From Actinophytocola algeriensis (GTDB lineage Bacteria; Actinomycetota; Actinomycetes; Mycobacteriales; Pseudonocardiaceae), in contig NZ_JACHJQ010000001.1 of assembly GCF_014203735.1 (NCBI RefSeq), forward strand, positions 669,269 to 733,268: a DNA stretch of 64,000 nt. Direction: 5' to 3'. Shown in pieces: positions 1 through 64,000 of this stretch. A model generated the notes under the pieces. It worked only from the letters and a program-made list of their open reading frames with translations. It did no database searches and was not told where the DNA came from. The position numbers and the translations under genes are program-made. Each line of letters opens with the position of its first letter. Within the stretch, counting starts at the first letter, position 1.

Positions 1-1549
1 GCTCGCCGTCACGCTGGTGCAGATCGTCTGCTCGATCGGCGCGGTCTGGTTCGGTGCGCGCGTCGCGATGGCGTTCGGCCGTGACGTGCGGTCCGGGATC
101 TTCCACCGCGTCGGCGCGTTCTCCGCGCGCGAGGTCGCGACCTTCGGCGCGCCGTCGCTGATCACCCGGACCACCAACGACGTGCAGCAGGTCCAGTTGC
201 TGGTCGTCATGTTCTGCACGATGTTCGTCGCGGCGCCGATCATGTGTGTCGCCGGCGTGATCATGGCGCTCCAGGAGGACGTCGGGCTCTCCTGGCTGCT
301 GCTCGTGTGCGTGCCAGCGCTCGCGATCTCCATCGGGCTGATCGTGGCCAGGATGGTGCCGCAGTTCCGGTTGATGCAGGACCGGATCGACCAGGTGAAC
401 CGCGTCCTGCGCGAGCAGCTGTCCGGCATCCGGGTGGTCCGCGCGTTCGTTCGCGAGAAGGCCGAGACCGAGCGCTTCGGCGACGCCAACCGCCACCTCA
501 CCGACACCGCGCTCCGGGTCGGGCGGCTGCAGGCGCTGATCTTCCCGACCGTCATGCTGATCCTGAACGTCTCGAGCGTCGCCGTCCTCTGGTTCGGCGC
601 GCACCGCGTGGACACCGGCGAGATGCAGGTCGGCGCGCTGACCGCGTTCCTGTCCTACCTGCTGATGATCCTGATGTCGGTCATGATGGCGACCTTCATC
701 TCGATGATGATCCCGCGCGCGGCGGTCTGCGCGGAACGCATCCAGGAGGTGCTCGAGACCGAGTCGTCGGTGACGGACCCCGACGAACCCGTGACCGAGC
801 TGCCGACCCGCGCCGAGGTCGAGTTCCTGGGCGTCGAGTTCCGGTACCCGGGGGCGGCCGACCCGGTCCTGCGGGACATCTCGTTCCGCGCCGAGGCGGG
901 CAGGACCACCGCGATCATCGGCAGCACCGGCGCCGGCAAGACCACGCTGCTGTCGCTCGTCCCCCGGCTGATCGACGTCACCGGGGGTGTGCTGCGCGTC
1001 AACGGCACCGACGTCCGCGACCTGGAACCGGACGTGCTGCGCGGCCGCATCGGGCTGGTGCCCCAGCAGGCCTACCTGTTCACCGGCACCGTCGCGTCCA
1101 ACCTCCGCTACGGCAACCCGGACGCCACCGACGAGGACCTCTGGCAGGCGCTGGAGATCGCACAGGCCAAGGACTTCGTCGAGGAGATGGGTGGCCTCGA
1201 GTCCGCGATCGCGCAGGGCGGCACCAACGTGTCCGGCGGCCAGCGGCAGCGGCTGTCGATCGCGCGTGCGCTCGTGCGGCAGCCGGAGATCTACCTGTTC
1301 GACGACGCGTTCTCCGCACTGGACCTCGCGACCGACGCGGCACTGCGCGCCGCGCTGCGGCCGCACACCCAGCGGTCCGCGATCCTCGTGGTCGCGCAGC
1401 GCGTCTCCACGATCCTCGACGCCGACCAGATCATCGTGCTCGAGAACGGGGAGATCGTCGGCACCGGCACGCACCGCGAGCTGATGGCCGACTGCCCGAC
1501 CTACCAGGAAATCGTCGAGTCCCAGCTGACCCCGGAGCAGGCCGCATGA
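1..1549 (+). CDS. Heterodimeric ABC exporter, first subunit (5' end missing)
   Basis: Membrane exporter half-transporter whose reading frame is open to the left window edge, so its N-terminus is missing. Visible are the transmembrane domain and a complete nucleotide-binding domain: Walker A GSTGAGKTT (about nt 919-945), signature NVSGGQRQR and a Walker B ending FDD rather than FDE. The switch histidine is replaced by Gln (VVAQRVSTI). These two changes are known from the degenerate ATP site of heterodimeric exporters. The signature motif is intact and should complete the partner's active site. The stop overlaps the next ATG (ATGA at 1546), so the two subunits are translationally coupled. The substrate cannot be read from the sequence; drug or lipid export is the family norm. 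Confidence 0.93.
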   Translation, partial: LAVTLVQIVCSIGAVWFGARVAMAFGRDVRSGIFHRVGAFSAREVATFGAPSLITRTTNDVQQVQLLVVMFCTMFVAAPIMCVAGVIMALQEDVGLSWLLLVCVPALAISIGLIVARMVPQFRLMQDRIDQVNRVLREQLSGIRVVRAFVREKAETERFGDANRHLTDTALRVGRLQALIFPTVMLILNVSSVAVLWFGAHRVDTGEMQVGALTAFLSYLLMILMSVMMATFISMMIPRAAVCAERIQEVLETESSVTDPDEPVTELPTRAEVEFLGVEFRYPGAADPVLRDISFRAEAGRTTAIIGSTGAGKTTLLSLVPRLIDVTGGVLRVNGTDVRDLEPDVLRGRIGLVPQQAYLFTGTVASNLRYGNPDATDEDLWQALEIAQAKDFVEEMGGLESAIAQGGTNVSGGQRQRLSIARALVRQPEIYLFDDAFSALDLATDAALRAALRPHTQRSAILVVAQRVSTILDADQIIVLENGEIVGTGTHRELMADCPTYQEIVESQLTPEQAA

Positions 1550-3411
1550 GCACCCCCACCGCAACCCGCAGGCCGATGGCAGGTGGCCCGGTAGGCAGAG
1601 GGTTCCCCGGCATGCAGGGGCCCGTCAGCAAGGCCGACGATTTCAAGACCTCCGCCAAACGGCTCGTCTCCCGGATGCGGCCGGAACGCGTGAGCCTCGT
1701 GCTGGTGGTCGTGCTCGGCGTGATCAGCGTCGGGTTCTCGGTGGCAGGCCCGAAGATCCTGGGCCACGCCACGGACATCATCTTCGACGGCATCATCGCC
1801 CGGTACCGCGGACTGCCCGGTGCCGGCATCGACTTCGCCGCGCTCGGGTCCGTGCTGCGCTGGGTGCTCGCGCTGTACCTGATCTCGTCGATCTTCGGGT
1901 GGCTGCAGGGCAGGCTGCTCAACACGGTGGTGCAGCGCGTCGTGTTCGAGCTGCGCGAGGACGTCGAGGCGAAGCTGCACCGGCTGCCGCTGCGGTACTT
2001 CGACGGCCAGCCGCGCGGTGAGCTGCTCTCCCGCGTCACCAACGACATCGACAACATCTCGACCACGCTCCAGCAGACGCTGAGCCAGCTCCTCATCTCC
2101 GGGCTGACCGTGATCGGCGTGCTGGCCATGATGTTCTCGATCTCGCCGCTGCTGGCGCTGATCGCGCTCGCGGTCATCCCGATCTCGGTGGTGATCACCG
2201 GGCAGATCGGCAAGCGGTCGCAGAAGCTGTTCGTCGCGCAGTGGAAGCACACCGGCGCGCTCAACGCGCACATCGAGGAGTCGTTCACCGGCCACCAGCT
2301 GGTGAAGGTCTTCGGGCGGCAGAAGGAGTCCGAGGCGGAGTTCCGCAGCCGCAACGAGGAGCTGTACACCGCGTCGTCCGGCGCGCAGTTCGTGTCCGGG
2401 CTGATCATGCCCGCGATGATGTTCCTGTCGAACCTGTCCTACGTGATCATCGCGGTGGTCGGCGGACTGCGGATCACCGGCGGCTCGATGACGCTCGGCG
2501 AGGTCACGGCGTTCATCCAGTACTCGCGCCAGTTCACGCAGCCGCTGACCCAGGTCGCGTCGATGGCGAACCTCATGCAGTCCGGGGTCGCGTCGGCGGA
2601 GCGGGTGTTCGAGCTGCTCGACGCCGAGGAGCAGGAACCGGACCCGGCCGACGCGACACTGCCCGCGACCCGGCGCGGCCGCGTCGAGTTCGAGGGTGTG
2701 TCGTTCTCGTACCGCGCCGAGCAGCCGTTGATCGAGGACCTGTCGCTGGTGGCGGAGCCGGGTCAGACGGTGGCGATCGTGGGGCCGACCGGGGCTGGCA
2801 AGACCACGCTGGTGAACCTGATCCTGCGGTTCTACGAGCTGGACGCGGGCCGGATCACCCTGGACGGTGTCGACATCACCGCGTTGAAGCGGGAGGACCT
2901 GCGCTCGCAGGTCGGCATGGTCCTGCAGGACACGTGGCTGTTCGGCGGCACGATCCGCGACAACATCGCCTACGGCAAGCCGGGCGCGACGGAGGAGGAG
3001 ATCGTCGCCGCCGCGCAGGCCACGTACGTGGACCGGTTCGTGCGCACGTTGCCGGACGGCTACGACACGGTGATCGACGAGGAGGCGTCGAACGTGTCGG
3101 CGGGTGAGAAGCAGCTGCTGACGATCGCGCGGGCGTTCCTGGCGAGCCCGTCGCTGCTGATCCTCGACGAGGCCACGAGCTCGGTGGACACGCGGACGGA
3201 GTCGTTGGTGCAGCACGCGATGGCGGCGCTGCGGTCGTCGCGGACGAGTTTCGTGATCGCCCACCGGTTGTCGACGATCCGGGACGCGGACCTGATCCTC
3301 GTGATGGAGTCCGGCCGCATCGTCGAGCAGGGAAACCACGAACACCTGCTGGAACAGCGCGGCGCCTACCACCGCCTGTACTCGGCGCAGTTCGCGGCGC
3401 CGGTGGAATGA
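1546..3411 (+). CDS. Heterodimeric ABC exporter, second subunit
   Basis: A 621-residue half-transporter: about 45 residues of cytoplasmic leader, a six-helix transmembrane domain (about 45-330), then a nucleotide-binding domain with Walker A GPTGAGKTT (about 414), canonical Walker B LLILDEATS and switch His (IAHRLSTI). Its signature motif is degenerate (VSAGEKQ instead of LSGGQ). Together with the upstream subunit this gives one consensus ATP site (this Walker A/B plus the partner's SGGQ) and one degenerate site, the usual asymmetry of TM287/288-type or Rv1272c/Rv1273c-type exporters. The start at 1546 is fixed by the 4-nt ATGA overlap. A palindrome array follows the stop. Confidence 0.94.
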   Translation: MSTPTATRRPMAGGPVGRGFPGMQGPVSKADDFKTSAKRLVSRMRPERVSLVLVVVLGVISVGFSVAGPKILGHATDIIFDGIIARYRGLPGAGIDFAALGSVLRWVLALYLISSIFGWLQGRLLNTVVQRVVFELREDVEAKLHRLPLRYFDGQPRGELLSRVTNDIDNISTTLQQTLSQLLISGLTVIGVLAMMFSISPLLALIALAVIPISVVITGQIGKRSQKLFVAQWKHTGALNAHIEESFTGHQLVKVFGRQKESEAEFRSRNEELYTASSGAQFVSGLIMPAMMFLSNLSYVIIAVVGGLRITGGSMTLGEVTAFIQYSRQFTQPLTQVASMANLMQSGVASAERVFELLDAEEQEPDPADATLPATRRGRVEFEGVSFSYRAEQPLIEDLSLVAEPGQTVAIVGPTGAGKTTLVNLILRFYELDAGRITLDGVDITALKREDLRSQVGMVLQDTWLFGGTIRDNIAYGKPGATEEEIVAAAQATYVDRFVRTLPDGYDTVIDEEASNVSAGEKQLLTIARAFLASPSLLILDEATSSVDTRTESLVQHAMAALRSSRTSFVIAHRLSTIRDADLILVMESGRIVEQGNHEHLLEQRGAYHRLYSAQFAAPVE

Positions 3412-3434
3412 CCCGGTGACCGGTACCGCTCTGG

Positions 3435-3590
3435 TCATGAAGGGGTCCTTCATCACATCGAGCGTTGCGAAGGGGTCCTTCATCACGTTCAGCGCAACGA
3501 AGGGGTCCTTCATCACGCCGGTTGTTACGAAGGGCCCCTTCGTGGCATCGCAGCTGTCTCGAAAGCCTCTTTCGGGGCAGGGGCAGCGTT
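3435..3590. repeat. Array of four 13-bp palindromes at exact 30-bp period
   Basis: Palindromes of the form GAAGGGGTCCTTC start at 3439, 3469 and 3499, with a variant GAAGGGCCCCTTC at 3529. Each of the first three is followed by ATCAC and the start-to-start distance is exactly 30 bp. A related GAAAGCCTCTTTC element follows near 3561. The same units recur at 14.3, 50.4 and 58.2 kb. Because 30 is a multiple of three, open frames of 10-residue repeats (MKGSFIT-like on one strand, MKDPF-like on the other) run through the array; I regard these as by-products, not genes. Confidence 0.85.
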
Positions 3591-3674
3591 CCGGCCGCAA
3601 CTTGGCGCAGGACGTGGTGGCGGCCATACGATGGACTGAGGTGAGTGGCGCCGCGTGAGTTCTGGGGAGGCGGC

Positions 3675-5237
3675 ATGGCGGTCACGCAGACAGTGCCCTG
3701 CGTTCAGGCGCTTGCCGCGTCGTGGACGGCGGGGAGTTTCACGCTCGAACCGGTCACCGCGGAGATCCGCCCGGGCCGGCTCGTCGCGATCATCGGGGCG
3801 AGCGGGGCGGGCAAGACCACGCTGCTCGAACTCCTCGCCGGGGTGCGGGAACCGACGTCCGGGCAGGTCACGCACCCGCCGGACATCGGGTTCGTGCCGC
3901 AGGACGACATCGTCCACACCCACCTCCCGCTGGACCGCACCCTGTCCTACGCGGCCCGGCTGCGTGGCGAACCACCCGCTGTCGACGAGGTCCTGGCGAC
4001 GCTCGGGCTCACCGACCGCGCCCGCGCGACCGTCGCCACGCTCAGCGGCGGCGAGCGCAAACGGGCGAGCATCGCGGTCGAGCTGCTCGGGCAGCCGGAC
4101 GTGCTGTTCCTCGACGAGCCGACCAGCGGGCTCGACCCGGGCACCGGCAAGGACCTGGTCCGCAACCTCCGGCTGCTGGCCGACGCGGGCCGCACGGTCG
4201 TGTACACCACCCACAACCCGCCCGACATCGCGCTGACCGACCAGGTCATCGTGCTCGTCGACGGCCGGCTCACCTACTCCGGACCACCCGATGGCGAGGG
4301 CACCGCGGAGGAGATCTACCACCGGCTGGTGGCGGGTGAGGTCGAGTGGTCGCCGTCGCCGGTCGTCTTCGAGCCGCCGGCGGCACCGCCCGCGCCGCGC
4401 CGCCGCGTCCCGGCGGTCCGGCAGTGGGCGCTGCTGACCGCGCGGGCGGTGGAACTGCTGGCCCGCAACCGGATCACGCTCGCCATCCTCGTCGGCTCGC
4501 CGATCATGATCGCGCTGATGTTCCTGATGCTGTTCCGGCCGGGCGCGTTCGACCCCGGGTCGCCGTCCCCGAACACGACCGTGATGATCCTGTTCTGGAT
4601 CGCGTTCGGCGGCTTCTTCTTCGGCCTCACCTACGGGCTGTCCCAGATCTGCGACGAGTTCGCCATCCTCCGCCGCGAACGCCGCGCCGGCCTCGGCCTC
4701 GGCGCCTACCTGTTGTCCAAAGTGGCCGCTCTGCTCCCGTTGCTGTGCCTGGTGGACGCGCTGCTGCTCGCGTTGCTGTCGGTCACCGACCGGCTGCCGG
4801 ACCTGGCGTTCGGGGAGAACCTCGCCCTGTTCGTCACGGTCGCGCTGGCGTCGGTGGCCGCGCTGACGCTCGGACTGCTGGCCGCGTCGGCGGTGCACAA
4901 CCCGTCGCAGGCGGCGCTCACGTTGCCGATGCTGTGCTTCCCGCAGGTGCTGTTCGTCGGCGCGTTCCTGCCGGTCCCGGTGATGGCGGACGTCGGCCGC
5001 TGGTTCAGCTACGCGATGAGCAACCGCTGGGCGTTCGAGGCACTGGGCCACACGGCGGGCCTGCCCGCCCTGTGGCGCGACGGCGGTTCCCCGCTCGGCC
5101 CGCCGCTGCTGGCGTCCTACGAGGACAGCTTCGACCATCCACTGTGGACTCACTGGTCGCTGCTGGCGGGCTTCACGGTGCTGTTCGCGGCCCTGACGCT
5201 GGTGGTGCTGCGCCGCAAGGCGGGACCAGCGCGATGA
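3675..5237 (+). CDS. ABCG/White-type ABC transporter (fused ATPase-permease)
   Basis: A 520-residue ABC protein in the reverse order typical of the ABCG/White family: nucleotide-binding domain first (Walker A GASGAGKTT about residue 41, Q-loop VPQDD, signature LSGGERKR about 122, Walker B VLFLDEPTSGLD), then an ABC-2 type membrane domain with about six hydrophobic segments from residue 255 on. Such proteins work as dimers, usually for export. The ATG at 3675 is preceded by GGGGAGG (3664-3670). An in-frame GTG at 3645 lacks such a site. The stop overlaps the next start (ATGA at 5234), which ties it to a PLP enzyme. The substrate is unknown. Confidence 0.9.
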   Translation: MAVTQTVPCVQALAASWTAGSFTLEPVTAEIRPGRLVAIIGASGAGKTTLLELLAGVREPTSGQVTHPPDIGFVPQDDIVHTHLPLDRTLSYAARLRGEPPAVDEVLATLGLTDRARATVATLSGGERKRASIAVELLGQPDVLFLDEPTSGLDPGTGKDLVRNLRLLADAGRTVVYTTHNPPDIALTDQVIVLVDGRLTYSGPPDGEGTAEEIYHRLVAGEVEWSPSPVVFEPPAAPPAPRRRVPAVRQWALLTARAVELLARNRITLAILVGSPIMIALMFLMLFRPGAFDPGSPSPNTTVMILFWIAFGGFFFGLTYGLSQICDEFAILRRERRAGLGLGAYLLSKVAALLPLLCLVDALLLALLSVTDRLPDLAFGENLALFVTVALASVAALTLGLLAASAVHNPSQAALTLPMLCFPQVLFVGAFLPVPVMADVGRWFSYAMSNRWAFEALGHTAGLPALWRDGGSPLGPPLLASYEDSFDHPLWTHWSLLAGFTVLFAALTLVVLRRKAGPAR

Positions 5238-6652
5238 CCGGGGCCACGGCACCGTTCCTCGCGGAGTACCCGGAGTACGCCACGACGTCCCGCCTCGACG
5301 AACTGCGCGGCACCGAGTACAGCTACCTCGACGAGCAGGGCCACCTGTACCTGGACTACACGGGCGCGGGCCTGGCGGCCCACGCGCAACACCGCGCACA
5401 CGCGGACCGCCTGGCGGCGACACTGTTCGGCAACCCGCACTCGGTGAACCCGACGAGCGAGGCGGCCACCGCTCTCGTGGAGGCGGCGCGGCGGCGTGTG
5501 CTGGAGCACTTCAACGCCTCCCCGGCCGAGTACACAGCGGTGTTCACCCCGAACGCGACGGGCGCCGCGCGGCTGGTGGGGGAGGCGTACCCGTTCGGCA
5601 GGCGCACGAGACTCGTGCTGACGTTCGACAACCACAACTCGGTCAACGGCCTCCGCGAGTTCGCCCGCCGAGCCCACGCCACAACGGTGTACGTGCCGAC
5701 GAAGGCGCCGGAACTGCGGGTGTCCGCCGACGCGCTGACCTCCGCGCTGAGCCGGGGACGGGGTCTGTTCGCTTATCCGGCGCAGAGCAACTTCAGCGGC
5801 GTGCGCCACCCGCTCGACTGGGTCGGCCACGCGCAGGAGCGCGGCTACGAGGTGCTGCTGGACGCGGCCGCGTACCTGCCGACGAGCATGCTGGACCTGA
5901 GTGCAGTGCGCCCGGAGTTCGTGCTGGTGAGCTGGTACAAACTGTTCGGCTACCCGACGGGAGTCGGCTGCCTGGTCGCCAGGCGTGACGCGCTGGCACG
6001 GCTGCGTCGGCCGTGGTTCTCCGGCGGCACGATCCAGGCGGTCAGCGTGGGCATGCCCTGGCACACGATGGCCCCGGACGAGTCCGCCTTCGAGGACGGC
6101 ACGCTGAACTTCCTGTCCATTCCGGACGTCCACTTCGGACTGGACTGGCTGTCGGGCATAGGTGTGCCACTGGTGGGAACGCGGGTGGCGTGCCTGACAG
6201 GCTGGTTGCTGCGATGCCTGAACGGCCTGAAACACACCGACGGTACCCCGATGGCCCGCGTCTACGGCCCGACGACGGTCGAGGCCAGGGGCGGCACGGT
6301 GGCGTTCAACTTCCTGGACGCGACCGGCAAGGTGGTGGACGAACGCCTGGTGGCGGCGGAGACGTCGGCGGCGGGCATCTCGCTGCGCACCGGCTGCTTC
6401 TGCAACCCGGGAGTCGGCGAGGACGCGTTCGGCCTGGACCTGGGCGCACTGAAATCCCTGCGCCACGCGAAGACGGACTCACTGGACGAGTACCTGAGGC
6501 TGATCGGCCTCCCGTCAGCCGGCGCGATCCGCGTGTCGTTCGGCCTGGTGTCCACGGTGGCGGACGTGGGCCGGTTCGTCGAGTTCGCGGAACGCACGTA
6601 CCGGGACCGCGTCACCGGCACGGCAGGTCTCCCGCCCCGCGACCGCTGCTGA
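5234..6652 (+). CDS. Class V aminotransferase, molybdenum-cofactor-sulfurase-like
   Basis: A 472-residue PLP-dependent fold type I enzyme. The PLP lysine is in WYKLFGYPTG (about residue 235). The persulfide-loop motif RTGCFCNPG (about 382) is the hallmark of the N-terminal NifS-like domain of Moco sulfurases (Mocos/ABA3), where the first Cys carries sulfur. The C-terminal MOSC domain of the eukaryotic enzymes is absent. By family knowledge it should act as a cysteine desulfurase. Its acceptor is unknown. The start overlaps the stop of the ABCG transporter by 4 nt, so the two are expressed together. That pairing is unusual, because no molybdenum-cofactor gene lies in the window. Confidence 0.85.
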   Translation: MTGATAPFLAEYPEYATTSRLDELRGTEYSYLDEQGHLYLDYTGAGLAAHAQHRAHADRLAATLFGNPHSVNPTSEAATALVEAARRRVLEHFNASPAEYTAVFTPNATGAARLVGEAYPFGRRTRLVLTFDNHNSVNGLREFARRAHATTVYVPTKAPELRVSADALTSALSRGRGLFAYPAQSNFSGVRHPLDWVGHAQERGYEVLLDAAAYLPTSMLDLSAVRPEFVLVSWYKLFGYPTGVGCLVARRDALARLRRPWFSGGTIQAVSVGMPWHTMAPDESAFEDGTLNFLSIPDVHFGLDWLSGIGVPLVGTRVACLTGWLLRCLNGLKHTDGTPMARVYGPTTVEARGGTVAFNFLDATGKVVDERLVAAETSAAGISLRTGCFCNPGVGEDAFGLDLGALKSLRHAKTDSLDEYLRLIGLPSAGAIRVSFGLVSTVADVGRFVEFAERTYRDRVTGTAGLPPRDRC

Positions 6653-6662
6653 CCGACCTCCC

Positions 6663-8408
6663 TCACTCCTCCAGCAGATCCGCGGGATCGGCCCGTTGCC
6701 CGCCGCCGAACAACGCCCCGGAAGCGGTATCGGCACCAGCGTGCCGCCACCACTCCGCCTCCCGCCTGCTGCGTACGTCGTCCACGGCGACCACCGCCCC
6801 GGACTCGTGCACCATCGCGGCGAGGTTGGTCAACGCCTTGCCCACCAACGACTTCCGCGACGCGCCCCGCGCCTGCGACACCAGCCGCGCGGTCAGTGCC
6901 ACCGCCCGCAACGGGAACCCGCCCAACCGCACCACCTCCGACGGGTCACCGCCGAAGTCGTGCACCGCCATGCCCACCCCGGCCGCCGCGAGCGACGACA
7001 GGTTGTCCGCCGACCGGGCCCGGCCCTCGAACACCTCCGATGCGGGCATCGCGAGCTGCAGGCGTGAAGCGGACAGCTCCGTCTCGTCCAGCACAGCCAG
7101 CACCGTGTCGACGAGGTCCGGCGCGGCCGACTGGTTCGGCGACAGGCGCACCGACAGCGGCAGGCTCGTCACCCGCCCGCACGCGTCCCGCAGCAGCCAC
7201 CGCCCGATCCTCGGGCTCTGCCCGGTCTGCTCCAGCACGTCGGCCAGCCCTGGCTCCTCCCACCGGACGAACGCGTCCACGCCAACCGGCTGCTCGTCGG
7301 TGAGCCCGACCCGCAGGCGATAGCCGGTCGTGAGCCGCGCACTGTCCAGCGTCGCCGCCGCGCGGAGCAGTCTGCGGTCGTGGGCGTCCTCGTCCGGCAT
7401 CAGCAACCGCCAGCGGCCGGGCCCTTCCCGCCGTGCGTGCCGCAGCGCGATGTCGCCCGCCTGCAGGAACTCGACCGGGTCGGCCCGGTGCGGTGGGCTC
7501 TGCACCACGCCGACGCTCGCGGACGTCCGCAGGCCGAGGTCCGCGATGCGCGTGGTCGCCGAGATCGCGTCGTGGATCGTGGCGACCACGTCGGCCGGGG
7601 ACGTGGTGCTCTCCTGCAGGACCGTGAACCCGGCCCGGTCGAAGCGCGCCACCATCATGTCCGGCATCGCCGACCGCAGCCGGACGGCGATCGCGGTCAT
7701 CAGCGTGTCCGTGCGCGGGCCGCCGAGGCCCTCGTTGAACACCGAGAACCCGTTCAGCTCGATCCGGTACAGCGTGGTCGGGCTGCCGGAGTTGAGCACC
7801 TCCTCCAACCGGGTGCTGAAGAACTGCCGGTTCGGCAGCCCGGTCAGCGGGTCGTGCAGCAGCTGGTGGCTGAGCTGCCGCCGCAGCAGCGTCAGCTCGG
7901 TCGACGTGTCACCGAAGTCGGACTGCCTGTTCTCGGCCGCGTGCATCGCCTTCTTCGCGACCTCCAGCAGCGCGCGGCACATCGCCTCCTGCTGGTCGGT
8001 GGTCCGCCGCCGGATGGCCTCGGCGAACCCGGCCGCCAGCGCGCCGAGCAACCGGACCACGTGCTCGGGCGGCCGGCCACGCACGTCGTCGTCGGTCAGC
8101 AGTGGCCCGGCCAGCACGTCGATCGTGGTCTGCAGGCTCGACTTGTCGACGCAGTTCAGGGACACGAGCCGCGCACCGGCCCGCTCCGCCGCCTCGAGTC
8201 CGAGCGGCTCGGCGGTCAGCGCCGCGAACAGGGCGTGGACCATCTCCAGCAGCGGCTGCTCGAGATCGGTGTGCTCCAACGGCACGTACGCGGTCGAGCT
8301 GATCAGGTACGCCCACTTGCGGGCGACCTTGACGCGTGCCTTCTCTCGATCCTTCGCCGATCTCGCCGCGGGGGCGCGTGGCCCGCCGTTTCTCAGGGGC
8401 TCGGTCAT
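6663..8408 (-). CDS. Degenerate GGDEF-EAL domain protein
   Basis: A 581-residue cytoplasmic protein: an N-terminal helical region of about 170 residues, a GGDEF-fold domain starting at the conserved HDPLTGLPNR, and an EAL-fold domain. The catalytic motifs are lost. The GGDEF site reads ARFDRAGF, the EAL site reads GVDAFVRW, the metal-binding DDFG motif reads VHDFGG, and the EiTE motif is missing. It is therefore probably neither a diguanylate cyclase nor a phosphodiesterase, and may bind c-di-GMP or a protein partner. The ATG at 8408 overlaps the stop of the upstream hydrolase gene (ATGA), which I prefer to the longer start at 8432. No membrane segment is seen. Confidence 0.85.
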   Translation of the reverse strand: MTEPLRNGGPRAPAARSAKDREKARVKVARKWAYLISSTAYVPLEHTDLEQPLLEMVHALFAALTAEPLGLEAAERAGARLVSLNCVDKSSLQTTIDVLAGPLLTDDDVRGRPPEHVVRLLGALAAGFAEAIRRRTTDQQEAMCRALLEVAKKAMHAAENRQSDFGDTSTELTLLRRQLSHQLLHDPLTGLPNRQFFSTRLEEVLNSGSPTTLYRIELNGFSVFNEGLGGPRTDTLMTAIAVRLRSAMPDMMVARFDRAGFTVLQESTTSPADVVATIHDAISATTRIADLGLRTSASVGVVQSPPHRADPVEFLQAGDIALRHARREGPGRWRLLMPDEDAHDRRLLRAAATLDSARLTTGYRLRVGLTDEQPVGVDAFVRWEEPGLADVLEQTGQSPRIGRWLLRDACGRVTSLPLSVRLSPNQSAAPDLVDTVLAVLDETELSASRLQLAMPASEVFEGRARSADNLSSLAAAGVGMAVHDFGGDPSEVVRLGGFPLRAVALTARLVSQARGASRKSLVGKALTNLAAMVHESGAVVAVDDVRSRREAEWWRHAGADTASGALFGGGQRADPADLLEE

Positions 8409-9421
8409 CGGCGGATCATCCGATCTGCCCATCGCACCACCACATCGTGCAGGTCAGGAGCGTTCGGGGCGTAGTTGAGCGCGTGGCCGTAGCCCGGTAG
8501 GACATAGGCCTGCAGTCGCGCGGCGGGGCCGTAGAACGGGGCCTCCGCCCGCAGCAGCGCCGCCGACGACGAGCAGTCGGTGGCGAGCAGCCCGCAGAAG
8601 GTCGGGTCCGCGCCCGCCATCACGGTGAGGACCGGGACGCCGACCTTCCTGGTGTACGGGGTGACGGTGCCGAGAAGTGCCGCGTCGACGAGTTCGGTCG
8701 GCGCGACGACGTCCTTGGCCGCCTCGTCGAGCGCGTCGATCGCCGCGTCGTACGGACCCGGCGCGTGCAGGGACCGCCAGCGCGTGCCGGACATGGTGGT
8801 CAGGTAGCCGAGGTCGAGCGGCCTGCCCGAGAACGCCGGGTCCAGTACGGCGGGCACGAACGTGGCGGCGATCGGCGCGAGACCGAGCACGTTGAGGTGG
8901 TGGCCCATGCCGGTGACCAGCACGCCGTCCACGTCGCGGTACCTGGCCGCCTCGATGATCGAGATGGCGGAGCCGAGCGAGTGGCCGCCGAGGAAGACCT
9001 TGTCGAAGCGCTGCCGCAGCACCTGCACGACCTGGTGCACCGCGTCCGCCTGCGTGATCGCGGTGAGCAGGACGCTCGGCGGGACCGAGCTCGCGCCGGT
9101 GCCGAGGCGGTCGACGGTCAGCGTCGCGTACCCGCCCTCGTTCATGGCGCGGCGGAACGAGTGCGTGGCCGGGTCGACGGGGATGTCCCAGTAGCCGCGG
9201 TTGTAGAAACCGCCGGGCACCAGCACCTGCACGGCGGACGTGCCACCGGCCGGCACGCACAGCGTCGCGGCCATCGTCTGCGCGAGGCCCGCGATGGTGA
9301 CCGGGTACCGCGCGGGTGTGCACGTCGGCTCGGCGGCGTTCGCCGGGGGTGCGGACAGCAGGAACGCGAGTGCGGTTGCGGCGAGCGCCATGGCGAGCCG
9401 CCGCGAGGGTCGGGGGAGCAA
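8405..9421 (-). CDS. Secreted alpha/beta hydrolase
   Basis: A 338-residue protein with a Sec signal peptide (hydrophobic run about 10-25, cleavage after ANA about residue 29). The alpha/beta hydrolase triad is visible: nucleophile Ser148 in GHSLGS, an acid in AGADPTF, and a C-terminal His in GYGHALN. Several cysteines suggest disulfides outside the cell. The family includes lipases and esterases; the substrate is not evident. It overlaps the degenerate GGDEF-EAL gene by 4 nt and lies 10 bp downstream of the P450 gene on the same strand, so the three may form one transcript. Confidence 0.86.
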   Translation of the reverse strand: MLPRPSRRLAMALAATALAFLLSAPPANAAEPTCTPARYPVTIAGLAQTMAATLCVPAGGTSAVQVLVPGGFYNRGYWDIPVDPATHSFRRAMNEGGYATLTVDRLGTGASSVPPSVLLTAITQADAVHQVVQVLRQRFDKVFLGGHSLGSAISIIEAARYRDVDGVLVTGMGHHLNVLGLAPIAATFVPAVLDPAFSGRPLDLGYLTTMSGTRWRSLHAPGPYDAAIDALDEAAKDVVAPTELVDAALLGTVTPYTRKVGVPVLTVMAGADPTFCGLLATDCSSSAALLRAEAPFYGPAARLQAYVLPGYGHALNYAPNAPDLHDVVVRWADRMIRR

Positions 9422-9431
9422 CGGGAACCTT

Positions 9432-10748
9432 TCAGCGGGGAACGGCCGTCATCGACAGCCGTGCGGGATAGGCGGTTGAGGTGAACGTGACCTTCAGCGG
9501 CCGTTCCGGGACGGGCACGAGCCGCCAGCGGCTCGCGATCGTCGCCACCGTCACGACCATCTCGGTCAGGGCGAACGCGTTCCCGACGCACATCCGGTTG
9601 CCCGCGCCGAACGGGATGAACGCACCGCGTGGCACCTCCTTGGCGCGGTCCGGCGTCCACCGGTCCGGGTCGAAGCGCCGCGGGTCGGGGAAGCAGCGCG
9701 GGTCGTGGTGCAGTGCGTGCGGGCTGATGGTGACCTCAGTGCCCGCAGGCAGGGCGACGCCGCCGAGCCGGACGGGGCGCAGCGTGCGGCGCATCAGGAT
9801 CCAGACGGGGTACATCCGCAGGGTTTCGTTGACGACCTGCTGGAGGTAGGTCAGCTTCGGCACGTCATCGGCGGTGACGCGGCGGCCCGAGAGGACCTGG
9901 TCGATCTCCTCGTGCACCCGGCGCTCCACCTCGGGGTGCCGCGCGATCTCGTGGAACAGCCAGGCCAGCGCGAGCGCGCTGGTCTCGATGCCTGCCGACA
10001 GCAGCGTGACGACCTCGTCGTAGGCCTGCTGGTCGGTCATCGGCTCGCCGTCCTCGTCGCGCGCCATGAGCAGCATGGACAGCAGGTCGCCTCGGTCGGC
10101 GCCGGTGGCGCGCCAGTCGGTGATGACCTTGCCGACCACCGCGCGCATCCGGCGCACCGCGCGGTCGAACTGGCGGTTGCCGCGCACGAGCAGCGGGCCG
10201 ACGAACGCCGGGGACAGCGCACGGACCATGCCGTGCCGGATGACGATCGGGATCGAGTAGCGGGCTTCCCCGATGGCCGTGCGGCCGAACTCGGTGCCGA
10301 ACAGCGCCTCGCCGACGATGGTCACGGCGAGTGCCTGCATGTCCTCGTTGATCTCCCGTTGTTCGCCCGGCCGCCACGATTCGCTCAAACGGGAAACAGC
10401 GATTTCCATTTTTTCGGCATAACGCGCGATGCGTTCGTGGTGGAACGCGGGCTGAACCAATCTGCGTTGTCGCAGGTGAAAGGGACCGCCGGAATTCACG
10501 AGACCATTGCCGACGAATGGCCGGAACTTGTCGAACATGGCACCTTTTCCGAAACTCGCCGAGTCCGCGACGAGCACGCGGTGTGTCAGCTCCGGCGTGG
10601 TCACGAAGTACATCGGCAGCATGCCGAGGTACACGCGCACGACGTCGCCATGCGCGCGAAGACCTTCCGTGAAGCCGAATCTGCGCTTCAGCAGCGCGGG
10701 GGTGTGGCCGAGTACCAGCCATCGGCCGGGTGCCACCGGAACGGACAT
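9432..10748 (-). CDS. Cytochrome P450
   Basis: A 438-residue soluble class I bacterial P450. Visible are the I-helix oxygen-activation region AGIETSALALAW, the K-helix ExxR in ETLRMYP, and the heme-thiolate loop FGAGNRMCVG. The N-terminal GHTPALLKRRF region resembles pentalenene-oxygenase-type (terpenoid) P450s; this is only a family resemblance. The ATG at 10748 has GAGGAG six nucleotides upstream. The TTG at 10754 would abut that site. No ferredoxin gene is adjacent. It is divergent from the DUF574 methyltransferase. Confidence 0.92.
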   Translation of the reverse strand: MSVPVAPGRWLVLGHTPALLKRRFGFTEGLRAHGDVVRVYLGMLPMYFVTTPELTHRVLVADSASFGKGAMFDKFRPFVGNGLVNSGGPFHLRQRRLVQPAFHHERIARYAEKMEIAVSRLSESWRPGEQREINEDMQALAVTIVGEALFGTEFGRTAIGEARYSIPIVIRHGMVRALSPAFVGPLLVRGNRQFDRAVRRMRAVVGKVITDWRATGADRGDLLSMLLMARDEDGEPMTDQQAYDEVVTLLSAGIETSALALAWLFHEIARHPEVERRVHEEIDQVLSGRRVTADDVPKLTYLQQVVNETLRMYPVWILMRRTLRPVRLGGVALPAGTEVTISPHALHHDPRCFPDPRRFDPDRWTPDRAKEVPRGAFIPFGAGNRMCVGNAFALTEMVVTVATIASRWRLVPVPERPLKVTFTSTAYPARLSMTAVPR

Positions 10749-10868
10749 CCGCAACTCCTCGCCTCGCGAGACGGATTACAGTAAGGGCCCTGCGGTGGTC
10801 TCCGACAGCGCCCGATCGGGTGCTATCCCGAGATTTGCCCCGACTTCTCCGCGAAATAGAGGTGTGCT

Positions 10869-11684
10869 GTGACACAGCAGGACTGGGTTCCGGGAATGAT
10901 CGACACGTCCGCGCCCAGCGGTGCGCGCACATATGACTATCTGCTCGGCGGCGGCCACAACTTCGAGGCCGACCGCACCATGGCTGACCAGGTCGAACGA
11001 GCGGTGCCCGGGATCAGGGCCGCGGCGCGGCTCAACCGCGCGTTCCTCGCCCGCGCGGTCCGGTTCATGGTCGGCGAGGGGATCCGTCAGTTCCTCGACA
11101 TCGGCTCCGGCATCCCGACGGTCGGCAACGTGCACGAGATCGCGCAGAAGGAGGACCCGGAGTGCCGGATCGTGTACGTCGACCGCGACCCGATCGCGGT
11201 GGCGCACAGCGAGCTGATGCTGTCCGGCAACGACCGCGCGGGGATGGTCGAGGCCGACATGCGCGACCCGGAGGCGATCCTCACGCACCCGACGACCCGG
11301 ACCCTGATCGACTTCGACGAGCCCGTCGGCCTGCTGTTCCTGCTGGTGCTGCACTGGATCCCGGACGAGTCCGCCCCGGCGGCGCTGGTGGCGCGGTACC
11401 GGAACGCGCTGGTGCCCGGCAGCCAGCTCGCGATCACGCACATGACCGACGACATCCAGGAGGACAAGATCTCCGCGGTGGCGGACGTCGTGCGCGGGAA
11501 CCGGGGCGCGGGCCAGGTGTTCCCCCGTACCCGCGAGGAGATCTCCGCGCTGTTCGGTGACTTCTCGCTGGTCTCACCGGGTCTGGTGCCCACGGGCACG
11601 TGGCGCCCCGGCGGGGCCGGTGACATCGCGGACGACCCGGAGATGAACGAGCTGTCGTTCGCGGGGGTCGCCAGGAAGGGGTAG
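10869..11684 (+). CDS. SAM-dependent methyltransferase, DUF574 family
   Basis: A 271-residue protein of the actinomycete-specific DUF574 (PF04672) family. It has the characteristic N-terminal motif ARTYDYLLGGGHNF, the SAM-binding loop FLDIGSGIP and the acidic strand IVYVDRDPIA. Members adopt a Rossmann methyltransferase fold, occur in many copies per genome and have no firmly established substrate. GTG start with AGAGGTG upstream. Divergent from the P450 across a 120-bp gap. Confidence 0.92.
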   Translation: MTQQDWVPGMIDTSAPSGARTYDYLLGGGHNFEADRTMADQVERAVPGIRAAARLNRAFLARAVRFMVGEGIRQFLDIGSGIPTVGNVHEIAQKEDPECRIVYVDRDPIAVAHSELMLSGNDRAGMVEADMRDPEAILTHPTTRTLIDFDEPVGLLFLLVLHWIPDESAPAALVARYRNALVPGSQLAITHMTDDIQEDKISAVADVVRGNRGAGQVFPRTREEISALFGDFSLVSPGLVPTGTWRPGGAGDIADDPEMNELSFAGVARKG

Positions 11685-11766
11685 TCCGGGTGGTTGGGAG
11701 TACGCCGGATGGGGTAGGACTGGTACGACTGAATCGGACATAACGTCGATCGAAGGGATCCACCCC

Positions 11767-11934
11767 GTGGCACACGACCCCACTCGCCGCTCGCTCCGCA
11801 TGCTCGCCGTGATCGGCGCGCTGGCGGCGCTGCCGCTGCTCGCCGCGTGCAACGACAGCGAGGAGGACGATGACGACGACAACGACGACGACAGCATGGG
11901 CCGTCCCGCCGCCGTGCTGGTCGTGACCCAGTAG
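11767..11934 (+). CDS. Small lipoprotein with acidic tail
   Basis: A 55-codon frame starting at GTG 11767, with GAAGGGA about 8 nt upstream. The product begins with an arginine-containing n-region, a hydrophobic stretch and a lipobox LLAAC, directly followed by a run of about 14 Glu, Asp and Asn residues and a short hydrophobic end (AAVLVVTQ). The arrangement fits a tiny lipid-anchored exported peptide. No homologous function is recognised. The acidic run could bind cations; that is speculation. Confidence 0.6.
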   Translation: MAHDPTRRSLRMLAVIGALAALPLLAACNDSEEDDDDDNDDDSMGRPAAVLVVTQ

Positions 11935-11943
11935 CCGACCGGG

Positions 11944-12327
11944 TCAGTGCTGCATGGTGGGGTCTCCCTCGAGGAGACTGCCCCCCAGCTCGCTGTGTAG
12001 CCGCTCCATGTCGGCGACCTCGAGGCTGGTGAGCGCCCACCGATCGCCGACGAGGTAGGTGGCGCCGTAGAGACGGGCCGTGTCGAGCCAGGCCTGTTTC
12101 TTCTCGTCGGTGGTGAAGTCGAGAAGCATGTATCGGGTGGCGTCGGTGGCACAGGCGGCCTGGCGGAAGTCGCTGGTCTTGCCCTGGAACTCTGGCGTAC
12201 ACCCGACCTTCTCGGCCAGTTCCTCTACGGTGTACGCCCGGTCGGGCGGCGGTGGTGGCGCTTCCCGCGCACACGCCGCGAGCCCCCAGCAGAGGGCGAC
12301 CAGAACCACGCTCAGAACCCGGGCCAT
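11944..12327 (-). CDS. Hypothetical lipoprotein
   Basis: A 127-residue protein with a clear lipoprotein signal: ATG at 12327, MARV start, hydrophobic run and lipobox GLAAC at residues 15-19. The mature part starts with a proline run and contains three cysteines (CTPEF, ACATD). I do not recognise the family. The ribosome-binding site is weak (AAGGGT nearly touching the ATG). A TTG at 12363 is the alternative. It is convergent with the small acidic lipoprotein, their stops lying 9 bp apart. Confidence 0.75.
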   Translation of the reverse strand: MARVLSVVLVALCWGLAACAREAPPPPPDRAYTVEELAEKVGCTPEFQGKTSDFRQAACATDATRYMLLDFTTDEKKQAWLDTARLYGATYLVGDRWALTSLEVADMERLHSELGGSLLEGDPTMQH

Positions 12328-12368
12328 ACCCTTATGAACGGTCGGCGGCCTGCCCCGGTTCAAAAAGC

Positions 12369-13439
12369 TCAGCGGCGGGTCAGGCCGCGCAGGAAGTCGG
12401 TGTTCGTCTCGGACTTGCGCAGGCCTTCCAGCAGGATGTCGATGGCCTGGTGGTTGTCGCGGGTGTCGAGGGCGTGCCGGAGCGCGCGGGTCGCGGCCAG
12501 CTCACCGGCGGTGAGCAGCAGTTCTTCCTTGCGGGTGCCGGACTGGCGCACGTCGACGGCGGGGAACACGCGCCGCTCGGCGATCCGCCGGTCGAGGCGC
12601 AGCTCCGCGTTGCTGGTGCCCTTGAACTCCTCGAAGATCAGCGAGTCACCGGCGGAGCCGGTCTCGACGAGCGCCGTCGCGAAGATCGTCAGCGAGCCGC
12701 CGCCGTCGACGTTGCGGGCCGCGCCGAGGAAGCGCTTCGGCGGGGTGAGCGCGCCGACGTCGACACCACCGGACAGGGTGCGGCCGGAGCTGGGGGCGGA
12801 GAGGTTGTAGGCGCGGCCGAGCCGGGTGAGCGAGTCGAGCAGCACGACGACGTCGCGCCCCTGCTCGACGAGCCGCTTGGCCCGCTCGATGGCGAGCTCC
12901 GCGAGCGCCGTGTGGTCCTTCGGCGGCTGGTCGAACGTCGCCGCCACCACCTCGGCGGGCACACCGCGGGCGAGGTCGGTGACTTCTTCCGGCCGCTCGC
13001 CGACGAGCACCAGCATCAGGTGGCACTCGGGGTGGTTCTTGGCGATGCCGTGCGCGATCGCCTGCAGCACAGTGGTCTTACCGGCTTTCGGCGGTGCGAC
13101 GATCAACGCGCGCTGTCCTTTGCCCACGGGCATGACGAGGTCGCTCACCCGCGCGGTGAGCGCGTGCGACTCGGTTTCGAGGCGGAGTCTTTCGTTGGGG
13201 TAAAGGGGAGTCAGGTCGGTGAACGCGGGACGCGCGTACTTCGGCCGCTGCCCGTTCACACTGTCGACGGTCGCGAGCTTGCCGGACCGGGTGTCCCCGG
13301 TGACGGTGTCACCGCGCCGCAAGTCGTTGGCACGCACCAGTCCCATAGGGACGGACGTGTCGTCGGGGGTGGGCAGGTATCCGTCGGCGCGCACGAACGC
13401 GCGATCACCGACGACGTCGAGTATTCCGTTGACAGACAT
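12369..13439 (-). CDS. rho: Short-form Rho-like transcription termination factor
   Basis: A 356-residue RecA-type hexameric RNA helicase/ATPase. It has a cold-shock-like RNA-binding domain from residue 1 (GYLPTPDD, LRRGDTVTG), then LTPLYPNERLRLET, Walker A APPKAGKTT, Walker B VVLLDSLTRLGRAYN, Q-loop SGGVDVGAL and the R-loop/C-terminal block EEFKGTSNAELRLDRRIAERR. All core Rho motifs are present. Actinobacterial Rho is usually over 600 residues with a long basic N-terminal insertion; this protein lacks it and even the usual helical leader. It is more likely a paralog than the housekeeping Rho. Divergent from the helix-hairpin-helix-like protein. Confidence 0.9.
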   Translation of the reverse strand: MSVNGILDVVGDRAFVRADGYLPTPDDTSVPMGLVRANDLRRGDTVTGDTRSGKLATVDSVNGQRPKYARPAFTDLTPLYPNERLRLETESHALTARVSDLVMPVGKGQRALIVAPPKAGKTTVLQAIAHGIAKNHPECHLMLVLVGERPEEVTDLARGVPAEVVAATFDQPPKDHTALAELAIERAKRLVEQGRDVVVLLDSLTRLGRAYNLSAPSSGRTLSGGVDVGALTPPKRFLGAARNVDGGGSLTIFATALVETGSAGDSLIFEEFKGTSNAELRLDRRIAERRVFPAVDVRQSGTRKEELLLTAGELAATRALRHALDTRDNHQAIDILLEGLRKSETNTDFLRGLTRR

Positions 13440-13612
13440 GGGAAATCCTTAGAAGAAGCAGTCGCATGAGGACTGAGAGGAGAAAGAAGAAGGCTCAGTG
13501 GGGGAGAGATCCGCATCCACGAGCGGTGACCCGAGGCTACCTCCCCGACCGCACGGTGCGCAACCGTCTATGGTTCGACCGTCAGTCCCCACCGTTGAAG
13601 GAGAGCACCAAA

Positions 13613-13837
13613 GTGGCCGTTTCCGCTGACCTGGCGAAGCAGCTCGACAAGGCGTACGAGGACCGGAGCGTCACCGAGATCCTGGACGCGCCGGTGGCCG
13701 CCATCTCGGGCGTGAGCGAGGGCGACGCCGAGAAGCTGGCCGCCGCGTTCAACATCAAGACCGTGCGCGACCTCGGCACCAGCAAGTACTTCCGCCTGGC
13801 CGCCGCACTGGCCGAGCTGGAGACCCTCTCCAAGTGA
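13613..13837 (+). CDS. Small helix-hairpin-helix-like protein
   Basis: A 74-residue protein starting at GTG 13613, with GAAGGAGAG 7-8 nt upstream. The middle part (ISGVSEGDAEKLAAAFNIKTVRDLG) looks like a helix-hairpin-helix/SAM-like fold in which glycine turns separate short helices, as in many nucleic-acid or protein-docking modules. No enzyme motif is present. Longer frames to 13466 would add a basic, unlikely leader. It is divergent from the short Rho gene, 173 bp apart; a functional link is possible but unproven. Confidence 0.75.
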   Translation: MAVSADLAKQLDKAYEDRSVTEILDAPVAAISGVSEGDAEKLAAAFNIKTVRDLGTSKYFRLAAALAELETLSK

Positions 13838-13843
13838 CACAAC

Positions 13844-13893
13844 GCGGCGGGTGACCGGGTTGTTCCCGCCTGTCGTGGCCGGTCACCCGCCGC
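13844..13893 (+). terminator. Hairpin terminator after the small HhH-like gene
   Basis: Perfect 15-bp stem (13844-13858 with 13879-13893) and 20-nt loop, starting 7 bp after the stop. Only a weak T-run follows (ccctttc), as is usual for actinomycete terminators. Confidence 0.7.
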
Positions 13894-13995
13894 GGGCCCT
13901 TTCTGGGCCCGGTCGCCTTGGGCCGGTACGCGACCCTGTCCGGCTGCCTCGGCAAAGTCGTGCGGTTCTCGGCGGCCGGTGTTGCCCTCCGGGGC

Positions 13996-14112
13996 TGCCC
14001 TCCGGGGGCTCCTCGCCGGAGGGGCAGGTCTCTGGGATGGCTCCTCGGTTTCGTTGTTTGGCTGCGGTTGGGTGCGGGTCTGCCTGCCATCCCGTCGACC
14101 TCCCTACGGGCT
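13996..14112 (+). repeat. 117-bp intergenic repeat module, copy 1
   Basis: Base for base, this stretch is the reverse complement of 50597-50713. It starts with an imperfect hairpin (CTCCGG/CCGGAG with flanking G and C runs) and ends with the CTGCCATCCCGTCGACCT motif followed by ctacGGGCT. Here it runs straight into the long hairpin element. At 50.6 kb it runs straight into the TCCGCC flank. It contains no gene. Confidence 0.85.
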
Positions 14113-14218
14113 ATCACACCGGCTCAAGGGGGCGGTTTTTCGACTTTGCTGCCGGTTCCGTTGGTGGTGCCCCCTTGAGCCGGTGTGATCGGGCTTCGCC
14201 AGGTCGACGGGATGGCAG
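14084..14218. repeat. Long nested inverted-repeat (hairpin) element, copy A
   Basis: Two nested perfect inverted repeats. The outer arms are 14084-14101 and 14201-14218 (18 bp); the inner arms are 14113-14133 and 14169-14189 (21 bp), enclosing a 35-nt loop. Unpaired 11-nt segments separate outer and inner stems. The diverged copy at 23921-24060 keeps the design and shows compensatory changes in the inner stem. Confidence 0.9.
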
Positions 14219-14255
14219 GGAGCCCCTGTGTGGCGGGCTTCCGCCTTTGCTCGGT

Positions 14256-14475
14256 TGGCCTTCGTGCCGTGAAAGGCGCTTTCAGGGCGTGGCCCGATGT
14301 CATGAAGGGGCCCTTCATCACACCGGGCGCAATGAGGGGGCCCTTCATCACGGTGAGCGCAACGAAGGGGTCCTTCATCACGCCGGAAGTTATGAAGGGG
14401 TCCTTCATCGCATCGAGCGTTGGGAAGGGTCCTTTCGAGGCATCGGTGATGCCGTCAACGCGCCTTTCGCGGCAA
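14256..14475. repeat. Palindrome array with five units at 30-bp period, flanked by GAAAGGCGCTTTC
   Basis: A GAAAGGCGCTTTC palindrome near 14270 is followed by five GAAGGGGNCCTTC-type palindromes starting at 14304, 14334, 14364, 14394 and 14424, every 30 bp exactly. A degenerate GCGCCTTTC half-element follows near 14461. Spacers are partly shared with the array at 3435-3590 (for example CATCGAGCGTTG and AGCGCAACGAAGG). The whole 13838-14684 spacer holds no convincing gene; frames through it are repeat-derived. Confidence 0.88.
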
Positions 14476-14592
14476 TCGCACACAGCCCGGTCCCGCGCAG
14501 TCGCCGGTGCCCAACCCCCACCCTGTCCCGGGGGCGTCCCGCCTTGCCAGCTTACCGGTTGGCGCGGCAGAAATCAGGCGAAAGGGCCCACC

Positions 14593-14620
14593 TGTGGACA
14601 ACTCGCCCTGCTGTGGACAA
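14593..14620 (-). promoter_or_regulatory. Two DnaA-box sequences upstream of ctaD
   Basis: Two exact TTGTCCACA sequences on the minus strand (14593-14601 and 14612-14620), same orientation, 19 bp apart. This 9-mer is the high-GC actinobacterial DnaA-box consensus. They lie 65-92 bp before the ctaD start codon. Binding has not been shown. Confidence 0.6.
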
Positions 14621-14684
14621 CCGGGGTTGCCGATCCCGCGCAGGCGGAGAACCATGAGGCGCGAGGACGACGTGGGAGCGGGCC

Positions 14685-16433
14685 ATGACCGCGCTGAAAC
14701 CAGTCCCGATACGCGTACATGCCGGCGCCGCCGTGCGGGGCCCGAAAGGCGCTGTCCTCCTGGGGCTCCTGCGGACCACGGACCCGAAGCAGATCGGCGT
14801 CCTCTACCTCGTCACCTCGTTCGGTTTCTTCATGACCGGCGGTGTGATGGCGCTGCTGATGCGCGCCGAGCTGGGCTCGCCGGGCCTGCAGTTCCTGTCA
14901 CAGGAGCAGTACAACCAGCTGTTCACCATGCACGGCACGATCATGCTGCTCCTCTACGCGACCCCCATCCTGTTCGGTTTCGCGAACTTCGTCCTGCCGC
15001 TGCAGATCGGGTCGCCCGACGTGGCGTTCCCCCGGCTGAACGCGCTCTCCTACTGGCTGTTCCTCTTCGGCGGGCTGATCGTGCTCGGCTCGTTCCTCAC
15101 CCCGGCGGGCGCGCCCGACTTCGGGTGGACCGCCTACACGCCGCTGTCCGACGTCACGCGCAGCCCCGGCGTCGGCGGCAACCTGTGGATCGTCGGGCTC
15201 GTGCTGTCCGGGCTGGGGACGATCCTCGGCGGCGTCAACATGCTGACCACCGTCATCTGCCTGCGTGCGCCCGGGATGACGATGTTCCGGCTGCCGATCT
15301 TCACGTGGAACATCCTGATCACCACGATCCTGATCCTCATCGCGTTCCCGATCCTCACCGCCGCGCTCATGGGGCTGCTCGCCGACCGGCTCATCGGTGC
15401 GCACGTGTTCGACCCCGCGAACGGCGGCGCGATCATGTGGCAGCACCTGTTCTGGTTCTTCGGCCACCCCGAGGTGTACATCGTCGCGTTGCCGTTCTTC
15501 GGGATCATCACCGAGGTCATCCCCGTCTTCAGCCGCAAACCGCTGTTCGGCTACCGCGGCATGGTGTACGCGACGATCGCCATCGCCGGGCTTTCCGTTG
15601 TGGTGTGGGCACACCACATGTTCGCGACCGGCGCGGTGCTGCTGCCGTTCTTCTCGATGGCGACGTTCCTGATCGCCGTGCCGACCGGCATCAAGTTCTT
15701 CAACTGGGTCGGCACGATGTGGAAGGGGCAGCTGACGTTCGAGTCGCCGATGCTCTTCGCGATCGGTTTCCTCGTCACGTTCCTGCTCGGCGGCCTCACC
15801 GGCGTGCTGCTGGCGTCACCGCCGATCGACTTCCACGTCACCGACACGTACTTCGTCGTGGCGCACTTCCACTACGTGCTGTTCGGCACGATCGTGTTCG
15901 CCACCTACGCGGGCATCTACTTCTGGTTCCCCAAGATCACCGGCCGGTACCTCGACGAACCGCTCGGCAAACTGCACTTCTGGACCACGTTCCTCGGCTT
16001 CCACGCGACGTTCCTCGTGCAGCACTGGCTCGGCGACGAGGGCATGCCGCGCCGCTACGCCGACTACCTCGCCTCCGACGGGTTCACCGTGCTCAACACG
16101 ATCTCCACGATCGGCGCGTTCGTGCTCGGCGCCTCGGTACTCCCGTTCGTGTGGAACGTCTTCCGCAGCTACCGCTACGGCGAACCGGCCACGATGGACG
16201 ATCCGTGGGGCTACGGCAACTCCCTCGAATGGGCCACGTCGTCACCGCCGCCGCGGCACAACTTCACCGAGCTGCCCAGGATCCGCACCGAGCGCCCGGC
16301 GTTCGACCTGCGCTACCCACATGCGATCGACGACGCCCGGCGACACAAGTACGTCGGCCCGTGGGGCGGGCACGCCGACGAGCAACCGCGGGCACCATCG
16401 GAGAAACTGGGCGACGCGATGCAGTCGGAATGA
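14685..16433 (+). CDS. ctaD: Cytochrome c oxidase subunit I (aa3 type)
   Basis: A 582-residue heme-copper oxidase subunit I with about 12 membrane helices. The heme a and a3/CuB ligands are visible: MHGTIM (helix II), HPEVY with the cross-linked His-Tyr (helix VI), AHHMF (helix VII), and HFHYVL (helix X). It reduces oxygen to water at the end of the respiratory chain and pumps protons. It stands alone, far from any other cytochrome oxidase or qcr genes in the window. This is common for actinobacterial ctaD. ATG with GGGAGCGGG upstream. The stop is 4 bp from the convergent GntR gene. Confidence 0.96.
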
Positions 16434-16437
16434 CCGC

Positions 16438-17112
16438 TCAGCGCTTTGTGGTGACCAGTTCGAACGCGTGCCGCCGGTGTGCGGCGAAGAGCCGGAGCGC
16501 GGTTTCGGTGTCCCGGGACCGCAGCGCCGCGACCAGGTCACGGTGTTCCCCGGGGATGTGCGACAGGTAGTCCTCGGTGCTGACCCCGACCCGGGTGAGC
16601 AGGAACAGGTGGACCTGCGAGCGGATCGCCTGCCAGGCCTCGAACAGGCGCCGATGCCCGGCGGCGGCGTACACGGCGTCGTGGAACTCGATGTCGGCGC
16701 GGACCATGGCGTGCGCGTCCTCGGCGCGCGACATGCGCGCCGCGGCCTGCTCGATGGCATCGAGGCCGCTGGCGTCGGCGGTGCCTTCGGTGTCCGAGGC
16801 CTGCGCGACGACCAGTTCGACCGCGAGTCGCTCCAGCGCGCCACGCAGGCTGTCCAGCTCGGCGATGTCCTCGGGCGAGAGGGTCATGACGGTGGCGCCG
16901 CGGTGCCAGGCGCTGCGGACCAGGCCCTCGCGTTCCAGCCGCAACAGCGCCTCCCGGACCGGCCCCCGGCTCACCTCGAGCGCGGCGGCCAGCTCGACCT
17001 CGCGAAGCTGTGCGCCCAGCTCGTAGGCACCGCTGAAGATCGCGTCGCGGATGCTGTCCGCGACCTCGTCGGCCAGGCCCCGGCGTCGCGCGGGAGCCAC
17101 CCGTGTCGTCAT
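16438..17112 (-). CDS. GntR-family transcriptional regulator (FCD/FadR subfamily)
   Basis: A 224-residue repressor-type protein: a winged helix-turn-helix (about 10-78, with LREVELAAALEVSRGPVREALLRLEREG split over the recognition region) and an all-helical FCD ligand-binding domain (about 90-215) with the metal-site style pattern D-x-x-x-H (IEFHDAVY) and further histidines (GEHRDLV, HRRHAFE). FCD regulators usually respond to small organic acids. It is divergently transcribed from a VOC protein with only 22 bp between the start codons. The central palindrome AATGTTAACATT is the obvious operator, so it probably represses both itself and the VOC gene. Confidence 0.9.
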   Translation of the reverse strand: MTTRVAPARRRGLADEVADSIRDAIFSGAYELGAQLREVELAAALEVSRGPVREALLRLEREGLVRSAWHRGATVMTLSPEDIAELDSLRGALERLAVELVVAQASDTEGTADASGLDAIEQAAARMSRAEDAHAMVRADIEFHDAVYAAAGHRRLFEAWQAIRSQVHLFLLTRVGVSTEDYLSHIPGEHRDLVAALRSRDTETALRLFAAHRRHAFELVTTKR

Positions 17113-17139
17113 GTCTGAATGTTAACATTACGACATGAC
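17108..17139. promoter_or_regulatory. Shared divergent promoter/operator dyad for the GntR and VOC genes
   Basis: The 12-bp perfect palindrome AATGTTAACATT (17118-17129) sits exactly midway between the two start codons. Its two strands each carry TAACAT, a TANNNT -10 element, whose last base is 6 nt from the respective ATG. The outer arms (17108-17115 and 17132-17139) are also symmetric about the same centre. This spacing predicts leaderless mRNAs in both directions, controlled by one operator. Confidence 0.65.
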
Positions 17140-17554
17140 CGATATTCCACGCTTCCACCTGGCCATGCCCGTCGACGACCTGACCGCCGCGCGCCGCTTC
17201 TACGGCGAGGTCCTCGGGCTGGCGCAGGGCCGGAGCTCGGACACGTGGGTGGACTGGAACCTGCACGGCCACCAGTTCGTCACGCACCTCGCCCCGGCCC
17301 GCCCCCAGCGCGTCCACAACCCGGTCGACGGGCACGACGTCCCGGTGCCGCACTTCGGCCTGATCCTGACGGTCCCGGACTTCCAGGAACTGGCGGACCG
17401 CCTCCGCGCGGCGGGGACGGAGTTCGTCATCGAGCCGTACGTCCGCTTCAAGGGCGAGACCGGCGAACAGTGGACGATGTTCCTCCTGGACCCGGCCGGG
17501 AACGCCCTGGAGTTCAAAGCCTTCGCCGACGACTCGCAGGTCTTCGCGGCCTAA
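17135..17554 (+). CDS. VOC-superfamily (glyoxalase/dioxygenase-like) protein
   Basis: A 139-residue protein with two beta-alpha-beta-beta-beta modules of the vicinal oxygen chelate fold. Probable metal ligands are His8 (RFHLAMP), the His in PHFGLIL and the Glu in NALEFKAF. The last of these is the classic C-terminal ligand site. Substrates in this superfamily range from methylglyoxal adducts to catechols and antibiotics, so no reaction is assigned. The start is set by the divergent promoter dyad. Control by the adjacent FCD regulator is likely and would suggest an organic acid or ketoacid-related substrate. Confidence 0.88.
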
Positions 17555-17570
17555 CGCTGTGTCACCACGT

Positions 17571-17588
17571 GTGCCGGGCTCCCGGCAC
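17571..17588. terminator. Hairpin between convergent VOC and hydrolase genes
   Basis: Inverted repeat GTGCCGGG-CT-CCCGGCAC, 17 bp after the VOC stop, with no T-run. A U-less bidirectional terminator is the simplest reading. Confidence 0.4.
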
Positions 17589-17680
17589 CACCAGACCCCC
17601 GAAAGTCCAGCGAGGAGGCCCGTCCGGCGAGGACAAGACCCCCGCTCGTCGACCCGGCCCCTGGACGACGTTCGGTTGTC

Positions 17681-18787
17681 CTACGAGCACAGCGCCGTGT
17701 CGAGGGCGGCTTCGATGGACCGCCCGGCGGGCAGGGTCGTCGGGTTCGCGGTGACCGCGACCGTCGCCACGCGGCCGTCGTCGGTCACCGCGTTGCGGGT
17801 GACGTAGCCAGGGGCGTCGCCGCCGTGGGTCCACGCCCGGCCGCCGCAACTGAGGCGGAACGTCCCCAGCCCGAGGCCGTACGTCGCGTCGCCCGTCAGG
17901 TCGAAGTCCGGTGCGGGCACCGTCTTCTTCATCTCCGCCAGCTGCGCCGGGTCGAGCAGTTCGCCGTCCAGCAGCGCGGTCATGAACCTGTTGAGGTCGC
18001 GTGGCGTCCCGATGAGCTGCCCCGCGGCCCACCCCATCGACGGGTCCATCTCCGTCACGTCGAAACGCGAGCCGTCGGCGGCCGGGAAGTACCCGTGCGG
18101 GTGGCGCCCCCGGATCGTCTGGTCGCCCAGCTCCGGCCAGTACGTGTCCCGCAGCCCGAGCCGCTTGATGACCCGCTTCGTGATCTCCTCGCCGACGGGC
18201 CTGCCGGTGACCTTCTGCACGATCAACCCGGCCAGCACGTAGTTGGCGTTGCTGTAGCTGAACCGAGTGCCGGGCGGGAACAGCAGGTCCTCGGTGAGCA
18301 CCACGTCCACCAGCTCACGCGGCTCGAAGTGCACGTGCCGCACGGCCGCGTAGTCGTCGATCAGCTTGTCGTCGTAGTCGACCAGACCGCTCGTGTGCTG
18401 CAGGACGTGCCGCACGGTGATGCCGTCCGGAACCAGGTTCGGCAGGTACTTCGCGACCGGCGCGTCGAGGTCGATCCTGCCCTCGCCGACGAGCTGCAGC
18501 ACGACCGTGGCCGTGAACGTCTTGGTGTTGCTGGCAATCCGGACCCGTCCGTTGACCGGCATCCGCGCACCGGTCCGCGTGTCGGCGACACCCGCCGTGT
18601 AGTCGCGCGTCCTGCCCTCGCTGCCGCGCACCGCCGCGAGCGCACCTGGGAAGTCGTCGGTCAACGCGTTCAGGCTCTGCTGCACGGGATCGGCGCGCGG
18701 TGCGGCCGCCGCCTCGTCGAACGGTGCGCAGGCAACGGCGAGGCAGGCGACCGCGGTGAGTGCGATGCCGCGAAAAGTGTTGGTCAT
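17681..18787 (-). CDS. Secreted serine hydrolase (class C beta-lactamase/DD-peptidase fold)
   Basis: A 368-residue exported protein: a signal region of about 28 residues, then the penicilloyl-serine-transferase-like fold. The catalytic set is SNTK (Ser86, Lys89), YSN (Tyr178) and a C-terminal HGG (THGGDAPGY). The motif HTSGL is typical of the D-alanyl-D-alanine carboxypeptidase/esterase EstB-like branch of this fold rather than of true beta-lactamases. It acts outside the membrane, probably on peptidoglycan peptides or esters. ATG at 18787; the longer frame to 18859 has no signal-like start. It lies downstream of the two-component genes on the same strand. Confidence 0.88.
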   Translation of the reverse strand: MTNTFRGIALTAVACLAVACAPFDEAAAAPRADPVQQSLNALTDDFPGALAAVRGSEGRTRDYTAGVADTRTGARMPVNGRVRIASNTKTFTATVVLQLVGEGRIDLDAPVAKYLPNLVPDGITVRHVLQHTSGLVDYDDKLIDDYAAVRHVHFEPRELVDVVLTEDLLFPPGTRFSYSNANYVLAGLIVQKVTGRPVGEEITKRVIKRLGLRDTYWPELGDQTIRGRHPHGYFPAADGSRFDVTEMDPSMGWAAGQLIGTPRDLNRFMTALLDGELLDPAQLAEMKKTVPAPDFDLTGDATYGLGLGTFRLSCGGRAWTHGGDAPGYVTRNAVTDDGRVATVAVTANPTTLPAGRSIEAALDTALCS

Positions 18788-18858
18788 GCCGGAAATGCTG
18801 GTCTGCCGGCGACCTTGTGACGATCCCGTGCGCTGCACGACCCGTGGTACAGCAGGCA

Positions 18859-19515
18859 CTACCGCCCGTTCGAGTCCTCCAGGAAACGCAGCACCGCGGT
18901 GACGCGGCGGTCGGCGCGGTCGTCCGGCGCGAGGTCGAGCTTCGCGAAGATGTTGCGGATGTGCTTGTGCACGGCGCCGTCCGTGACCACGAGCCGTTCC
19001 GCGATCGCGCTGTTGCCGAGCCCTTCCGCCATCAGCGCCAGCACGTCCCGCTCCCGTGGCGACAGGCGTTCGAGCTTCGTGTCGCGCCGCGTCCTGGCCA
19101 GCAGCTGCGCGACGACGTCCGGGTCGATGGCCGTGCCGCCGTTCCGGACGCGCCGCAGCGCGTCCAGGAACTCCTCGACCCGCCCGACCCGTTCCTTCAG
19201 CAGGTAGCCCAGCCGCGCGCCGCCACCGGCGAGCAGCTCCGTGGCGAACGCCTGCTCCACGTACGCCGACAGCACGAGCACCGCCAGCTCCGGCTTGCGC
19301 CGCCGCGCCTCGACCGCCGCGACGATGCCCTCGTCGGTGTGGGTCGGCGGCATCCGAACGTCCACAATGGCCACATCGGGGTCGTGTTCGTCGACTGCGG
19401 CGAGGAAGTCGTCCGGGTTGCCGGTCGTGGCGACGACGTCGAGGGACTCCGCGCGCAGCAGCATCGCGAGCCCTTCGCGCAGCAGGGCGTCATCCTCGGC
19501 GATCACAATCCGCAT
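18859..19515 (-). CDS. NarL/LuxR-family response regulator
   Basis: A 218-residue regulator: receiver domain 1-125 with acidic pair DD (8-9), phosphoacceptor Asp52 (IVDVRMPP), the conserved Ser (VLSAY) and Lys (LLKERV), then a LuxR-type helix-turn-helix (LSPRERDVLALMAEGLGN onward, about 150-205). The start overlaps the kinase gene's end by 13 nt, so they form a cognate pair. The serine hydrolase gene follows 71 bp downstream and is a plausible target, though no binding site is evident. Confidence 0.93.
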   Translation of the reverse strand: MRIVIAEDDALLREGLAMLLRAESLDVVATTGNPDDFLAAVDEHDPDVAIVDVRMPPTHTDEGIVAAVEARRRKPELAVLVLSAYVEQAFATELLAGGGARLGYLLKERVGRVEEFLDALRRVRNGGTAIDPDVVAQLLARTRRDTKLERLSPRERDVLALMAEGLGNSAIAERLVVTDGAVHKHIRNIFAKLDLAPDDRADRRVTAVLRFLEDSNGR

Positions 19516-20123
19516 GGCAGTCTCGCAGTCAAGGTGGTCGGTCCGCCGGAAGGGCTTGTCAGCGCGAAGGTACCGCCGACGGCCTCGACCCTCCCCCGGA
19601 CCCCGTCGAGGCCCGCGCCGGGCCGCGCGCCGCCGCGGCCGTCGTCGGTGACCGCCACGTGCAACAGGTCGTCGCGGTGGCGCAGCGCCACGGTCGCGTG
19701 CCGGGCGTTGCTGTGCCCCGCGACGTTCGCGAGCGCCTCCGCCACCACGAAGTACGCCGTCGCCTCCACCTCCTCGGCACACCGGCCGGGCAGTTCGGCG
19801 TCGACGCGGCACGCCACCGGACTCGCCGCCGCCAGCGCGGACAGCGCGCCGGGCAGCCCCCGGCCGGCGAGCACCGGTGGCTGGAAGCTCCGCACCACCG
19901 CACGGAGTTCGGCCAGAGCCGCCTCGGTGGCGTCCTGTGCGCGGCCGAGCATCGCGTCGGCCGCGCCCGGGTCACGGTTCAGCGCGCGCCGCGCCCCGCC
20001 GAGCAGCACGGTCACGGCGGCGAGCCGGTTCTGCGTGCCGTCGTGCAGCCGCCGCTCGATGCGCCCCAGCTCGGTGGCGTACAGCGCGGGCCAGACGGTC
20101 GGGTGTTGGTCGCGGCTCGGCAC
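19503..20123 (-). CDS. Sensor-less histidine kinase (NarL-partner type)
   Basis: A 206-residue kinase consisting only of a HisKA_3 dimerisation region with phosphoacceptor His27 (RRLHDGTQNRL) and a HATPase_c domain (N-box around EALANVAGHSNA, G-box DDGRGG, GLDGVRGR). There is no membrane or sensing domain. GTG at 20123 has AGGAGG 4 nt upstream, which fixes the short form; the frame farther upstream reads as antisense of the next gene. It phosphorylates the overlapping response regulator. The input must come from another protein or from the cytosol. Confidence 0.88.
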   Translation of the reverse strand: MPSRDQHPTVWPALYATELGRIERRLHDGTQNRLAAVTVLLGGARRALNRDPGAADAMLGRAQDATEAALAELRAVVRSFQPPVLAGRGLPGALSALAAASPVACRVDAELPGRCAEEVEATAYFVVAEALANVAGHSNARHATVALRHRDDLLHVAVTDDGRGGARPGAGLDGVRGRVEAVGGTFALTSPSGGPTTLTARLPCGL

Positions 20124-20190
20124 GGCACCTCCTTGGCACCGCGACGATAGGCCGCCGCAACCCCGTGCCGCAGTACAGCAGGCTGTACTC

Positions 20191-22077
20191 CTACGGGACC
20201 AGCATCGGCCGGAACGCTCCCTGCACGTCGGTGACCGACGCGGCGACGTACACCTGCGACGGCGGCCCGAAGTCCACATAGGAGGACGACCGGTACTCGA
20301 GGACGGCCGGGCAGCTGGCGCCGCCGATCTCCAGCTTGAACGACGCGACGAGCTTCCCGGTCCGCACCTCGAACACCCGCAGCGGGATCGCGATCTTGTG
20401 GAACGTGACGTCCGTGTACCCGAGGATGCTGTCGGCCGCCTCGTACGGGCAGGTCTGCACGGGTGTCCCGTACTCGGTCTCACCGGCGCAGACCACGATG
20501 ACCGCGTCGGCGGCGTCCGTGGCCTTCCAGCCCGGCGGGATCTTGCCGGTGTGCGCGTCGTTGCCGAACACCAGCGCCCGGTTGGGCCGGTTGGGCACGT
20601 AGGGCTTGGCGCCGCTGTAGGGCGCGGGCTTGTCGCAGTACGCGGGTGTCGAGCCGGCGGCCGGGGTGAGCAGGGTGCGCACGTTGTTCAGCTCGATGGC
20701 CTGCGTGGCCTTCGTGACGCCCGCCTGCGCCTTCGGTGCCAGCTCGTGGTCGGGGTACTGGTCGAGGAGCTGCTGGTAGCGCTGTCGCGCGGGCTGCCAG
20801 TCGCTCTTCTCCATGAAGAAGTCCGCGCAGCCGACGATGGCGTCGGGCGCGATCCTCGGCACGACCTCGGTGGCGTCCGCCAGCGTCCCGCCCGGCTTCT
20901 CCTTGCCGAGCCAGTCGGTGACGGCCTTGGTGTCACAGGGGTCGTCGACGGGCAGCGCGCCGAGGAACCGGTCCATGGTGGTGCGGACCATCTCCTCGTG
21001 CCCGGGCAGGTCGCGCAGCACGCCCTGGAGGTCGCCGAACCCGGCGGCGAGCGCGGTGGTGTTCCCGCCGAGTGCCGTGTCCAGCTCCCGGCCCGCGGTG
21101 CGCAGCTGGTCACAGGCCCGGACGGTGTCGTCGGCCCGCACGGTCAGCGGCGCGTTGGCCAGCTCGTGCCCGAACCAGAGCGTGCCGGTGGCCTCGAGCG
21201 CGGCGCCACAGTCCCCGTCGGCCCGCGCGTCGGCGGTGTCCTGCTCGATCCCCGCGGCGTCGAACCGCAGCAGCCCGAACGCGAGCAGCACGGGAATCGC
21301 CGCTCCCAGCGCCACGAACCGCTGCGTGCGGACCGGGTTGGGCCGCGGCCGCGGCCGGGCGAGCGCCCACCCGTGCACGATGACCGCCACCCACCAGGCC
21401 ACGACCACGAACTCGAACCAGAGGGTGGGTGTCGTGGTGACGAGCAGGAAGAGCAGCGCGACCGTGACCAGCGCCGCGGTGACGGCGAGGACTTTCCGGC
21501 CGAGGAGGACGTAGCCGATGCCGAGGAGGGACGCGTTGCCGAGTGCCACGGCGAGCGGGTCGGCGGGCTTCGGCGGCTTGGGGATGCGGGTGCCGTAGGT
21601 GGGGGTGGCGTCGGGGTCGTAGAACGCCGGACGCGGGTCGCTGACCCGGAAGTTCCACTGTGGCTGGACGCCGGGCAGGGGCGGCGGCGGCCCGGCCAGG
21701 TGGGGGATGGTGAGCTGCTCGGTGTCGGGGGCGGTCTGAGCCGCCGCCTGCTGGACGGGGATGAACGGCTCGGGCGCCACCAGGGCGGGCTCGGGTGCTG
21801 CGGGGGTGCCGAGGGCGGCGGGGAGCGTGACTGCCGCCGCGGCGGCGGCGGGAGACTGGGCAGGGTCGGAGGGTTCCGCCGCTGCTGGGGTGGGCTCGGG
21901 TGCCGGCGCTGCCGCCGCGGGCTCGGCTGCGGCGGGTGGCGGTGAGTCAGGTCCCGCAGCGGGTGCACTGGCGGCCGTTTCCGGCGTGGTCGTCTGCGCT
22001 TCCCTGGGCAGCCCGGGCTCCGCCGACGGCGTGGGCGGCGGGGTGGGGACAGGCTCAGGCTGCTGCGGGCGGTCCAT
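20191..22077 (-). CDS. Proline-rich N-terminus, multi-TM protein with extracytoplasmic helical domain
   Basis: A 628-residue protein of unknown function. Residues 1-150 are rich in Pro, Ala and Glu and probably disordered in the cytoplasm. After PKPADPLAVALGNASLLGIGYVLLG-type sequence come four hydrophobic segments (about 185-300). The remaining 320 residues are extracytoplasmic, with a TPR-like repeat (DWQPARQRYQQLLDQYPDHELAPKA) and several cysteines (CGAA, RACDQL, PCDTK, GCADF, YCDKP, CPYEA) that could form disulfides. ATG at 22077 with GGAAGG eight nt upstream. tRNA-Lys lies upstream on the same strand. Confidence 0.75.
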   Translation of the reverse strand: MDRPQQPEPVPTPPPTPSAEPGLPREAQTTTPETAASAPAAGPDSPPPAAAEPAAAAPAPEPTPAAAEPSDPAQSPAAAAAAVTLPAALGTPAAPEPALVAPEPFIPVQQAAAQTAPDTEQLTIPHLAGPPPPLPGVQPQWNFRVSDPRPAFYDPDATPTYGTRIPKPPKPADPLAVALGNASLLGIGYVLLGRKVLAVTAALVTVALLFLLVTTTPTLWFEFVVVAWWVAVIVHGWALARPRPRPNPVRTQRFVALGAAIPVLLAFGLLRFDAAGIEQDTADARADGDCGAALEATGTLWFGHELANAPLTVRADDTVRACDQLRTAGRELDTALGGNTTALAAGFGDLQGVLRDLPGHEEMVRTTMDRFLGALPVDDPCDTKAVTDWLGKEKPGGTLADATEVVPRIAPDAIVGCADFFMEKSDWQPARQRYQQLLDQYPDHELAPKAQAGVTKATQAIELNNVRTLLTPAAGSTPAYCDKPAPYSGAKPYVPNRPNRALVFGNDAHTGKIPPGWKATDAADAVIVVCAGETEYGTPVQTCPYEAADSILGYTDVTFHKIAIPLRVFEVRTGKLVASFKLEIGGASCPAVLEYRSSSYVDFGPPSQVYVAASVTDVQGAFRPMLVP

Positions 22078-22244
22078 CGGTGGTTCCTTCCCGGGAACTG
22101 GCGGGATGCCGAAAGAATTGTCGCTCGTGAAGCCCGGGAGGGGGCCCGGAATGATCCGGTTGCCAGGTATTGCGTCCGCTTCTTGCCACGTCCTGTGTGG
22201 ACGGTCAGCGGCACGGCCGAGATCACGGCACGGCAACGATGGAG

Positions 22245-22284
22245 ACACAAAACCGCGGGCCGGTGATGAACACCGACCCGCGGT
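22245..22284 (-). terminator. Intrinsic terminator of tRNA-Lys
   Basis: On the minus strand a 14-bp GC-rich stem (22252-22265 with 22271-22284, one G-U pair) with a 5-nt loop is followed by TTTTGTGT. It lies 7 bp past the 3' end of the tRNA. Confidence 0.75.
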
Positions 22285-22291
22285 CCTGATG

Positions 22292-22364
22292 TACGCCGCC
22301 AGGGACTCGAACCCCGAACCCGCTGGTTAAGAGCCAGCTGCTCTGCCAGTTGAGCTAGCGGCGC
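22292..22364 (-). tRNA. tRNA-Lys (anticodon CTT)
   Basis: Full cloverleaf on the minus strand, 73 nt. The acceptor stem GCGCCGC pairs with GCGGCGT (one G-U). The D-arm is GCTCAACTGGCAGAGC; the anticodon stem is GCTGG/CCAGC with loop CTCTTAA (anticodon CTT, plus-strand positions 22329-22331); the T-loop is TTCGAGT and the discriminator is A. CCA is not encoded. Confidence 0.97.
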
Positions 22365-22528
22365 GCGTGTCGCAGGGGATCTCTCCGCCGCGACGTGAGG
22401 AACCGTATCACGTGCCCCTGAGGCCCCAGAAATCGGATTCCTCATCCGGGTGGATGGCCTGCTCCAGGGCGTTGGACGCATCCGGCACACTGTGTCTGAC
22501 GATCACGGGCAGATGGGGCGGTTGTGTG

Positions 22529-23740
22529 ATGGCTTGGGGTGGCCCGCGGCGGGGCCTGCTTGTCGGCGGGGTGTTGGGCCTCGCCGTGTTGATGATCACT
22601 TCATGTACCAGCGGCGAGGCGGAGACGGCGCCGAAGGACGACGCGAGCAGGTCGACGTCGAGCGCGAAGCCCGCGCCGCCGAAGAAGCCGGTGAAGATCA
22701 CGATCACGCCTGGTGACAAGGCCGTGGACGTGGTCCCGGGCGGCCCGGTGACCATCGCGGCGGTGGACGGCAAGGTCACGCAGGTCACGCTGGTCAACGA
22801 GGCCGGTGAGCCGGTGGCGGGGCAGCTGTCCCCGGACGGCACCACCTGGCAGACCACCGAGCCCCTCGGGTTCGGCAAGACCTACACGGCGACGGCGACC
22901 GGTGCGGGCACGGACGGCAAGCCGGCCACGGTGACCTCGGTCTTCTCGACGGCGACACCGCGCGTGAAGGCCGATGTCTCCATGAACCCGCTGGACGGCC
23001 AGACCGTGGGTGTCGGTCAGCCGCTGGCGTTCTACTTCGACGTCAACATCGAGAACAAGGCCGCGGTGGAGCAGGCGATCCAGATCGGGACGACGCCGCA
23101 CACCGAGGGCGCCTTCTACTGGTACGACGACAGCGAGGTCCACTGGCGACCGAAGGAGTACTGGGCCGCCGGCACGAAGATCACGGTGAACGCCGCGATC
23201 TACGGCAAGGACTTCGGCAACGGCGTGTTCGGCAACGACAGCCGCCTGGCGAACATCACGGTCGGCGACGCGATCGTCGCGACGGCCGACGGTGCCACCC
23301 ACCAGATGACGGTGACCATCAACGGCGCGGTCGCGCGGACGATCCCGATCTCGATGGGCAAGCCGGGGCACGAAACGCCGGTCGGCACGTACGTGGTCAT
23401 GAGCGAGCACACGAACTACACGATGGACTCCAGCACCTACGGCGTGCCGACGGACGCGGCGGAGGGCTACCGGACCCACGTGGACGTGGCGAGCCGCATG
23501 TCGAACAGCGGCATCTTCTACCACTCGGCTCCGTGGTCGGTCGGCGACCAGGGCCACCGCAACGTGAGCCACGGCTGCATCAACATGACCACGGAGAACG
23601 CCCGCTGGCTGCAAGAGATCAGCCAGAAAGGCGACGTGATCACCGTCCAGAACAGCGGCGGCCCGGTCCTCGAGTCGTGGGACGGCCTCGGCGACTGGCA
23701 GATCCCGTGGGACCAGTGGGTCGTAGGCGGCAAACGCTGA
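22529..23740 (+). CDS. L,D-transpeptidase, lipid-anchored
   Basis: A 403-residue LdtMt2-like enzyme that makes 3-3 peptidoglycan cross-links outside the membrane. It has a lipoprotein signal with lipobox ITSC (about residue 26-29), a Ser/Lys/Pro linker, one or two immunoglobulin-like domains (about 60-260) and a C-terminal YkuD domain with the active-site loop SHGCINM (Cys about 350) and upstream His in IFYHSAPWS. ATG at 22529 with GGGGCGG seven nt upstream; GTG 22526 is an equally possible start. A strong terminator follows the stop. Confidence 0.93.
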   Translation: MAWGGPRRGLLVGGVLGLAVLMITSCTSGEAETAPKDDASRSTSSAKPAPPKKPVKITITPGDKAVDVVPGGPVTIAAVDGKVTQVTLVNEAGEPVAGQLSPDGTTWQTTEPLGFGKTYTATATGAGTDGKPATVTSVFSTATPRVKADVSMNPLDGQTVGVGQPLAFYFDVNIENKAAVEQAIQIGTTPHTEGAFYWYDDSEVHWRPKEYWAAGTKITVNAAIYGKDFGNGVFGNDSRLANITVGDAIVATADGATHQMTVTINGAVARTIPISMGKPGHETPVGTYVVMSEHTNYTMDSSTYGVPTDAAEGYRTHVDVASRMSNSGIFYHSAPWSVGDQGHRNVSHGCINMTTENARWLQEISQKGDVITVQNSGGPVLESWDGLGDWQIPWDQWVVGGKR

Positions 23741-23747
23741 CCTCGCG

Positions 23748-23787
23748 GAAGAGCCCGGAAGCCCTGTGCTTCCGGGCTCTTCTTTTT
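23748..23787 (+). terminator. Intrinsic terminator of the L,D-transpeptidase gene
   Basis: Perfect 15-bp stem (23748-23762 with 23768-23782), 5-nt loop, then TTTTT. This is the only classical E. coli-like terminator with a full T-run after a protein gene here. Confidence 0.92.
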
Positions 23788-23804
23788 GGGATGCCGCAGT
23801 GTGG

Positions 23805-23930
23805 TTTTGTCCTCGCCGGACGGGCTTTGCCTCCGGCGACTCCTCGCCGGAGGGGCAGGTCTCCGGGATGGCAGGGGGCTGGCAACGGGGCTGGTTTGGC
23901 AGGGACTCTGTGAGGTGGTCTGCCTGCCAT
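23805..23930 (+). repeat. Diverged copy of the intergenic module preceding the hairpin
   Basis: Contains CTCCTCGCCGGAGGGGCAGG, then GGGATGG and TGCCTGCCATCCC, in the same order as 13996-14112, but with extra sequence. The first part (TTTGTCCTCGCCGGACGGGC, then TTTGCCTCCGGCG) recurs at about 58122-58155. Confidence 0.7.
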
Positions 23931-24060
23931 CCCGTCGACCTCACTACGTGCTATCACACCGCGCCGAGGGGGCCGTTCCAGCGTTTGCTGCCGGTTTGGA
24001 TGTTGGTGCCCCCTCGACGCGGTGTGATCGGGCTTCGCCAGGTCGACGGGATGGCAGGCA
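23921..24060. repeat. Long nested inverted-repeat (hairpin) element, copy B
   Basis: Outer arms 23921-23941 and 24040-24060 (21 bp, perfect); inner arms 23953-23973 and 24008-24028 (20 of 21 paired); 34-nt loop sharing TTTGCTGCCGGTT and GTTGGTG with copy A. Relative to copy A, three inner-stem base pairs are changed on both sides (G-C to C-G, C-G to G-C, A-T to G-C), which keeps pairing intact. Confidence 0.9.
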
Positions 24061-24129
24061 GCACACGTGTTGCATAGGCAAGCGCCCGACCGAAGCAGCC
24101 CGAAGGGAGACGCACAGAGAGGCCGGAAC

Positions 24130-24270
24130 CCACCAAGGCGAACGCCAATGGCGAACCCCCGAGGAGAAGATGCCGATGCCGAAGGCGAAGGCGAAGGCGA
24201 AGGCGCCGAGGGGAAGATGCCGAAGGCGAACCCCCGAGGGAAGGTGCCAGAAGCGAAGGCGCCCACGCAG
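24130..24270. repeat. Low-complexity GAAGGC-rich repeat
   Basis: Four perfect tandem GAAGGC units (24181-24204) sit inside a larger imperfect duplication: GGCGAACCCCCGAGG plus GAAGATGCCGA occurs before and after them. Frames through it give Lys-Ala or Glu-Gly repeats on one strand and Ser-Pro repeats on the other. No ribosome-binding site or conserved product is seen, so I do not call a gene. Confidence 0.6.
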
Positions 24271-24302
24271 TCAGGGCGACAAAAACGCACCGTGGGGGGT
24301 TT

Positions 24303-24321
24303 GGGGGGCTCGACCCCCCAG
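24303..24321 (-). terminator. GC hairpin downstream of tRNA-His
   Basis: GGGGGG-CTCGA-CCCCCC inverted repeat 60 bp past the tRNA-His 3' end on the minus strand, followed by AAACCCCCC and only later by GTTTTTG. A U-poor terminator is probable. Confidence 0.45.
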
Positions 24322-24381
24322 CATGATGACGAACCCAAGGGGGAAGGTGGCCCCGAAGGGCCACCGAACACAACTACCCCG

Positions 24382-24454
24382 GGTGAGTGACGGGACTTGA
24401 ACCCGCGACATCCTGGACCACAACCAGGTGCTCTACCAGCTGAGCTACACCCAC
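24382..24454 (-). tRNA. tRNA-His (anticodon GTG)
   Basis: Cloverleaf on the minus strand. Acceptor GTGGGTG pairs with CACTCAC; the anticodon stem is CCTGG/CCAGG with loop TTGTGGT (anticodon GTG); the T-loop is TTCAAGT; the discriminator is C, as required for histidine. The extra G at position -1 is encoded at 24455. It lies 64 bp downstream of the oligoribonuclease-gene strand order's opposite end, that is, beyond the orn stop on the same strand. Confidence 0.97.
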
Positions 24455-24518
24455 CATCGCTGCGTGAAGCGTGCAGCGGGCATATCGTAACGTGCCCGTC
24501 TGGTGGGTTGGCAAACGG

Positions 24519-25124
24519 TTAGGGTTTGGGGTTCATCAGGGCCTCTGCCACGGCCTTTGCCTGGTCGCTCGTCGGGCCGGGGGCGGGGACGAAGGCGGTG
24601 CCACGGTAGTACTCGAGTTCGCGGATGGACTCCCTGATGTCCGCGAGCGCGCGGTGGGTGAGTCCTTTGTCGGGCTGTGCGTAGTAGATCCTCGGGTACC
24701 AGCGCCTGCTCAGCTCCTTGATGGACGACACGTCGATCATCCGGTAGTGGAGGTGGGCGTCGAGGGCGGGCATGTCGCGGGCGATGAAGCCTCGATCGGT
24801 GGCGATGGAGTTGCCGCAGAGGGGCGCCGTGCGGGCGTCGGGGATGTGTTTGCGCACGTAGTCGAGTACCTGGGCCTCGGCTTCCGCGATGGTCACGGTC
24901 GACTGGCGGACCAGCGGGGTGAGGCCGGACGCGGCGTGCATGTCGCGGACGACGTCCGGCATGGCGTCGAGGGCCGCGTCGTCGGCGTGGATGACTATGT
25001 CGACGCCGTCGTCGATGATGTTGAGTTCGGAGTCGGTCACGAGAACCGCGATCTCGATCAGTGCGTCTTTACTCAAGTCGAGACCGGTCATCTCGCAGTC
25101 GATCCACACCAGGTTGTCCGTCAC
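24519..25124 (-). CDS. orn: Oligoribonuclease
   Basis: A 201-residue DEDDh 3'-5' exonuclease that degrades 2-5 nt RNA and pGpG to mononucleotides. The metal residues are in [10 protein letters not shown] (Asp, Glu), the middle Asp in IATDRGF, and the HxxxxxD pattern in [13 protein letters not shown]. Length matches the family (about 200). GTG start. tRNA-His follows it on the same strand, about 65 bp beyond the stop. This is the housekeeping enzyme that would also clear pGpG from c-di-GMP breakdown. Confidence 0.97.
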
Positions 25125-25229
25125 CCGACGGAGCTTATCCCGGTACCCTGGTTTGATCTCGCAGGTTGCGGGGGTAAAGGCTTGGCGCGAGGCTTCCCGG
25201 TACGCGATTCACCTAGTGGGGCGATGCGG

Positions 25230-26708
25230 ATGGGCAAGGATGTCGAGCGGACCGAGTTCACCCGCGCCGACCGGCAACGGTTCCGGGAGAAGGTCCGGCA
25301 GTGTCTGGACGTGTTCGCGCAGATGCTCAAGCAGTCTGCGTTCGACACCGACCGGCCGATGTCGGGGCTGGAGGTCGAGCTGAACCTGGTGGACGCCGCC
25401 GGGGACCCGGCGATGAAGAACGAGGACGTCCTTGCCGCGATCGCGGACCCGGACTTCCAGACCGAGCTGGGCCAGTTCAACATCGAGATCAACCTGGCGC
25501 CGCGTGTGCTGGGGCCGGACGGGCTGTCCGGGTTCGAGGAGAGCCTCCGCGCGTCGCTGAACGCGGCGGAGGAGCACGCGCGGACGGTCGACGCGAACAT
25601 CGTGATGATCGGCATACTGCCGACGCTCCAGCACGAGCACATGAACGCCGAGACCCTGTCGTCGAACCAGCGCTACAAGCTGCTCGACCAGCAGATCTTC
25701 GCCGCCCGCGGGGAGGATCTGGAGATCAACATCGCGGGTGAGGAGCGGCTGGTCACCCAGGCCGACACGATCGCGCCCGAGTCGGCGTGCACCAGCGTGC
25801 AGTACCACCTGCAGGTCGCGCCGGAGCGGTTCGCGGACTTCTGGAACGCGAGCCAGGTCGTCGCGGGCATCCAGGTCGCGCTGGGCGCCAACTCGCCGTA
25901 CCTGTTCGGCAAACAGCTGTGGGCGGAGAGCCGCATCGCGTTGTTCGAGCAGTCGACCGACACGCGGCCGGACGAGTTGAAGGCGCAGGGCGTGCGGCCG
26001 AGGGTGTGGTTCGGCGACCGGTGGATCACGTCGATCTTCGACCTGTTCGAGGAGAACGTCCGGTACTACTCGGCGCTGCTGCCGCTGTGCGACGAGGAGG
26101 ACCCGTCGCAGGTGCTGGCGGACGGCGGCACGCCGCAGCTGAGTGAGCTTCGGCTGCACAACGGCACGATCTACCGCTGGAACCGGCCGATCTACGACGT
26201 GGTCGACGGCCGTCCCCACCTGCGGGTGGAGAACCGGGTGCTGCCCGCGGGCCCGACGGTCGTGGACGTGATGGCCAACGCGGCGCTCTACTTCGGCCTG
26301 GTTCGCGCGCTCGCGGAGCAAGAGCGTCCACTGTGGACCCAGATGAGCTTCTCGGCGGCGGAGGAGAACTTCCACGCCGCGGCCAAGGGCGGGATCGGGG
26401 CGCGGGTGTACTGGCCGGGGATCGGCGACGTGCCGGTCACCGAGCTGGTGCTGCGCAGGCTGCTGCCGCTCGCGCACACGGGCCTCGACCTGTGGGGTGT
26501 CGCGCCCGAGCAGCGGGACCGGCTGCTGGGCGTGATCGAGAAGCGGTGCATCTCCGGGCGCAACGGCTCGACGTGGCAGGTCGACACCGTGCGCGCGCTG
26601 GAGGAGACCCGATCGGTGACACGTGAGCAGGCGCTGCGGGAGATGACCCGCCGCTACGCCACCCACATGCACACCAACGAGCCCGTGCACTCCTGGCCAG
26701 GGGTGTAG
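25230..26708 (+). CDS. GCS2-family glutamate-cysteine ligase-like protein
   Basis: A 492-residue ATP-grasp-independent carboxylate-amine ligase of the GCS2 superfamily. The N-terminal GLEVELNLVD carries the paired Glu residues of the metal/ATP site. FNIEINLAPR and SVQYHLQV are further conserved core strands. The actinobacterial group is long and uncharacterised. EgtA (mycothiol/ergothioneine-related gamma-glutamylcysteine synthesis) is a relative, but this protein differs enough that the substrate is left open. ATG 25230 has GGGG eight nt upstream; ATG 25224 is two codons earlier with poor spacing. Divergent from orn. Confidence 0.82.
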   Translation: MGKDVERTEFTRADRQRFREKVRQCLDVFAQMLKQSAFDTDRPMSGLEVELNLVDAAGDPAMKNEDVLAAIADPDFQTELGQFNIEINLAPRVLGPDGLSGFEESLRASLNAAEEHARTVDANIVMIGILPTLQHEHMNAETLSSNQRYKLLDQQIFAARGEDLEINIAGEERLVTQADTIAPESACTSVQYHLQVAPERFADFWNASQVVAGIQVALGANSPYLFGKQLWAESRIALFEQSTDTRPDELKAQGVRPRVWFGDRWITSIFDLFEENVRYYSALLPLCDEEDPSQVLADGGTPQLSELRLHNGTIYRWNRPIYDVVDGRPHLRVENRVLPAGPTVVDVMANAALYFGLVRALAEQERPLWTQMSFSAAEENFHAAAKGGIGARVYWPGIGDVPVTELVLRRLLPLAHTGLDLWGVAPEQRDRLLGVIEKRCISGRNGSTWQVDTVRALEETRSVTREQALREMTRRYATHMHTNEPVHSWPGV

Positions 26709-26716
26709 TGGAGTTG

Positions 26717-26920
26717 TCAGGTCTCCTGCGTCTTGGACGCGTCGACCACGGCGTCGCGGAGCACGGCCCGCAGCCGCCCGACGTCGAGCGGGTTGAGCAC
26801 GGCCGTCTCACCCGGTGGCGCCACCAGCACGACCCTGCCCTGCCGCACGAACACGGTCAGGTCACGTCGGCGGCCTGCGATGTCGCGACACGTGATCGAC
26901 CACTCCTTATGGTTGGTCAC
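26717..26920 (-). CDS. Small conserved-looking hypothetical protein
   Basis: A 67-residue protein from GTG 26920. Short beta strands (WSITCRDI, LTVFVRQGRVVLVAPPG) precede a C-terminal helix (LDVGRLRAVLRDAVVDA). No motif is recognised. The GC-rich frame, its GTG start with upstream GGATGGGA, and its placement in an otherwise empty gap support it as a gene. It converges on the ligase gene with 8 bp between stops. Confidence 0.6.
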   Translation of the reverse strand: MTNHKEWSITCRDIAGRRRDLTVFVRQGRVVLVAPPGETAVLNPLDVGRLRAVLRDAVVDASKTQET

Positions 26921-27039
26921 ATTCCCATCCTCTGGCCGTCGGTTTGTACGCGGCTCGATTATTCGTTCGTCACAGAGACGTCGCGACGATGGGGTCGTGA
27001 CGCGCGTTCTCCATCTCTCCACGAAAGGCATGACCGACC

Positions 27040-28263
27040 ATGGCTGAACCACGCCGCATCGTGATCGTGGGCACCGGGCTCGCCGGCGCCTCGGCGGCAG
27101 GTGCGTTGCGTGAGCAGGGCTTCGACGGGGAGGTGCTGCTCGTTGGCGAGCAGCGGTACCGGCCCTACGAGCTGCCCGCGCTGTCCAAGGGCATCCTTCT
27201 CGGCGACACCGACGACCCGGACTGGGTGCACGACGAGTCGTTCTACGCCGAGAAGAACATCGAGCTGCGGCTGCACACCCGCGCGACCGCGTTCCACCTC
27301 GGCGACCGGACCATCGACGTCGGCGGTGCGACCGAGTCGTGGGACCGGCTGGTGCTCGCCACCGGCTCGACCCCGCGCCGCCTGCGTGTCCCGGGCTCGG
27401 ACTTCGACAACATCCGCCGGCTTCGCCGCCTCGACGACGCCCGTGACCTGCGCAAGGAGTTCACCGAGGGCAGGCGCGTGGTGATCATCGGCGCTGGCTG
27501 GATCGGCTGCGAGGCCGCGGCCGCGGCGCGCAAGCACGGTGCGGACGTCACTGTGATCGACCCGCTGCCGCTGCCGCTGCACCGCGTCCTCGGCGACACC
27601 GTGGGCGGCGTGTTCCGCCGCATGCACGAAACCGAGGGCGTCACGTTCCGCCTCGGGATCGGGGTCGCCGAGTACGTCGGCGACGGCGGGCAGGCCACCG
27701 GCGTCCGCCTCGACGACGGCACCGAGGTGGCCGGCGACGTGTTCCTGCTCGCGGTCGGCGCGCGGCCGAGGACCGAGCTCGCGCAGAAGGCCGGGCTGGA
27801 GCTGTCCGAGGGCAACGGCGTGGACGTCGACGCGACCCTGCGGACCTCGGCACCGGACGTGTACGCGGCAGGGGACATCGCCGCGCAGCTCCATCCGCGC
27901 TACGGGCAGCGGGTGCGGGTCGAGCACTGGGCCAACGCGAAGGACCAGGGCGCGCACGTGGCGAAGAACCTGCTCGGCGCGGCCGAGCCGTACACCGCGA
28001 GCCCGTACTTCTTCTCCGACCAGTACGACCTCGGCATGGAGTTCCGCGGCCTCGCGGACCCGGTCACCGACGAGCTGGTCGTGCGCGGTGACCTGGAAGG
28101 ACGCGAGTTCATCGCGTTCTGGCTGCGGGACGGCGCGGTGCGGGCGGCGATGAACGTCAACATGTGGGACGACGGCGACGCGCTGGGTGCCATCGTGGAC
28201 GCGCAGGCCAGGATCGAGCCCGCGAAGCTGGTCGACGCCGATCTGGCGGGGCTGGCGGGGTAG
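27040..28263 (+). CDS. FAD/NAD(P)-dependent ferredoxin-reductase-like oxidoreductase
   Basis: A 407-residue flavoprotein with two Rossmann sites: FAD-binding GTGLAGASAA at residue 11 and NAD(P)-binding GAGWIGCEAAA at about 150. The conserved ATG motif (LVLATGSTPRRL) and the second FAD motif YAAGDIA (about 279) are present. The C-terminal reductase domain carries the typical SDQYDLGMEFRG stretch. It matches the rubredoxin/ferredoxin reductase group that feeds electrons to P450s or dioxygenases. No ferredoxin is adjacent; the P450 at 9.4 kb is a conceivable but distant partner. Confidence 0.93.
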   Translation: MAEPRRIVIVGTGLAGASAAGALREQGFDGEVLLVGEQRYRPYELPALSKGILLGDTDDPDWVHDESFYAEKNIELRLHTRATAFHLGDRTIDVGGATESWDRLVLATGSTPRRLRVPGSDFDNIRRLRRLDDARDLRKEFTEGRRVVIIGAGWIGCEAAAAARKHGADVTVIDPLPLPLHRVLGDTVGGVFRRMHETEGVTFRLGIGVAEYVGDGGQATGVRLDDGTEVAGDVFLLAVGARPRTELAQKAGLELSEGNGVDVDATLRTSAPDVYAAGDIAAQLHPRYGQRVRVEHWANAKDQGAHVAKNLLGAAEPYTASPYFFSDQYDLGMEFRGLADPVTDELVVRGDLEGREFIAFWLRDGAVRAAMNVNMWDDGDALGAIVDAQARIEPAKLVDADLAGLAG

Positions 28264-28280
28264 CCACCGGGGGAGGTCGG

Positions 28281-29285
28281 ATGGCGGAGGGGTCGATCGA
28301 GGCGGTCTTCGTGCGGGCGGCGCGACTGGTCGACGAGGGACGGCCGAGGGCGGCGATCGCCGTGTTGGAGTCCGTCCTGGAGGTCTACCCCGACAACGCG
28401 GCGGCCTGGTGCCGCCTGTCCGCCGCGTACCTCGAGGTCGGCGAGCCGAGCGAGGCGCTGACCGCCGCCAAGCGCGCCATGACGCTCGGCCAGCCCGCGT
28501 GGGCGCACCGGCTCGCGAGTCTCGCGCTCGTCGAGCTGGACCGCCACGACGAGGCCGTGGTGTCCGCGGGCGAGGCCGTGCGCCGCGAGCCGGACGACTG
28601 GCGTGGGCTGGTCACGCTGTCCGAGGCGCTCGCGCACAGCGAACCGGAGCAGGCCGTGCGCGCCGCGCGGGCGGCGGTGGCGCTGACGCCCGGCGAAGCC
28701 CGCACCCACGAGGTGCTCGGCGACGCCGCCATGCTCGCCCACGACTGGATGCTCGCCGAACAGTCCTACCGCGAGGCGCTGCGCCTCGATCCGGCGAACA
28801 CGGACGTCGCGGACAAGGTGGCGCGGCTGGAGCACCGGCCGTCGGACGACGCGCGGCGGAAGAGGAAACCGGTCCGCACCCGGGGTGAGCCGGGTTTCGA
28901 GCGGGTGCAGCGGATCGCGTGGTACCTGGCGGTGCGGCGGGCCGCGGTGTGGCAGGCGGTGCTGGTGGTCGTGCTGGTGTTCGCGTCGCTGGCGTGGGTG
29001 GGGCTGGGGGCGCTGCTGTTCGTCGGGGTGCTGGCGTGGCGGGGGTTCGCGGGGCTGCCGCCCGGGGCGCGGCGGCCGCTGCCCGCGTTGTGGGCGCGGG
29101 CGCGGCTGGTGGTCGTCAGCGGGGCGGCGTGCGCGGGTTCGTACGTGGCGCTGCTGGTGTGGACAGTCGTCACGGCACGCGGCGGAGTGTTCGTTTCCTT
29201 ACTGGTAGTGGCATTTTGCCTGGCTGTGGTCGCAGTTGCGAACAGTTGGTTCGGTCTGTGGCGGATGTGGTCACGCGCTCGTTAG
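28281..29285 (+). CDS. TPR protein with C-terminal membrane helices
   Basis: A 334-residue protein. Residues 1-190 form about five tetratricopeptide-like repeats (for example AAWCRLSAAYLEVGEPSEALTAA split across a repeat, and MLAEQSYREALRLDPAN). A basic stretch (DARRKRKPVRTR) is followed by four hydrophobic helices (about 225-330). It is probably an inner-membrane protein with a cytoplasmic scaffolding domain. GGGGGAGG lies just before ATG 28281. It begins 17 bp after the flavoprotein stop and is likely cotranscribed with it. Function unknown. Confidence 0.82.
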   Translation: MAEGSIEAVFVRAARLVDEGRPRAAIAVLESVLEVYPDNAAAWCRLSAAYLEVGEPSEALTAAKRAMTLGQPAWAHRLASLALVELDRHDEAVVSAGEAVRREPDDWRGLVTLSEALAHSEPEQAVRAARAAVALTPGEARTHEVLGDAAMLAHDWMLAEQSYREALRLDPANTDVADKVARLEHRPSDDARRKRKPVRTRGEPGFERVQRIAWYLAVRRAAVWQAVLVVVLVFASLAWVGLGALLFVGVLAWRGFAGLPPGARRPLPALWARARLVVVSGAACAGSYVALLVWTVVTARGGVFVSLLVVAFCLAVVAVANSWFGLWRMWSRAR

Positions 29286-29320
29286 TGTTCGCCCAACTCA
29301 TTCCGGACTTGGGGGCGGAC

Positions 29321-29809
29321 ATGCTTCGTTTTGGTGCTGTGCTGGCCCTTTTCGGGTTCGGGTCGGCGGTGCTGCACTTCACGGACATCCAGTTCAGGCT
29401 GCTCATCTGGGCGGAGAAGTGGCAGCCCGCGCTCGGTCTGGTCGTCGGCGGCGTCGGCGCGGTGTTCCTGTTGATCGGGACGCTGCGGAGCAACGACGAC
29501 GCGGCCGGGCAGCCGGTCCAGCCCGGTCCCGCCCCACAGGCCGCGTTCGGGCAGCCGGAGTGGGCGCCGCCGGGTTCCGGCTACGGGCCGCCCAATCCCG
29601 GCTACCCCGGTGGACAGCAGGGTGGTTACCCGCCGCCGCCCGGAGCTGGTCCCGGCCCTGGGTTCGGCCCCGGTCCCGGTCAGCCGCCGATTCCGCAGCA
29701 GGGCCCGCAGTACGGTCCCCGGCCCCCGCAGGGGCCGCCGCAGCCGCGCGGTCCGGTGCAGGACTTCGGTCCGCAGGGTGGGCCGCCGTCCGGTCCGTAC
29801 GGCCGGTAG
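29321..29809 (+). CDS. Small membrane protein with Pro/Gly-rich tail
   Basis: A 162-residue protein: two hydrophobic helices (about 1-20 and 35-55), then a roughly 105-residue low-complexity tail of Pro, Gly, Gln and Tyr (repeats such as PGYPGGQQGGYPPPPG). Such tails are common on actinomycete membrane proteins and are probably disordered. ATG 29321 follows GGGGGCGG. An upstream in-frame extension is antisense-like and rejected. Function unknown. Confidence 0.72.
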   Translation: MLRFGAVLALFGFGSAVLHFTDIQFRLLIWAEKWQPALGLVVGGVGAVFLLIGTLRSNDDAAGQPVQPGPAPQAAFGQPEWAPPGSGYGPPNPGYPGGQQGGYPPPPGAGPGPGFGPGPGQPPIPQQGPQYGPRPPQGPPQPRGPVQDFGPQGGPPSGPYGR

Positions 29810-29824
29810 CTGTTGAATGGCACG

Positions 29825-30274
29825 GTGGAACTGACGCGCAGGTTCACCGCAGAGCAGTTCGAAAGCGGGCTCGGGTCGTGGGAGTGGCTCGGGCTCGACG
29901 GCAGGACACCCGTGTTCGCCTCCCCGTTCGGCGATGTGTTCTTCGAGTCGGGCGACGGCATCTGGTTGCTGGACACCATTGAGGGCTCGCTGTCCTGTCG
30001 CTGGCCGGACCCGGCCGCACTGGAGGCAGACCTCCGCACAGACGACGGCCAGGACCAGTTCCTGCTGGCCGGACTCGCACTCGCGGCCGAGAAGCGCGGG
30101 CTCGTACCCGCGGAGACGCAGGTGTACGGCTTCACGTCGCCTCCTGTTCTCGGCGGCGCGCTGGACGTGGACAACGTCGAGGTGATCGACTTCGTGGTGT
30201 CGCTGAACACCGCCGGGCAGATCCACGAACAGGTCCGCGACCTCCCGCCCGGCACCCCGATCCGGATTTCCTAG
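29825..30274 (+). CDS. DUF1851 / T6SS-immunity Tdi1-like domain protein
   Basis: A 149-residue soluble protein. The C-terminal half (VLGGALDVDNVEVIDFVVSLNTAGQ over two strands, then QIHEQV) matches the DUF1851 / Tdi1 C-terminal domain found in immunity proteins and in standalone housekeeping-like proteins. No partner toxin is seen next to it. The start is uncertain: GTG 29825 is preferred; TTG 29813 is four codons upstream. It is followed 10 bp later by the lactate-oxidase-family gene, so co-expression is likely. Confidence 0.7.
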   Translation: MELTRRFTAEQFESGLGSWEWLGLDGRTPVFASPFGDVFFESGDGIWLLDTIEGSLSCRWPDPAALEADLRTDDGQDQFLLAGLALAAEKRGLVPAETQVYGFTSPPVLGGALDVDNVEVIDFVVSLNTAGQIHEQVRDLPPGTPIRIS

Positions 30275-30284
30275 GAGCAGCAGC

Positions 30285-31448
30285 GTGGCTGGTCAGTACG
30301 GCGCCTACCAGAACGAGATCTACCTGCAGGGGCTTGGCGAACAGGTGCCCCCGTTCACCACCGACCCGACCCGGTTCGAGGCGGCCGCGCGGGAGAAGCT
30401 CGACGACGGTCCCTACGGGTACGTCGCGGGTGGGGCCGGTTCCGGCGCGACGATGCGTGCGAACCGTGCGGCGTTCGACGGGTGGCGGATCGTGCCGCGC
30501 ATGCTCACCGATGCCACACAGCGTGATCTGGCCACGACCGTGCTCGGTACCGAGTTGCCGTCGCCGGTTCTGTTGGCACCCGTGGGGGTGCAGTCGATCG
30601 TGCACCCGGACGGCGAACTGGCCACCGCGCGGGCGGCCGCCGCGCTCGGGGTGCCGATGGTGCTGTCGACGGCGTCGTCGAACACGATCGAGGACGTCGC
30701 GGCGGCCAACGGTGCCGGGACGCGCTGGTTCCAGCTGTACTGGCCGAACGACAACGAGGTGACGATCAGCATCCTGCAGCGCGCCAAGGCCGCGGGCTTC
30801 TCGACGCTGGTGCTCACGCTCGACACGTGGACGCTCGCGTGGCGGCCCAACGATCTCGACCAGGCGTACCTGCCGTTCATCCGCGGCATCGGCACCGCGA
30901 TCCCCTTCTCCGACCCGGCTTTCCGCGCGAAGCTCGCGAAGTCGCCGGAGGAGGACCCGACCTCGGCGATCCTGCAGTGGATCCCGATGTTCACCGGCAC
31001 CGACCACCACTGGGACCAGCTGCCGTTCCTCCGCGAACACTGGGACGGCCCGATCGTGCTGAAGGGCATCCAGCACGTCGACGACGCCCGCCGTGCCGCC
31101 GAGGCCGGGATGGACGGCATCGTGGTGTCCAACCACGGTGGACGGCAGGTGGACGGTGCGGTCGCCGCGCTGGACGTGCTCCCGGAGATCGCGGCCGCCG
31201 TCGGTGACCGGCTGGACGTGCTGTTCGACTCCGGGGTGCGGACGGGCGCGGACGTGCTGAAGGCCCTCGCTCTCGGCGCGAAGGCGGTGTTGCTGGGGCG
31301 GCCCTACGTGTACGGGCTCGCGCTGGGTGGGGAGGACGGGGTTCGCCACGCGGTGCGCGGGATCCTCGCGGACCTGGACCTCACGCTCGGGTTGTCCGGG
31401 AACCGCACGCTCGCCGACCTGTCGCCGGACACGCTGCGCAGGATGTAG
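30285..31448 (+). CDS. FMN-dependent alpha-hydroxy-acid oxidase (lactate 2-monooxygenase-like)
   Basis: A 387-residue TIM-barrel flavoenzyme. The catalytic His is in VVSNHGGRQ (about 281). The FMN-phosphate region is FDSGVRTGADVLKAL and LGRPYVYG. The substrate-side LSTASSNTIEDV and FQLYW motifs are typical of lactate oxidase/lactate 2-monooxygenase. An N-terminal YQNEIYLQGL extension as in lactate monooxygenases is present. It oxidises an L-2-hydroxy acid with FMN; which acid is not evident. It converges on the DNA polymerase gene with no gap. Confidence 0.92.
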   Translation: MAGQYGAYQNEIYLQGLGEQVPPFTTDPTRFEAAAREKLDDGPYGYVAGGAGSGATMRANRAAFDGWRIVPRMLTDATQRDLATTVLGTELPSPVLLAPVGVQSIVHPDGELATARAAAALGVPMVLSTASSNTIEDVAAANGAGTRWFQLYWPNDNEVTISILQRAKAAGFSTLVLTLDTWTLAWRPNDLDQAYLPFIRGIGTAIPFSDPAFRAKLAKSPEEDPTSAILQWIPMFTGTDHHWDQLPFLREHWDGPIVLKGIQHVDDARRAAEAGMDGIVVSNHGGRQVDGAVAALDVLPEIAAAVGDRLDVLFDSGVRTGADVLKALALGAKAVLLGRPYVYGLALGGEDGVRHAVRGILADLDLTLGLSGNRTLADLSPDTLRRM

Positions 31449-33095
31449 CTACTTCGCGTCCGCGTAGCAGTCCACCACCGTCGCTTCCAACGGGAAGTGG
31501 ACCGGGGTGTCGCCGAAGACCAGTTGTGACGCGGACAGTGCGGCCGACCGCACCGCGTCCGCGACCTGGTCGGCGATGGCCGTCGGGCAGTGGACCATCA
31601 CCTCGTCGTGCTGGAAGAAGACCAGTTGGGCTTCCGTCCCGGCGATGCGCCTGCGGAGCATGGCCAGCAGCGTCAGAGCCCAGTCCGCCGCGCTTGCCTG
31701 CACGACGAAGTTCCTGGTGAACCTGCCCCAGTCGCGGGCCGCCTGGCGGGAGCGGCGTTCGTCGGCGTCGGGGGAACCCATCAGTGCTCGCCACTTCTCG
31801 CTCGGGGGTGGGGACGTCCGGCCCAGGCGGGAGCGCACCACCTGGCCCTCCTCGCCTGCGCGGGCCGCCGCCTCCACGTACTCCACCGCCTGCGGGAAGC
31901 GCTTGCGCAGCTTCGCCAGCAGCGGGCCCGCGCCGCCGCTGGTGCCGCCGTACATGGCGGACAGCATCGCGATCTTCGCGTGTCCCCGGTCGCCGTCGAA
32001 GACCTCCTCAGCCAGGCCCGCGTACAGGTCCACGCCGCGGGAGACGTCCGCGAGCTTGCGGTCGCCCGCCAGTGCGGCGAGGACCCGGGGCTCGAGCTGG
32101 GCCGCGTCCGCCACCACCAGCGACCAGCCGTCGTCCGCGCGGACCGCCGTGCGCAGTTGTTTCGGCAGCTGCAGCGCGGCGCCACCACGCGTCGCCCACC
32201 GCCCCGAGACCACACCGCCCACCACGTACTCCGGGCGGAACCGGCCGCCGGCCACCCAGGTGTCCAGCCACGACCAGCCGTGCGCCACCCACAGCCGAGC
32301 CAGTTCCTTGTAGCGCAACAGCGGGGCCACCGCAGGGTGCTCGACCTCCTTGAGCACGTGCGCCCTGCTCGACGGCACGTCGATGCCCGCGCGCGCGAAC
32401 GCCCGGACCACGCTCGCCGGGTTGTCCGGGTTGACCTGCCGCGCCTCGGGCGCGCCCACCAGCCCGAACGCCGCGGTGATCTCCTCGGCCAGCTCCGCGA
32501 GGACCTTCGGGCGCGCACCCGTCGCCGGTTTCGGGCCCAGCAGGTCCGTGAGCAGGTCCGTGTGCACGTCCGCACGCCACGGCAGCCCGTGGTCGGTCAT
32601 CTCCGCGGCCGCCAGCGCGCCCGCGGACTCAGCCGCCACCAGCAGGCGTAATCGGTCCGGCTGCGCGGTCGCCGCGATGCGCCGCTGCTGGTCGTCGTAC
32701 ACGGCGGCGGCCGCCGTGAGCGGGTCGGTGCCCGCCGGGGCCGGTTCCCGTTCCGCCTCGAACAGGGCGGGCTGCTCGACGCGTGCGGCGGGGCGCGGAT
32801 CGTCCGGTTCCGGCAGGTCACGCATGCGTGCCCACGCGGCGGCCAGGTTGCGCGGACGGCCGGGGCGCTCCTCGAACGCCAGCAGGATGCCCTCGGTGAG
32901 CGCCAGGTCGTGACAGCGGTCCAGGCGCACGCCCGCGCGCAGCAGGTCGGGGTAGAGCGCCTCGACCGAGGGCAGCACCCAGCGCGCGTCCCGCCCGGCC
33001 ATCCATCCGGCCAGGTCACCGACGCGTTCCGGCACGCCGGAAGCGCCGAGCACCCGCCCGGCGCCGTCCGCTTCCGGCACGACCACGACCCGCAT
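31449..33095 (-). CDS. Family A DNA polymerase-like protein (no 5' nuclease)
   Basis: A 548-residue PolA-related protein of the actinobacterial type annotated as bifunctional 3'-5' exonuclease/DNA polymerase. An N-terminal region (about 1-230) with exonuclease-like fold lacks obvious metal-binding carboxylate motifs. The polymerase domain shows motif A VVADAAQLEPR (catalytic Asp kept; the usual DYSQIELR is altered), motif B around RGHAKIAMLSAMYGG, and motif C QHDEVMV. It should be able to extend DNA, perhaps in repair, alongside the housekeeping PolA elsewhere. The start ATG at 33095 is the first in the frame. Confidence 0.88.
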   Translation of the reverse strand: MRVVVVPEADGAGRVLGASGVPERVGDLAGWMAGRDARWVLPSVEALYPDLLRAGVRLDRCHDLALTEGILLAFEERPGRPRNLAAAWARMRDLPEPDDPRPAARVEQPALFEAEREPAPAGTDPLTAAAAVYDDQQRRIAATAQPDRLRLLVAAESAGALAAAEMTDHGLPWRADVHTDLLTDLLGPKPATGARPKVLAELAEEITAAFGLVGAPEARQVNPDNPASVVRAFARAGIDVPSSRAHVLKEVEHPAVAPLLRYKELARLWVAHGWSWLDTWVAGGRFRPEYVVGGVVSGRWATRGGAALQLPKQLRTAVRADDGWSLVVADAAQLEPRVLAALAGDRKLADVSRGVDLYAGLAEEVFDGDRGHAKIAMLSAMYGGTSGGAGPLLAKLRKRFPQAVEYVEAAARAGEEGQVVRSRLGRTSPPPSEKWRALMGSPDADERRSRQAARDWGRFTRNFVVQASAADWALTLLAMLRRRIAGTEAQLVFFQHDEVMVHCPTAIADQVADAVRSAALSASQLVFGDTPVHFPLEATVVDCYADAK

Positions 33096-33203
33096 GCCCG
33101 CATTGTGCGCCGGGGCACCGACATTTTGTGGTGGGCCGCCTGTGGACCGTTAGTTAACTAGCCAGTAGGTTCGAGGGAAGGGACGTGACGAGGAGGTCAG
33201 CGA

Positions 33204-34808
33204 GTGTTCAGGGCGCTCTCCCAGGTACCGGCCGCGATCCGCGGGTTCGACGTGCTCAGGCGCGCCGGGCTGGCCCCGGTGGCCCGTCCCGACCAGGCAC
33301 TTCGGTCCCTGCTGACGCTGAGAAGGCTCGGCCCGATCGCAGGCGCCGCGCAGGTCGCGGCCGACCGGGACGACACGGCCGTCGCGATCGTCGACGAGCA
33401 GGGGTCGCTCACCTACCACCAGCTGGGCCTCCGGGCGAACGCGCTGGCCAGGGCGTTCGCCGACCGCGGCCTCGGGCCCACGTCGGTCATCGCGCTGCTG
33501 GCCCGCGACCACCGCGGCGCGGTCGACACGATGATCGCGGCCGGGAAGCTCGGCGCCCGCATCCTGCTCATGAACACCGGCTTCGCGAAGCCGCAGCTCG
33601 TGGACGTCGCCCGCCGGGAGAGGGTCGAGGCGGTCGTCTACGACCAGGAGTTCACCTCATTGGTGGCCGCGCTCGACAACGACGTCCAGCGCGTCCTCGC
33701 GTGGGTCGACGATGGCGAGCCCGACGTCGCCACCCTCGAGGAGCTGATCGCCGCCACCGACGACCGGCCCATGCCGAAGCCACCGAACCCCGGCGGTCTC
33801 GTGCTCCTGACCAGCGGCACCACCGGCACTCCGAAGGGCGCGCCGCGCACGGTCCGCTCGCCGCTCGCCGCCGCCCAGTTCCTCGACCGCATCCCGCTGC
33901 GCACCGGCGAGTGCACCGTCATGGCCGCGCCGCTGTTCCACGGGACCGGTCTGTCGCAGTTCTTGCTGTCGCTCTCGCTCGGCTCGACCGTGGTGCTGCG
34001 CCGCAAGTTCGATCCCGAGGCGACGGTCAGCGCCGTCCAGGACAACAGGGCGACCGCGCTCGTGCTGGTGCCGACCATGCTGCGGCGCATCCTCGACCTC
34101 GGCGACGACGTGCTGGCGAAGTACGACACGTCGTCGCTGCGCATCATCTTCTGCGCCGGTTCCGCGCTGCCGCCCGAGCTGGGCAACCGCGCGACCGAGG
34201 CGTTCGGCGACGTCGTGCACAACCTGTACGGGTCGACCGAGGTCGCGGTGGCGACGGTCGCGACACCGGCCGACTGGCGCAGGGCACCGGGCACGGTCGG
34301 CCGCGCGCCGGTCGGCTGCCGGGTCGCGCTCTACGACGAGGACGGCGGGAAGGTCACCGCGCCGCACGTCGTCGGCCGCGTGTTCGTCGGCAGCATGCTG
34401 TCGTTCGAGGGCTACACCGACGGCAGGCACAAGGAGATCATCGACGGTCTGCTGTCCAGTGGGGACGTCGGTCACTACGACGACGACGGCCTGCTGTTCA
34501 TCGACGGCCGCGACGACGACATGATCGTGTCCGGCGGCGAGAACGTGTTCCCCGGCGAGATCGAGAACCTGCTGCTGGAACACGACGCCGTCGCCGAGGC
34601 CGCGGTGGCCGGCATGGCCGACGAGGAATACGGGCAGCGGCTCGCCGCGTACGTGGTGCGCAGGCCGGACGTGGACGTCGATGGCGAGGAGCTGAAGGCG
34701 TACGTGAAGGCCAATCTCGCCCGGTTCAAGGTGCCGCGCGACATCGTGTTCGTCGACGAGCTGCCGCGCAACGCGACCGGCAAACTCCTGCGCAACAAAC
34801 TCGGCTGA
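33204..34808 (+). CDS. Acyl-CoA synthetase (AMP-forming)
   Basis: A 534-residue adenylate-forming enzyme. The P-loop motif LLTSGTTGTPKGAP (about 207), the A5-type motif NLYGSTEVA (about 342), the A7 motif SSGDVGHYDDDG, the hinge IDGRDDDMIVSGGENVFPGEIE and the C-terminal catalytic Lys in NATGKLLRNKL are all present. It activates a fatty or other carboxylic acid to its CoA thioester. A FadD-like long N-terminal leader is present. GTG start with GAGGAG upstream. Its nearness to the acyl-CoA dehydrogenase operon at 37 kb may be functional. Confidence 0.93.
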   Translation: MFRALSQVPAAIRGFDVLRRAGLAPVARPDQALRSLLTLRRLGPIAGAAQVAADRDDTAVAIVDEQGSLTYHQLGLRANALARAFADRGLGPTSVIALLARDHRGAVDTMIAAGKLGARILLMNTGFAKPQLVDVARRERVEAVVYDQEFTSLVAALDNDVQRVLAWVDDGEPDVATLEELIAATDDRPMPKPPNPGGLVLLTSGTTGTPKGAPRTVRSPLAAAQFLDRIPLRTGECTVMAAPLFHGTGLSQFLLSLSLGSTVVLRRKFDPEATVSAVQDNRATALVLVPTMLRRILDLGDDVLAKYDTSSLRIIFCAGSALPPELGNRATEAFGDVVHNLYGSTEVAVATVATPADWRRAPGTVGRAPVGCRVALYDEDGGKVTAPHVVGRVFVGSMLSFEGYTDGRHKEIIDGLLSSGDVGHYDDDGLLFIDGRDDDMIVSGGENVFPGEIENLLLEHDAVAEAAVAGMADEEYGQRLAAYVVRRPDVDVDGEELKAYVKANLARFKVPRDIVFVDELPRNATGKLLRNKLG

Positions 34809-35040
34809 GTTATCACATCGAGAATTCGAACGCAACCGCAGATCGTCGTGAATTCTGTCCCAGAATGCGGGCAAATTACGGCCGGGTAATTCCAGACGAT
34901 CGTCGGGTCGGCACACTTCGCCAGGTCAGCGTGTTGCCAGTAGTCCATTTGGGCTAGAACTGGTAACGGTCAGTCATTGCCCCGAGTCCTGGCTCGGAGG
35001 TTGCATGGCCATTAGGCAGCCACGCCAAACGTTTTAGGGG

Positions 35041-35058
35041 CACCAATTGCAACTGGTG
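35041..35058. promoter_or_regulatory. 18-bp near-perfect palindrome before the subtilisin gene
   Basis: CACCAATTGCAACTGGTG is symmetric in 16 of 18 positions and lies 42 bp before the start codon. Its size and place suggest a repressor site. No candidate regulator is adjacent. The rest of the 34809-35099 spacer shows nothing else I can name. Confidence 0.45.
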
Positions 35059-35099
35059 TGGTTTGCCCGTTTATCAGTCGGGGACTGGAAGGTTGAGCA

Positions 35100-36290
35100 A
35101 TGAAACTCACGGGTCGGGGCCGGCTTATCGCCGGCGCGGGAGTCGCGGGAGCGGTGGCGGTCGCCACCGCGTTCGCGGCGGTGCCCGCACAGGCAGCCGA
35201 GGGGCAGATTCTGCTGGCCGGGAGCGAGAACTCGGTCGCGGACAGCTACATCGTCGTGCTGAAGGACAACATCCGGAGCGCGTCCGTCGCGGCCGAGGCG
35301 TCGAGCCTGTCGGCCAAGTACGGCGCGGAGGTCAGCCGCACGTACTCGAGCGCGCTGAACGGGTTCGCCATCCACGCGACCGAGGCGGAGGCGAAGCAGC
35401 TCGCCGCCGACGGCGCGGTCGAGTTCGTGCAGCAGAACCAGACGTTCACCATCAACGACACGCAGGAGAACCCACCGTCGTGGGGGCTTGACCGACTCGA
35501 CCAGCGCGACCTGCCGCTGGACAGCTCGTACACGTACGAGAGCAAGGGTGACGGCGTCACCGCGTACGTGATCGACACCGGTGTCATGGTCGACCACCCG
35601 ACGTTCGAGGGCCGGGCGACCGGCGGCTTCGACGCGATCGACGGCGACGACGACCCGGCCGACGGGCACGGCCACGGCACGCACGTGGCGGGCACGATCG
35701 GTGGCGCCGAGTACGGCGTGGCGAAGGGCGTCGGCATCGTCGGCGTCCGGGTGCTGGACGACAGCGGCTCGGGCACGACCGAGCAGGTCGTCGCGGGCAT
35801 CGACTGGGTGGCGCAGAACGCCAGCGGCCCGTCGGTGGCGAACATGAGCCTCGGCGGCGGTGTCGACGAGGCCCTGGACGAGGCCGTGCGCGGTGCCATC
35901 ACCGCCGGTGTGACCTTCGCGATCGCGGCGGGCAACTCGTCGGCCGACGCGGCCGACTTCTCGCCTGCCCGCGTGACCGAGGCCATCACGGTCGCCGCGT
36001 CCGACGACGCGGACGGCCAGGCGTCGTTCTCCAACTTCGGCGAGCTCGTCGACATCTACGCCCCGGGCGTGGACATCACGTCCTCGTGGAACGACGGTGC
36101 CACCAACACGATCAGCGGCACCTCGATGGCCACCCCGCACGTCGCGGGCGCGGCCGCGCTGTTCCTGTCCGCCAACCCGGACGCCACCCCGGCGGACGTG
36201 GCGACGGGCCTGACCGGCGCCGCGACCCCGGACAAGATCACCAACGCCAGCCCGGGCACGCCGAACCTGCTCCTGTACACGGGCGCGTGA
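35100..36290 (+). CDS. Secreted subtilisin-like serine protease (S8, proteinase K type)
   Basis: A 396-residue preproenzyme: signal peptide (cleavage after AQA about 32), inhibitor_I9 propeptide (about 48-118, DSYIVVLKDN...), and a peptidase S8 domain with catalytic Asp159 (VIDTGV), His192 (HGTHVAG), Ser342 (GTSMATPHVAG) and the oxyanion Asn279 (AAGNSS). It is an extracellular endopeptidase, autoactivated by propeptide removal. There are no C-terminal P-domain or sorting signals. A monocistronic unit: long 5' spacer with an operator-like palindrome and a terminator after the stop. Confidence 0.95.
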   Translation: MKLTGRGRLIAGAGVAGAVAVATAFAAVPAQAAEGQILLAGSENSVADSYIVVLKDNIRSASVAAEASSLSAKYGAEVSRTYSSALNGFAIHATEAEAKQLAADGAVEFVQQNQTFTINDTQENPPSWGLDRLDQRDLPLDSSYTYESKGDGVTAYVIDTGVMVDHPTFEGRATGGFDAIDGDDDPADGHGHGTHVAGTIGGAEYGVAKGVGIVGVRVLDDSGSGTTEQVVAGIDWVAQNASGPSVANMSLGGGVDEALDEAVRGAITAGVTFAIAAGNSSADAADFSPARVTEAITVAASDDADGQASFSNFGELVDIYAPGVDITSSWNDGATNTISGTSMATPHVAGAAALFLSANPDATPADVATGLTGAATPDKITNASPGTPNLLLYTGA

Positions 36291-36317
36291 TCGGTTCGCC
36301 ATAGCTCGCTGAGTTCG

Positions 36318-36366
36318 GAGGAGCCGTCTTCGGGGCGATCACGCCCTGGGGACGGCTCCTCGTTTT
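36318..36366 (+). terminator. Terminator of the subtilisin gene
   Basis: 11-bp stem (36318-36328 with 36351-36361), inner hairpin GGGCG/CGCCC in the loop, followed by GTTTT. Confidence 0.8.
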
Positions 36367-36424
36367 CTCGTGGCGGGCTGGTGAATCCGGTCCGCGGGGC
36401 GACAGGCGCGTGCCGGTGCCCGTC

Positions 36425-36570
36425 GGTAGACTGACGGCGCGGGAAGCCCCCTGGATCGGGTGGGGGTTGAGAGGTCCGCGCACGAGGCGATGGTGCGTTG
36501 TCTGGTGCCTGTCGGGCCTCGGGGTTTGGCGGAGCGCTCGGCCGGTTTGCGGCCGGGCGCTCCGTTTTTG
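36425..36570 (+). ncRNA. Candidate small RNA between subtilisin and NTF2-like genes
   Basis: An otherwise geneless stretch with a -10-like TAGACT (36428-36433), a hairpin-forming segment (AAGCCCCC with GGGGGTT about 36445-36470), and a strong intrinsic terminator: a 14-bp stem 36531-36544/36550-36563 with GTTTTT after it. The subtilisin has its own terminator 160 bp earlier and the gene beyond is on the other strand, so this second terminator needs its own transcript. About 130 nt. It matches no RNA family that I recognise. Confidence 0.4.
36531..36569 (+). terminator. Intrinsic terminator in the spacer
   Basis: Stem of 14 bp with one G-U pair, 5-nt loop GTTTG, then GTTTTT. It would end the candidate small RNA; as a stem it could also help stop the convergent NTF2-like transcript. 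Confidence 0.8.
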
Positions 36571-36600
36571 CTCTGGGTGGCCGGTGGGGTCCACAAAGGA

Positions 36601-36978
36601 TCACTTCGCCGGGAGACCGAGGTGCTCCCGCACTTCCGGGGCGTCTTCGTGGACGTGCCACTCCGTGACCTGGTCACCGATGACGGTAGCCGTCCACAGG
36701 GCCGGGCCTGCCAGCGCCGGTTCCGAGCACTCCGAACGACCCACGATCATGACCACGTCACCCCGAGTGAAGAACGCCGTGAACACGTTCTGGTAGTCAG
36801 GGAACGACTCGAAGAAACCCCGCCACGCGGCCAGGCACGCCGGTTTCCCCGACACGACGTTCGACGCCGCGTCCACGAACCGGTGGTCGTCGGACATCAA
36901 TACCGCCAACCCCGCCAGGTCGCCGGCGTTGATTGCGTCGTTGAACTGGGTGGCCACCTCGGCCGGCTCCGGAGGCAT
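36601..36978 (-). CDS. SnoaL/NTF2-like small protein
   Basis: A 125-residue protein with the cone-shaped NTF2/SnoaL fold pattern: N-terminal helices (QFNDAINAGDLAGLAVLMSDD spread over two helices), a conserved DHRFVD, AWRGFFESFPDYQ and a C-terminal beta sheet ending in WHVHEDA. Families with this fold include small hydrolases, isomerases and binding proteins; the reaction is not predictable. It is divergent from the acyl-CoA dehydrogenase operon across a 113-bp gap. Confidence 0.85.
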   Translation of the reverse strand: MPPEPAEVATQFNDAINAGDLAGLAVLMSDDHRFVDAASNVVSGKPACLAAWRGFFESFPDYQNVFTAFFTRGDVVMIVGRSECSEPALAGPALWTATVIGDQVTEWHVHEDAPEVREHLGLPAK

Positions 36979-37091
36979 GTCCGCAGGATAGGCGCGCTGA
37001 CCACATGATGTTGTGCAGTGACGCAGGTCTCAGGCGAATCGAGACGGGTCTGCATCGATGAACTCGGTTTTTCGCGGCTAGGGTGCTTTTC

Positions 37092-38303
37092 GTGGACTTC
37101 TCGCACTCGGCCACGGCGGCCGACTACCTGGGCCGGGTGTCCGACTTCGTGCGGACCGAGATCGAGCCGGTGGAGCCCGAGTACCACCGGGCCCTCCACG
37201 CGAGCGCCGACCCCTGGACGGTCCTGCCCGTCATCGGGGAGCTCAAGGCGAAAGCACAGGACCAGGGGCTCTGGAACCTGTTCCTCCCGGACACGGAACG
37301 CGGCGCGGGCCTCTCGAACGTCGAGTACGCGCCCCTCGCCGAGCAGATGGGGCGGTCGTTCATCGCGCCCGAGGTCTTCAACTGCAACGCGCCCGACACC
37401 GGCAACATGGAGGTCCTCCTCCAGTACGGCAGCCCTGAGCAGCAGGAACAGTGGCTCGCGCCGCTCCTGCGCGGTGAGATCCGCTCCGCCTTCTGCATGA
37501 CAGAACCCGCCGTCGCCTCCTCCGACGCCACCAACATGGCGGCCACCGCGGTGGTCAAGAGCGATGAGATCGTGATCAACGGGCGGAAGTGGTGGAGCAC
37601 GGGCGTCGGCCACCCGAACTGCAAGTTCGTGATCTTCATGGGGCTCACCGACCCGGAGGCGGACCGGCATCGGCGTCACTCGATGGTGCTGGTGCCGATC
37701 GACACCGAAGGGGTGAAGGTTGAGCGCATGCTGTCCGTGTTCGGGCACCGGGATGAGCCCTACGGGCACGGCGAGGTCAGTTTCACCGACGTTCGGGTGC
37801 CGCTGAGCAACGTGATCGCGGGACCCGGGCGCGGGTTCGAGATCGCCCAGGGGCGGCTCGGGCCGGGCCGCATCCACCACTGCATGCGGCTCATCGGGCT
37901 CGCCGAGCGGTCACTCGGGCTGGCCTGTGCGCGGGCCAGCCAGCGGGAGGCGTTCGGCAAGCCGCTCGCCAACCTCGGCGGCAACCGGGAGCGCATCGCC
38001 AAGGCGCGGATCGCCATCAACCAGGCGCGACTCCTCGTGTTGCACACCGCGTGGCTGCTCGACACCGAGGGCCTCGCCGGGGCGCGCAGTGAGGTGTCGC
38101 AGATCAAGGTCGCCGTGCCGAACATGGCGCTCGAGGTGATCGACATGGCCATCCAGCTGCACGGCGCCGCAGGCCTGTCCGAGGACTTCCCGCTCGCCGC
38201 CGCCTACTCCGGCGCACGATCGCTGCGGCTCGCCGACGGACCCGACGAGGTCCACATGGGACTGGTCGCGCGACACGAACTGGCCGCATACAAGAATGGC
38301 TGA
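37092..38303 (+). CDS. Acyl-CoA dehydrogenase, ACAD10/11-like
   Basis: A 403-residue flavoprotein with the acyl-CoA dehydrogenase fold. It has FAD-contacting AFCMTEPAVASSDATN and WWSTGVGHPNCK, middle beta domain, and C-terminal helical domain with RASQREAFGKPL and LHGAAGLSED. The sequence style (HRRHSMVLVPIDTEGV, RIHHCMRLIGLAER) is that of the ACAD10/ACAD11/LvaC group. That group acts on 4-phospho- or 4-hydroxyacyl-CoA rather than simple chains. The next genes (SDR, APH-like kinase) match that pathway. Start GTG 37092 has GGGTG six nt upstream; GTG 37083 is the alternative. It overlaps the SDR gene by 8 nt. Confidence 0.9.
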   Translation: MDFSHSATAADYLGRVSDFVRTEIEPVEPEYHRALHASADPWTVLPVIGELKAKAQDQGLWNLFLPDTERGAGLSNVEYAPLAEQMGRSFIAPEVFNCNAPDTGNMEVLLQYGSPEQQEQWLAPLLRGEIRSAFCMTEPAVASSDATNMAATAVVKSDEIVINGRKWWSTGVGHPNCKFVIFMGLTDPEADRHRRHSMVLVPIDTEGVKVERMLSVFGHRDEPYGHGEVSFTDVRVPLSNVIAGPGRGFEIAQGRLGPGRIHHCMRLIGLAERSLGLACARASQREAFGKPLANLGGNRERIAKARIAINQARLLVLHTAWLLDTEGLAGARSEVSQIKVAVPNMALEVIDMAIQLHGAAGLSEDFPLAAAYSGARSLRLADGPDEVHMGLVARHELAAYKNG

Positions 38304-39105
38304 CCGGGTCCTCGTCACCGGTGGCGCGTCCGGGCTCGGGCGGGCGATCGCCGCCCGGTTCCACGCCGAGGGCAGGCGGGTCCTGCTGTCCGATGTGGAC
38401 GGTGCGGCCGCCGCACTGGCGGCGGAGGAGATCGGCACGTCGGCGCTCCCGCTCGACGTCACCTCCGGCGAGGACTGGGCGAAGGCCCGCGACTGGTGCG
38501 AGCGCGAGTGGGGCGGGCTCGACGTGCTCGTCAACAACGCGGGTGTCGGCGCGGGCGGCCGCTTCGAGAAGATCGGCATGGCCGACTGGGACTGGATCTG
38601 GGAGATCAACGTCAGGGGCGTCGTACTCGGGTGCCGGGCCTTCGTGCCGGACTTCAAGGCGCGCGGCGCCGGGCACCTGGTGAACGTCGCCTCGCTCGCC
38701 GGGATCATGAACCTGCCCGCGATGAGTTCCTACAACGTCACCAAGGCCGCGGTGATCTCGCTGTCCGACACGCTGCGCCTCGAACTCGAACCGTACGGCG
38801 TGCACACGACCGTCGTCTGCCCCGCGTTCGTGCGCACCAACCTCGGTGACCGGCTGCGCAGCCCCGACCCGGCGACGGCGCGGCTGGTGGACAAGCTGAT
38901 GACGTCGTCGACCATCACCGCCGAGGACGTCGCGGACCAGGTCTTCGACGCCGTGGCACGTAAGAAGTTCCTCCTGCTCACCCACCCGGACGGGCGCCGG
39001 TCCGCGTTCCTCAAGCGGCTCGGCCTCACCGACGGGCAGGTGCGCAAGTACTGGGCGCGGCTGCGGAGCCGCGTCGAGAACACAGTCGAGAAAGGTGACC
39101 GGTGA
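38296..39105 (+). CDS. Short-chain dehydrogenase/reductase
   Basis: A 269-residue classical SDR: cofactor motif TGGASGLG (residues 8-15), Asp at the end of strand 2 (LLSDVDG, favouring NAD(H)), NNAG, catalytic Ser in ASLAG, and YNVTK (Tyr/Lys). The C-terminal extension is basic. In the operon it sits between the acyl-CoA dehydrogenase and the APH-like kinase, the position of LvaD in the Pseudomonas levulinate pathway. A hydroxyacyl-CoA oxidation or reduction is inferred. It overlaps its neighbours on both sides (8 nt and 4 nt). Confidence 0.92.
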   Translation: MADRVLVTGGASGLGRAIAARFHAEGRRVLLSDVDGAAAALAAEEIGTSALPLDVTSGEDWAKARDWCEREWGGLDVLVNNAGVGAGGRFEKIGMADWDWIWEINVRGVVLGCRAFVPDFKARGAGHLVNVASLAGIMNLPAMSSYNVTKAAVISLSDTLRLELEPYGVHTTVVCPAFVRTNLGDRLRSPDPATARLVDKLMTSSTITAEDVADQVFDAVARKKFLLLTHPDGRRSAFLKRLGLTDGQVRKYWARLRSRVENTVEKGDR

Positions 39106-40151
39106 CAGCCTTGCGGGACGAGCCCGGCGCGCTGCGGGACGAGGACGCGTTCGACACGGCGGCCGTGCACGGGTGGCTGTCGTCCAGAGTGGACGGACTG
39201 GCCGAGCCGCCGAAGGTGCGGCAGTACCCGGGTGGCGCCTCGAACCTGACCTACCTGCTGTCCTATCCGGACCGTGAGCTGATCCTGCGCCGCCCGCCCG
39301 CCGGGCACAAGGCCGCGTCCGCGCACGACATGCGCCGCGAGTACACCGTGCAGGACAAGCTCAAGCCGGTCTACCCGTACGTCCCGAACGTGCTCGCCCT
39401 GTGCACCGACCACGACGTGCTCGGCTCGGACTTCTACGTCATGGACCGCATCGACGGCATCATCCTGCGCGGCGACCTGCCGGCGGGGCTGACGCTGTCG
39501 CCGCACGAGGCGTCCTCGCTCGCGTACCGCACGTTCGACCGGCTCATCGAGCTGCACGAGGTTGACCCGGACGCGGCAGGCCTTTCGGATCTCGGCAAGG
39601 GCGCCGGATATGTCGCCCGCCAGGTGCGTGGCTGGTCCGACCGCTACCGCAAGGCCCGCACGCCGGACTCGCCCGACGGCGAGACCGTGATGAACTGGCT
39701 GGCTGACCACCAGCCCGGCGATGTCCGAACCTGTGTGATCCACAACGACTTCCGGTTCGACAACGTGGTCCTCGATGACGACCTCGACGTCGTCGGTGTC
39801 CTCGACTGGGAGATGGCCACGCTCGGCGACCCGCTCATGGACCTCGCGGGCTGCATGGCGTACTGGATCCAGGCCGACGACGACGAGATCGCGCAGCTGT
39901 CCCGGCGCCAGCCATCGCACCTGCCCGGCATGCCCAAGCGCGCGGAACTGGTCGCCTACTACTGCGACCGCATGGGCCTCTCCGCCGACAACTGGGTGTT
40001 CTACGAGGTGTTCGGCTGGTTCCGGCTGCAGGTGATCATGCAGCAGATCTACTACCGCTACCACAGTGGACAGACGCACAACGAGGCGTTCGCCGGGTTC
40101 CCGCGGTTCGTGGCGTACCTCGACGAGCGGTGCGGGCGGGCGATCGCGTGA
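39102..40151 (+). CDS. APH-family phosphotransferase (ACAD10/11 N-domain-like)
   Basis: A 349-residue kinase-fold protein. It has a glycine-rich GGASNLTYLL loop, the Lys-equivalent region LILRRPP, the catalytic loop HNDFRFDNVVLD (Brenner motif) and the metal Asp in VLDWEMATLGDP. This branch is the domain fused to the dehydrogenase in ACAD10/11 and separate as LvaA in Pseudomonas; Mycobacterium FadE36 is a homolog despite its name. It is expected to phosphorylate 4-hydroxyacyl-CoA. It is not an antibiotic resistance enzyme. GTG start in a 4-nt GTGA overlap with the SDR gene. Confidence 0.9.
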   Translation: MTALRDEPGALRDEDAFDTAAVHGWLSSRVDGLAEPPKVRQYPGGASNLTYLLSYPDRELILRRPPAGHKAASAHDMRREYTVQDKLKPVYPYVPNVLALCTDHDVLGSDFYVMDRIDGIILRGDLPAGLTLSPHEASSLAYRTFDRLIELHEVDPDAAGLSDLGKGAGYVARQVRGWSDRYRKARTPDSPDGETVMNWLADHQPGDVRTCVIHNDFRFDNVVLDDDLDVVGVLDWEMATLGDPLMDLAGCMAYWIQADDDEIAQLSRRQPSHLPGMPKRAELVAYYCDRMGLSADNWVFYEVFGWFRLQVIMQQIYYRYHSGQTHNEAFAGFPRFVAYLDERCGRAIA

Positions 40152-40807
40152 CCGCGCTCTACCTGCTGCGGCACGGGCAGGCGTCGTTCGGCGGCGCCGA
40201 CTACGACGTGCTGTCCGCGACCGGCAAGCAGCAGGCCGTGGTGCTCGGCACCGAGCTGCGGCGCAGGGAGCTGACCGTGGCTTCGGTGTGGAGCGGCACG
40301 CTGCGCCGCCAGCTCGACACCGCGTCGGCCTGCCTCGCCGAGGCAGGCATCGAGCTGCCGGTCCGCGAGGACGCGCGGTGGAACGAGTACGACCACCTGG
40401 GGCTCGTGCCGTCCGGGCAGCCGGTCGCCGAGCTGGAGGACGCCACCCGCGAGTTCCAGCGCCTGCTCGACCAGGCCATCGAGGCGTGGATCACCGGAGG
40501 GCACGCGGCGGGCTCGACCGGCACGTGGACCCAGTTCACCGACGGCGTCCGCGCCGCGCTCGGCGAGGTGTTCGCCGAGCTGCCACGCGGCACGGCGGCG
40601 CTCGTGTTCACCTCCGCCGGCGTGATCAGCGCGGTGTGCTCGGTGTTGCTGTCCGCGCCCGCCGCGGGTTACCTGGCACTCAACCGCACGATGGCGAACG
40701 CCAGCATCACGAAGCTGGTGCGGGGGCGGTCCGGGGTGAGCCTGGTGTCGGTCAACGAGCACGGCCACTTCGACGGACCCCACCGCGACCTGCTCACCTA
40801 CCGGTAG
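40148..40807 (+). CDS. Histidine phosphatase superfamily protein
   Basis: A 219-residue phosphoglycerate-mutase-like protein. The phospho-acceptor motif is LRHGQASF (RHG) at residues 7-14, followed by Arg in WSGTLRRQ and the acid Glu in RWNEYDHL. The usual second catalytic His (SHGG motif) is replaced: the equivalent strand reads VFTSAGVISAV. A C-terminal NEHGHFD offers another His. It may be an altered or inactive phosphatase, or a subfamily in which another residue substitutes. GTG start in a 4-nt overlap with the kinase gene, which suggests a role linked to the phosphorylated intermediate. Confidence 0.87.
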   Translation: MTALYLLRHGQASFGGADYDVLSATGKQQAVVLGTELRRRELTVASVWSGTLRRQLDTASACLAEAGIELPVREDARWNEYDHLGLVPSGQPVAELEDATREFQRLLDQAIEAWITGGHAAGSTGTWTQFTDGVRAALGEVFAELPRGTAALVFTSAGVISAVCSVLLSAPAAGYLALNRTMANASITKLVRGRSGVSLVSVNEHGHFDGPHRDLLTYR

Positions 40808-40815
40808 GAGGACGC

Positions 40816-41787
40816 ATGGCCCGCCCGAAGATCTCACCCAAGGTGTGGCGCCCGCCGACGGCGCAGAAGCCGCACCCCGACCCGCTGCCGAAGCTGACCG
40901 TCGTGCAGGTCAACGGGTTCGGCGCCGAGGACGTGCTGGTCGAGAAGGGCCACGTGTTCACCGGCGTCGAGGACGGCCGGATCCTGCGGCTCACCCCCGA
41001 CGGCCGCAGGCTCGACATGGTCGCCGACACCCGGGGCCGCCCGCTCGGCCTCGAGCTGTACCCGGACGGGCGCCTCCTGGTGTGCGACTCGAAACGCGGG
41101 CTCCTGCTGGTGGACCGGCAGTCCGGCGACCTCGAGGTGCTGGTGCCGCGCGGCCCGGACCTGCGGGTGTGCAACAACGCGGCGGTCGCGGCCGACGGGA
41201 CCGTGTACTTCACCGACTCGACCTCCCGGTTCGACCTCGACCACTGGAAGGCCGACCTGCTGGAGCACAGCGGCACCGGCCGCCTGCTGCGCCGCACCCC
41301 GGACGGGCAGGTCGACGTGCTGCTGTCCGGCCTGCAGTTCGCGAACGGCGTGGCACTCGCACCCGACGAGTCGTGGGTGGTCGTCGCCAGCACCGGGTCC
41401 TACCGGCTCGACCGCGTCGAGCTGCCGTCCGGCAAGCACAGCACGCTGGTCGAGGCCCTGCCCGCGTTCCCGGACAACATCGCGACCGGCTCGGACGGTC
41501 TCGTGTGGGTCGCCATGGCGTCACCGAGGATCGCGGCGCTCGACCTCGCGCACCGGCTGCACCCCGCCATCCGCAAGGCGGTGTGGGCGCTGCCGGAACC
41601 GTTGCAGGTCAAGGAGAAGCGGGTCGTGTGGGTCCGTGCGGTGGACGGCGCGACCGGCAAGGTCGTCCACGACTTCCGTTCCGTGCACCCGGATTACCAC
41701 ATGGTGACGGGTGTCCGCGAGGACGGCGGTGTCGTGTACCTGGGCAGTCTCAACGAGCGCGCGATCGCCTACTTCTCGCTGCCCTGA
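40816..41787 (+). CDS. SMP-30/strictosidine-synthase-like beta-propeller protein
   Basis: A 323-residue six-bladed beta-propeller. It has FTGVEDGRILRLTPDG, VCNNAAVAADGTVYFTDSTSRF and FANGVALAPDESWVVVAST as blade signatures, and the conserved Asn and Asp residues (VCNNA, PDNIATG) that bind Ca2+ in gluconolactonase-type enzymes. A lactonase or strictosidine-synthase-like role is possible; hydrolysis of a gamma-lactone would fit the 4-hydroxy acid idea, but that is inference. TAGGAGG lies just before ATG 40816. Last gene of the overlapping operon. Confidence 0.86.
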   Translation: MARPKISPKVWRPPTAQKPHPDPLPKLTVVQVNGFGAEDVLVEKGHVFTGVEDGRILRLTPDGRRLDMVADTRGRPLGLELYPDGRLLVCDSKRGLLLVDRQSGDLEVLVPRGPDLRVCNNAAVAADGTVYFTDSTSRFDLDHWKADLLEHSGTGRLLRRTPDGQVDVLLSGLQFANGVALAPDESWVVVASTGSYRLDRVELPSGKHSTLVEALPAFPDNIATGSDGLVWVAMASPRIAALDLAHRLHPAIRKAVWALPEPLQVKEKRVVWVRAVDGATGKVVHDFRSVHPDYHMVTGVREDGGVVYLGSLNERAIAYFSLP

Positions 41788-41911
41788 CCCCGCTCCGGTC
41801 CAGGTGCACGGCGTAGGTGGCGCCTTCCTCGGTCACGCGCGGCACCGCCCACCGGTCCGCGGGCGGCCACTCGTCGACGGGTGCGGGACGCGCTCTGACA
41901 GTATCGGCGCG

Positions 41912-42565
41912 GTGACCGACGAATTCGGGATCGAGCCGCGTGGCCGCCGCCGCGTCCTGTGGTGGGTCGCCGCGGTGGGGATCCTCGTCGCCGTCGTGGT
42001 CGTGTCGTTGGTGCGCGACGGGGACCCGGACGACGCGCTGCTCACGGCTGAGGACTTCGGCGGCGGGTACGACGTCGCGGCCATGACGGCCGCCGAGTTC
42101 GCCCAGTCCGGCGCCACCGACCTCCCCGAGGACATCGAGCCGCCCGAGTGCGCCGAACTGCTGCGCTCACGGCCGGAACCTGCCAATCCTGAACTCGCCG
42201 CCGGCGTGTCGGCACGGGGTGCGCGCACCGCCTACCTGGAGGTGGTCCTGCCTGCCGACGACGTGTCCGAATGGGACACCGACAGGCTGGACGAGGTGGT
42301 CGGCACCTGCGGGACCACCACCTTCGACGACGGGGACACCACCGGCACGGTCGAGTTCAGCCACCTCGACGTGCCGGTCGAGGACGGGTTCGCCCTCGCG
42401 GCACGGGTTTCGGGCAGCGACGGGGTGGTGACGCTCGGTGTCGCCGTCTCGCGGATCGGGGAGCACGTGGTGGTGCTGACCGGGGTCGCGCAGGGAGACC
42501 TCGACGAACGCGAGTTCTCCCGGCTGGTGCGGGCCGCGGGTGAACGGGTGTCAGCTCACCTCTGA
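41912..42565 (+). CDS. Membrane-anchored hypothetical protein
   Basis: A 217-residue protein with a basic start, one transmembrane helix (about 16-34) and an extracytoplasmic domain of about 180 residues with two cysteines (PECAEL, GTCGTT) likely paired. The layout resembles PknH-sensor or LpqN-like exported domains, but I cannot assign a family. GTG 41912 start. The 3' end overlaps the convergent gene by 15 nt. Confidence 0.75.
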   Translation: MTDEFGIEPRGRRRVLWWVAAVGILVAVVVVSLVRDGDPDDALLTAEDFGGGYDVAAMTAAEFAQSGATDLPEDIEPPECAELLRSRPEPANPELAAGVSARGARTAYLEVVLPADDVSEWDTDRLDEVVGTCGTTTFDDGDTTGTVEFSHLDVPVEDGFALAARVSGSDGVVTLGVAVSRIGEHVVVLTGVAQGDLDEREFSRLVRAAGERVSAHL

Positions 42566-43231
42566 CCAGGCCTCGTCGACGAGCTTCGCCACGTCCTCGG
42601 GCTGCTGGCCGAGGTCGCCGGTGGCACGGGTGATCGTCACCGTCAGGTCGCCCGCGGTGCGCAGACACGCCATGACGATCGGTGGCTGGCCGGGGCTGTT
42701 GCGCACCGCGCACGCCACGGACCCGTACCGCAGGATCTCCTCGACCGGCTTGTCGGTGCCGAGGTCCTCGGGGTCGGTGAACGGCACGTACGGCGGGAAC
42801 GGGCTCGGCGCGCGGACGACCTCGAGGGTGAACATCGTGTCGAGGCCTTCGGTCGAGTACCGCCGCACCACCGCACCCGCACCGTCGTGAGCTGCCGAAA
42901 GGCGGGCCGAGCTCTCCTCGTCGTAGCGCTCGTAGCGGTCGACGACCTGCTGGTGCCCGCCCTCCGAGCCGGGGTCGGGCGTCTTGTCGAAGCGGTAGTA
43001 CTCGCCGATCCGTTCCGGCGCGGAGACGTCCGCCGAGGAACCGCGTTCGTTGCCGAATAGCAACCAAAATCCGGACGTCAGCGCGGCGCCGACGATCAGG
43101 CCCGCCACACCCGTGAAGACTGCGATCGCACGAGGATTCGCGCGGCCATTCGGCGGTGCCGGTACCGGCATCCGGGTGCCTTGTGCTGGTGTCGGGAACT
43201 CTTCGAACCGCTCACCGGACTGGGGGTTCAT
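42551..43231 (-). CDS. Membrane-anchored hypothetical protein
   Basis: A 226-residue protein: a cytoplasmic Pro-rich leader (about 1-38), a transmembrane helix (about 39-60) and an extracytoplasmic domain with two cysteines (VACAVR, MACLRT). Similar overall design to the convergent protein, with which it overlaps tail-to-tail. Start at ATG 43231 (MNPQSG) is preferred to ATG 43258. No function recognised. Confidence 0.75.
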   Translation of the reverse strand: MNPQSGERFEEFPTPAQGTRMPVPAPPNGRANPRAIAVFTGVAGLIVGAALTSGFWLLFGNERGSSADVSAPERIGEYYRFDKTPDPGSEGGHQQVVDRYERYDEESSARLSAAHDGAGAVVRRYSTEGLDTMFTLEVVRAPSPFPPYVPFTDPEDLGTDKPVEEILRYGSVACAVRNSPGQPPIVMACLRTAGDLTVTITRATGDLGQQPEDVAKLVDEAWSEVS

Positions 43232-43364
43232 CGACGTCCGATCTCCCGTTCTCTCCATAACAATTCCGGGGTTGACACTCGCGCGGGCACTGGTCCACAG
43301 TTGGCCGCCGTTAACCGATCAAGTTGGCGAGTAGTGTGCCAGCCCTAGCTGGTCACAGTCAGGT

Positions 43365-43383
43365 CCGGTCCGAAATGGACCGG
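43365..43383. promoter_or_regulatory. Inverted repeat upstream of the sugar ABC operon
   Basis: CCGGTCC-gaaat-GGACCGG, a perfect 7-bp inverted repeat 190 bp before the start of the substrate-binding protein gene. Possible regulator site or 5' leader hairpin. The 43232-43570 spacer holds no gene. Confidence 0.35.
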
Positions 43384-43484
43384 CGAAGAGGAGTCGAGGA
43401 TGACTCGGGACACGAGCCGCGTTATCGGCTTGGCCTACGCGCTCCCGTGCCGCCGTGTCCCCATCGGGTCCGCTCACCACTTTC

Positions 43485-43494
43485 CGGTATACCG
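43485..43494. promoter_or_regulatory. CGGTATACCG palindrome upstream of the sugar ABC operon
   Basis: Perfect 10-bp palindrome 77 bp before the start codon. Its GGTATACC core is of the type bound by GntR-family repressors. No regulator gene is adjacent. Confidence 0.4.
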
Positions 43495-43570
43495 TGTGCC
43501 GCCCAGTACCTACATGGCCCAAGGTGCTGGTGCGGTTCTGGTTCCATTTTGATCGACAGGAGAGAACGAG

Positions 43571-44875
43571 ATGAGTGGTAAAGCAAGGGTGCGCGGTGCC
43601 GCCTTGCTTGCCGTCGCGGCGGTCGTGCTGGCCGGTTGTGGCGATAGCGGTTCCGACGGCGGGGGCGAGAACGCGGCGAGCGGTGCGCTCGAAGGTCGCG
43701 GCCCGATCAAGTTCGCGACCGGCAAGGACACTTCTGGCAACATGCAGAAGCTGGTCGACGAGTGGAACGGCGAGCACCCGGACGAGAAGGTCGAGATCGT
43801 CGAGCTTCCCGAGGCCGCTGACGAGCAGCGCAATCAGATGATCCAGAACGCGCAGGCGCAGTCCAAGGAATTCACGATCCTCAACCTGGACGTGGTGTGG
43901 ACCGCGGAGTTCGCCGCGAACCGGTGGGTCATGCAACTCCCCGAGGACCAGTTCGACCTCGAGAACTTCCTCGAGCCCGCCGTGAACACCGGCAAGTACC
44001 GCGACAACCTGTACGCGGTCCCGGTGTACTCCGACGGCGGCCTGCTCTACTACCGCAAGGACCTGCTCGACGCCGCGGGCGTGACCGCGCCGCCGAAGAC
44101 GTGGGCCGAGCTGAAGGACGCCTGCGCCAAGGTGAAGGCGACCCCCGCCAACGCGGGCCTTGGCTGCTACGCGGGCCAGTTCGACAAGTACGAGGGCCTC
44201 ACGGTGAACTTCTCCGAGGCCGTGCAGTCCGCCGGTGGCTCGATCCTCGACGAGTCCGGCAAGCCGACCGTCAACACCCAGGAGGCCAAGGACGGCCTGA
44301 ACTTCCTGGTTGACGGCGTGAAGACCAAGGAGATCCCGGACGCCGCGATCACCTACAAGGAGGAGGACGGCCGCCGCGCGTTCCAGGACGGGCAGCTGAT
44401 CTTCCACCGCCAGTGGCCGTACCAGTACGCGCAGGCCAACGCGACCGACGGTTCGTCCAAGGTGGCGGGCAAGTTCCAGGTCGCGCCGCTGCCCGGCAAG
44501 GACGGCCCCGGTGTGTCCACCCTTGGCGGTCACAACTTCGCGATCTCGGCGTTCGCCGACAACAAGGCGACCGCGCTGGACTTCATCAAGTTCTTCACCA
44601 GCGAGGAAGCCCAGAAGTCGAACCTGCTCGCCACGTCCCAGGCACCGACCAGGGCAAGCCTGTACGACGACCCCGACATGATCAAGCAGTTCCCGTACCT
44701 GACCACGCTGAAGGAGTCGATCCTCAACGCGGTGCCCCGGCCGCAGGCCGTGAAGTACGGCGACGTCACGGCGGCCATGCAGGAGGCCGCGTACAGCGCG
44801 ATGACCGGTGAGGCCAGCACCGACGACGCGCTGGCCGAACTGCAGACGAAGCTCGAGTCGCTGACCGCGCAGTAG
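43571..44875 (+). CDS. Sugar ABC transporter substrate-binding lipoprotein
   Basis: A 434-residue family 1 extracellular solute-binding protein: lipoprotein signal with lipobox VLAGC (Cys about 23), then a two-lobe fold with GGLLYYRKDLLDAAG and the usual C-terminal FIKFFTSEEAQKSN helix. It resembles trehalose/maltose binders (LpqY/ThuE type), consistent with the alpha-glucan-type enzyme in the operon. GGAGAGAAC before ATG 43571. A hairpin follows the gene before the permease genes. Confidence 0.93.
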   Translation: MSGKARVRGAALLAVAAVVLAGCGDSGSDGGGENAASGALEGRGPIKFATGKDTSGNMQKLVDEWNGEHPDEKVEIVELPEAADEQRNQMIQNAQAQSKEFTILNLDVVWTAEFAANRWVMQLPEDQFDLENFLEPAVNTGKYRDNLYAVPVYSDGGLLYYRKDLLDAAGVTAPPKTWAELKDACAKVKATPANAGLGCYAGQFDKYEGLTVNFSEAVQSAGGSILDESGKPTVNTQEAKDGLNFLVDGVKTKEIPDAAITYKEEDGRRAFQDGQLIFHRQWPYQYAQANATDGSSKVAGKFQVAPLPGKDGPGVSTLGGHNFAISAFADNKATALDFIKFFTSEEAQKSNLLATSQAPTRASLYDDPDMIKQFPYLTTLKESILNAVPRPQAVKYGDVTAAMQEAAYSAMTGEASTDDALAELQTKLESLTAQ

Positions 44876-44886
44876 CTCCGGACAAG

Positions 44887-44924
44887 CCGGCCGGGCAGGC
44901 CCATTTCAGGACTTGCCCGGCCGG
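44887..44924 (+). promoter_or_regulatory. Intercistronic stem-loop between binding-protein and permease genes
   Basis: Perfect 11-bp stem CCGGCCGGGCA/TGCCCGGCCGG with a 16-nt loop in the 80-bp gap after the binding-protein gene and no strong T-run. Such hairpins, known from malE-malF, raise the binding-protein mRNA level over that of the permeases by partial termination or 3'-end protection. Confidence 0.65.
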
Positions 44925-44955
44925 TTTCCCTGTTTCTCACCTCTGGAGTGCTGAC

Positions 44956-45963
44956 GTGACAGCGACTGACGCGCCGCCGCAGGCCGCGGCAGGCGCCCCC
45001 AAGAAACAACCATCCACCGCGAAGAGCGACCCGCAGAAGCACGGCCGCCTCGCACTGCTCCTCCTCACCCCCACCTTCCTCGTGCTGGCGCTCGTGATCG
45101 GCTACCCGCTGATCGCGGCGATCCGCGAGTCGCTGTACCAGAAGGCGGAGGGGGTCGACGAGTCCGGCTTCGTCCTCGAGGGCGAACGGTTCGTCGGTAT
45201 CGACAACTACTCCGCGATCTTCACCGGCGAGTCGGCCGAGCGGTTCTGGAACGCGTTCTTCAACACCACGTTCTTCACCGTCACCACGTTGATCCTCGAG
45301 ATCGTCATCGGCGTCACCATGGCGCTCGTGATGCACCACGCGCTGCGTGGCAAGGGCCTCGTCCGGGCCAGCATCCTCGTGCCGTGGGCGATCCCGACCG
45401 CCGTGTCCGCGATCATGTGGCAGTTCATCTTCACGGCCGACGGTGTCGCCAACGAGGTGCTGAACTCGCAGATCCTCTGGACCACGGAGGGTTTCCAGGC
45501 CAAGATCGCGGTCATCATCGCGGACGTGTGGAAGACCGCGCCGTTCGTCGGCCTGCTCGTGCTCGCTGGCCTGCAGATCATCCCGAACGACGTCTACGAG
45601 GCGGCCAGGGTCGACGGCGCGTCCGCGTGGAAGCAGTTCTGGCGGATCACGCTGCCGCTCGTGAAGCCCGCGCTGCTGGTGGCGATCCTGTTCCGGGGGC
45701 TCGACGCACTGCGCATGTTCGACCTGCCGTTCGTGATGATCGGACAGCGAAAACAGTCGGTGGAGACGTTGTCGATGCTCGCCCAGGAGGAAGCGTCGCA
45801 GCTGAGAATCGGACCCGCCGCGGCCTATGCGGTGGTGCTGTTCGTCTACGTGTCCCTGATCGCCTACGCGTTCGTCAAACTGCTCGGCGCCGACGTGATC
45901 GGTGAGGCACGCGCGCGTGCCAAGGAGACCAAGCAGCGCAAGGCGAAGGCGGTGACGGCGTGA
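44956..45963 (+). CDS. Sugar ABC transporter permease (MalF/SugA type)
   Basis: A 335-residue inner-membrane permease with a roughly 35-residue cytoplasmic leader and six helices. The ATPase-contacting EAA loop is EAARVDGASAWKQFWRITLP (about 215-234), canonical for the CUT1 family. GTG start. The stop overlaps the next permease start (GTGA at 45960). It pairs with the next gene as the transmembrane channel for the sugar delivered by the lipoprotein. Confidence 0.94.
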   Translation: MTATDAPPQAAAGAPKKQPSTAKSDPQKHGRLALLLLTPTFLVLALVIGYPLIAAIRESLYQKAEGVDESGFVLEGERFVGIDNYSAIFTGESAERFWNAFFNTTFFTVTTLILEIVIGVTMALVMHHALRGKGLVRASILVPWAIPTAVSAIMWQFIFTADGVANEVLNSQILWTTEGFQAKIAVIIADVWKTAPFVGLLVLAGLQIIPNDVYEAARVDGASAWKQFWRITLPLVKPALLVAILFRGLDALRMFDLPFVMIGQRKQSVETLSMLAQEEASQLRIGPAAAYAVVLFVYVSLIAYAFVKLLGADVIGEARARAKETKQRKAKAVTA

Positions 45964-46799
45964 GTGACATCAAGGCCCCCGGCGGGCGTCGGTGGCTGTT
46001 CAACATCGGCATCGCGGTCATCGTGCTCTACTGCCTGGTGCCGTTCTACTGGATGGTGGTCTCGGCGTTCCGGCGCACGAGCGACATCGGTGACAACTCG
46101 CCGCTGCCCAGCCCGTTCTCGCTCGACAACTTCGAGGCGGTGTTCTCACCTGCCGTCGGGTTCTGGCGGTCGCTGGGCAACAGCCTGGTCGTCGCGGGCA
46201 CGACCACGATCGTCACGCTGATCGTCGGCACGTTCGCGGCGTACACCATCGCGCGGCTGGACTTCCGGTTCAAGAACATCGCCGCCGGGATCATCATCGC
46301 GACGTCGATGTTCCCCGGTGTGTCGCTGATCGTGCCGCTGCTGAAGCTGTTCACCGACATCGGCTGGATCAACACCTACCAGTCGATGATCCTGCCGAGC
46401 CTCTCGTTCGCGCTGCCGCTCGCGGTGTGGACGCTCGCCACGTTCTTCCGGCAGATGCCGAAGGAGCTGGAGGAGGCGGCGATGGTGGACGGACTGACGC
46501 GTGGGCAGGCGTTCCGCAAGGTGATCCTGCCGCTGGCGGCGCCGGGCATGTTCACCACCGCGATCATCACGTTCATCGCGGCGTGGAACGAGTTCATCAT
46601 CGCGCTGTCCATGGTGAACCAGAAGGAGATGAAGACCGCGACGGTCGCCATCTCCCAGTTCACCGGTGCCTACGGATATGACAGTCCATTCGGGACGAAG
46701 ATGGCCGCGGGGGTGATCGTGACGGTGCCACTGGTGGTCGTGGTGCTGATCTTCCAGCGACGCATCATCGCCGGTCTCACCGCAGGAGGCGTCAAGTAA
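45960..46799 (+). CDS. Sugar ABC transporter permease (MalG/SugB type)
   Basis: A 279-residue second CUT1 permease with six helices. Its EAA loop is EEAAMVDGLTRGQAFRKVIL (about 174-193). No ATPase gene follows; actinomycete CUT1 importers generally share one multitask ATPase (MsiK), so its absence is expected. GTG start with 4-nt overlap upstream. Its TAA stop overlaps the ATG of the secreted glycosidase gene by one base (TAATG). Confidence 0.94.
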   Translation: MSDIKAPGGRRWLFNIGIAVIVLYCLVPFYWMVVSAFRRTSDIGDNSPLPSPFSLDNFEAVFSPAVGFWRSLGNSLVVAGTTTIVTLIVGTFAAYTIARLDFRFKNIAAGIIIATSMFPGVSLIVPLLKLFTDIGWINTYQSMILPSLSFALPLAVWTLATFFRQMPKELEEAAMVDGLTRGQAFRKVILPLAAPGMFTTAIITFIAAWNEFIIALSMVNQKEMKTATVAISQFTGAYGYDSPFGTKMAAGVIVTVPLVVVVLIFQRRIIAGLTAGGVK

Positions 46800-49372
46800 T
46801 GAGGAAACGGCCGGTCTTACTCGGCTCCGTGTTGGCACTCGTCGCAACCGCGCTGGCGGTACCGGCCAGCGCGGAGGCAAGACCGGCGGTCGGTTTGGCA
46901 GGTGGTGCGTTCGAAGCGCGCCACCTGACCGAACTGTCCGAGACGACGAGACTGGCCGACCGGCGGGCCCTCGTCACGGGGGACCGCGTCATCGCGATGG
47001 GCGACGCCGACGGGTTGTACCCGGCGAGCGGCTGGCACATCCGCGGTGAGATGGGTGGCGTGTGGACACCGCCCGTGAAGCTGCTCGACGGCATCTGGTT
47101 CGCCGTCGACGGCGCGTGGCTCGGGGCGGACACCCCGGCCGCCGAGTACACGACCGGGTGGGGCTACCACCGGTTCGCGTACCAGCAGACCGGGGTGTCC
47201 GTCGACCGCGTCGACTTCGCACCCGACGGGGTGCGCGCCAACGTGATCGGCCTGACGCTCCGCAGCGACTCGCGGCGGACCGTCGACCTCGCGATGGACG
47301 CGCACTCCGAGCTGATGTCCGCCTACCCGTGGGGCTGGACCACCCCGGGCGCGGCGGAGAAGAACCTGCCCGACACCGGTTCCTACGCCGACGGGACGCT
47401 GCGCTTCCGCGAGGAAGGCGACGGCCACGACTACGCGGCGGTCGTCGGTTCCTCTGCGCGGCCGGTGAGCCACGAACTGGGCCAGGACCACCGCGGCCCG
47501 CAGGACCCGGCCGTGGTCTGCCCCGCTGACGGCACCGCGCCGCCGCGCTGCGACGACTCGGCGTTCGGCAAGGGCACCGGCGGGCGGCTGAACTACTCGG
47601 TCGACCTGAAGCCCGGCAAGGCCACCACCGTGTGGTTCACCGTCGCGGGTTCCGACCAGGGCCCTTCCTCGGCACGGTCGGAGTACGCGAAGGCGTCGCG
47701 CGACCCGGTCGCCGCACTGCGGTCCAAGGTGGACAGTCGCCTTTCCGTGGCGCGCAACACGGTGGTCGACCTGCCGGGGAACCGCGCGCTGCAGCAGAGC
47801 GTCGAGTGGAGCAAGCAGAACCTGGCCGACTCGGTGCAGGAGTCGCACGACCTGGCGCTGCGGGACACCGACGAGGGCAAGGCGTACCCCGACCCGGCCG
47901 GCACGCTGGACGAGGCGCGCTGGTTCGGCGCCGGCTTCCCGGACTACCCGTGGCTCTTCGGCACCGACGGCGAGTACACCGCGTTCGCGGCCGTCGCCGC
48001 CGGGCAGTTCGAGCCGATCAAGGCGCACCTGCGCGCGTTGCGGGACGTCAGCGAGGTGATCAACGCCGGCAGCGGCAAGCTGGTCCACGAGGTCGTCTCC
48101 ACCGGCGACGTCTACTTCGGCGCGAACGACGACGCCGGCAACACCGACGAGACCGTGAAGTTCCCGAGCGCGGTCGCGCTGGTGTGGCGGTGGACGGGCG
48201 ACAACGCCTTCCGCGACGACCTGTACGACTTCACGGTCCGCAACCTGCGGTACGTCGACGCGAACCTCGACGAGGACGGCGACGGCTGGCTGGAGGGCCT
48301 CGGCAACGTCGAGCGGTCCGGCATGGGCGTGGAGAAGCTCGACAGCACCGCGTACTACATCCGCGGCCTGCTCGACCTCGCCGACATGGCCACGTCGAAG
48401 GGCGACACGGCGACGGCCGACTGGGCTTCTTCGCGCGCGGCCGCTCTGCGGGAGCGGTTCGAGGCGGTCTGGTGGGCGGGCGGTGACGCGAACGGGTACT
48501 CCGAGTCGATCGACGACCCGGACGACCCCGCGAACGACAACCGCCCGGTGTTCCAGCGGCACTGGACCGGTGTCACGCCGATGGAGATCGAGCTGCCCGG
48601 CGGCAACGCGCTCGCGTCGCCGACGCACGGCCCGGTCGCGTTGGCACAGCGGGAGAAGCCGTGCTACACGGGTGAGTTCGGGCTTTACCACACCGGTTCC
48701 GGCCCGACCTCCGCGCCAGAGGGCAACCCGGGCCCGTCGTGTGACAGCGTCACCTCGACGGTGAAGAGCGAGCGGTCGACGTACTCGCTCAACACCGCGG
48801 TGATGGCGGTGGCCGAGGGCAACTTCGGCAGGCTCGCGCAGCAGCGGCCGTACATCGACGGCAACGTCCGCATCCAGCTCGACCCGAGCGTGTGGGAGAC
48901 CCCGGGCGCCATGCCCGAGGTGGCCCCGTCGCCGGACTTCGTGGCGAACATCGACCGGCCGTTCTACGACCGTTCCATGTCGCTGCAGGCGTGGGGCACG
49001 TACGGGACGCTGTGGCCGGTCGTGCACCAGTGGCTCGGCGTGTCGCCGTCGCTGGGCACCGGCGCGCTGTCGGTGGTGCCGCAGCTGCCGGACGGCCAGA
49101 AGCCGGTGTCGGGCAAGCACATCCGGGTCGGCGCGCACGGGTCCGTGGACGTGTCGGCGGCGCTGAAGGGCAACCGCCTGACGACCACCGTGCGGCTCGA
49201 TCGCGTGCGTGCCGAGCTGACGGTGGGCGCGGTCCTGCCTGCCGGGAAGCAGCCCGCTTCGGTGACGTACAACGGGAAGCGGGTGGCGTTCGAGGTCGTC
49301 CGGACGACGCGGGGTGCCGAGGTGCGGGCGGAGGTCCGCGGCTCCGGGAGCCTGACGATCACGCTGAAGTGA
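46799..49372 (+). CDS. Secreted six-hairpin glycosidase (debranching-enzyme-like)
   Basis: An 857-residue exported protein: signal peptide (about 1-28, ASAEA), an N-terminal beta-sandwich of about 300 residues, an (alpha/alpha)6 barrel (about 340-720) with DYPWLFGTDGEY, GNTDETVKFP and GLGNVERSG as likely active-site stretches, and a C-terminal beta domain. The layout is that of amylo-1,6-glucosidase/GH15-like or related inverting glycosidases; the precise family is not fixed. It is translationally coupled to the permease gene (TAATG). So it probably releases, outside the cell, the oligosaccharide that the transporter imports. Confidence 0.83.
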   Translation: MRKRPVLLGSVLALVATALAVPASAEARPAVGLAGGAFEARHLTELSETTRLADRRALVTGDRVIAMGDADGLYPASGWHIRGEMGGVWTPPVKLLDGIWFAVDGAWLGADTPAAEYTTGWGYHRFAYQQTGVSVDRVDFAPDGVRANVIGLTLRSDSRRTVDLAMDAHSELMSAYPWGWTTPGAAEKNLPDTGSYADGTLRFREEGDGHDYAAVVGSSARPVSHELGQDHRGPQDPAVVCPADGTAPPRCDDSAFGKGTGGRLNYSVDLKPGKATTVWFTVAGSDQGPSSARSEYAKASRDPVAALRSKVDSRLSVARNTVVDLPGNRALQQSVEWSKQNLADSVQESHDLALRDTDEGKAYPDPAGTLDEARWFGAGFPDYPWLFGTDGEYTAFAAVAAGQFEPIKAHLRALRDVSEVINAGSGKLVHEVVSTGDVYFGANDDAGNTDETVKFPSAVALVWRWTGDNAFRDDLYDFTVRNLRYVDANLDEDGDGWLEGLGNVERSGMGVEKLDSTAYYIRGLLDLADMATSKGDTATADWASSRAAALRERFEAVWWAGGDANGYSESIDDPDDPANDNRPVFQRHWTGVTPMEIELPGGNALASPTHGPVALAQREKPCYTGEFGLYHTGSGPTSAPEGNPGPSCDSVTSTVKSERSTYSLNTAVMAVAEGNFGRLAQQRPYIDGNVRIQLDPSVWETPGAMPEVAPSPDFVANIDRPFYDRSMSLQAWGTYGTLWPVVHQWLGVSPSLGTGALSVVPQLPDGQKPVSGKHIRVGAHGSVDVSAALKGNRLTTTVRLDRVRAELTVGAVLPAGKQPASVTYNGKRVAFEVVRTTRGAEVRAEVRGSGSLTITLK

Positions 49373-49389
49373 GAAGTGAGGCGCACCGC

Positions 49390-49417
49390 GGCCGGGTCCT
49401 CGTTCGAGGGCCCGGCC
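49390..49417 (+). terminator. Hairpin at the end of the sugar operon
   Basis: 13-bp self-complementary arms (one G-U) around TTCG-type loop, 18 bp after the stop, no T-run. Probable U-less terminator. Confidence 0.55.
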
Positions 49418-49568
49418 GTACTGCCGGCCTGACGTGACGGTGCTCGTGCTCGACGTCGACGGAACGTAAGCAGATGGTCACTTTTGCGACCTTCGGCGGT
49501 TGACCAGCACTGATCGCACCCGCTTACGTTGATTGCGTCATCCCGCGATCAATGGAGAGGGCCCTGCG

Positions 49569-50321
49569 ATGCGTGGAAGAAGAACCGTTTTCGTTGCTGT
49601 GACGGTCACCCTGCTCACCGTCCTGATCCCCGGCGTCGCGTGGGCGGACCCGCCCCGCGCGCTGCCCGCCAGCTACGCCGCGGCCGACGGGAAGTGGCAA
49701 CCCGCCTTCGACTACGACGGCGACGGCTGCTACCCGACCCCTGCCATCGGCCCCGACGGCACCATCGCGCCCGGGTTGAACAACTCCGGTGCGCTCAACG
49801 GCAACTGCCGCGACGCGTCCGATCTGGACAACACCAACTCGTACTCCCGCAGCAAGTGCAACAACGGCTGGTGCGCCTACCTGTACGACCTGTACTTCGA
49901 GAAGGACCAGGCCATACCCGGCTGGGACTGCTGCGGCCACCGCCACGACATCGAGCACGTGGTGATCTGGGTGCAGAACGACCAGGCGCAGTACGTGTCG
50001 ACCTCCGCCCACGGCAACTACTCGACCTACCCGCGCAACCAGGTCGCGTGGGAGGGCACGCACGCGAAGATCGTCTACCACAAGGACGGCCTCTCGACGC
50101 ACTGCTTCCGCATCGCGAGCCAGACCGAACCACCGGAGAACCACTACGGCGCCTGGCAGTACCCGGACCTGGTCAGCTGGGACAACTACCCGGCGGGCAT
50201 CCGGGACCGGCTGGTGAACGCCGACTACGGCAGCGCCAGCCTCGCCATCAAGGACAGCGCCTTCGCGAGCAACCTGGCAAAGGCCAAACCGGCAGGCATC
50301 CCGTTCGACCCGAACGCGTAG
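49569..50321 (+). CDS. NPP1 (necrosis-inducing protein-like) secreted protein
   Basis: A 250-residue exported protein: signal peptide cleaved after AWA (about 26), two-cysteine pairs (DGCYP, NGNCRD, SKCNNGWC) and the NLP signature GHRHDIEHVVIWV, corresponding to GHRHDWE with Trp replaced by Ile. His, Asp and Glu of the metal site are kept. Fungal and bacterial NLPs bind plant sphingolipids and lyse membranes; many actinomycete copies are of unknown role. ATG 49569 with GAGAGGG upstream. Monocistronic. Confidence 0.88.
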   Translation: MRGRRTVFVAVTVTLLTVLIPGVAWADPPRALPASYAAADGKWQPAFDYDGDGCYPTPAIGPDGTIAPGLNNSGALNGNCRDASDLDNTNSYSRSKCNNGWCAYLYDLYFEKDQAIPGWDCCGHRHDIEHVVIWVQNDQAQYVSTSAHGNYSTYPRNQVAWEGTHAKIVYHKDGLSTHCFRIASQTEPPENHYGAWQYPDLVSWDNYPAGIRDRLVNADYGSASLAIKDSAFASNLAKAKPAGIPFDPNA

Positions 50322-50359
50322 CCACCCACGATGACCTGAAAGCCGCTGCCGAGACAGCT

Positions 50360-50580
50360 GCGATGCCACGAAAGGCCCCTTCGGGACACTCGGTGCGATG
50401 AAGGACCCCTTCGTAACGCCCGCTGCGATGAAGGACCCCTTCGTCACGTCCGGTGTGATGAAGGGGTCCTTCGTTGTGCTCACCGTGGTGAAGGACCCCT
50501 TCGTCACGTCCGGTGTGATGAAGGGGCCCTTCATGACACCGCCACAGCCCCGAAAAGCGCCTTTCACGGCTCAAGGCCAA
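50360..50580. repeat. Palindrome array with six units at 30-bp period
   Basis: Palindromes of GAAGGACCCCTTC or GAAGGGGTCCTTC type start at 50370 (variant with GAAAGG), 50400, 50430, 50460, 50490 and 50520, every 30 bp exactly, followed by GAAAAGCGCCTTTC at 50552. The left flank (GAGACAGCTGCGATGCCACGAA) is the reverse complement of the right end of the array at 3.4-3.6 kb. The 50322-50749 spacer consists only of this array and the 117-bp module. Confidence 0.88.
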
Positions 50581-50596
50581 CCGAGCGCGGGGCGGA

Positions 50597-50713
50597 AGCC
50601 CGTAGGGAGGTCGACGGGATGGCAGGCAGACCCGCACCCAACCGCAGCCAAACAACGAAACCGAGGAGCCATCCCAGAGACCTGCCCCTCCGGCGAGGAG
50701 CCCCCGGAGGGCA
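50597..50713 (-). repeat. 117-bp intergenic repeat module, copy 2 (no hairpin inserted)
   Basis: Identical in reverse complement to 13996-14112. On its GGGCT side it continues directly into TCCGCC and GCTCGGTTGGCCTT; at the 14-kb locus the same flank follows only after the extra 127 bp that hold the hairpin element and a second GGGCT. Confidence 0.85.
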
Positions 50714-50749
50714 CACCCCGCCGAAGAAACGCCAACAGCGCGACTCAGA

Positions 50750-51526
50750 TCATGCCGTCCGGCGCTTGAACAACCGTCCGGTCACCAGCACCGACACCAC
50801 GAGAATGCCCACACACCACGCGAGCGCGATCCACGGACTGTTCCCCACCGGCGTGCCGAGCAGGAACCCCCGCAGCGACTCGATCATCGGCGTGAACGGC
50901 TGGTTGTCCGCGAACCCGTGGATCCACGTCGGCATGGTCTCCACCGGCACGAACGCGCTGCTCGGGTACGGCAGGAACATCACGAAGAACGTGAACCCGC
51001 TCGCCGCCTCCGGGGTCTTCGCCAGCAGGCCGACCGCCGCGGAAGCCCACGACAGCGCGAGGATGGCCGCCAGCAGCAGGCCCACCGCCGCCAGCCAGTC
51101 CACAACGGACGCGGACGGCCGGAAGCCGATCAAGAACGCGACGCCGAGCACCAGCACGGTGGACACCAGGTTGCGGGCGGTGCTCGCGGCGACGTGCCCG
51201 CCGAGCACGGACGCGCCGCTGACGTCCATGGACCGGAAGCGGTCCATGATCCCGTTGGTCATGTCGTTCGTGACCGCCACCGCGGTGAGCGACGCGCCGA
51301 ACGACGCGCACAGCATGATCACCCCCGGCACGACATAGGTCACGTACTCGGTGCCGGTGTTGATCGCCCCGCCGAACAGGTAGACGAACAGGAGCATCAA
51401 CATGATCGGCAGGGCGAGCGAGGTCAGCAGCGCGTCGCCGTTGCGGATCGTCAGCGTGGTCGCGCGGCGGACCATCACCCCGAGGTCGCCGAGCGGCGAG
51501 GCGGGGCGGAGTGCGAGGTCAGACAA
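50750..51526 (-). CDS. ABC-2 type permease, DrrB-like
   Basis: A 258-residue integral membrane protein with six helices of the ABC-2 family. It keeps the conserved loop TNDMTNGIMDRFRSMDVS and the C-terminal FAPVETMP-like FVPVETMPTWI stretch of DrrB proteins. It pairs with the upstream ATPase to export a hydrophobic compound. It overlaps the ATPase gene by 8 nt. The divergent TetR gene probably controls both. Confidence 0.92.
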   Translation of the reverse strand: MSDLALRPASPLGDLGVMVRRATTLTIRNGDALLTSLALPIMLMLLFVYLFGGAINTGTEYVTYVVPGVIMLCASFGASLTAVAVTNDMTNGIMDRFRSMDVSGASVLGGHVAASTARNLVSTVLVLGVAFLIGFRPSASVVDWLAAVGLLLAAILALSWASAAVGLLAKTPEAASGFTFFVMFLPYPSSAFVPVETMPTWIHGFADNQPFTPMIESLRGFLLGTPVGNSPWIALAWCVGILVVSVLVTGRLFKRRTA

Positions 51527-52478
51527 CTGCGGGCTCCTTCGCGGTGGTGGTGTGCCCGGTCAGTGCCAGGAACACGTCGTCGAGGGTCGCGGTGTGCACG
51601 GCGAAGCGCGCCACCGCGGTACGTGCGGGGTCCAGTTCGTCGAGCAGTGCGCGGACGTGCCCTGCGCTGCCGTCGGTCGCGACCGACAGGGTGAGCCGGT
51701 CGCGGTCGGGCAGCAGCGCCCGGTCGCCGAGGAACGCGGCGAGCCCGTCGAACGCGGCCACGCCGGTGAGCGTCAGGTCGAGCCGGTGGCCCGACACCTG
51801 CTGCTTGAGCTGTGCCGCGGTGCCCTCCGCGACGATCCGGCCGCCGTCGACGAGCGCGATGCGGTCGGCCAGTCGGTCGGCCTCCTCGAGGTACTGCGTG
51901 GTGAGGAAGATCGTCACGCCGGAGCGGGTCAGCTCGGTGATCACGGTCCACATCGCCGCGCGGCTGCGTGGGTCCAGGCCGGTGGTCGGCTCGTCGAGGA
52001 ACATCACCGCGGGCGGCACGATCAGGCTCGCGGCCAGGTCGAGGCGCCTGCGCATGCCGCCCGAGTAGGTGCCGACGCGGCGGCTGCCCGCCTCGACCAG
52101 GTCGAACTGCGCGAGCAGCTCGTCGGCGCGGGCCGCGGCCTTGCCTCGGGACAGGCGGCACAGCCGCCCCATCATCCGCAGGTTCTCCGCGCCGCTCAGC
52201 AGCTCGTCGAGCGCGGTGTCCTGGCCGGTGAGGCTGATGCTGCGGCGCACCCGCGCCCGGTCGCGCACGAGGTCGTGCCCGGCGACGCGGGCCGACCCCG
52301 AGTCGGGGCTGGTCAGGGTGGTCAGGATGCGCACGGTGGTGGTCTTGCCCGCGCCGTTCGGGCCGAGCAGCGAGAACACGCTGCCGCGCGGCACGTGCAG
52401 GTCGACGCCGGTGAGCACCCGCACCGAGCCGTAGGACTTCGTGAGGCCGGTAGCCTCGATCGCTGGTTCGCCGGGCAT
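51519..52478 (-). CDS. ABC transporter ATPase, DrrA-like
   Basis: A 319-residue soluble ATPase: Walker A GPNGAGKTTT (about 36), Q-loop, signature YSGGMRRRLDLA (about 138), Walker B VMFLDEPTTGLD, and a C-terminal domain of about 90 residues as in daunorubicin-resistance DrrA. ATP hydrolysis drives the DrrB-like permease. Function as drug or lipid efflux is inferred from the family and from control by a TetR protein encoded divergently. Confidence 0.93.
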   Translation of the reverse strand: MPGEPAIEATGLTKSYGSVRVLTGVDLHVPRGSVFSLLGPNGAGKTTTVRILTTLTSPDSGSARVAGHDLVRDRARVRRSISLTGQDTALDELLSGAENLRMMGRLCRLSRGKAAARADELLAQFDLVEAGSRRVGTYSGGMRRRLDLAASLIVPPAVMFLDEPTTGLDPRSRAAMWTVITELTRSGVTIFLTTQYLEEADRLADRIALVDGGRIVAEGTAAQLKQQVSGHRLDLTLTGVAAFDGLAAFLGDRALLPDRDRLTLSVATDGSAGHVRALLDELDPARTAVARFAVHTATLDDVFLALTGHTTTAKEPAVV

Positions 52479-52510
52479 GGTTCCCCCTGGGAGTTCGTGG
52501 ACGACGGACT

Positions 52511-52543
52511 TACTGCGTACGAGATAAACTCTACTGCGTAGAG
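52511..52543. promoter_or_regulatory. Probable TetR operator region (two TAC-N3-GTA dyads)
   Basis: TACTGCGTA occurs at 52511 and 52532, 21 bp apart (two helical turns), in the gap between the divergent ABC and TetR genes. The second copy extends to the perfect inverted repeat CTCTAC-tgc-GTAGAG (52529-52543). AT-rich -10-like sequences (ATAAACT and its complement) overlap it. Confidence 0.65.
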
Positions 52544-52588
52544 CGTAAACAGTGAATCAGGGATGTCCCTGAGCCGGGTCAGGGTGGG

Positions 52589-53365
52589 ATGAGCAGTGGG
52601 ATGAGTGACGAGGAAACAGAGACCGGGCTGCCCGCGAGCTTCGAGATGGCCTGGGGCGTGCGCGACCGGCCGACCAAGGGGCCAAAACGCGGGCTCTCGC
52701 TGGAGCAGATCGTCGACGCGGGCATCCACGTCGCGAACACCGAGGGCATCGGCGGGGTGTCCATGGGCCGGGTCGCGAAGGAGCTCGGCGCGTCGGCCAT
52801 GTCGCTCTACCGCTACGTCGCCTCGAAGGACGAGCTGCTCGCGCTCATGATCGACGGTGCGTTCGGGCAGATCGAGATCGAGCTGGTCGACGGCACGTGG
52901 CGCGAGCGGCTCAAGCGGTGGGCCGAGGTCGAACTGGTCGCCTACCGCCGGTTCCCGTGGATCCTGCGCATCCCGGTCACCGGCGCGCCGATCATGCCCC
53001 GCCAGCTCTGGTACATGGAGCAGGGCCTGCGCACGCTCGGCGGCACCGGGCTGGAGGAGCACGAGAAGCTGTCGGCCGTCCTGCTCGTCACGAGCTTCAC
53101 CCGCAGCTTCGCGATGCTGAGCGGCGACATCGCGGCGGCGTTCGAGGCGGGCGACCCCACGACGGCCCGCATCATGCCCCGCTACGGCGAGCTGATCAAG
53201 AAGCTGACCACCGCGGAGGAGTACCCGGCACTGCACGCCGTCGTCGACGCGGGCACGTTCGACGAGGACGGCGAGGAGTTCGACAACCTCGACTACGACT
53301 TCCACTTCGGGCTCGAGCGCGTGCTCGACGGCATCGAGTCGCTCATCAACCGCCGCAACGCATGA
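52589..53365 (+). CDS. TetR-family transcriptional regulator
   Basis: A 258-residue regulator. The helix-turn-helix lies at about 38-85 (IVDAGIHVANTEG, VSMGRVAKELGASAMSLYRYV), preceded by a basic arm (RPTKGPKRG). The C-terminal helical ligand domain is of the TetR_C_1 (TetR/tetracycline-type) class. It probably represses the divergent DrrAB-like exporter and itself through the dyads at 52511-52543, and is released by the exported compound. ATG 52589 is the first start; ATG 52601 is four codons later. Confidence 0.92.
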   Translation: MSSGMSDEETETGLPASFEMAWGVRDRPTKGPKRGLSLEQIVDAGIHVANTEGIGGVSMGRVAKELGASAMSLYRYVASKDELLALMIDGAFGQIEIELVDGTWRERLKRWAEVELVAYRRFPWILRIPVTGAPIMPRQLWYMEQGLRTLGGTGLEEHEKLSAVLLVTSFTRSFAMLSGDIAAAFEAGDPTTARIMPRYGELIKKLTTAEEYPALHAVVDAGTFDEDGEEFDNLDYDFHFGLERVLDGIESLINRRNA

Positions 53366-53416
53366 CCGATTTGTCTTCTCACGCTGTTCTCAGATTGCGC
53401 CGTTAACCTCGAAGCC

Positions 53417-54070
53417 ATGCCCTCCAGAAGCGCGCTGGCGAGCGTTCTCACGCTCCTGCTCGGCTCCGTGCTGATGCTGTCGCTGCACGTGGTCCCGCCG
53501 ACGAACGAGATCAACGTGGTGCGCAGGACGCTGTCCGAGTACGCGCTCGGGCCCACCAAGTGGGTGTTCGACCTCGCGGTGCTGCTGGTCGCGGTCGGGT
53601 CGGCGCTGGGTTTCTACGCGGTGGTGCGGCACCGCCAGGTGCGGCCGTACTCCGGCGCCGTGGTGCTCGGCGCGCTGTGGATCGCGAGCCTCTTGGTGAT
53701 CGTGGCGTTCACCAAGACCGACTGGACGGTCGGCCCCAGCATCGGCGGCACCATCCACCGGTACGCGAGCGTCGTCGGGTTCGTCTCGCTGCCGCTGGCC
53801 GTGCTCCTGGTAGCGCACAAGGTGTTCCCGGACCGGCTGGGGTGGCGGTGGGCCGCGCGCGGGTTCGCCGCCGTGGCGCTCGGGTGGTTCGGGCTGATCC
53901 TCGTCGGCGTGGTCCGCATGGGCATGGGCTACGGACCGTGGTGGCGGTTCATCCCGCTGGGCCTGGTGGAACGGGCCATGGCACTGGCCGCGGTCCTGGC
54001 GATCCTGACCATCGCGCTCGGCCTGGTCCGGGCCGCAAAACCACAGGACGTGGCGCTGGCCCCGGTCTAA
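53417..54070 (+). CDS. DUF998 membrane protein
   Basis: A 217-residue protein with six hydrophobic helices. It has the DUF998 signature region around NVVRRTLSEYALGPTKW after the first helix. Function unknown in the family. ATG 53417 lies 51 bp after the TetR gene, so it could be cotranscribed with it. It is followed 13 bp later by the LysE-type gene. Confidence 0.85.
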   Translation: MPSRSALASVLTLLLGSVLMLSLHVVPPTNEINVVRRTLSEYALGPTKWVFDLAVLLVAVGSALGFYAVVRHRQVRPYSGAVVLGALWIASLLVIVAFTKTDWTVGPSIGGTIHRYASVVGFVSLPLAVLLVAHKVFPDRLGWRWAARGFAAVALGWFGLILVGVVRMGMGYGPWWRFIPLGLVERAMALAAVLAILTIALGLVRAAKPQDVALAPV

Positions 54071-54083
54071 CCTCGGCGACGTG

Positions 54084-54722
54084 ATGTCGCTCAGCCAAGT
54101 TCTCGCCTTCGCCCTGCTGTCGGTGGTCATCGTCGCCGTGCCGGGGCCGAGCGTGCTGTTCACCATCGGCCGCGCGCTGACGGTCGGCCGCCGCGAGGCC
54201 CTGCTGACCGTCGTCGGCAACGCGATCGGTGTGTACCTGCAGGTCGTGGCCGTCGCGGTCGGGGTCGGCGTGGTCGTGGAGCGGTCGGCCGCGGTGTTCA
54301 CCGTGATCAAGCTCGTCGGCGCCGCGTACCTCGTCTACCTCGGCGTGCAGGCGATCCGGCACCGCCGCAAGGTCACCGAGGCGCTCGCGGAAGGCGTGCC
54401 GACGGTCCTGCCGTCCGGGCGTGCGCTGCGCGACGGGATCGTCGTCGGTGTCGCCAACCCGAAGTCGATCGTGTTCTTCGTGGTCGCGCTGCCGCAGTTC
54501 ACCGACCCGGCCGCGGGGCACGTCCCGGTGCAGATGATGGTGCTCGGCGCGCTGTTCCCGGTGATCGCGGTCGTGCTCGACAGCGTGTGGGCACTGCTCG
54601 CGGCGACCGCGCGGGTGTGGTTCTCGCGGTCCCCACGCAGGCTGGAGCTGGTCGGCGGCACGGGCGGCCTGATGATGATCGGCCTCGGCGCGAGCATCGC
54701 CGTGACCGGCCGCAAGGACTAG
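54084..54722 (+). CDS. LysE/RhtB-family exporter
   Basis: A 212-residue, six-helix amino-acid exporter of the LysE/RhtB family. The N-terminal motif VPGPSVLFTIGRAL (PGP signature) and GVANPKSIVFF (mid-protein signature) are present. Exported compounds in this family are amino acids such as threonine or homoserine lactone; none can be assigned. GTG 54081 immediately precedes ATG 54084 as an alternative start. A fragment of the intergenic repeat follows the stop. Confidence 0.92.
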   Translation: MSLSQVLAFALLSVVIVAVPGPSVLFTIGRALTVGRREALLTVVGNAIGVYLQVVAVAVGVGVVVERSAAVFTVIKLVGAAYLVYLGVQAIRHRRKVTEALAEGVPTVLPSGRALRDGIVVGVANPKSIVFFVVALPQFTDPAAGHVPVQMMVLGALFPVIAVVLDSVWALLAATARVWFSRSPRRLELVGGTGGLMMIGLGASIAVTGRKD

Positions 54723-54750
54723 GTCTGTTCTCGCGCGGGGTGCGTTGTTC

Positions 54751-54786
54751 GTCGCCGGAGGGCCAGGTCGACGGGATGGCGGACAG
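54751..54786 (+). repeat. Fragment of the intergenic repeat modules
   Basis: Contains GTCGCCGGAGGGCCAGGTCG followed by ACGGGATGGC, matching the hairpin-arm motif AGGTCGACGGGATGGCAG at 14201 and 24040 next to a piece of the CGCCGGAGGG module. Confidence 0.55.
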
Positions 54787-54816
54787 CGTCCGGGGTGGTG
54801 CGGGGCTCGCGCCCGG

Positions 54817-55776
54817 CTAGGCGAGCGGCGGCAACCCCGCCCACGCCGTCGCGGCGAGTGTGCGGGCCGGGGCACACCGGTCCTCGCCCCGCCGCGCGAT
54901 GCCGGTCGCCGTCTCCAGTACCGCGAACTCGCGGGTGCCGGTGCCGAGGCCGAAGTCCCCGTGCTCGGTGACGATCCGGCACGACGCCAGCTCTGGATCG
55001 TGCCCGGGCACGACCCAGGACGTGCGGCCCGCGAGCGTCTCGCTCCGGGCACCGTCCGGCACGTCCACCGCCGAGGGTGACACGCCGACCAGGAACCGCA
55101 CCTCGGCGGAGGGCGGATCGCCGTCCGGGTCACCCCACCGGCACCGGTGCTCTGCCGGGTACGGCGACTCGGCGACCTCGTCGAGCCCCAGGGCGGCCTC
55201 GATGTCGCGGTCCTGGACGACGTCGCACGCGTAGACCACGGCCAGCGAGGACACCGGCGGCGCCCAGTGCCGCACCTGTCCGGCCGCGAGCACCTCGTAG
55301 GCGCCACGCAGCGCGGCCTCGGTCAGGTGGCACAGCGTGTCCTCGCCCGGCCGGGAACCGGGCACGGGTTCGGCGGTGGCGGTCACGGAGACGCCGTCGG
55401 CGAGCACGAGCACGGTGTCGCACGTGTCGGCCAGCCGCCCAATGGTCGTGCCGCGGCCTGGGCTCGCGACCCGGTCCCGCCAGTCCGGCGTGAGCGGGTC
55501 GTCGCGTAGGAGGCCGACCCAGACGTAGGCGTGGCCGCCGTCCACCGCCACGGCCACGCGGCATTCGTCGAAGGTCGGCGTGCCCGGCATCCGCGCGGTG
55601 CCGATCTCCTCGAACGCGGCGGACCCGGTGAGGCTGCACGGGTCGATCGTGGTCGGCTCACCCAGCACGGACGAGGTGAGCGGCAGCTCCTCACCGGCCT
55701 CGGGCACCCCCGGCATCCCGGTCGTGCACCCCGTCAATACCAGCACCGCCGCCAGCGCGCACAGCCTGACCCGCAC
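54817..55776 (-). CDS. Lipoprotein (DUF3558-like)
   Basis: A 319-residue lipid-anchored protein: GTG 55776, short signal with lipobox LTGC (about residues 13-16). Two repeats of a DUF3558-like pattern follow, each starting with an IDPC or VYACDVV motif near a cysteine and a later cysteine (FDECRV, EHRCRW). DUF3558 proteins are common exported lipoproteins in Pseudonocardiales with unknown role. The frame continues upstream to 55962 without a better start. Confidence 0.78.
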   Translation of the reverse strand: MRVRLCALAAVLVLTGCTTGMPGVPEAGEELPLTSSVLGEPTTIDPCSLTGSAAFEEIGTARMPGTPTFDECRVAVAVDGGHAYVWVGLLRDDPLTPDWRDRVASPGRGTTIGRLADTCDTVLVLADGVSVTATAEPVPGSRPGEDTLCHLTEAALRGAYEVLAAGQVRHWAPPVSSLAVVYACDVVQDRDIEAALGLDEVAESPYPAEHRCRWGDPDGDPPSAEVRFLVGVSPSAVDVPDGARSETLAGRTSWVVPGHDPELASCRIVTEHGDFGLGTGTREFAVLETATGIARRGEDRCAPARTLAATAWAGLPPLA

Positions 55777-55901
55777 ATTCCCCACGACGCACAGACGCGA
55801 TGATGCGTGCGGAGGTTCCCGGACCCGCCGCGGATGCGCGAGGCGAACGCGTGTTCTAATATCGCCTCCCGCGGTGTGTCCCGTGACGAAGGAGCGTGAA
55901 G

Positions 55902-56348
55902 GTGTCCCCAACGAGCGAGGCCACGGAAACCGAGGCCCCGGCCGAGACCGCGCAGGCCGCACAGGCAGAGCCCGCGAAGGCGGCTGAGCCCAAGGCTGAG
56001 CAGGCCGAGCCCAAGGCGGAGGCGGCGCCTGAGCAGCCCGCCAAGCGCGGCCGCAAGCCGAGCACGGCCCGCAAGACCCGCACGGTCGAGCTGACGCTGA
56101 CGGTCACCGGCACCATGGACGGCGAGTGGCAGGCCGACCTGTCGCACTCCGGCAGCCGGGTCGTGCAAGGCCTGCAGATCCCGGCCGCCGCGGTCTCCCG
56201 CGCGGCCGCCGAACTGCACGAGGACATCTCGAAGGCGATCGAGTCCGTGCTCGACGTCGCCCGCGAGCAGCACCAGGCCCGCCTCGCCGAACTGGAGGCG
56301 GAACTGACCAAGGTCAAGCAGGCACTGGCCGACCTGCAGGACGGCTGA
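55902..56348 (+). CDS. Ala/Glu/Pro/Lys-rich protein with AT-hook-like motif (DUF6319-like)
   Basis: A 148-residue protein in three parts: a low-complexity acidic/Ala-rich region (1-45), an AT-hook-like basic patch (AKRGRKPSTARK, about 46-58) and a C-terminal beta plus coiled-coil region (helix AAAELHEDISKAIESVLDV and LAELEAELTKVKQALADL). This suggests a DNA-binding or nucleoid-associated protein. GAAGGAG lies seven nt before GTG 55902; GTG 55896 is too close to it. Confidence 0.7.
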   Translation: MSPTSEATETEAPAETAQAAQAEPAKAAEPKAEQAEPKAEAAPEQPAKRGRKPSTARKTRTVELTLTVTGTMDGEWQADLSHSGSRVVQGLQIPAAAVSRAAAELHEDISKAIESVLDVAREQHQARLAELEAELTKVKQALADLQDG

Positions 56349-56356
56349 CGTGCCGC

Positions 56357-56385
56357 GGCACGGCCGTGCGTGTCACGGCCGTGCC
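56357..56385. terminator. Bidirectional hairpin between convergent genes
   Basis: Perfect 12-bp stem GGCACGGCCGTG/CACGGCCGTGCC, 5-nt loop, 8 bp after one stop and 46 bp from the other. No T-run on either side. Confidence 0.6.
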
Positions 56386-56431
56386 GCCGTCACCAGCGGC
56401 TCGAGGCGCAGCTCGCCGACCCGGTACGCCG

Positions 56432-57010
56432 CTAGCCCAGCCGCACCGCGCGGTCCATGATCGCGGGCAGCGCGCGGGCCAGCGCGGCGCCACCGGCCAG
56501 CATCGCGAACAACACGAAGAGCACCACCACGGTCCTCGGCTGCGGCACGCGGACCAGGTCGAGCAGGCCGCCCGGGTTCGTCACCAGGTCCCACGAGTTG
56601 AACCGGAACACCCGGCCCAGCACGATGCCCACCGCGCACAGGGCGTGCAGCGACAGGTCCGTGAACAGCACCGCCCGGCGGGACACGCCGCGGTCGGCCA
56701 GCCAGCGTTCCAGCCGCACCAGTGACAGCACGTACGCGGCGAACCCGATCGCGAACAGCGTCAGGTACTGCGCGAGCAGGCCTGCCGCGACCCAGCCGTC
56801 GACGTAGTGCAGGTCGCGCGGCAGGTGCAGCACGTCGGTCAGCACGTAGGGCGCGTTCGGCAGGAACGCCACGAACACCGCGCCACCCGTGATCAGCAGC
56901 CAGCGCGGCCGTTCCCGGTGTCCGAACAGGAACCGGGAGAGCACGAGCGGGATCAGGGCGAGGAACGCGTTCCACCCCATCCATCCGGCGTTGGCCACCA
57001 GCGCGGACAT
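56432..57010 (-). CDS. DUF1361 membrane protein
   Basis: A 192-residue protein with about six hydrophobic helices. The DUF1361 signature is visible in AFLPNAPYVLTDVLHL, and in the long helix pattern ending in GRVFRFNSWDLVTNP. Function unknown. ATG 57010; the frame could extend to 57058, but that overlaps the divergent aldo/keto reductase's start region. Confidence 0.87.
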   Translation of the reverse strand: MSALVANAGWMGWNAFLALIPLVLSRFLFGHRERPRWLLITGGAVFVAFLPNAPYVLTDVLHLPRDLHYVDGWVAAGLLAQYLTLFAIGFAAYVLSLVRLERWLADRGVSRRAVLFTDLSLHALCAVGIVLGRVFRFNSWDLVTNPGGLLDLVRVPQPRTVVVLFVLFAMLAGGAALARALPAIMDRAVRLG

Positions 57011-57050
57011 AACATCACGGTACCCGCGACCCGCCCCGAGGAGACCGACG

Positions 57051-58094
57051 ATGAGCATCCCGCCCGCCTACCAGGCAGCGGAAGACCGCTACGACGACAC
57101 GATGTCGTACCGCCCTGCCGGCGAGAGCGGCCTGCGCCTGCCCGCGATCTCGCTCGGGCTGTGGCAGAACTTCGGCACCGAGGTGCCCCTGGAGCAGTGC
57201 CGCGCGATCCTGCGCCACGCGTTCGACCGCGGCGTCACCCACTTCGACCTGGCCAACAACTACGGCCCGCCGTACGGGTCGGCAGAGACCAACTTCGGCA
57301 CCCTCCTGGCGCAGGACTTCCGCCCGTACCGCGACGAGCTGATCATCTCCACGAAGGCCGGCTACGACATGTGGCCCGGCCCGTACGGCCAGGGCGGCGG
57401 CTCCCGCAAGTACGTGCTCGCGAGCCTCGACCAGAGCCTGTCCCGCATGGGCCTGGACTACGTCGACATCTTCTACTCGCACCGCTTCGACCCGGACACC
57501 CCGCTGGAGGAGACCATGGGCGCACTCGCGTCCGCGGTGCAGCAGGGCAAGGCGCTCTACGTCGGCATCTCCTCGTACTCGCCAGCCAAGACCCGCGAGG
57601 CGCACGCGCTGCTCGCCGGCATGGGCGTCCGCCTGCTGATCCACCAGCCGTCGTACTCGATGCTGAACCGCTGGATCGAGCCCGACCTGCTCGACGCGCT
57701 CGGTGAGCTGGGCGTCGGCTGCATCGGTTTCTCGCCACTCGCACAGGGCATGCTGACCGGCCGCTACCTGAACGGGATCCCCGCCGACTCCCGAGCCGCC
57801 CGCGACGGCTCGCTGTCGCAGTCGATGCTGTCGGAGGAGAACCTGGACCGCATCCGCGCGCTCAACGACATCGCGAAGTCTCGCGGCCAGTCACTGGCAC
57901 AACTCGCACTGGCGTGGACGCTGCGCGACACCCGCATGACGTCCACGCTGATCGGCGCGTCGAGCGTCAAGCAACTCGACGACAACCTGGGCGCCCTGTC
58001 CGGCCTCGACTTCACCGACTCGGAGCTGGCCGAGATCGACAAGCACGCGGTGGAGAGCGGCATCAACCTGTGGGCCCGCTCCAGCGCTGAGTGA
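57051..58094 (+). CDS. Aldo/keto reductase (YghZ/L-glyceraldehyde-3-phosphate reductase-like)
   Basis: A 347-residue (beta/alpha)8 NADPH-dependent reductase. The catalytic tetrad is recognisable: Asp in HFDLANNYG with Tyr, Lys in ISTKAGYDM, His in FYSHRFDP. The NADP-binding C-terminal stretch TLIGASSVKQLDDN is present. The GGGSRKYVLASLDQSLSRMGLDYVD segment is characteristic of the AKR14/YghZ group, which reduces small aldehydes such as methylglyoxal or L-glyceraldehyde 3-phosphate. ATG 57051 with GAGGAG upstream, 40 bp from the divergent DUF1361 gene. Confidence 0.93.
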   Translation: MSIPPAYQAAEDRYDDTMSYRPAGESGLRLPAISLGLWQNFGTEVPLEQCRAILRHAFDRGVTHFDLANNYGPPYGSAETNFGTLLAQDFRPYRDELIISTKAGYDMWPGPYGQGGGSRKYVLASLDQSLSRMGLDYVDIFYSHRFDPDTPLEETMGALASAVQQGKALYVGISSYSPAKTREAHALLAGMGVRLLIHQPSYSMLNRWIEPDLLDALGELGVGCIGFSPLAQGMLTGRYLNGIPADSRAARDGSLSQSMLSEENLDRIRALNDIAKSRGQSLAQLALAWTLRDTRMTSTLIGASSVKQLDDNLGALSGLDFTDSELAEIDKHAVESGINLWARSSAE

Positions 58095-58121
58095 ACTTCC
58101 GTTGGCCGGGGTGGGTTGGTG

Positions 58122-58265
58122 GTTTGTCCTCGCCGGACGGGCTTTGCCTCCGGCGCCTGCGCACCCTCACGACGTCCGTTGTGCCGTGAAAGGCGCTTTC
58201 AGGGCGCTCACCGTCCTCAACGCGCCTTTCACAGCGCCGGCGATGTCCTGAAAGCGCCTTTCACG
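58122..58265. repeat. Mosaic repeat spacer with GAAAGGCGCTTTC palindromes
   Basis: Begins with the TTTGTCCTCGCCGGACGGGC segment seen at 23810, then GTGCCGTGAAAGGCGC (with TTTCAGGGCG) identical to 14256-14281. Palindromes or half-palindromes start at 58188 (GAAAGGCGCTTTC), 58218 (CGCGCCTTTC part) and 58250 (GAAAGCGCCTTTC), spaced 30 and 32 bp. The 58095-58324 spacer holds no gene. Confidence 0.82.
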
Positions 58266-58324
58266 GCATACCAGCCCACACAACGACCACGCGAAGACCC
58301 GACCCCAGCCACAGCACCAGTGAA

Positions 58325-59305
58325 CTAAGCCAGCACCCGACCCTGTTCTACCAGCCGCGCGAGCCGGTCCCGCCACCACAGCACCCGATCGGGGTCCCGC
58401 AGCTCGTAGCGGTCAAGCAGGGCCGGGTCAGGCGTCGGGGTGACCGGCGCGACCGGCAGGTACCCGTCGACCGGCGTCAGCGCCCGCGTAGGCCCGACGA
58501 CGTCCCCGTCGAGCAGCGACAACGTGCCCAGTCCGCACGCGAAGTCCAGCTCGGGCAGCGCGCCGGCCAGCGCGAGGCCCGCGCTGAGGCCGACGGAGGT
58601 CTCCAGCGCCGAGGACACCACGCACGGCAGCCCGCACGCCTCGGCGACCCGCAGCGCCCTGCGCACCCCGCCGAGCGGCGTGGCCTTGATGACGGCGATG
58701 TCGGCGGCCCCGGCGACCGCGACCGTCATCGGGTCCTCGGCCCGCCGGATCGACTCGTCGGCGGCGATCCGCACGTCGACCTTGCGTCGCACCTGGGCCA
58801 GCTCGTCGACCGTCGGGCACGGCTGCTCGACGTACTCGAGCCCGCTCGCGGCCCGGTCGAGGAGGGGGATCGCGGCCACGGCGGCGGGGACGTCCCAGGC
58901 GCCGTTGGCGTCGACGCGGATCTGCCCGTGCGGCAGCGCGTCCCGCACGGCCTCGAGCCGTTCGATGTCCTCGGCCAGGGGCCCGTCCGCGACCTTGACC
59001 TTCACGGTGGCGCACCCGGACGTGGTGACCATCCGGTGCGCCAGATCGGGCCCGACGGCGGGCACGGTCGCGTTGACCGGGATCCGCCCGCGCACGGGGT
59101 CGGGCCAGCCGACGGTGCACGCCTCGATGGCGGTGGTCAGCCAGGAGGCGGCCTCGCGGTCGTCGTACTCGGGGAAGGCGCAGAAGTCGCCCCACCCGGC
59201 AGGCCCTTCGATGAGCACGCCCTCACGCACGTCGATGCCGCGGAAGCGCGTCACCATGGGGATCGCGTAGACCCGGGCCTGGCCGAAATCGATCATGGTC
59301 TTCAT
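58325..59305 (-). CDS. menC: o-Succinylbenzoate synthase-like enolase (MenC)
   Basis: A 326-residue enolase-superfamily enzyme of the MLE subgroup. The KxK acid/base motif (TVKVKVADG), the metal ligands in IRVDANGAWD (Asp), YVEQPC (Glu) and RIAADESI (Asp), and the opposite Lys in VIKATPLGG are all present. It would dehydrate SHCHC to o-succinylbenzoate in menaquinone synthesis. Members of this group may instead racemise N-acyl amino acids, and no other men gene is here, so the assignment is by sequence. ATG 59305 overlaps the gluconokinase stop by one base, with GGAG five nt upstream. Confidence 0.85.
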   Translation of the reverse strand: MKTMIDFGQARVYAIPMVTRFRGIDVREGVLIEGPAGWGDFCAFPEYDDREAASWLTTAIEACTVGWPDPVRGRIPVNATVPAVGPDLAHRMVTTSGCATVKVKVADGPLAEDIERLEAVRDALPHGQIRVDANGAWDVPAAVAAIPLLDRAASGLEYVEQPCPTVDELAQVRRKVDVRIAADESIRRAEDPMTVAVAGAADIAVIKATPLGGVRRALRVAEACGLPCVVSSALETSVGLSAGLALAGALPELDFACGLGTLSLLDGDVVGPTRALTPVDGYLPVAPVTPTPDPALLDRYELRDPDRVLWWRDRLARLVEQGRVLA

Positions 59306-59787
59306 CAGATCTCCGAAGCTACCCGGTCCACGATGACCTCGACGGGCAGGGCGAAATCCACGACCAGGGCCTTCTCGTCCGCCTCGAGCGGTTCGAGGTC
59401 CGCGTACTGCGAGTCGACGAGCGACTGGGGCATGAAGTGCCCCTTCCGCGCTGCCACCCGGGCCCGCACGGTGTCCTTGTCGCCGTGCAGGTGGAGGAAG
59501 GTGATCGTGGGCGCCGCCTCCCGGAGCGTGTCCCGGTACACCCGCTTGAGCGCGGAACACGTGACGACGGCACCCTCGTCGTGCTTGGCGAGCCACGCCC
59601 CGATGGCGAGCAGCCAGGGCCGCCGATCGACGTCGGTCAACGGCACCCCGGACCGCATCTTGGCCACGTTCTCCGGCGAGTGGAAGTCATCCGCATCCGC
59701 GAACGGCACCCCCATCCGCTCCGCGAGCGCGGTTCCGACAGTGGTCTTCCCGGACCCGGTAACTCCCATCACCACAACGAGTGCCAT
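59305..59787 (-). CDS. gntK: Gluconokinase
   Basis: A 160-residue P-loop kinase of the GntK/Shikimate-kinase-like family. Walker A GVTGSGKTT (residues 8-16), DADDFHSPENVAKM substrate region, LTDVDRRPWL and the CSALKRVYRD lid are all characteristic. It phosphorylates D-gluconate to 6-phosphogluconate, feeding the pentose phosphate pathway. Length equals the family norm. ATG 59787 is chosen; the longer frame to 59994 is antisense-like. Its TGA overlaps the ATG of the MenC gene (TGATG). Confidence 0.95.
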   Translation of the reverse strand: MALVVVMGVTGSGKTTVGTALAERMGVPFADADDFHSPENVAKMRSGVPLTDVDRRPWLLAIGAWLAKHDEGAVVTCSALKRVYRDTLREAAPTITFLHLHGDKDTVRARVAARKGHFMPQSLVDSQYADLEPLEADEKALVVDFALPVEVIVDRVASEI

Positions 59788-59800
59788 GGGTCCGATGCTG

Positions 59801-60559
59801 TCATCCCTCGGCGGCGTTGGCCCAGCGACGCACCCGCGCCTCGACGAACTCCCGCACCCGGTGTGCGTCGTCGGCCGCGAAGACGAGCTGTCCCTCGCGG
59901 AGATCGACGACCACCACGTCGCCGGGAGGAACCCGCATCGACGTACCCGCCAGGGGGTACTCGCCGCCGTCCGGCTCGGTCCGCACGGCGACACCGGTCA
60001 CGTCGCTGAGCGGCACCGAGTGCGTGACCTTCCGCGCGGAAGTGGGCCGGACCACGACGTCGAGCGACTCCGGCGTGACGGTGAGCCTGTCGGCGTCCTT
60101 CCCGCGGGCCGTGAACGTCACGTCCAGCGCACTGTCGACGACCTCGGACGACAGGTCGGCGAGCACCATCCGGGCGGCACTCCGGGCGGGCAGCCAGCCG
60201 AGCAGCGCCAACCCGACCGCGACCACCGCGACCGCGACGAAGAACGTGGTCTCGGACCACCCGAGCTCTTCCTCGATCCCCGACCCGGTGGCCATCATCA
60301 CGAAGAACCCGGCAGGGACCCAACCGGCGATCGACACGGTGGACGTCCACATGTTCGGCTTGGCGCGAGTGCTCCACCAGGTCCACATCCCGATACCACT
60401 GAAAACGGCGGCGGCGCCGGCCGAGATCAGCATGTTCTGGGTGTCCCGCTGGACCGCCGCCATCGCGACGGTGACCACGCCGAACACGAAAGCCGGTGCG
60501 AGCGCGCCGACGATGAGCAGTCTCAACGTTCGCTCGGTGAGTGACGAAGTGCCGGACAC
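59801..60559 (-). CDS. Membrane protein with C-terminal PH-like domain
   Basis: A 252-residue protein: four hydrophobic helices (about 12-135), then a cytoplasmic domain of about 110 residues in which strands such as SARKVTHSVPLSDVTGVAV and PGDVVVVDLREGQLVFAADDA suggest a PH-like fold. Function unknown. GTG 60559, 13 bp downstream of the helical protein of the type VII-type operon, so it is probably that operon's last gene. Confidence 0.75.
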   Translation of the reverse strand: MSGTSSLTERTLRLLIVGALAPAFVFGVVTVAMAAVQRDTQNMLISAGAAAVFSGIGMWTWWSTRAKPNMWTSTVSIAGWVPAGFFVMMATGSGIEEELGWSETTFFVAVAVVAVGLALLGWLPARSAARMVLADLSSEVVDSALDVTFTARGKDADRLTVTPESLDVVVRPTSARKVTHSVPLSDVTGVAVRTEPDGGEYPLAGTSMRVPPGDVVVVDLREGQLVFAADDAHRVREFVEARVRRWANAAEG

Positions 60560-60572
60560 TATCTCCCCCTAG

Positions 60573-61544
60573 CTAGTACAAGTCGCCTTTTCTGGTCCAC
60601 CAGTCGGACTCGCGGGTCGGCCCGAGAGGTGGGTTCTCCTGCCGCTCGTCTTCCTGGGCGTGCATCTGCCCGACGCGTTCCTGGCCCTCGGCCGAGCGGT
60701 CGGACGTCCTCTGCTCGGTGCTGTCGACCTTCGCGGCCTCCGTCGCCCAGCCCACCGACGCACGCGGTACCAGCCCGAGACCGGGCCGCCAGGGTTTCGC
60801 CCCGGACACAGGGCTGACCAGCTTGGTCACCGTCTGGGCGATCTGCTTGATCTGCTTGCCGATGTCGGCCAGCGCGTCGAGCAGTTTCCGCAGCATGCCG
60901 CCGACCTTGTCGATCAGCGTGGCCGCCCAGGACATGGCCCGGGCACAGAAGTCGGCCACCGCGGCGCCCGCGGTCAGGAAGCCCATCGGCAGCCGTCGCG
61001 CCGCGAGCTGGAGCAGGTTCCACACGAACTCCGCGATGAGGTCGCGGATGGCGGATCGAACCGCCGCGATGCGGGTACCGCCCATCGCGATGGCCTGTGC
61101 CGCTCCGACACAGGCCAGGCTCGCGCCGGAGAGCTGTGCGGCGCGGAACTCCATGTGGTTCGAGAACGCGATCGACGACCGCGTGTTGCCCGACACGTAG
61201 GTGGGCACCTGCATGGCGATCGCGCTGCTCTGCTCCGATGCCAGCCGATCGAGTGCGAGCGCGGTGTCGTTGAGGGTCGCGATCGTCGACGCGACGACCC
61301 GCGGATCGCCGATCGTGATGTCCAGCGGCCACCGGAGGATCGAGATGTGGTCGATGATCCAGGAGATCGCCGAGGTGGCCAGCGCGTCCAGCGGGTTGGC
61401 GATGACGCCGAGGCCTTCTATGAGGACGTTGCCGATGCCGAGTACACCGTCGAGCCCGTTGCTGTTCTCGTCGCCGATCACCCCGGCCAGCTCCGAGAGC
61501 GCGTCGACCGGACCGGCGCCGCTCGTGTTCATCTCAGTGAACAT
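60573..61544 (-). CDS. Helical protein of type VII secretion-type operon
   Basis: A 323-residue protein rich in Ala, with hydrophobic helices (ISWIIDHISILRWPLDITIG, FLTAGAAVADFCARAMSWAA) and a WXG/PPE-like four-helix arrangement up to about residue 250. A charged C-terminal tail rich in Glu/Gln follows (about 265-323), ending in SDWWTRKGDLY. It could be the secreted client of the EspC-like partner. It lacks a recognisable toxin domain. ATG 61544 overlaps the preceding gene by 11 nt with GGAG five nt upstream; ATG 61532 is the alternative. Confidence 0.7.
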   Translation of the reverse strand: MFTEMNTSGAGPVDALSELAGVIGDENSNGLDGVLGIGNVLIEGLGVIANPLDALATSAISWIIDHISILRWPLDITIGDPRVVASTIATLNDTALALDRLASEQSSAIAMQVPTYVSGNTRSSIAFSNHMEFRAAQLSGASLACVGAAQAIAMGGTRIAAVRSAIRDLIAEFVWNLLQLAARRLPMGFLTAGAAVADFCARAMSWAATLIDKVGGMLRKLLDALADIGKQIKQIAQTVTKLVSPVSGAKPWRPGLGLVPRASVGWATEAAKVDSTEQRTSDRSAEGQERVGQMHAQEDERQENPPLGPTRESDWWTRKGDLY

Positions 61545-61848
61545 CAGGGCTCCGGAACCGGTCGGCGTGTGCCTGATCTTCGTGGCGGTACGAGGTCGCG
61601 GCGTCGTCGGTGTAGGTGGCGTCGCTGCTCACGTGCAGGCCGAGGAGGCGGATGCCTTCACCGGTCTCGGTCGTCGATGCGATGGCCTGCTCGGCGAAGC
61701 ACTGTGCGAGCAGCCCCAGCGAGGTGACGCCGAGGTCGATGCCCTTGACGGTGCTCGCCAGCTCGGCGACCTCCTCGCCGCGCTGGTGCATGCCGCTCGC
61801 GAAGGTCTCCAGTTCCCCGGGTACGACGTGGATGCCGTCGTTGGTCAT
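61534..61848 (-). CDS. EspC-like type VII secretion target (DUF2580)
   Basis: A 104-residue protein of the ESX-1 secretion-associated EspC/DUF2580 (PF10824) kind: helix MHQRGEEVAELASTVKGID, a central turn, and SLGLLAQCFAEQAIASTTE. These small helical proteins are exported through, or partner, type VII systems in actinobacteria. No core ESX ATPase or membrane gene is in the window. GAGGAGACGCAC precedes ATG 61848; it lies 10 bp after the YbaB stop. Confidence 0.85.
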   Translation of the reverse strand: MTNDGIHVVPGELETFASGMHQRGEEVAELASTVKGIDLGVTSLGLLAQCFAEQAIASTTETGEGIRLLGLHVSSDATYTDDAATSYRHEDQAHADRFRSPDVH

Positions 61849-61858
61849 GTGCGTCTCC

Positions 61859-62338
61859 TCAGCGCAGCAGGGAGCCGCCGGGCTCGTCGTGGCCCGGGCC
61901 TTCCGGACGGCCGCCCCTGCGCCTGCGGAGTACCGCGCCTTCGGCGTCCTCGTCCGGGGCCTGCCTGGTGGGAGTTGGCTCGGGTGGCGGCATGAACTGG
62001 GTGATGAAGTCCATCGTGTCCGAGGAGCCGAACTGTTCTGCCAGGGAGGCCGTCACGCGGTTCGAGACCTCGCGTTGCGCTGCCTGCACGGTCTTCATCA
62101 CCAGCGGGCCCAGCTTCTCCGGGGACACCTTCGCCGCGGGCGCCGCGAACGTGATGTTCTGCAGTGCGCCCGTCGGGGACAGGGTGACCGTCACCGCGCC
62201 GTCCGGGGACGTGGCCGTCGCGCTGGCGTTGGTCAGTTCCGTGCGTAGCTGCGCTGCCTTCGTCTCCAGGTCCGCTGCCTGCTGTTGCAACTGCCGCAGC
62301 ACTGCGTCCGGGTCCAGGCCGTCGAGCGGGTTCGCCAT
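61859..62338 (-). CDS. YbaB/EbfC-like nucleoid-associated protein
   Basis: A 159-residue protein: an N-terminal coiled coil (DAVLRQLQQQAADLETKAAQL), the YbaB beta-sheet (ATSPDGAVTVTLSPTGAL), a C-terminal helix (PLVMKTVQAAQREV) and an acidic/Arg-rich tail. YbaB proteins bind DNA as dimers. This long-tailed type, placed directly upstream of an EspC-like gene, is a recurring actinobacterial arrangement and differs from the recR-linked ybaB. It starts the type VII-type operon. Confidence 0.85.
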   Translation of the reverse strand: MANPLDGLDPDAVLRQLQQQAADLETKAAQLRTELTNASATATSPDGAVTVTLSPTGALQNITFAAPAAKVSPEKLGPLVMKTVQAAQREVSNRVTASLAEQFGSSDTMDFITQFMPPPEPTPTRQAPDEDAEGAVLRRRRGGRPEGPGHDEPGGSLLR

Positions 62339-62382
62339 GTCCCGCAGGCTAACGCACGAGATCACAGCGGGTGGCCGGACCG

Positions 62383-64000
62383 CTACGCGGCACCCAGCCC
62401 GGTGAGGTTGGTGACCTCCAGTGTGCCACTCGAGGCCCGCACGCCGAGGCCGTAGTGGTGGTCCTGGGTCAGCGCGCCGCCGATCGACGCGGACCGCAGT
62501 GGCAGCCAGCTGCCGTCCACCCGTGCGTACGACGTGATCGTGTCGTCGTGGTGGAGCAGGGCGAACTGGTCGCCGGGCCGCAACGTCACCGCCGCGTCGC
62601 CCGGGGTTTCCAGGAACTGGCCGTGCACCCGGACGTTCAGGCCGGACGCCCCTCGGGTGTTGTTGTACCAGGCGGTGACGTAGTTGTCCTTGTCCATCAC
62701 CCAGCCGACGAACACGCTGTCCTCCGCGGCGCCCGTGTTCGTGAACGCGCCCACCGTCAACAACGACACGGTGTCCCGCGACGACGGGGCCACCGGCGAC
62801 GACACCAGTGCGAAGTACGGGGACGACCCGGTCGCGGTCAGGCCGTCCGCCGACGTCAGCGACGGCACCGCCTCGCCCGCGAACGGTTGGTGTGCCGTGA
62901 AGTCCGTCAGTGACGCCAGGTCCACGACCGGGTAGTCCGCCGGGTCGAACGGAATCCGCGCCACCCCGTACTCGCTGGACGTGGTCGCGGTGAACGCGCG
63001 GACCGGGTAGTCGCCCGGCGGCAGCCCGTCCGGCGGCGTGACGGTCCACCGCGTGACCAGCCTCGCGCCGGGGCGCAGGACCTTGGCCGTGGCAGGAGTC
63101 CTCGGCGTCGCCCGCCAGCCCGGCGGCACGGCCAGCGACACCCGGACGTCCTTGACCGCGCGGCCGGAGTCGTTCGTGAACGTCGTCGTCGACCCGTCCA
63201 GCGCCAGCGGGGTCGACGGGGCGACCGGTGACCACACACCCAGTTCCGTCACGCCGACCTTCGCGCCCGGTGGGTTCTCGAAGAGGACGCGCACGCGGCT
63301 CGTCGTCACCGGTGGGAACGTGACGCGGTTCAGCGCGTTGCCCGCCGGCGGGCTCCGGTGCTGGTCCGGCACCACGCGCCACTCCGTGCCCGTCCAGTAC
63401 TCCAGCTCGTACGACGCCGGGGTCCGCACCCCGCCACCGTCGTCGTACAGGTACATCCGCACGTCCCGCACCGGGGTCGGCACGCCGAAGTCGACGCCGA
63501 GGTGGTCGGACGCGTTGGGGGAGTTGTAGTTCGTCCACCTGCTGTGCGGGATGTCGTCGTAGTAGATCCGGCCGTCCAGCACGTCCCACGTGTCGTCGAT
63601 CGCGTTCGTGTACGACGCGAACGGGCGTGGATAGCCGGTCCCGGCCGGGTTCGACGCGTCGTTCACCTCCGCTGGCCGCGACACCGGCACCGTGGCCACC
63701 GGCACCGACAACCGGCCCAGCCCGGAACGGGACGCCACCACGCGACCGTCCACGTACACCCGCAGCCCCGCGCCCTGCCCGTACCGCGAACCGTCGCGGT
63801 CCCACAGCACGGTCACGTTCCGCCCGCGGTACGGCACGTTCTCCAGCGCGAAGTGGTCCCATGTGGACGGTACGAGCGGGTTCACCACCAACGGGTCGCC
63901 CGGCCGCACGCCCACCAGACCGTTGATCACCAGGTCGGTGAACGTCGAGTGGTTGTAGTGCTCGCTGTGCCCGCGCCCGTCGTAGATCCACCGGTCCTCG
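62383..64000 (-). CDS. Secreted glycoside hydrolase, C-terminal part (5' end missing)
   Basis: The frame is open to the right window edge, so about 538 residues of a longer protein are visible. The first part (DRWIYDGRGHSEHYNHSTFTD, then LVINGLVGVRPGDPLVVNPL) is the end of an (alpha/alpha)6 catalytic barrel of the MGH1-like/GH63-related type. It is followed by a small beta domain, a discoidin/F5-8-type carbohydrate-binding domain, a NEW3-type fibronectin-like domain (TFTNDSGRAVKDVRVS...) and a concanavalin-like C-terminal domain. It probably acts outside the cell on a glycan. The active-site residues lie beyond the window. Confidence 0.82.
   Translation of the reverse strand, partial: EDRWIYDGRGHSEHYNHSTFTDLVINGLVGVRPGDPLVVNPLVPSTWDHFALENVPYRGRNVTVLWDRDGSRYGQGAGLRVYVDGRVVASRSGLGRLSVPVATVPVSRPAEVNDASNPAGTGYPRPFASYTNAIDDTWDVLDGRIYYDDIPHSRWTNYNSPNASDHLGVDFGVPTPVRDVRMYLYDDGGGVRTPASYELEYWTGTEWRVVPDQHRSPPAGNALNRVTFPPVTTSRVRVLFENPPGAKVGVTELGVWSPVAPSTPLALDGSTTTFTNDSGRAVKDVRVSLAVPPGWRATPRTPATAKVLRPGARLVTRWTVTPPDGLPPGDYPVRAFTATTSSEYGVARIPFDPADYPVVDLASLTDFTAHQPFAGEAVPSLTSADGLTATGSSPYFALVSSPVAPSSRDTVSLLTVGAFTNTGAAEDSVFVGWVMDKDNYVTAWYNNTRGASGLNVRVHGQFLETPGDAAVTLRPGDQFALLHHDDTITSYARVDGSWLPLRSASIGGALTQDHHYGLGVRASSGTLEVTNLTGLGAA

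What the first reader, a model, noticed from the sequence alone, without database searches (positions are those of the whole stretch)
14084..14218. Nested hairpin element with compensatory base-pair changes
Copies at 14084-14218 and 23921-24060 share the design of outer stem, inner 21-bp stem and a loop of about 35 nt. In the inner stem three pairs differ between copies but on both sides (G-C to C-G, C-G to G-C, A-T to G-C). Only one difference is uncompensated. Covariation of this kind indicates selection for, or copying that preserves, secondary structure, either as RNA or as a cruciform. The loop sequence TTTGCTGCCGGTT is also kept.
Basis: seen in the sequence. Interest (0 to 1): 0.8.

Follow-up and report, generated by a model that had tools for sequence, protein, structure and literature searches.

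The report
Foldback element from actinomycete conjugative elements
The two hairpins in this window are scattered copies of a folded DNA element whose home is at one end of conjugative gene islands in one actinobacterial family, where it may help the single-stranded form of the island become double-stranded.

Summary
In detail: both copies have an 18-bp outer and a 21-bp inner stem, with three compensated differences and one uncompensated. Two 3-bp mini-hairpins between the stems make a four-way junction. This Actinophytocola-like genome has 27 full-length copies and some fragments. The family occurs in 115 of 200 sampled genomes of its bacterial family (36 of 46 genera); elsewhere only weak matches were found. 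No Rfam 15 match was found. Covariation is strong. The resident form lies at the int-distal end of AICEs, tRNA-integrated conjugative elements with pSAM2-type RepSA, near the distal att site. Of 67 listed RepSA genes in genomes with listed elements, 35 have one within 15 kb (chance about 0.7), 33 of 35 in one fixed arrangement. In 31 AICE-type copies mismatches are 80 A.C to 14 G.T, so the folded strand is the minus, rep-sense, strand; a mini-hairpin loop there mostly follows the GNA rule of stable DNA mini-hairpins. Dispersed copies, including the window's two, lack that strand bias (82 to 66). Best reading: a single-strand-origin-like site of AICEs that gave rise to REP-like dispersed repeats. 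AICE residence is shown; the sso function and how the repeats spread are inferred.

The parts
14009..14021 (-). copy 1, small hairpin CTCC-TCGCC-GGAG (loop GGCGA on the minus strand)
   Evidence: sequence; same hairpin with covarying stem in 45 rows: pair 14-25 UA 26/CG 18/GC 1, pair 13-26 GC 41/CG 3/other 1
14022..14041 (-). copy 1, conserved segment GGGCAGGTCTCTGGGATGGC, resembles the right outer arm
   Evidence: conserved in own copies and relatives; alternative pairing with the left arm only partly supported
14084..14101 (.). copy 1, outer stem left arm (18 bp)
14102..14110 (.). copy 1, left mini-hairpin CCC-TAC-GGG
   Evidence: pair 23-30 CG 24/AU 2/other 1 of 27 rows
14113..14133 (.). 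copy 1, inner stem left arm (21 bp)
14134..14168 (.). copy 1, apical loop of 35 nt
14169..14189 (.). copy 1, inner stem right arm
14192..14200 (-). copy 1, right mini-hairpin; minus strand GGC-GAA-GCC, a GNA triloop
   Evidence: GNA mini-hairpins described in PMC4686876 (passages)
14201..14218 (.). copy 1, outer stem right arm
23840..23852 (-). copy 2, small hairpin CTCC-TCGCC-GGAG
23853..23872 (-). copy 2, conserved segment
23921..24060 (.). copy 2, four-way-junction hairpin (outer 23924-23941/24040-24057, inner 23953-23973/24008-24028)
   Evidence: model R1, 150.4 bits, E 4e-34
50597..50720 (-). a deleted relic: left outer arm and its left flank only
   Evidence: match to query 1-29 and sequence; model R1 only E 0.1 there

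Best explanation
The family is a cis-acting site of AICEs (pSAM2-like, tRNA-integrated elements with a rolling-circle Rep). It is a ~140-nt four-way-junction hairpin plus a small loop-conserved hairpin, folded on the strand that carries the sense of rep, tra and int, and it lies beside attP in the circular form. The most likely role is a single-strand origin (sso): when rolling-circle replication exposes that strand the hairpin folds, stabilised by a GNA mini-hairpin, and recruits host RNA polymerase or primase to make the second strand. Shown here: the family, the covariation, the AICE position and arrangement, the one-strand folding bias of AICE-type copies. Inferred: that the exposed strand is the rep-sense strand (general knowledge of rolling-circle plasmids, recalled), and the priming. 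The dispersed chromosomal copies, including the window's two, are derived intergenic repeats, from at least 7 listed copies per genome up to 26 in the own genome; they keep the palindrome but not the one-strand bias, so probably no longer act as origins. How they spread is not known.
For: Structure and covariation. Restriction: 115 of 200 family genomes; order sample 21 of 200, of which 18 this family and 3 weak others (E 8.5e-6 to 4.7e-4); class sample own plus one weak (5.9e-4) of 197. Architecture: of 20 left flanks, chosen by me from single-type elements, 15 have Int and RepSA both '<' on the left, 13 of these also FtsK/Tra '<', 13 a tRNA outside Int; Pfam RepSA 1.4e-150, FtsK_SpoIIIE, Phage_integrase, GntR in 10 proteins tested. 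tRNA-derived repeats flank the element in 13 of 19 sets, the distal one at +139 to +1951 in 11, +3683 and +4141 in two; in the own genome at +188 (35 bp) with RepSA, FtsK, GntR and a weak Int match on the Rep side. RepSA co-location 35 of 67, expected about 0.74, arrangement 33 of 35. One-strand bias: AICE-type A.C 80 to G.T 14, representatives 47 to 10 (p 8e-7), by pair position 22 to 7 (p 0.008); difference from dispersed representatives p 0.011. GNA triloop on the minus strand in 31 of 44 triloops of AICE-type and unclassified representatives, mirror TNC 0. Precedent: ICEBs1 sso1, orientation-specific stem-loops (PMC4595007, passages).
Against: TAGCGW (CS-6-like, recalled motif) in 0 of 31 AICE units, so not the known ssoA type. 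32 of 67 RepSA have no listed element within 15 kb; both lists were cut at 150 rows. Arrangement exceptions: G051 and G097 (Rep about 300 nt away, same strand), and, in rows left out of that count, one G072 RepSA 14.2 kb away on the wrong side; among 8 RepSA neighbours three point '>'. A fixed arrangement could be inherited from one ancestor. The wobble bias does not separate ssDNA from RNA. The GNA loop is just as common in dispersed copies (35 of 43 triloops). The stretch beside the small hairpin in AICE-type copies is A-rich on + (45% against 16% background), so U-rich on the minus strand, as in an intrinsic terminator. The dso was not located.
Confidence: 0.5

Rival explanations
1. A structured non-coding RNA of AICEs, transcribed from the minus strand, starting near the hairpin base and ending at the small hairpin plus U-rich stretch; scattered copies are its relics.
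For: Minus-strand wobble bias in AICE-type copies; small hairpin with constant loop and covarying stem; A-rich + strand flank, 45% A against 16% background.
Against: GNA triloops with variable N are a DNA stability rule (PMC4686876, passages); the small stem is 4 bp; no promoter or transcript was looked for; the own dispersed copies lack the U-rich stretch.
Confidence: 0.2
2. A bidirectional terminator or insulator between convergent transcription units, in AICEs between cargo and the att end and on the chromosome between convergent genes.
For: 0 of 164 copies overlap genes called by my script; of 127 gaps with both neighbours 60 are convergent and 14 divergent.
Against: A terminator needs no four-way junction, no one-strand bias limited to AICE-type copies and no fixed arrangement to Rep. 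Avoiding genes and promoters is also what harmless insertions do.
Confidence: 0.12
3. A REP- or MITE-like non-autonomous mobile element moved by a transposase, which also happens to sit in AICEs.
For: 26 dispersed copies in the own genome and 7-16 listed in several others, with genome-specific stems; paired inverted copies in G174; one copy inverted in place between two species; an IS30-like protein (HTH_38, rve) is a neighbour of 3 of 164 elements.
Against: No Y1 transposase (PF01797) in the own genome, while 5 of 14 control genomes ring; no transposase family among the 25 commonest Pfam families of 103 of 123 nearest neighbours of dispersed copies (169 families in all, the rest not shown); at four sites where one of two sister genomes lacks the hairpin, parts of the unit remain, so these are losses and no clean empty site was seen; constant AICE position.
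Confidence: 0.1
4. Another cis site of AICEs, such as a transfer locus or an accessory of the integrase near attP.
For: Position beside attP in the circular form.
Against: Distance to att ranges from +139 to +3683 among sets with AICE genes, loose for an integrase accessory; known clt sites are short repeats bound as dsDNA (recalled).
Confidence: 0.06

Closest known systems
single-strand origins (sso) of rolling-circle plasmids and ICEs, e.g. ICEBs1 sso1
   Same: Non-coding, stem-loops on one strand, constant arrangement on an element with a rolling-circle Rep; structure counts more than sequence (PMC4595007 and PMC5714925, passages).
   Different: No CS-6-like motif in 31 units; much longer hairpin with four-way junction; no functional test; has dispersed chromosomal relatives.
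REP/BIME and ERIC-type intergenic palindromic repeats (recalled)
   Same: Short palindromic repeats, many copies, intergenic, often near 3' ends of genes.
   Different: Resident form is part of an AICE; four-way junction; no Y1 transposase in the own genome.
attC sites of integrons (recalled)
   Same: Strand-specific folded hairpins beside accessory genes.
   Different: The att repeats are tRNA 3' ends apart from the element; no cassette arrays were noticed (one locus, L080, has three elements 2.4-3.1 kb apart).

Membership tests
single-strand origin (sso) | lies on a replicon with a rolling-circle initiator | tested here: met
   RepSA PF20199; Int and RepSA in 15 of 20 chosen flanks; 35 of 67 RepSA with element within 15 kb
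single-strand origin (sso) | orientation-specific relative to leading-strand synthesis | tested here: inconclusive
   constant arrangement to rep in 33 of 35, but dso and displaced strand were not determined and the arrangement may be inherited
single-strand origin (sso) | forms stem-loops as one single strand | tested here: met
   covariation, one-strand wobble bias in AICE-type copies, DNA fold z -5.9 for the own AICE copy; RNA not excluded
single-strand origin (sso) | promotes second-strand synthesis, lowers ssDNA | not testable with these tools
   needs an assay
ssoA subtype | CS-6 loop motif TAGCGW (motif recalled) | tested here: not met
   0 of 31 AICE units
Rfam RNA families | match to a curated model | tested here: not met
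   window: only two tRNAs at gathering threshold; 10 other loci: only tRNAs; lax scan of 13950-14500, best E 0.15, all below gathering scores
REP/RAYT system | Y1 REP transposase in the genome | tested here: not met
   PF01797: 0 matches in the own genome, 5 of 14 controls ring

The most novel reading that the evidence does not exclude
A new class of dispersed bacterial repeat born from replication origins of conjugative elements: folded single-strand origins that escape from AICEs and multiply in host chromosomes, possibly moved in trans as rolling-circle single strands by the AICE Rep, evolving genus-specific but still self-complementary stems.
Probability: 0.22. Interest if true: 0.8.

Novelty: new variant of a known kind. 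Interest (0 to 1): 0.62.

Why it matters
As far as I know, second-strand origins of actinomycete AICEs are poorly defined. A structured, alignable family with a constant place in AICEs of one bacterial family gives a concrete candidate that can be cloned and assayed, could explain host restriction of these elements, and could help build vectors for antibiotic-producing Pseudonocardiaceae. If the dispersed copies come from it, it is also a new source of REP-like repeats. No description was seen in the listings of paper searches (open-licence library only; five papers were then looked at by passages).

Tried and rejected
Inverted tip: after it seemed that the hairpin tip is flipped relative to its flanks in about a third of own copies. 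This was an artefact, because loci matched on the minus strand had not been turned; withdrawn.

Coding: the left segment reads ATGTCCTCGCC... as a peptide start, but a 1-nt deletion in some rows (G084, G113 and Saccharomonospora types) and stem-type covariation speak against coding.

Three-way pairing: that the left segment always covaries with the left arm (my note) was too strong. 89% of cells pair, but pair 48-120 fails in 13 of 45 rows; a longest-match test was modest (6.5 own arm, 5.7 other arms, 4.9 shuffled).

Phage, plasmid and viral spread: no blastn match of one AICE copy in the phage and plasmid collections; 18 viral contigs with a 17-mer carry no model match.

The first gene caller misjudged starts and was replaced. 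Clean empty sites were sought between two sister genomes: at four sites one genome lacks the hairpin but keeps a part of the unit (right arm at two, left part at two), at one the element is inverted, and for one (L072) the fetched stretches held no counterpart.

Rows dropped: L027 (half copy) from the element set; 8 of 172 hits as duplicates; 6 of 51 left out of alignment A2, five as outliers and one near-duplicate. Elements of G000, G017 and G072 were left out of the Rep count; with them one own RepSA fits the rule (8.2 kb) and one of two listed G072 RepSA lies 14.2 kb from an element on the wrong side. One element of that list came, the rest. RepSA of G174 and G118 were not among the 150 listed, so '1 of 68' for multi-copy genomes is not a full test. 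68 of 164 elements stayed unclassified; their mismatches are A.C 168 to G.T 64. G133 copies are not in the dispersed set. 21 of 164 had no match to the right mini-hairpin pattern. Of 123 nearest neighbours of dispersed copies 103 were scanned.

Full report
What is in the sequence. Both copies are as described. Copy 1 is an 18-bp outer stem (14084-14101/14201-14218) and a 21-bp inner stem (14113-14133/14169-14189) with a 35-nt loop; copy 2 lies at 23921-24060. Between the stems each side carries a 3-bp mini-hairpin, so the fold is a four-way junction. Three inner pairs differ with compensation, one without. Single-strand DNA folding of copy 1 gives -58.1 kcal/mol, z -10.2. At gathering thresholds Rfam 15 matches only two tRNAs in the window.

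The family. The own genome (9.73 Mb, 23 contigs) holds 27 full-length matches, one half copy (L027) and fragments. A 27-row alignment supports 45 pairs in four helices: 94.3% of cells paired, 20 pairs with changes on both sides, score 0.195 against 0.061 in shuffles. The structure was named by me from copy 1 and the consensus. A covariance model from it finds the family in 115 of 200 genomes of the family (the tool scores at most 16 candidates a genome, so copy numbers there are lower bounds). In the order sample 21 of 200 match, 18 of them this family and three weak matches elsewhere; in the class sample the own genome and one weak match of 197. A pattern of 21 fixed bases in the 84,980-species collection gave 62 stretches, titled Pseudonocardiaceae genera or Pseudonocardiales bacteria (genera placed from memory). 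The pattern came from the alignment, so that search is not independent.

More of the unit. To the left lie a conserved segment like the right outer arm and a small hairpin with loop TCGCC and covarying stem (pair 14-25: UA 26, CG 18, GC 1 of 45 rows). Pairing of the left segment with the left arm, which would make a switch, is only partly supported. In the genus of G017 several copies lack the inner hairpin, with both sides of the gap adjacent; GGGC repeats stand at the joint.

Home of the element. Clustering 870 neighbour proteins of 164 distinct copies showed recurrent AICE genes: a protein I call Pra-like (name recalled, no Pfam match) beside 23 elements, always left and '<'; GntR type in 16, all left; DUF218 in 8, six left; RepSA in 8, seven left, three of them '>'; tyrosine integrase in 7, five left. 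Common families such as ABC transporters (11 elements) and response regulators (8) recur too. Pfam confirms RepSA, FtsK_SpoIIIE, GntR, DUF218 and Phage_integrase and PP2C. In 20 left flanks of 13.5-20 kb, chosen from single-type elements, 15 have Int and RepSA transcribed away from the element; 13 of these also have FtsK/Tra, and 13 a tRNA just outside Int. The other five are solo or decayed islands, or (L291) RepSA alone pointing at the element. Repeats of the tRNA 3' end lie on both sides in 13 of 19 sets; in five of the other six less than 1 kb of right flank was at hand, in G003 6 kb held none. The own genome has such an AICE on C3 with copy L024 at its end, a tRNA-Lys at the other, and a 35-bp att repeat at +188. 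In the family sample 159 of 200 genomes have RepSA. Of the 150 RepSA listed, 67 lie in genomes with listed elements; 35 of these have an element within 15 kb (about 0.74 expected), 33 in the same arrangement. Both lists were cut by the tools, and the elements of G000, G017 and G072 were left out; with them one more RepSA fits and one does not.

Two populations. In the multi-copy genomes G042, G079, G084, G133, G174, G187 and G118, 1 of 68 listed copies is near a listed RepSA; the RepSA of G174 and G118 were not listed. Dispersed copies form genome- or genus-specific sets (mean identity 0.88-0.95 within, 0.34-0.68 between). No copy of 164 overlaps a called gene, and of 127 gaps with both neighbours 60 are convergent; in the same loci 95 of 397 gaps over 150 bp are, element gaps included.

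Which strand folds. Under a strand-symmetric mutation process A.C and G.T mismatches should be equal. In 31 AICE-type copies they are 80 to 14, in 20 representatives 47 to 10 (p 8e-7), by pair position 22 against 7 (p 0.008). In 65 dispersed copies they are 82 to 66, in 11 representatives 17 to 14, by position 15 against 13. In 68 unclassified copies they are 168 to 64. AICE and dispersed representatives differ at p 0.011. Representatives share ancestry, so p-values are optimistic; the position test is less affected. So AICE-type copies are kept foldable as one single strand, the minus strand in window terms, where A.C becomes G.T or G.U. That strand has the sense of rep, tra and int. The right mini-hairpin on that strand has a G-N-A triloop with varying N in 31 of 44 triloops of AICE-type and unclassified representatives (10 of 17 and 21 of 27), the mirror form in none; dispersed copies have it in 35 of 43. 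GNA loops closed by G-C pairs are exceptionally stable DNA mini-hairpins (PMC4686876, passages).

Mechanism. Rolling-circle elements need a site where the exposed single strand folds and host enzymes start the second strand (PMC5714925, passages). ICEBs1 has such an sso, orientation-specific and with stem-loops (PMC4595007, passages). AICEs with RepSA replicate by rolling circle (PMC3218068, passages), and Streptomyces rolling-circle plasmids are stated to comprise rep, dso and sso (PMC3583192, passages). Strand, position, constant arrangement, DNA-type loop and restriction to one host family fit an sso. Not shown: the displaced strand, the priming, and any transcript. The ssoA motif is absent. 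The RNA-gene reading remains open.

Window copies. They are dispersed copies without one-strand bias; copy 1 is followed by another palindromic array. The own genome has no Y1 transposase, and between two sister genomes of another genus missing hairpins were losses, not clean empty sites. The compensated differences are real, but most likely record descent from different founder copies and palindrome-preserving copying, not a present RNA function. That is an inference.

Noticed in passing
window 14299-14440, 3494-3546, 50380-50541: Arrays of a palindromic ~30-bp unit (GATGAAGGGGCCCTTCATCAC and variants), often right of dispersed own copies; a second repeat family of this genome.
   Followed up: no
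window 58182-58268 and 14265-14288/14451-14474: Palindromic TGAAAGGCGCTTTCA-type repeats, including a perfect 22-bp inverted pair 43 nt apart.
   Followed up: no
L065:5846-6084 against L311:6088-5846: At one orthologous site the element with its left flank is inverted in place between the two genomes of one genus, G017 and G072.
   Followed up: partly
L309 near 6149, L310 near 5902-5917, L316 near 6331-6382, L317 near 6368: At four orthologous sites one of the two sister genomes lacks the hairpin but keeps part of the unit, right arm at two and left part at two.
   Followed up: partly
L156, L157, L158 (G174): Elements in inverted pairs 121-124 nt apart, forming larger composite repeats.
   Followed up: no
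L140, L141, L143, L144, L145 (G133): Copies lie within 800 nt of contig starts, so they probably belong to or border longer repeats that broke the assembly.
   Followed up: no
L286, L295, L296, L303: Element left near a tRNA with or without GntR-DUF218 but without int, rep and tra matches: decayed islands.
   Followed up: partly
L065:2086-3243, L002, L212: An IS30-like protein (HTH_38, rve) is a neighbour of three elements in three genomes.
   Followed up: partly
window 23921-24060 and 24382-24454: Copy 2 lies 322 nt from the 3' end of a tRNA-His gene; the only one of 28 own loci of about 3 kb with a tRNA.
   Followed up: partly
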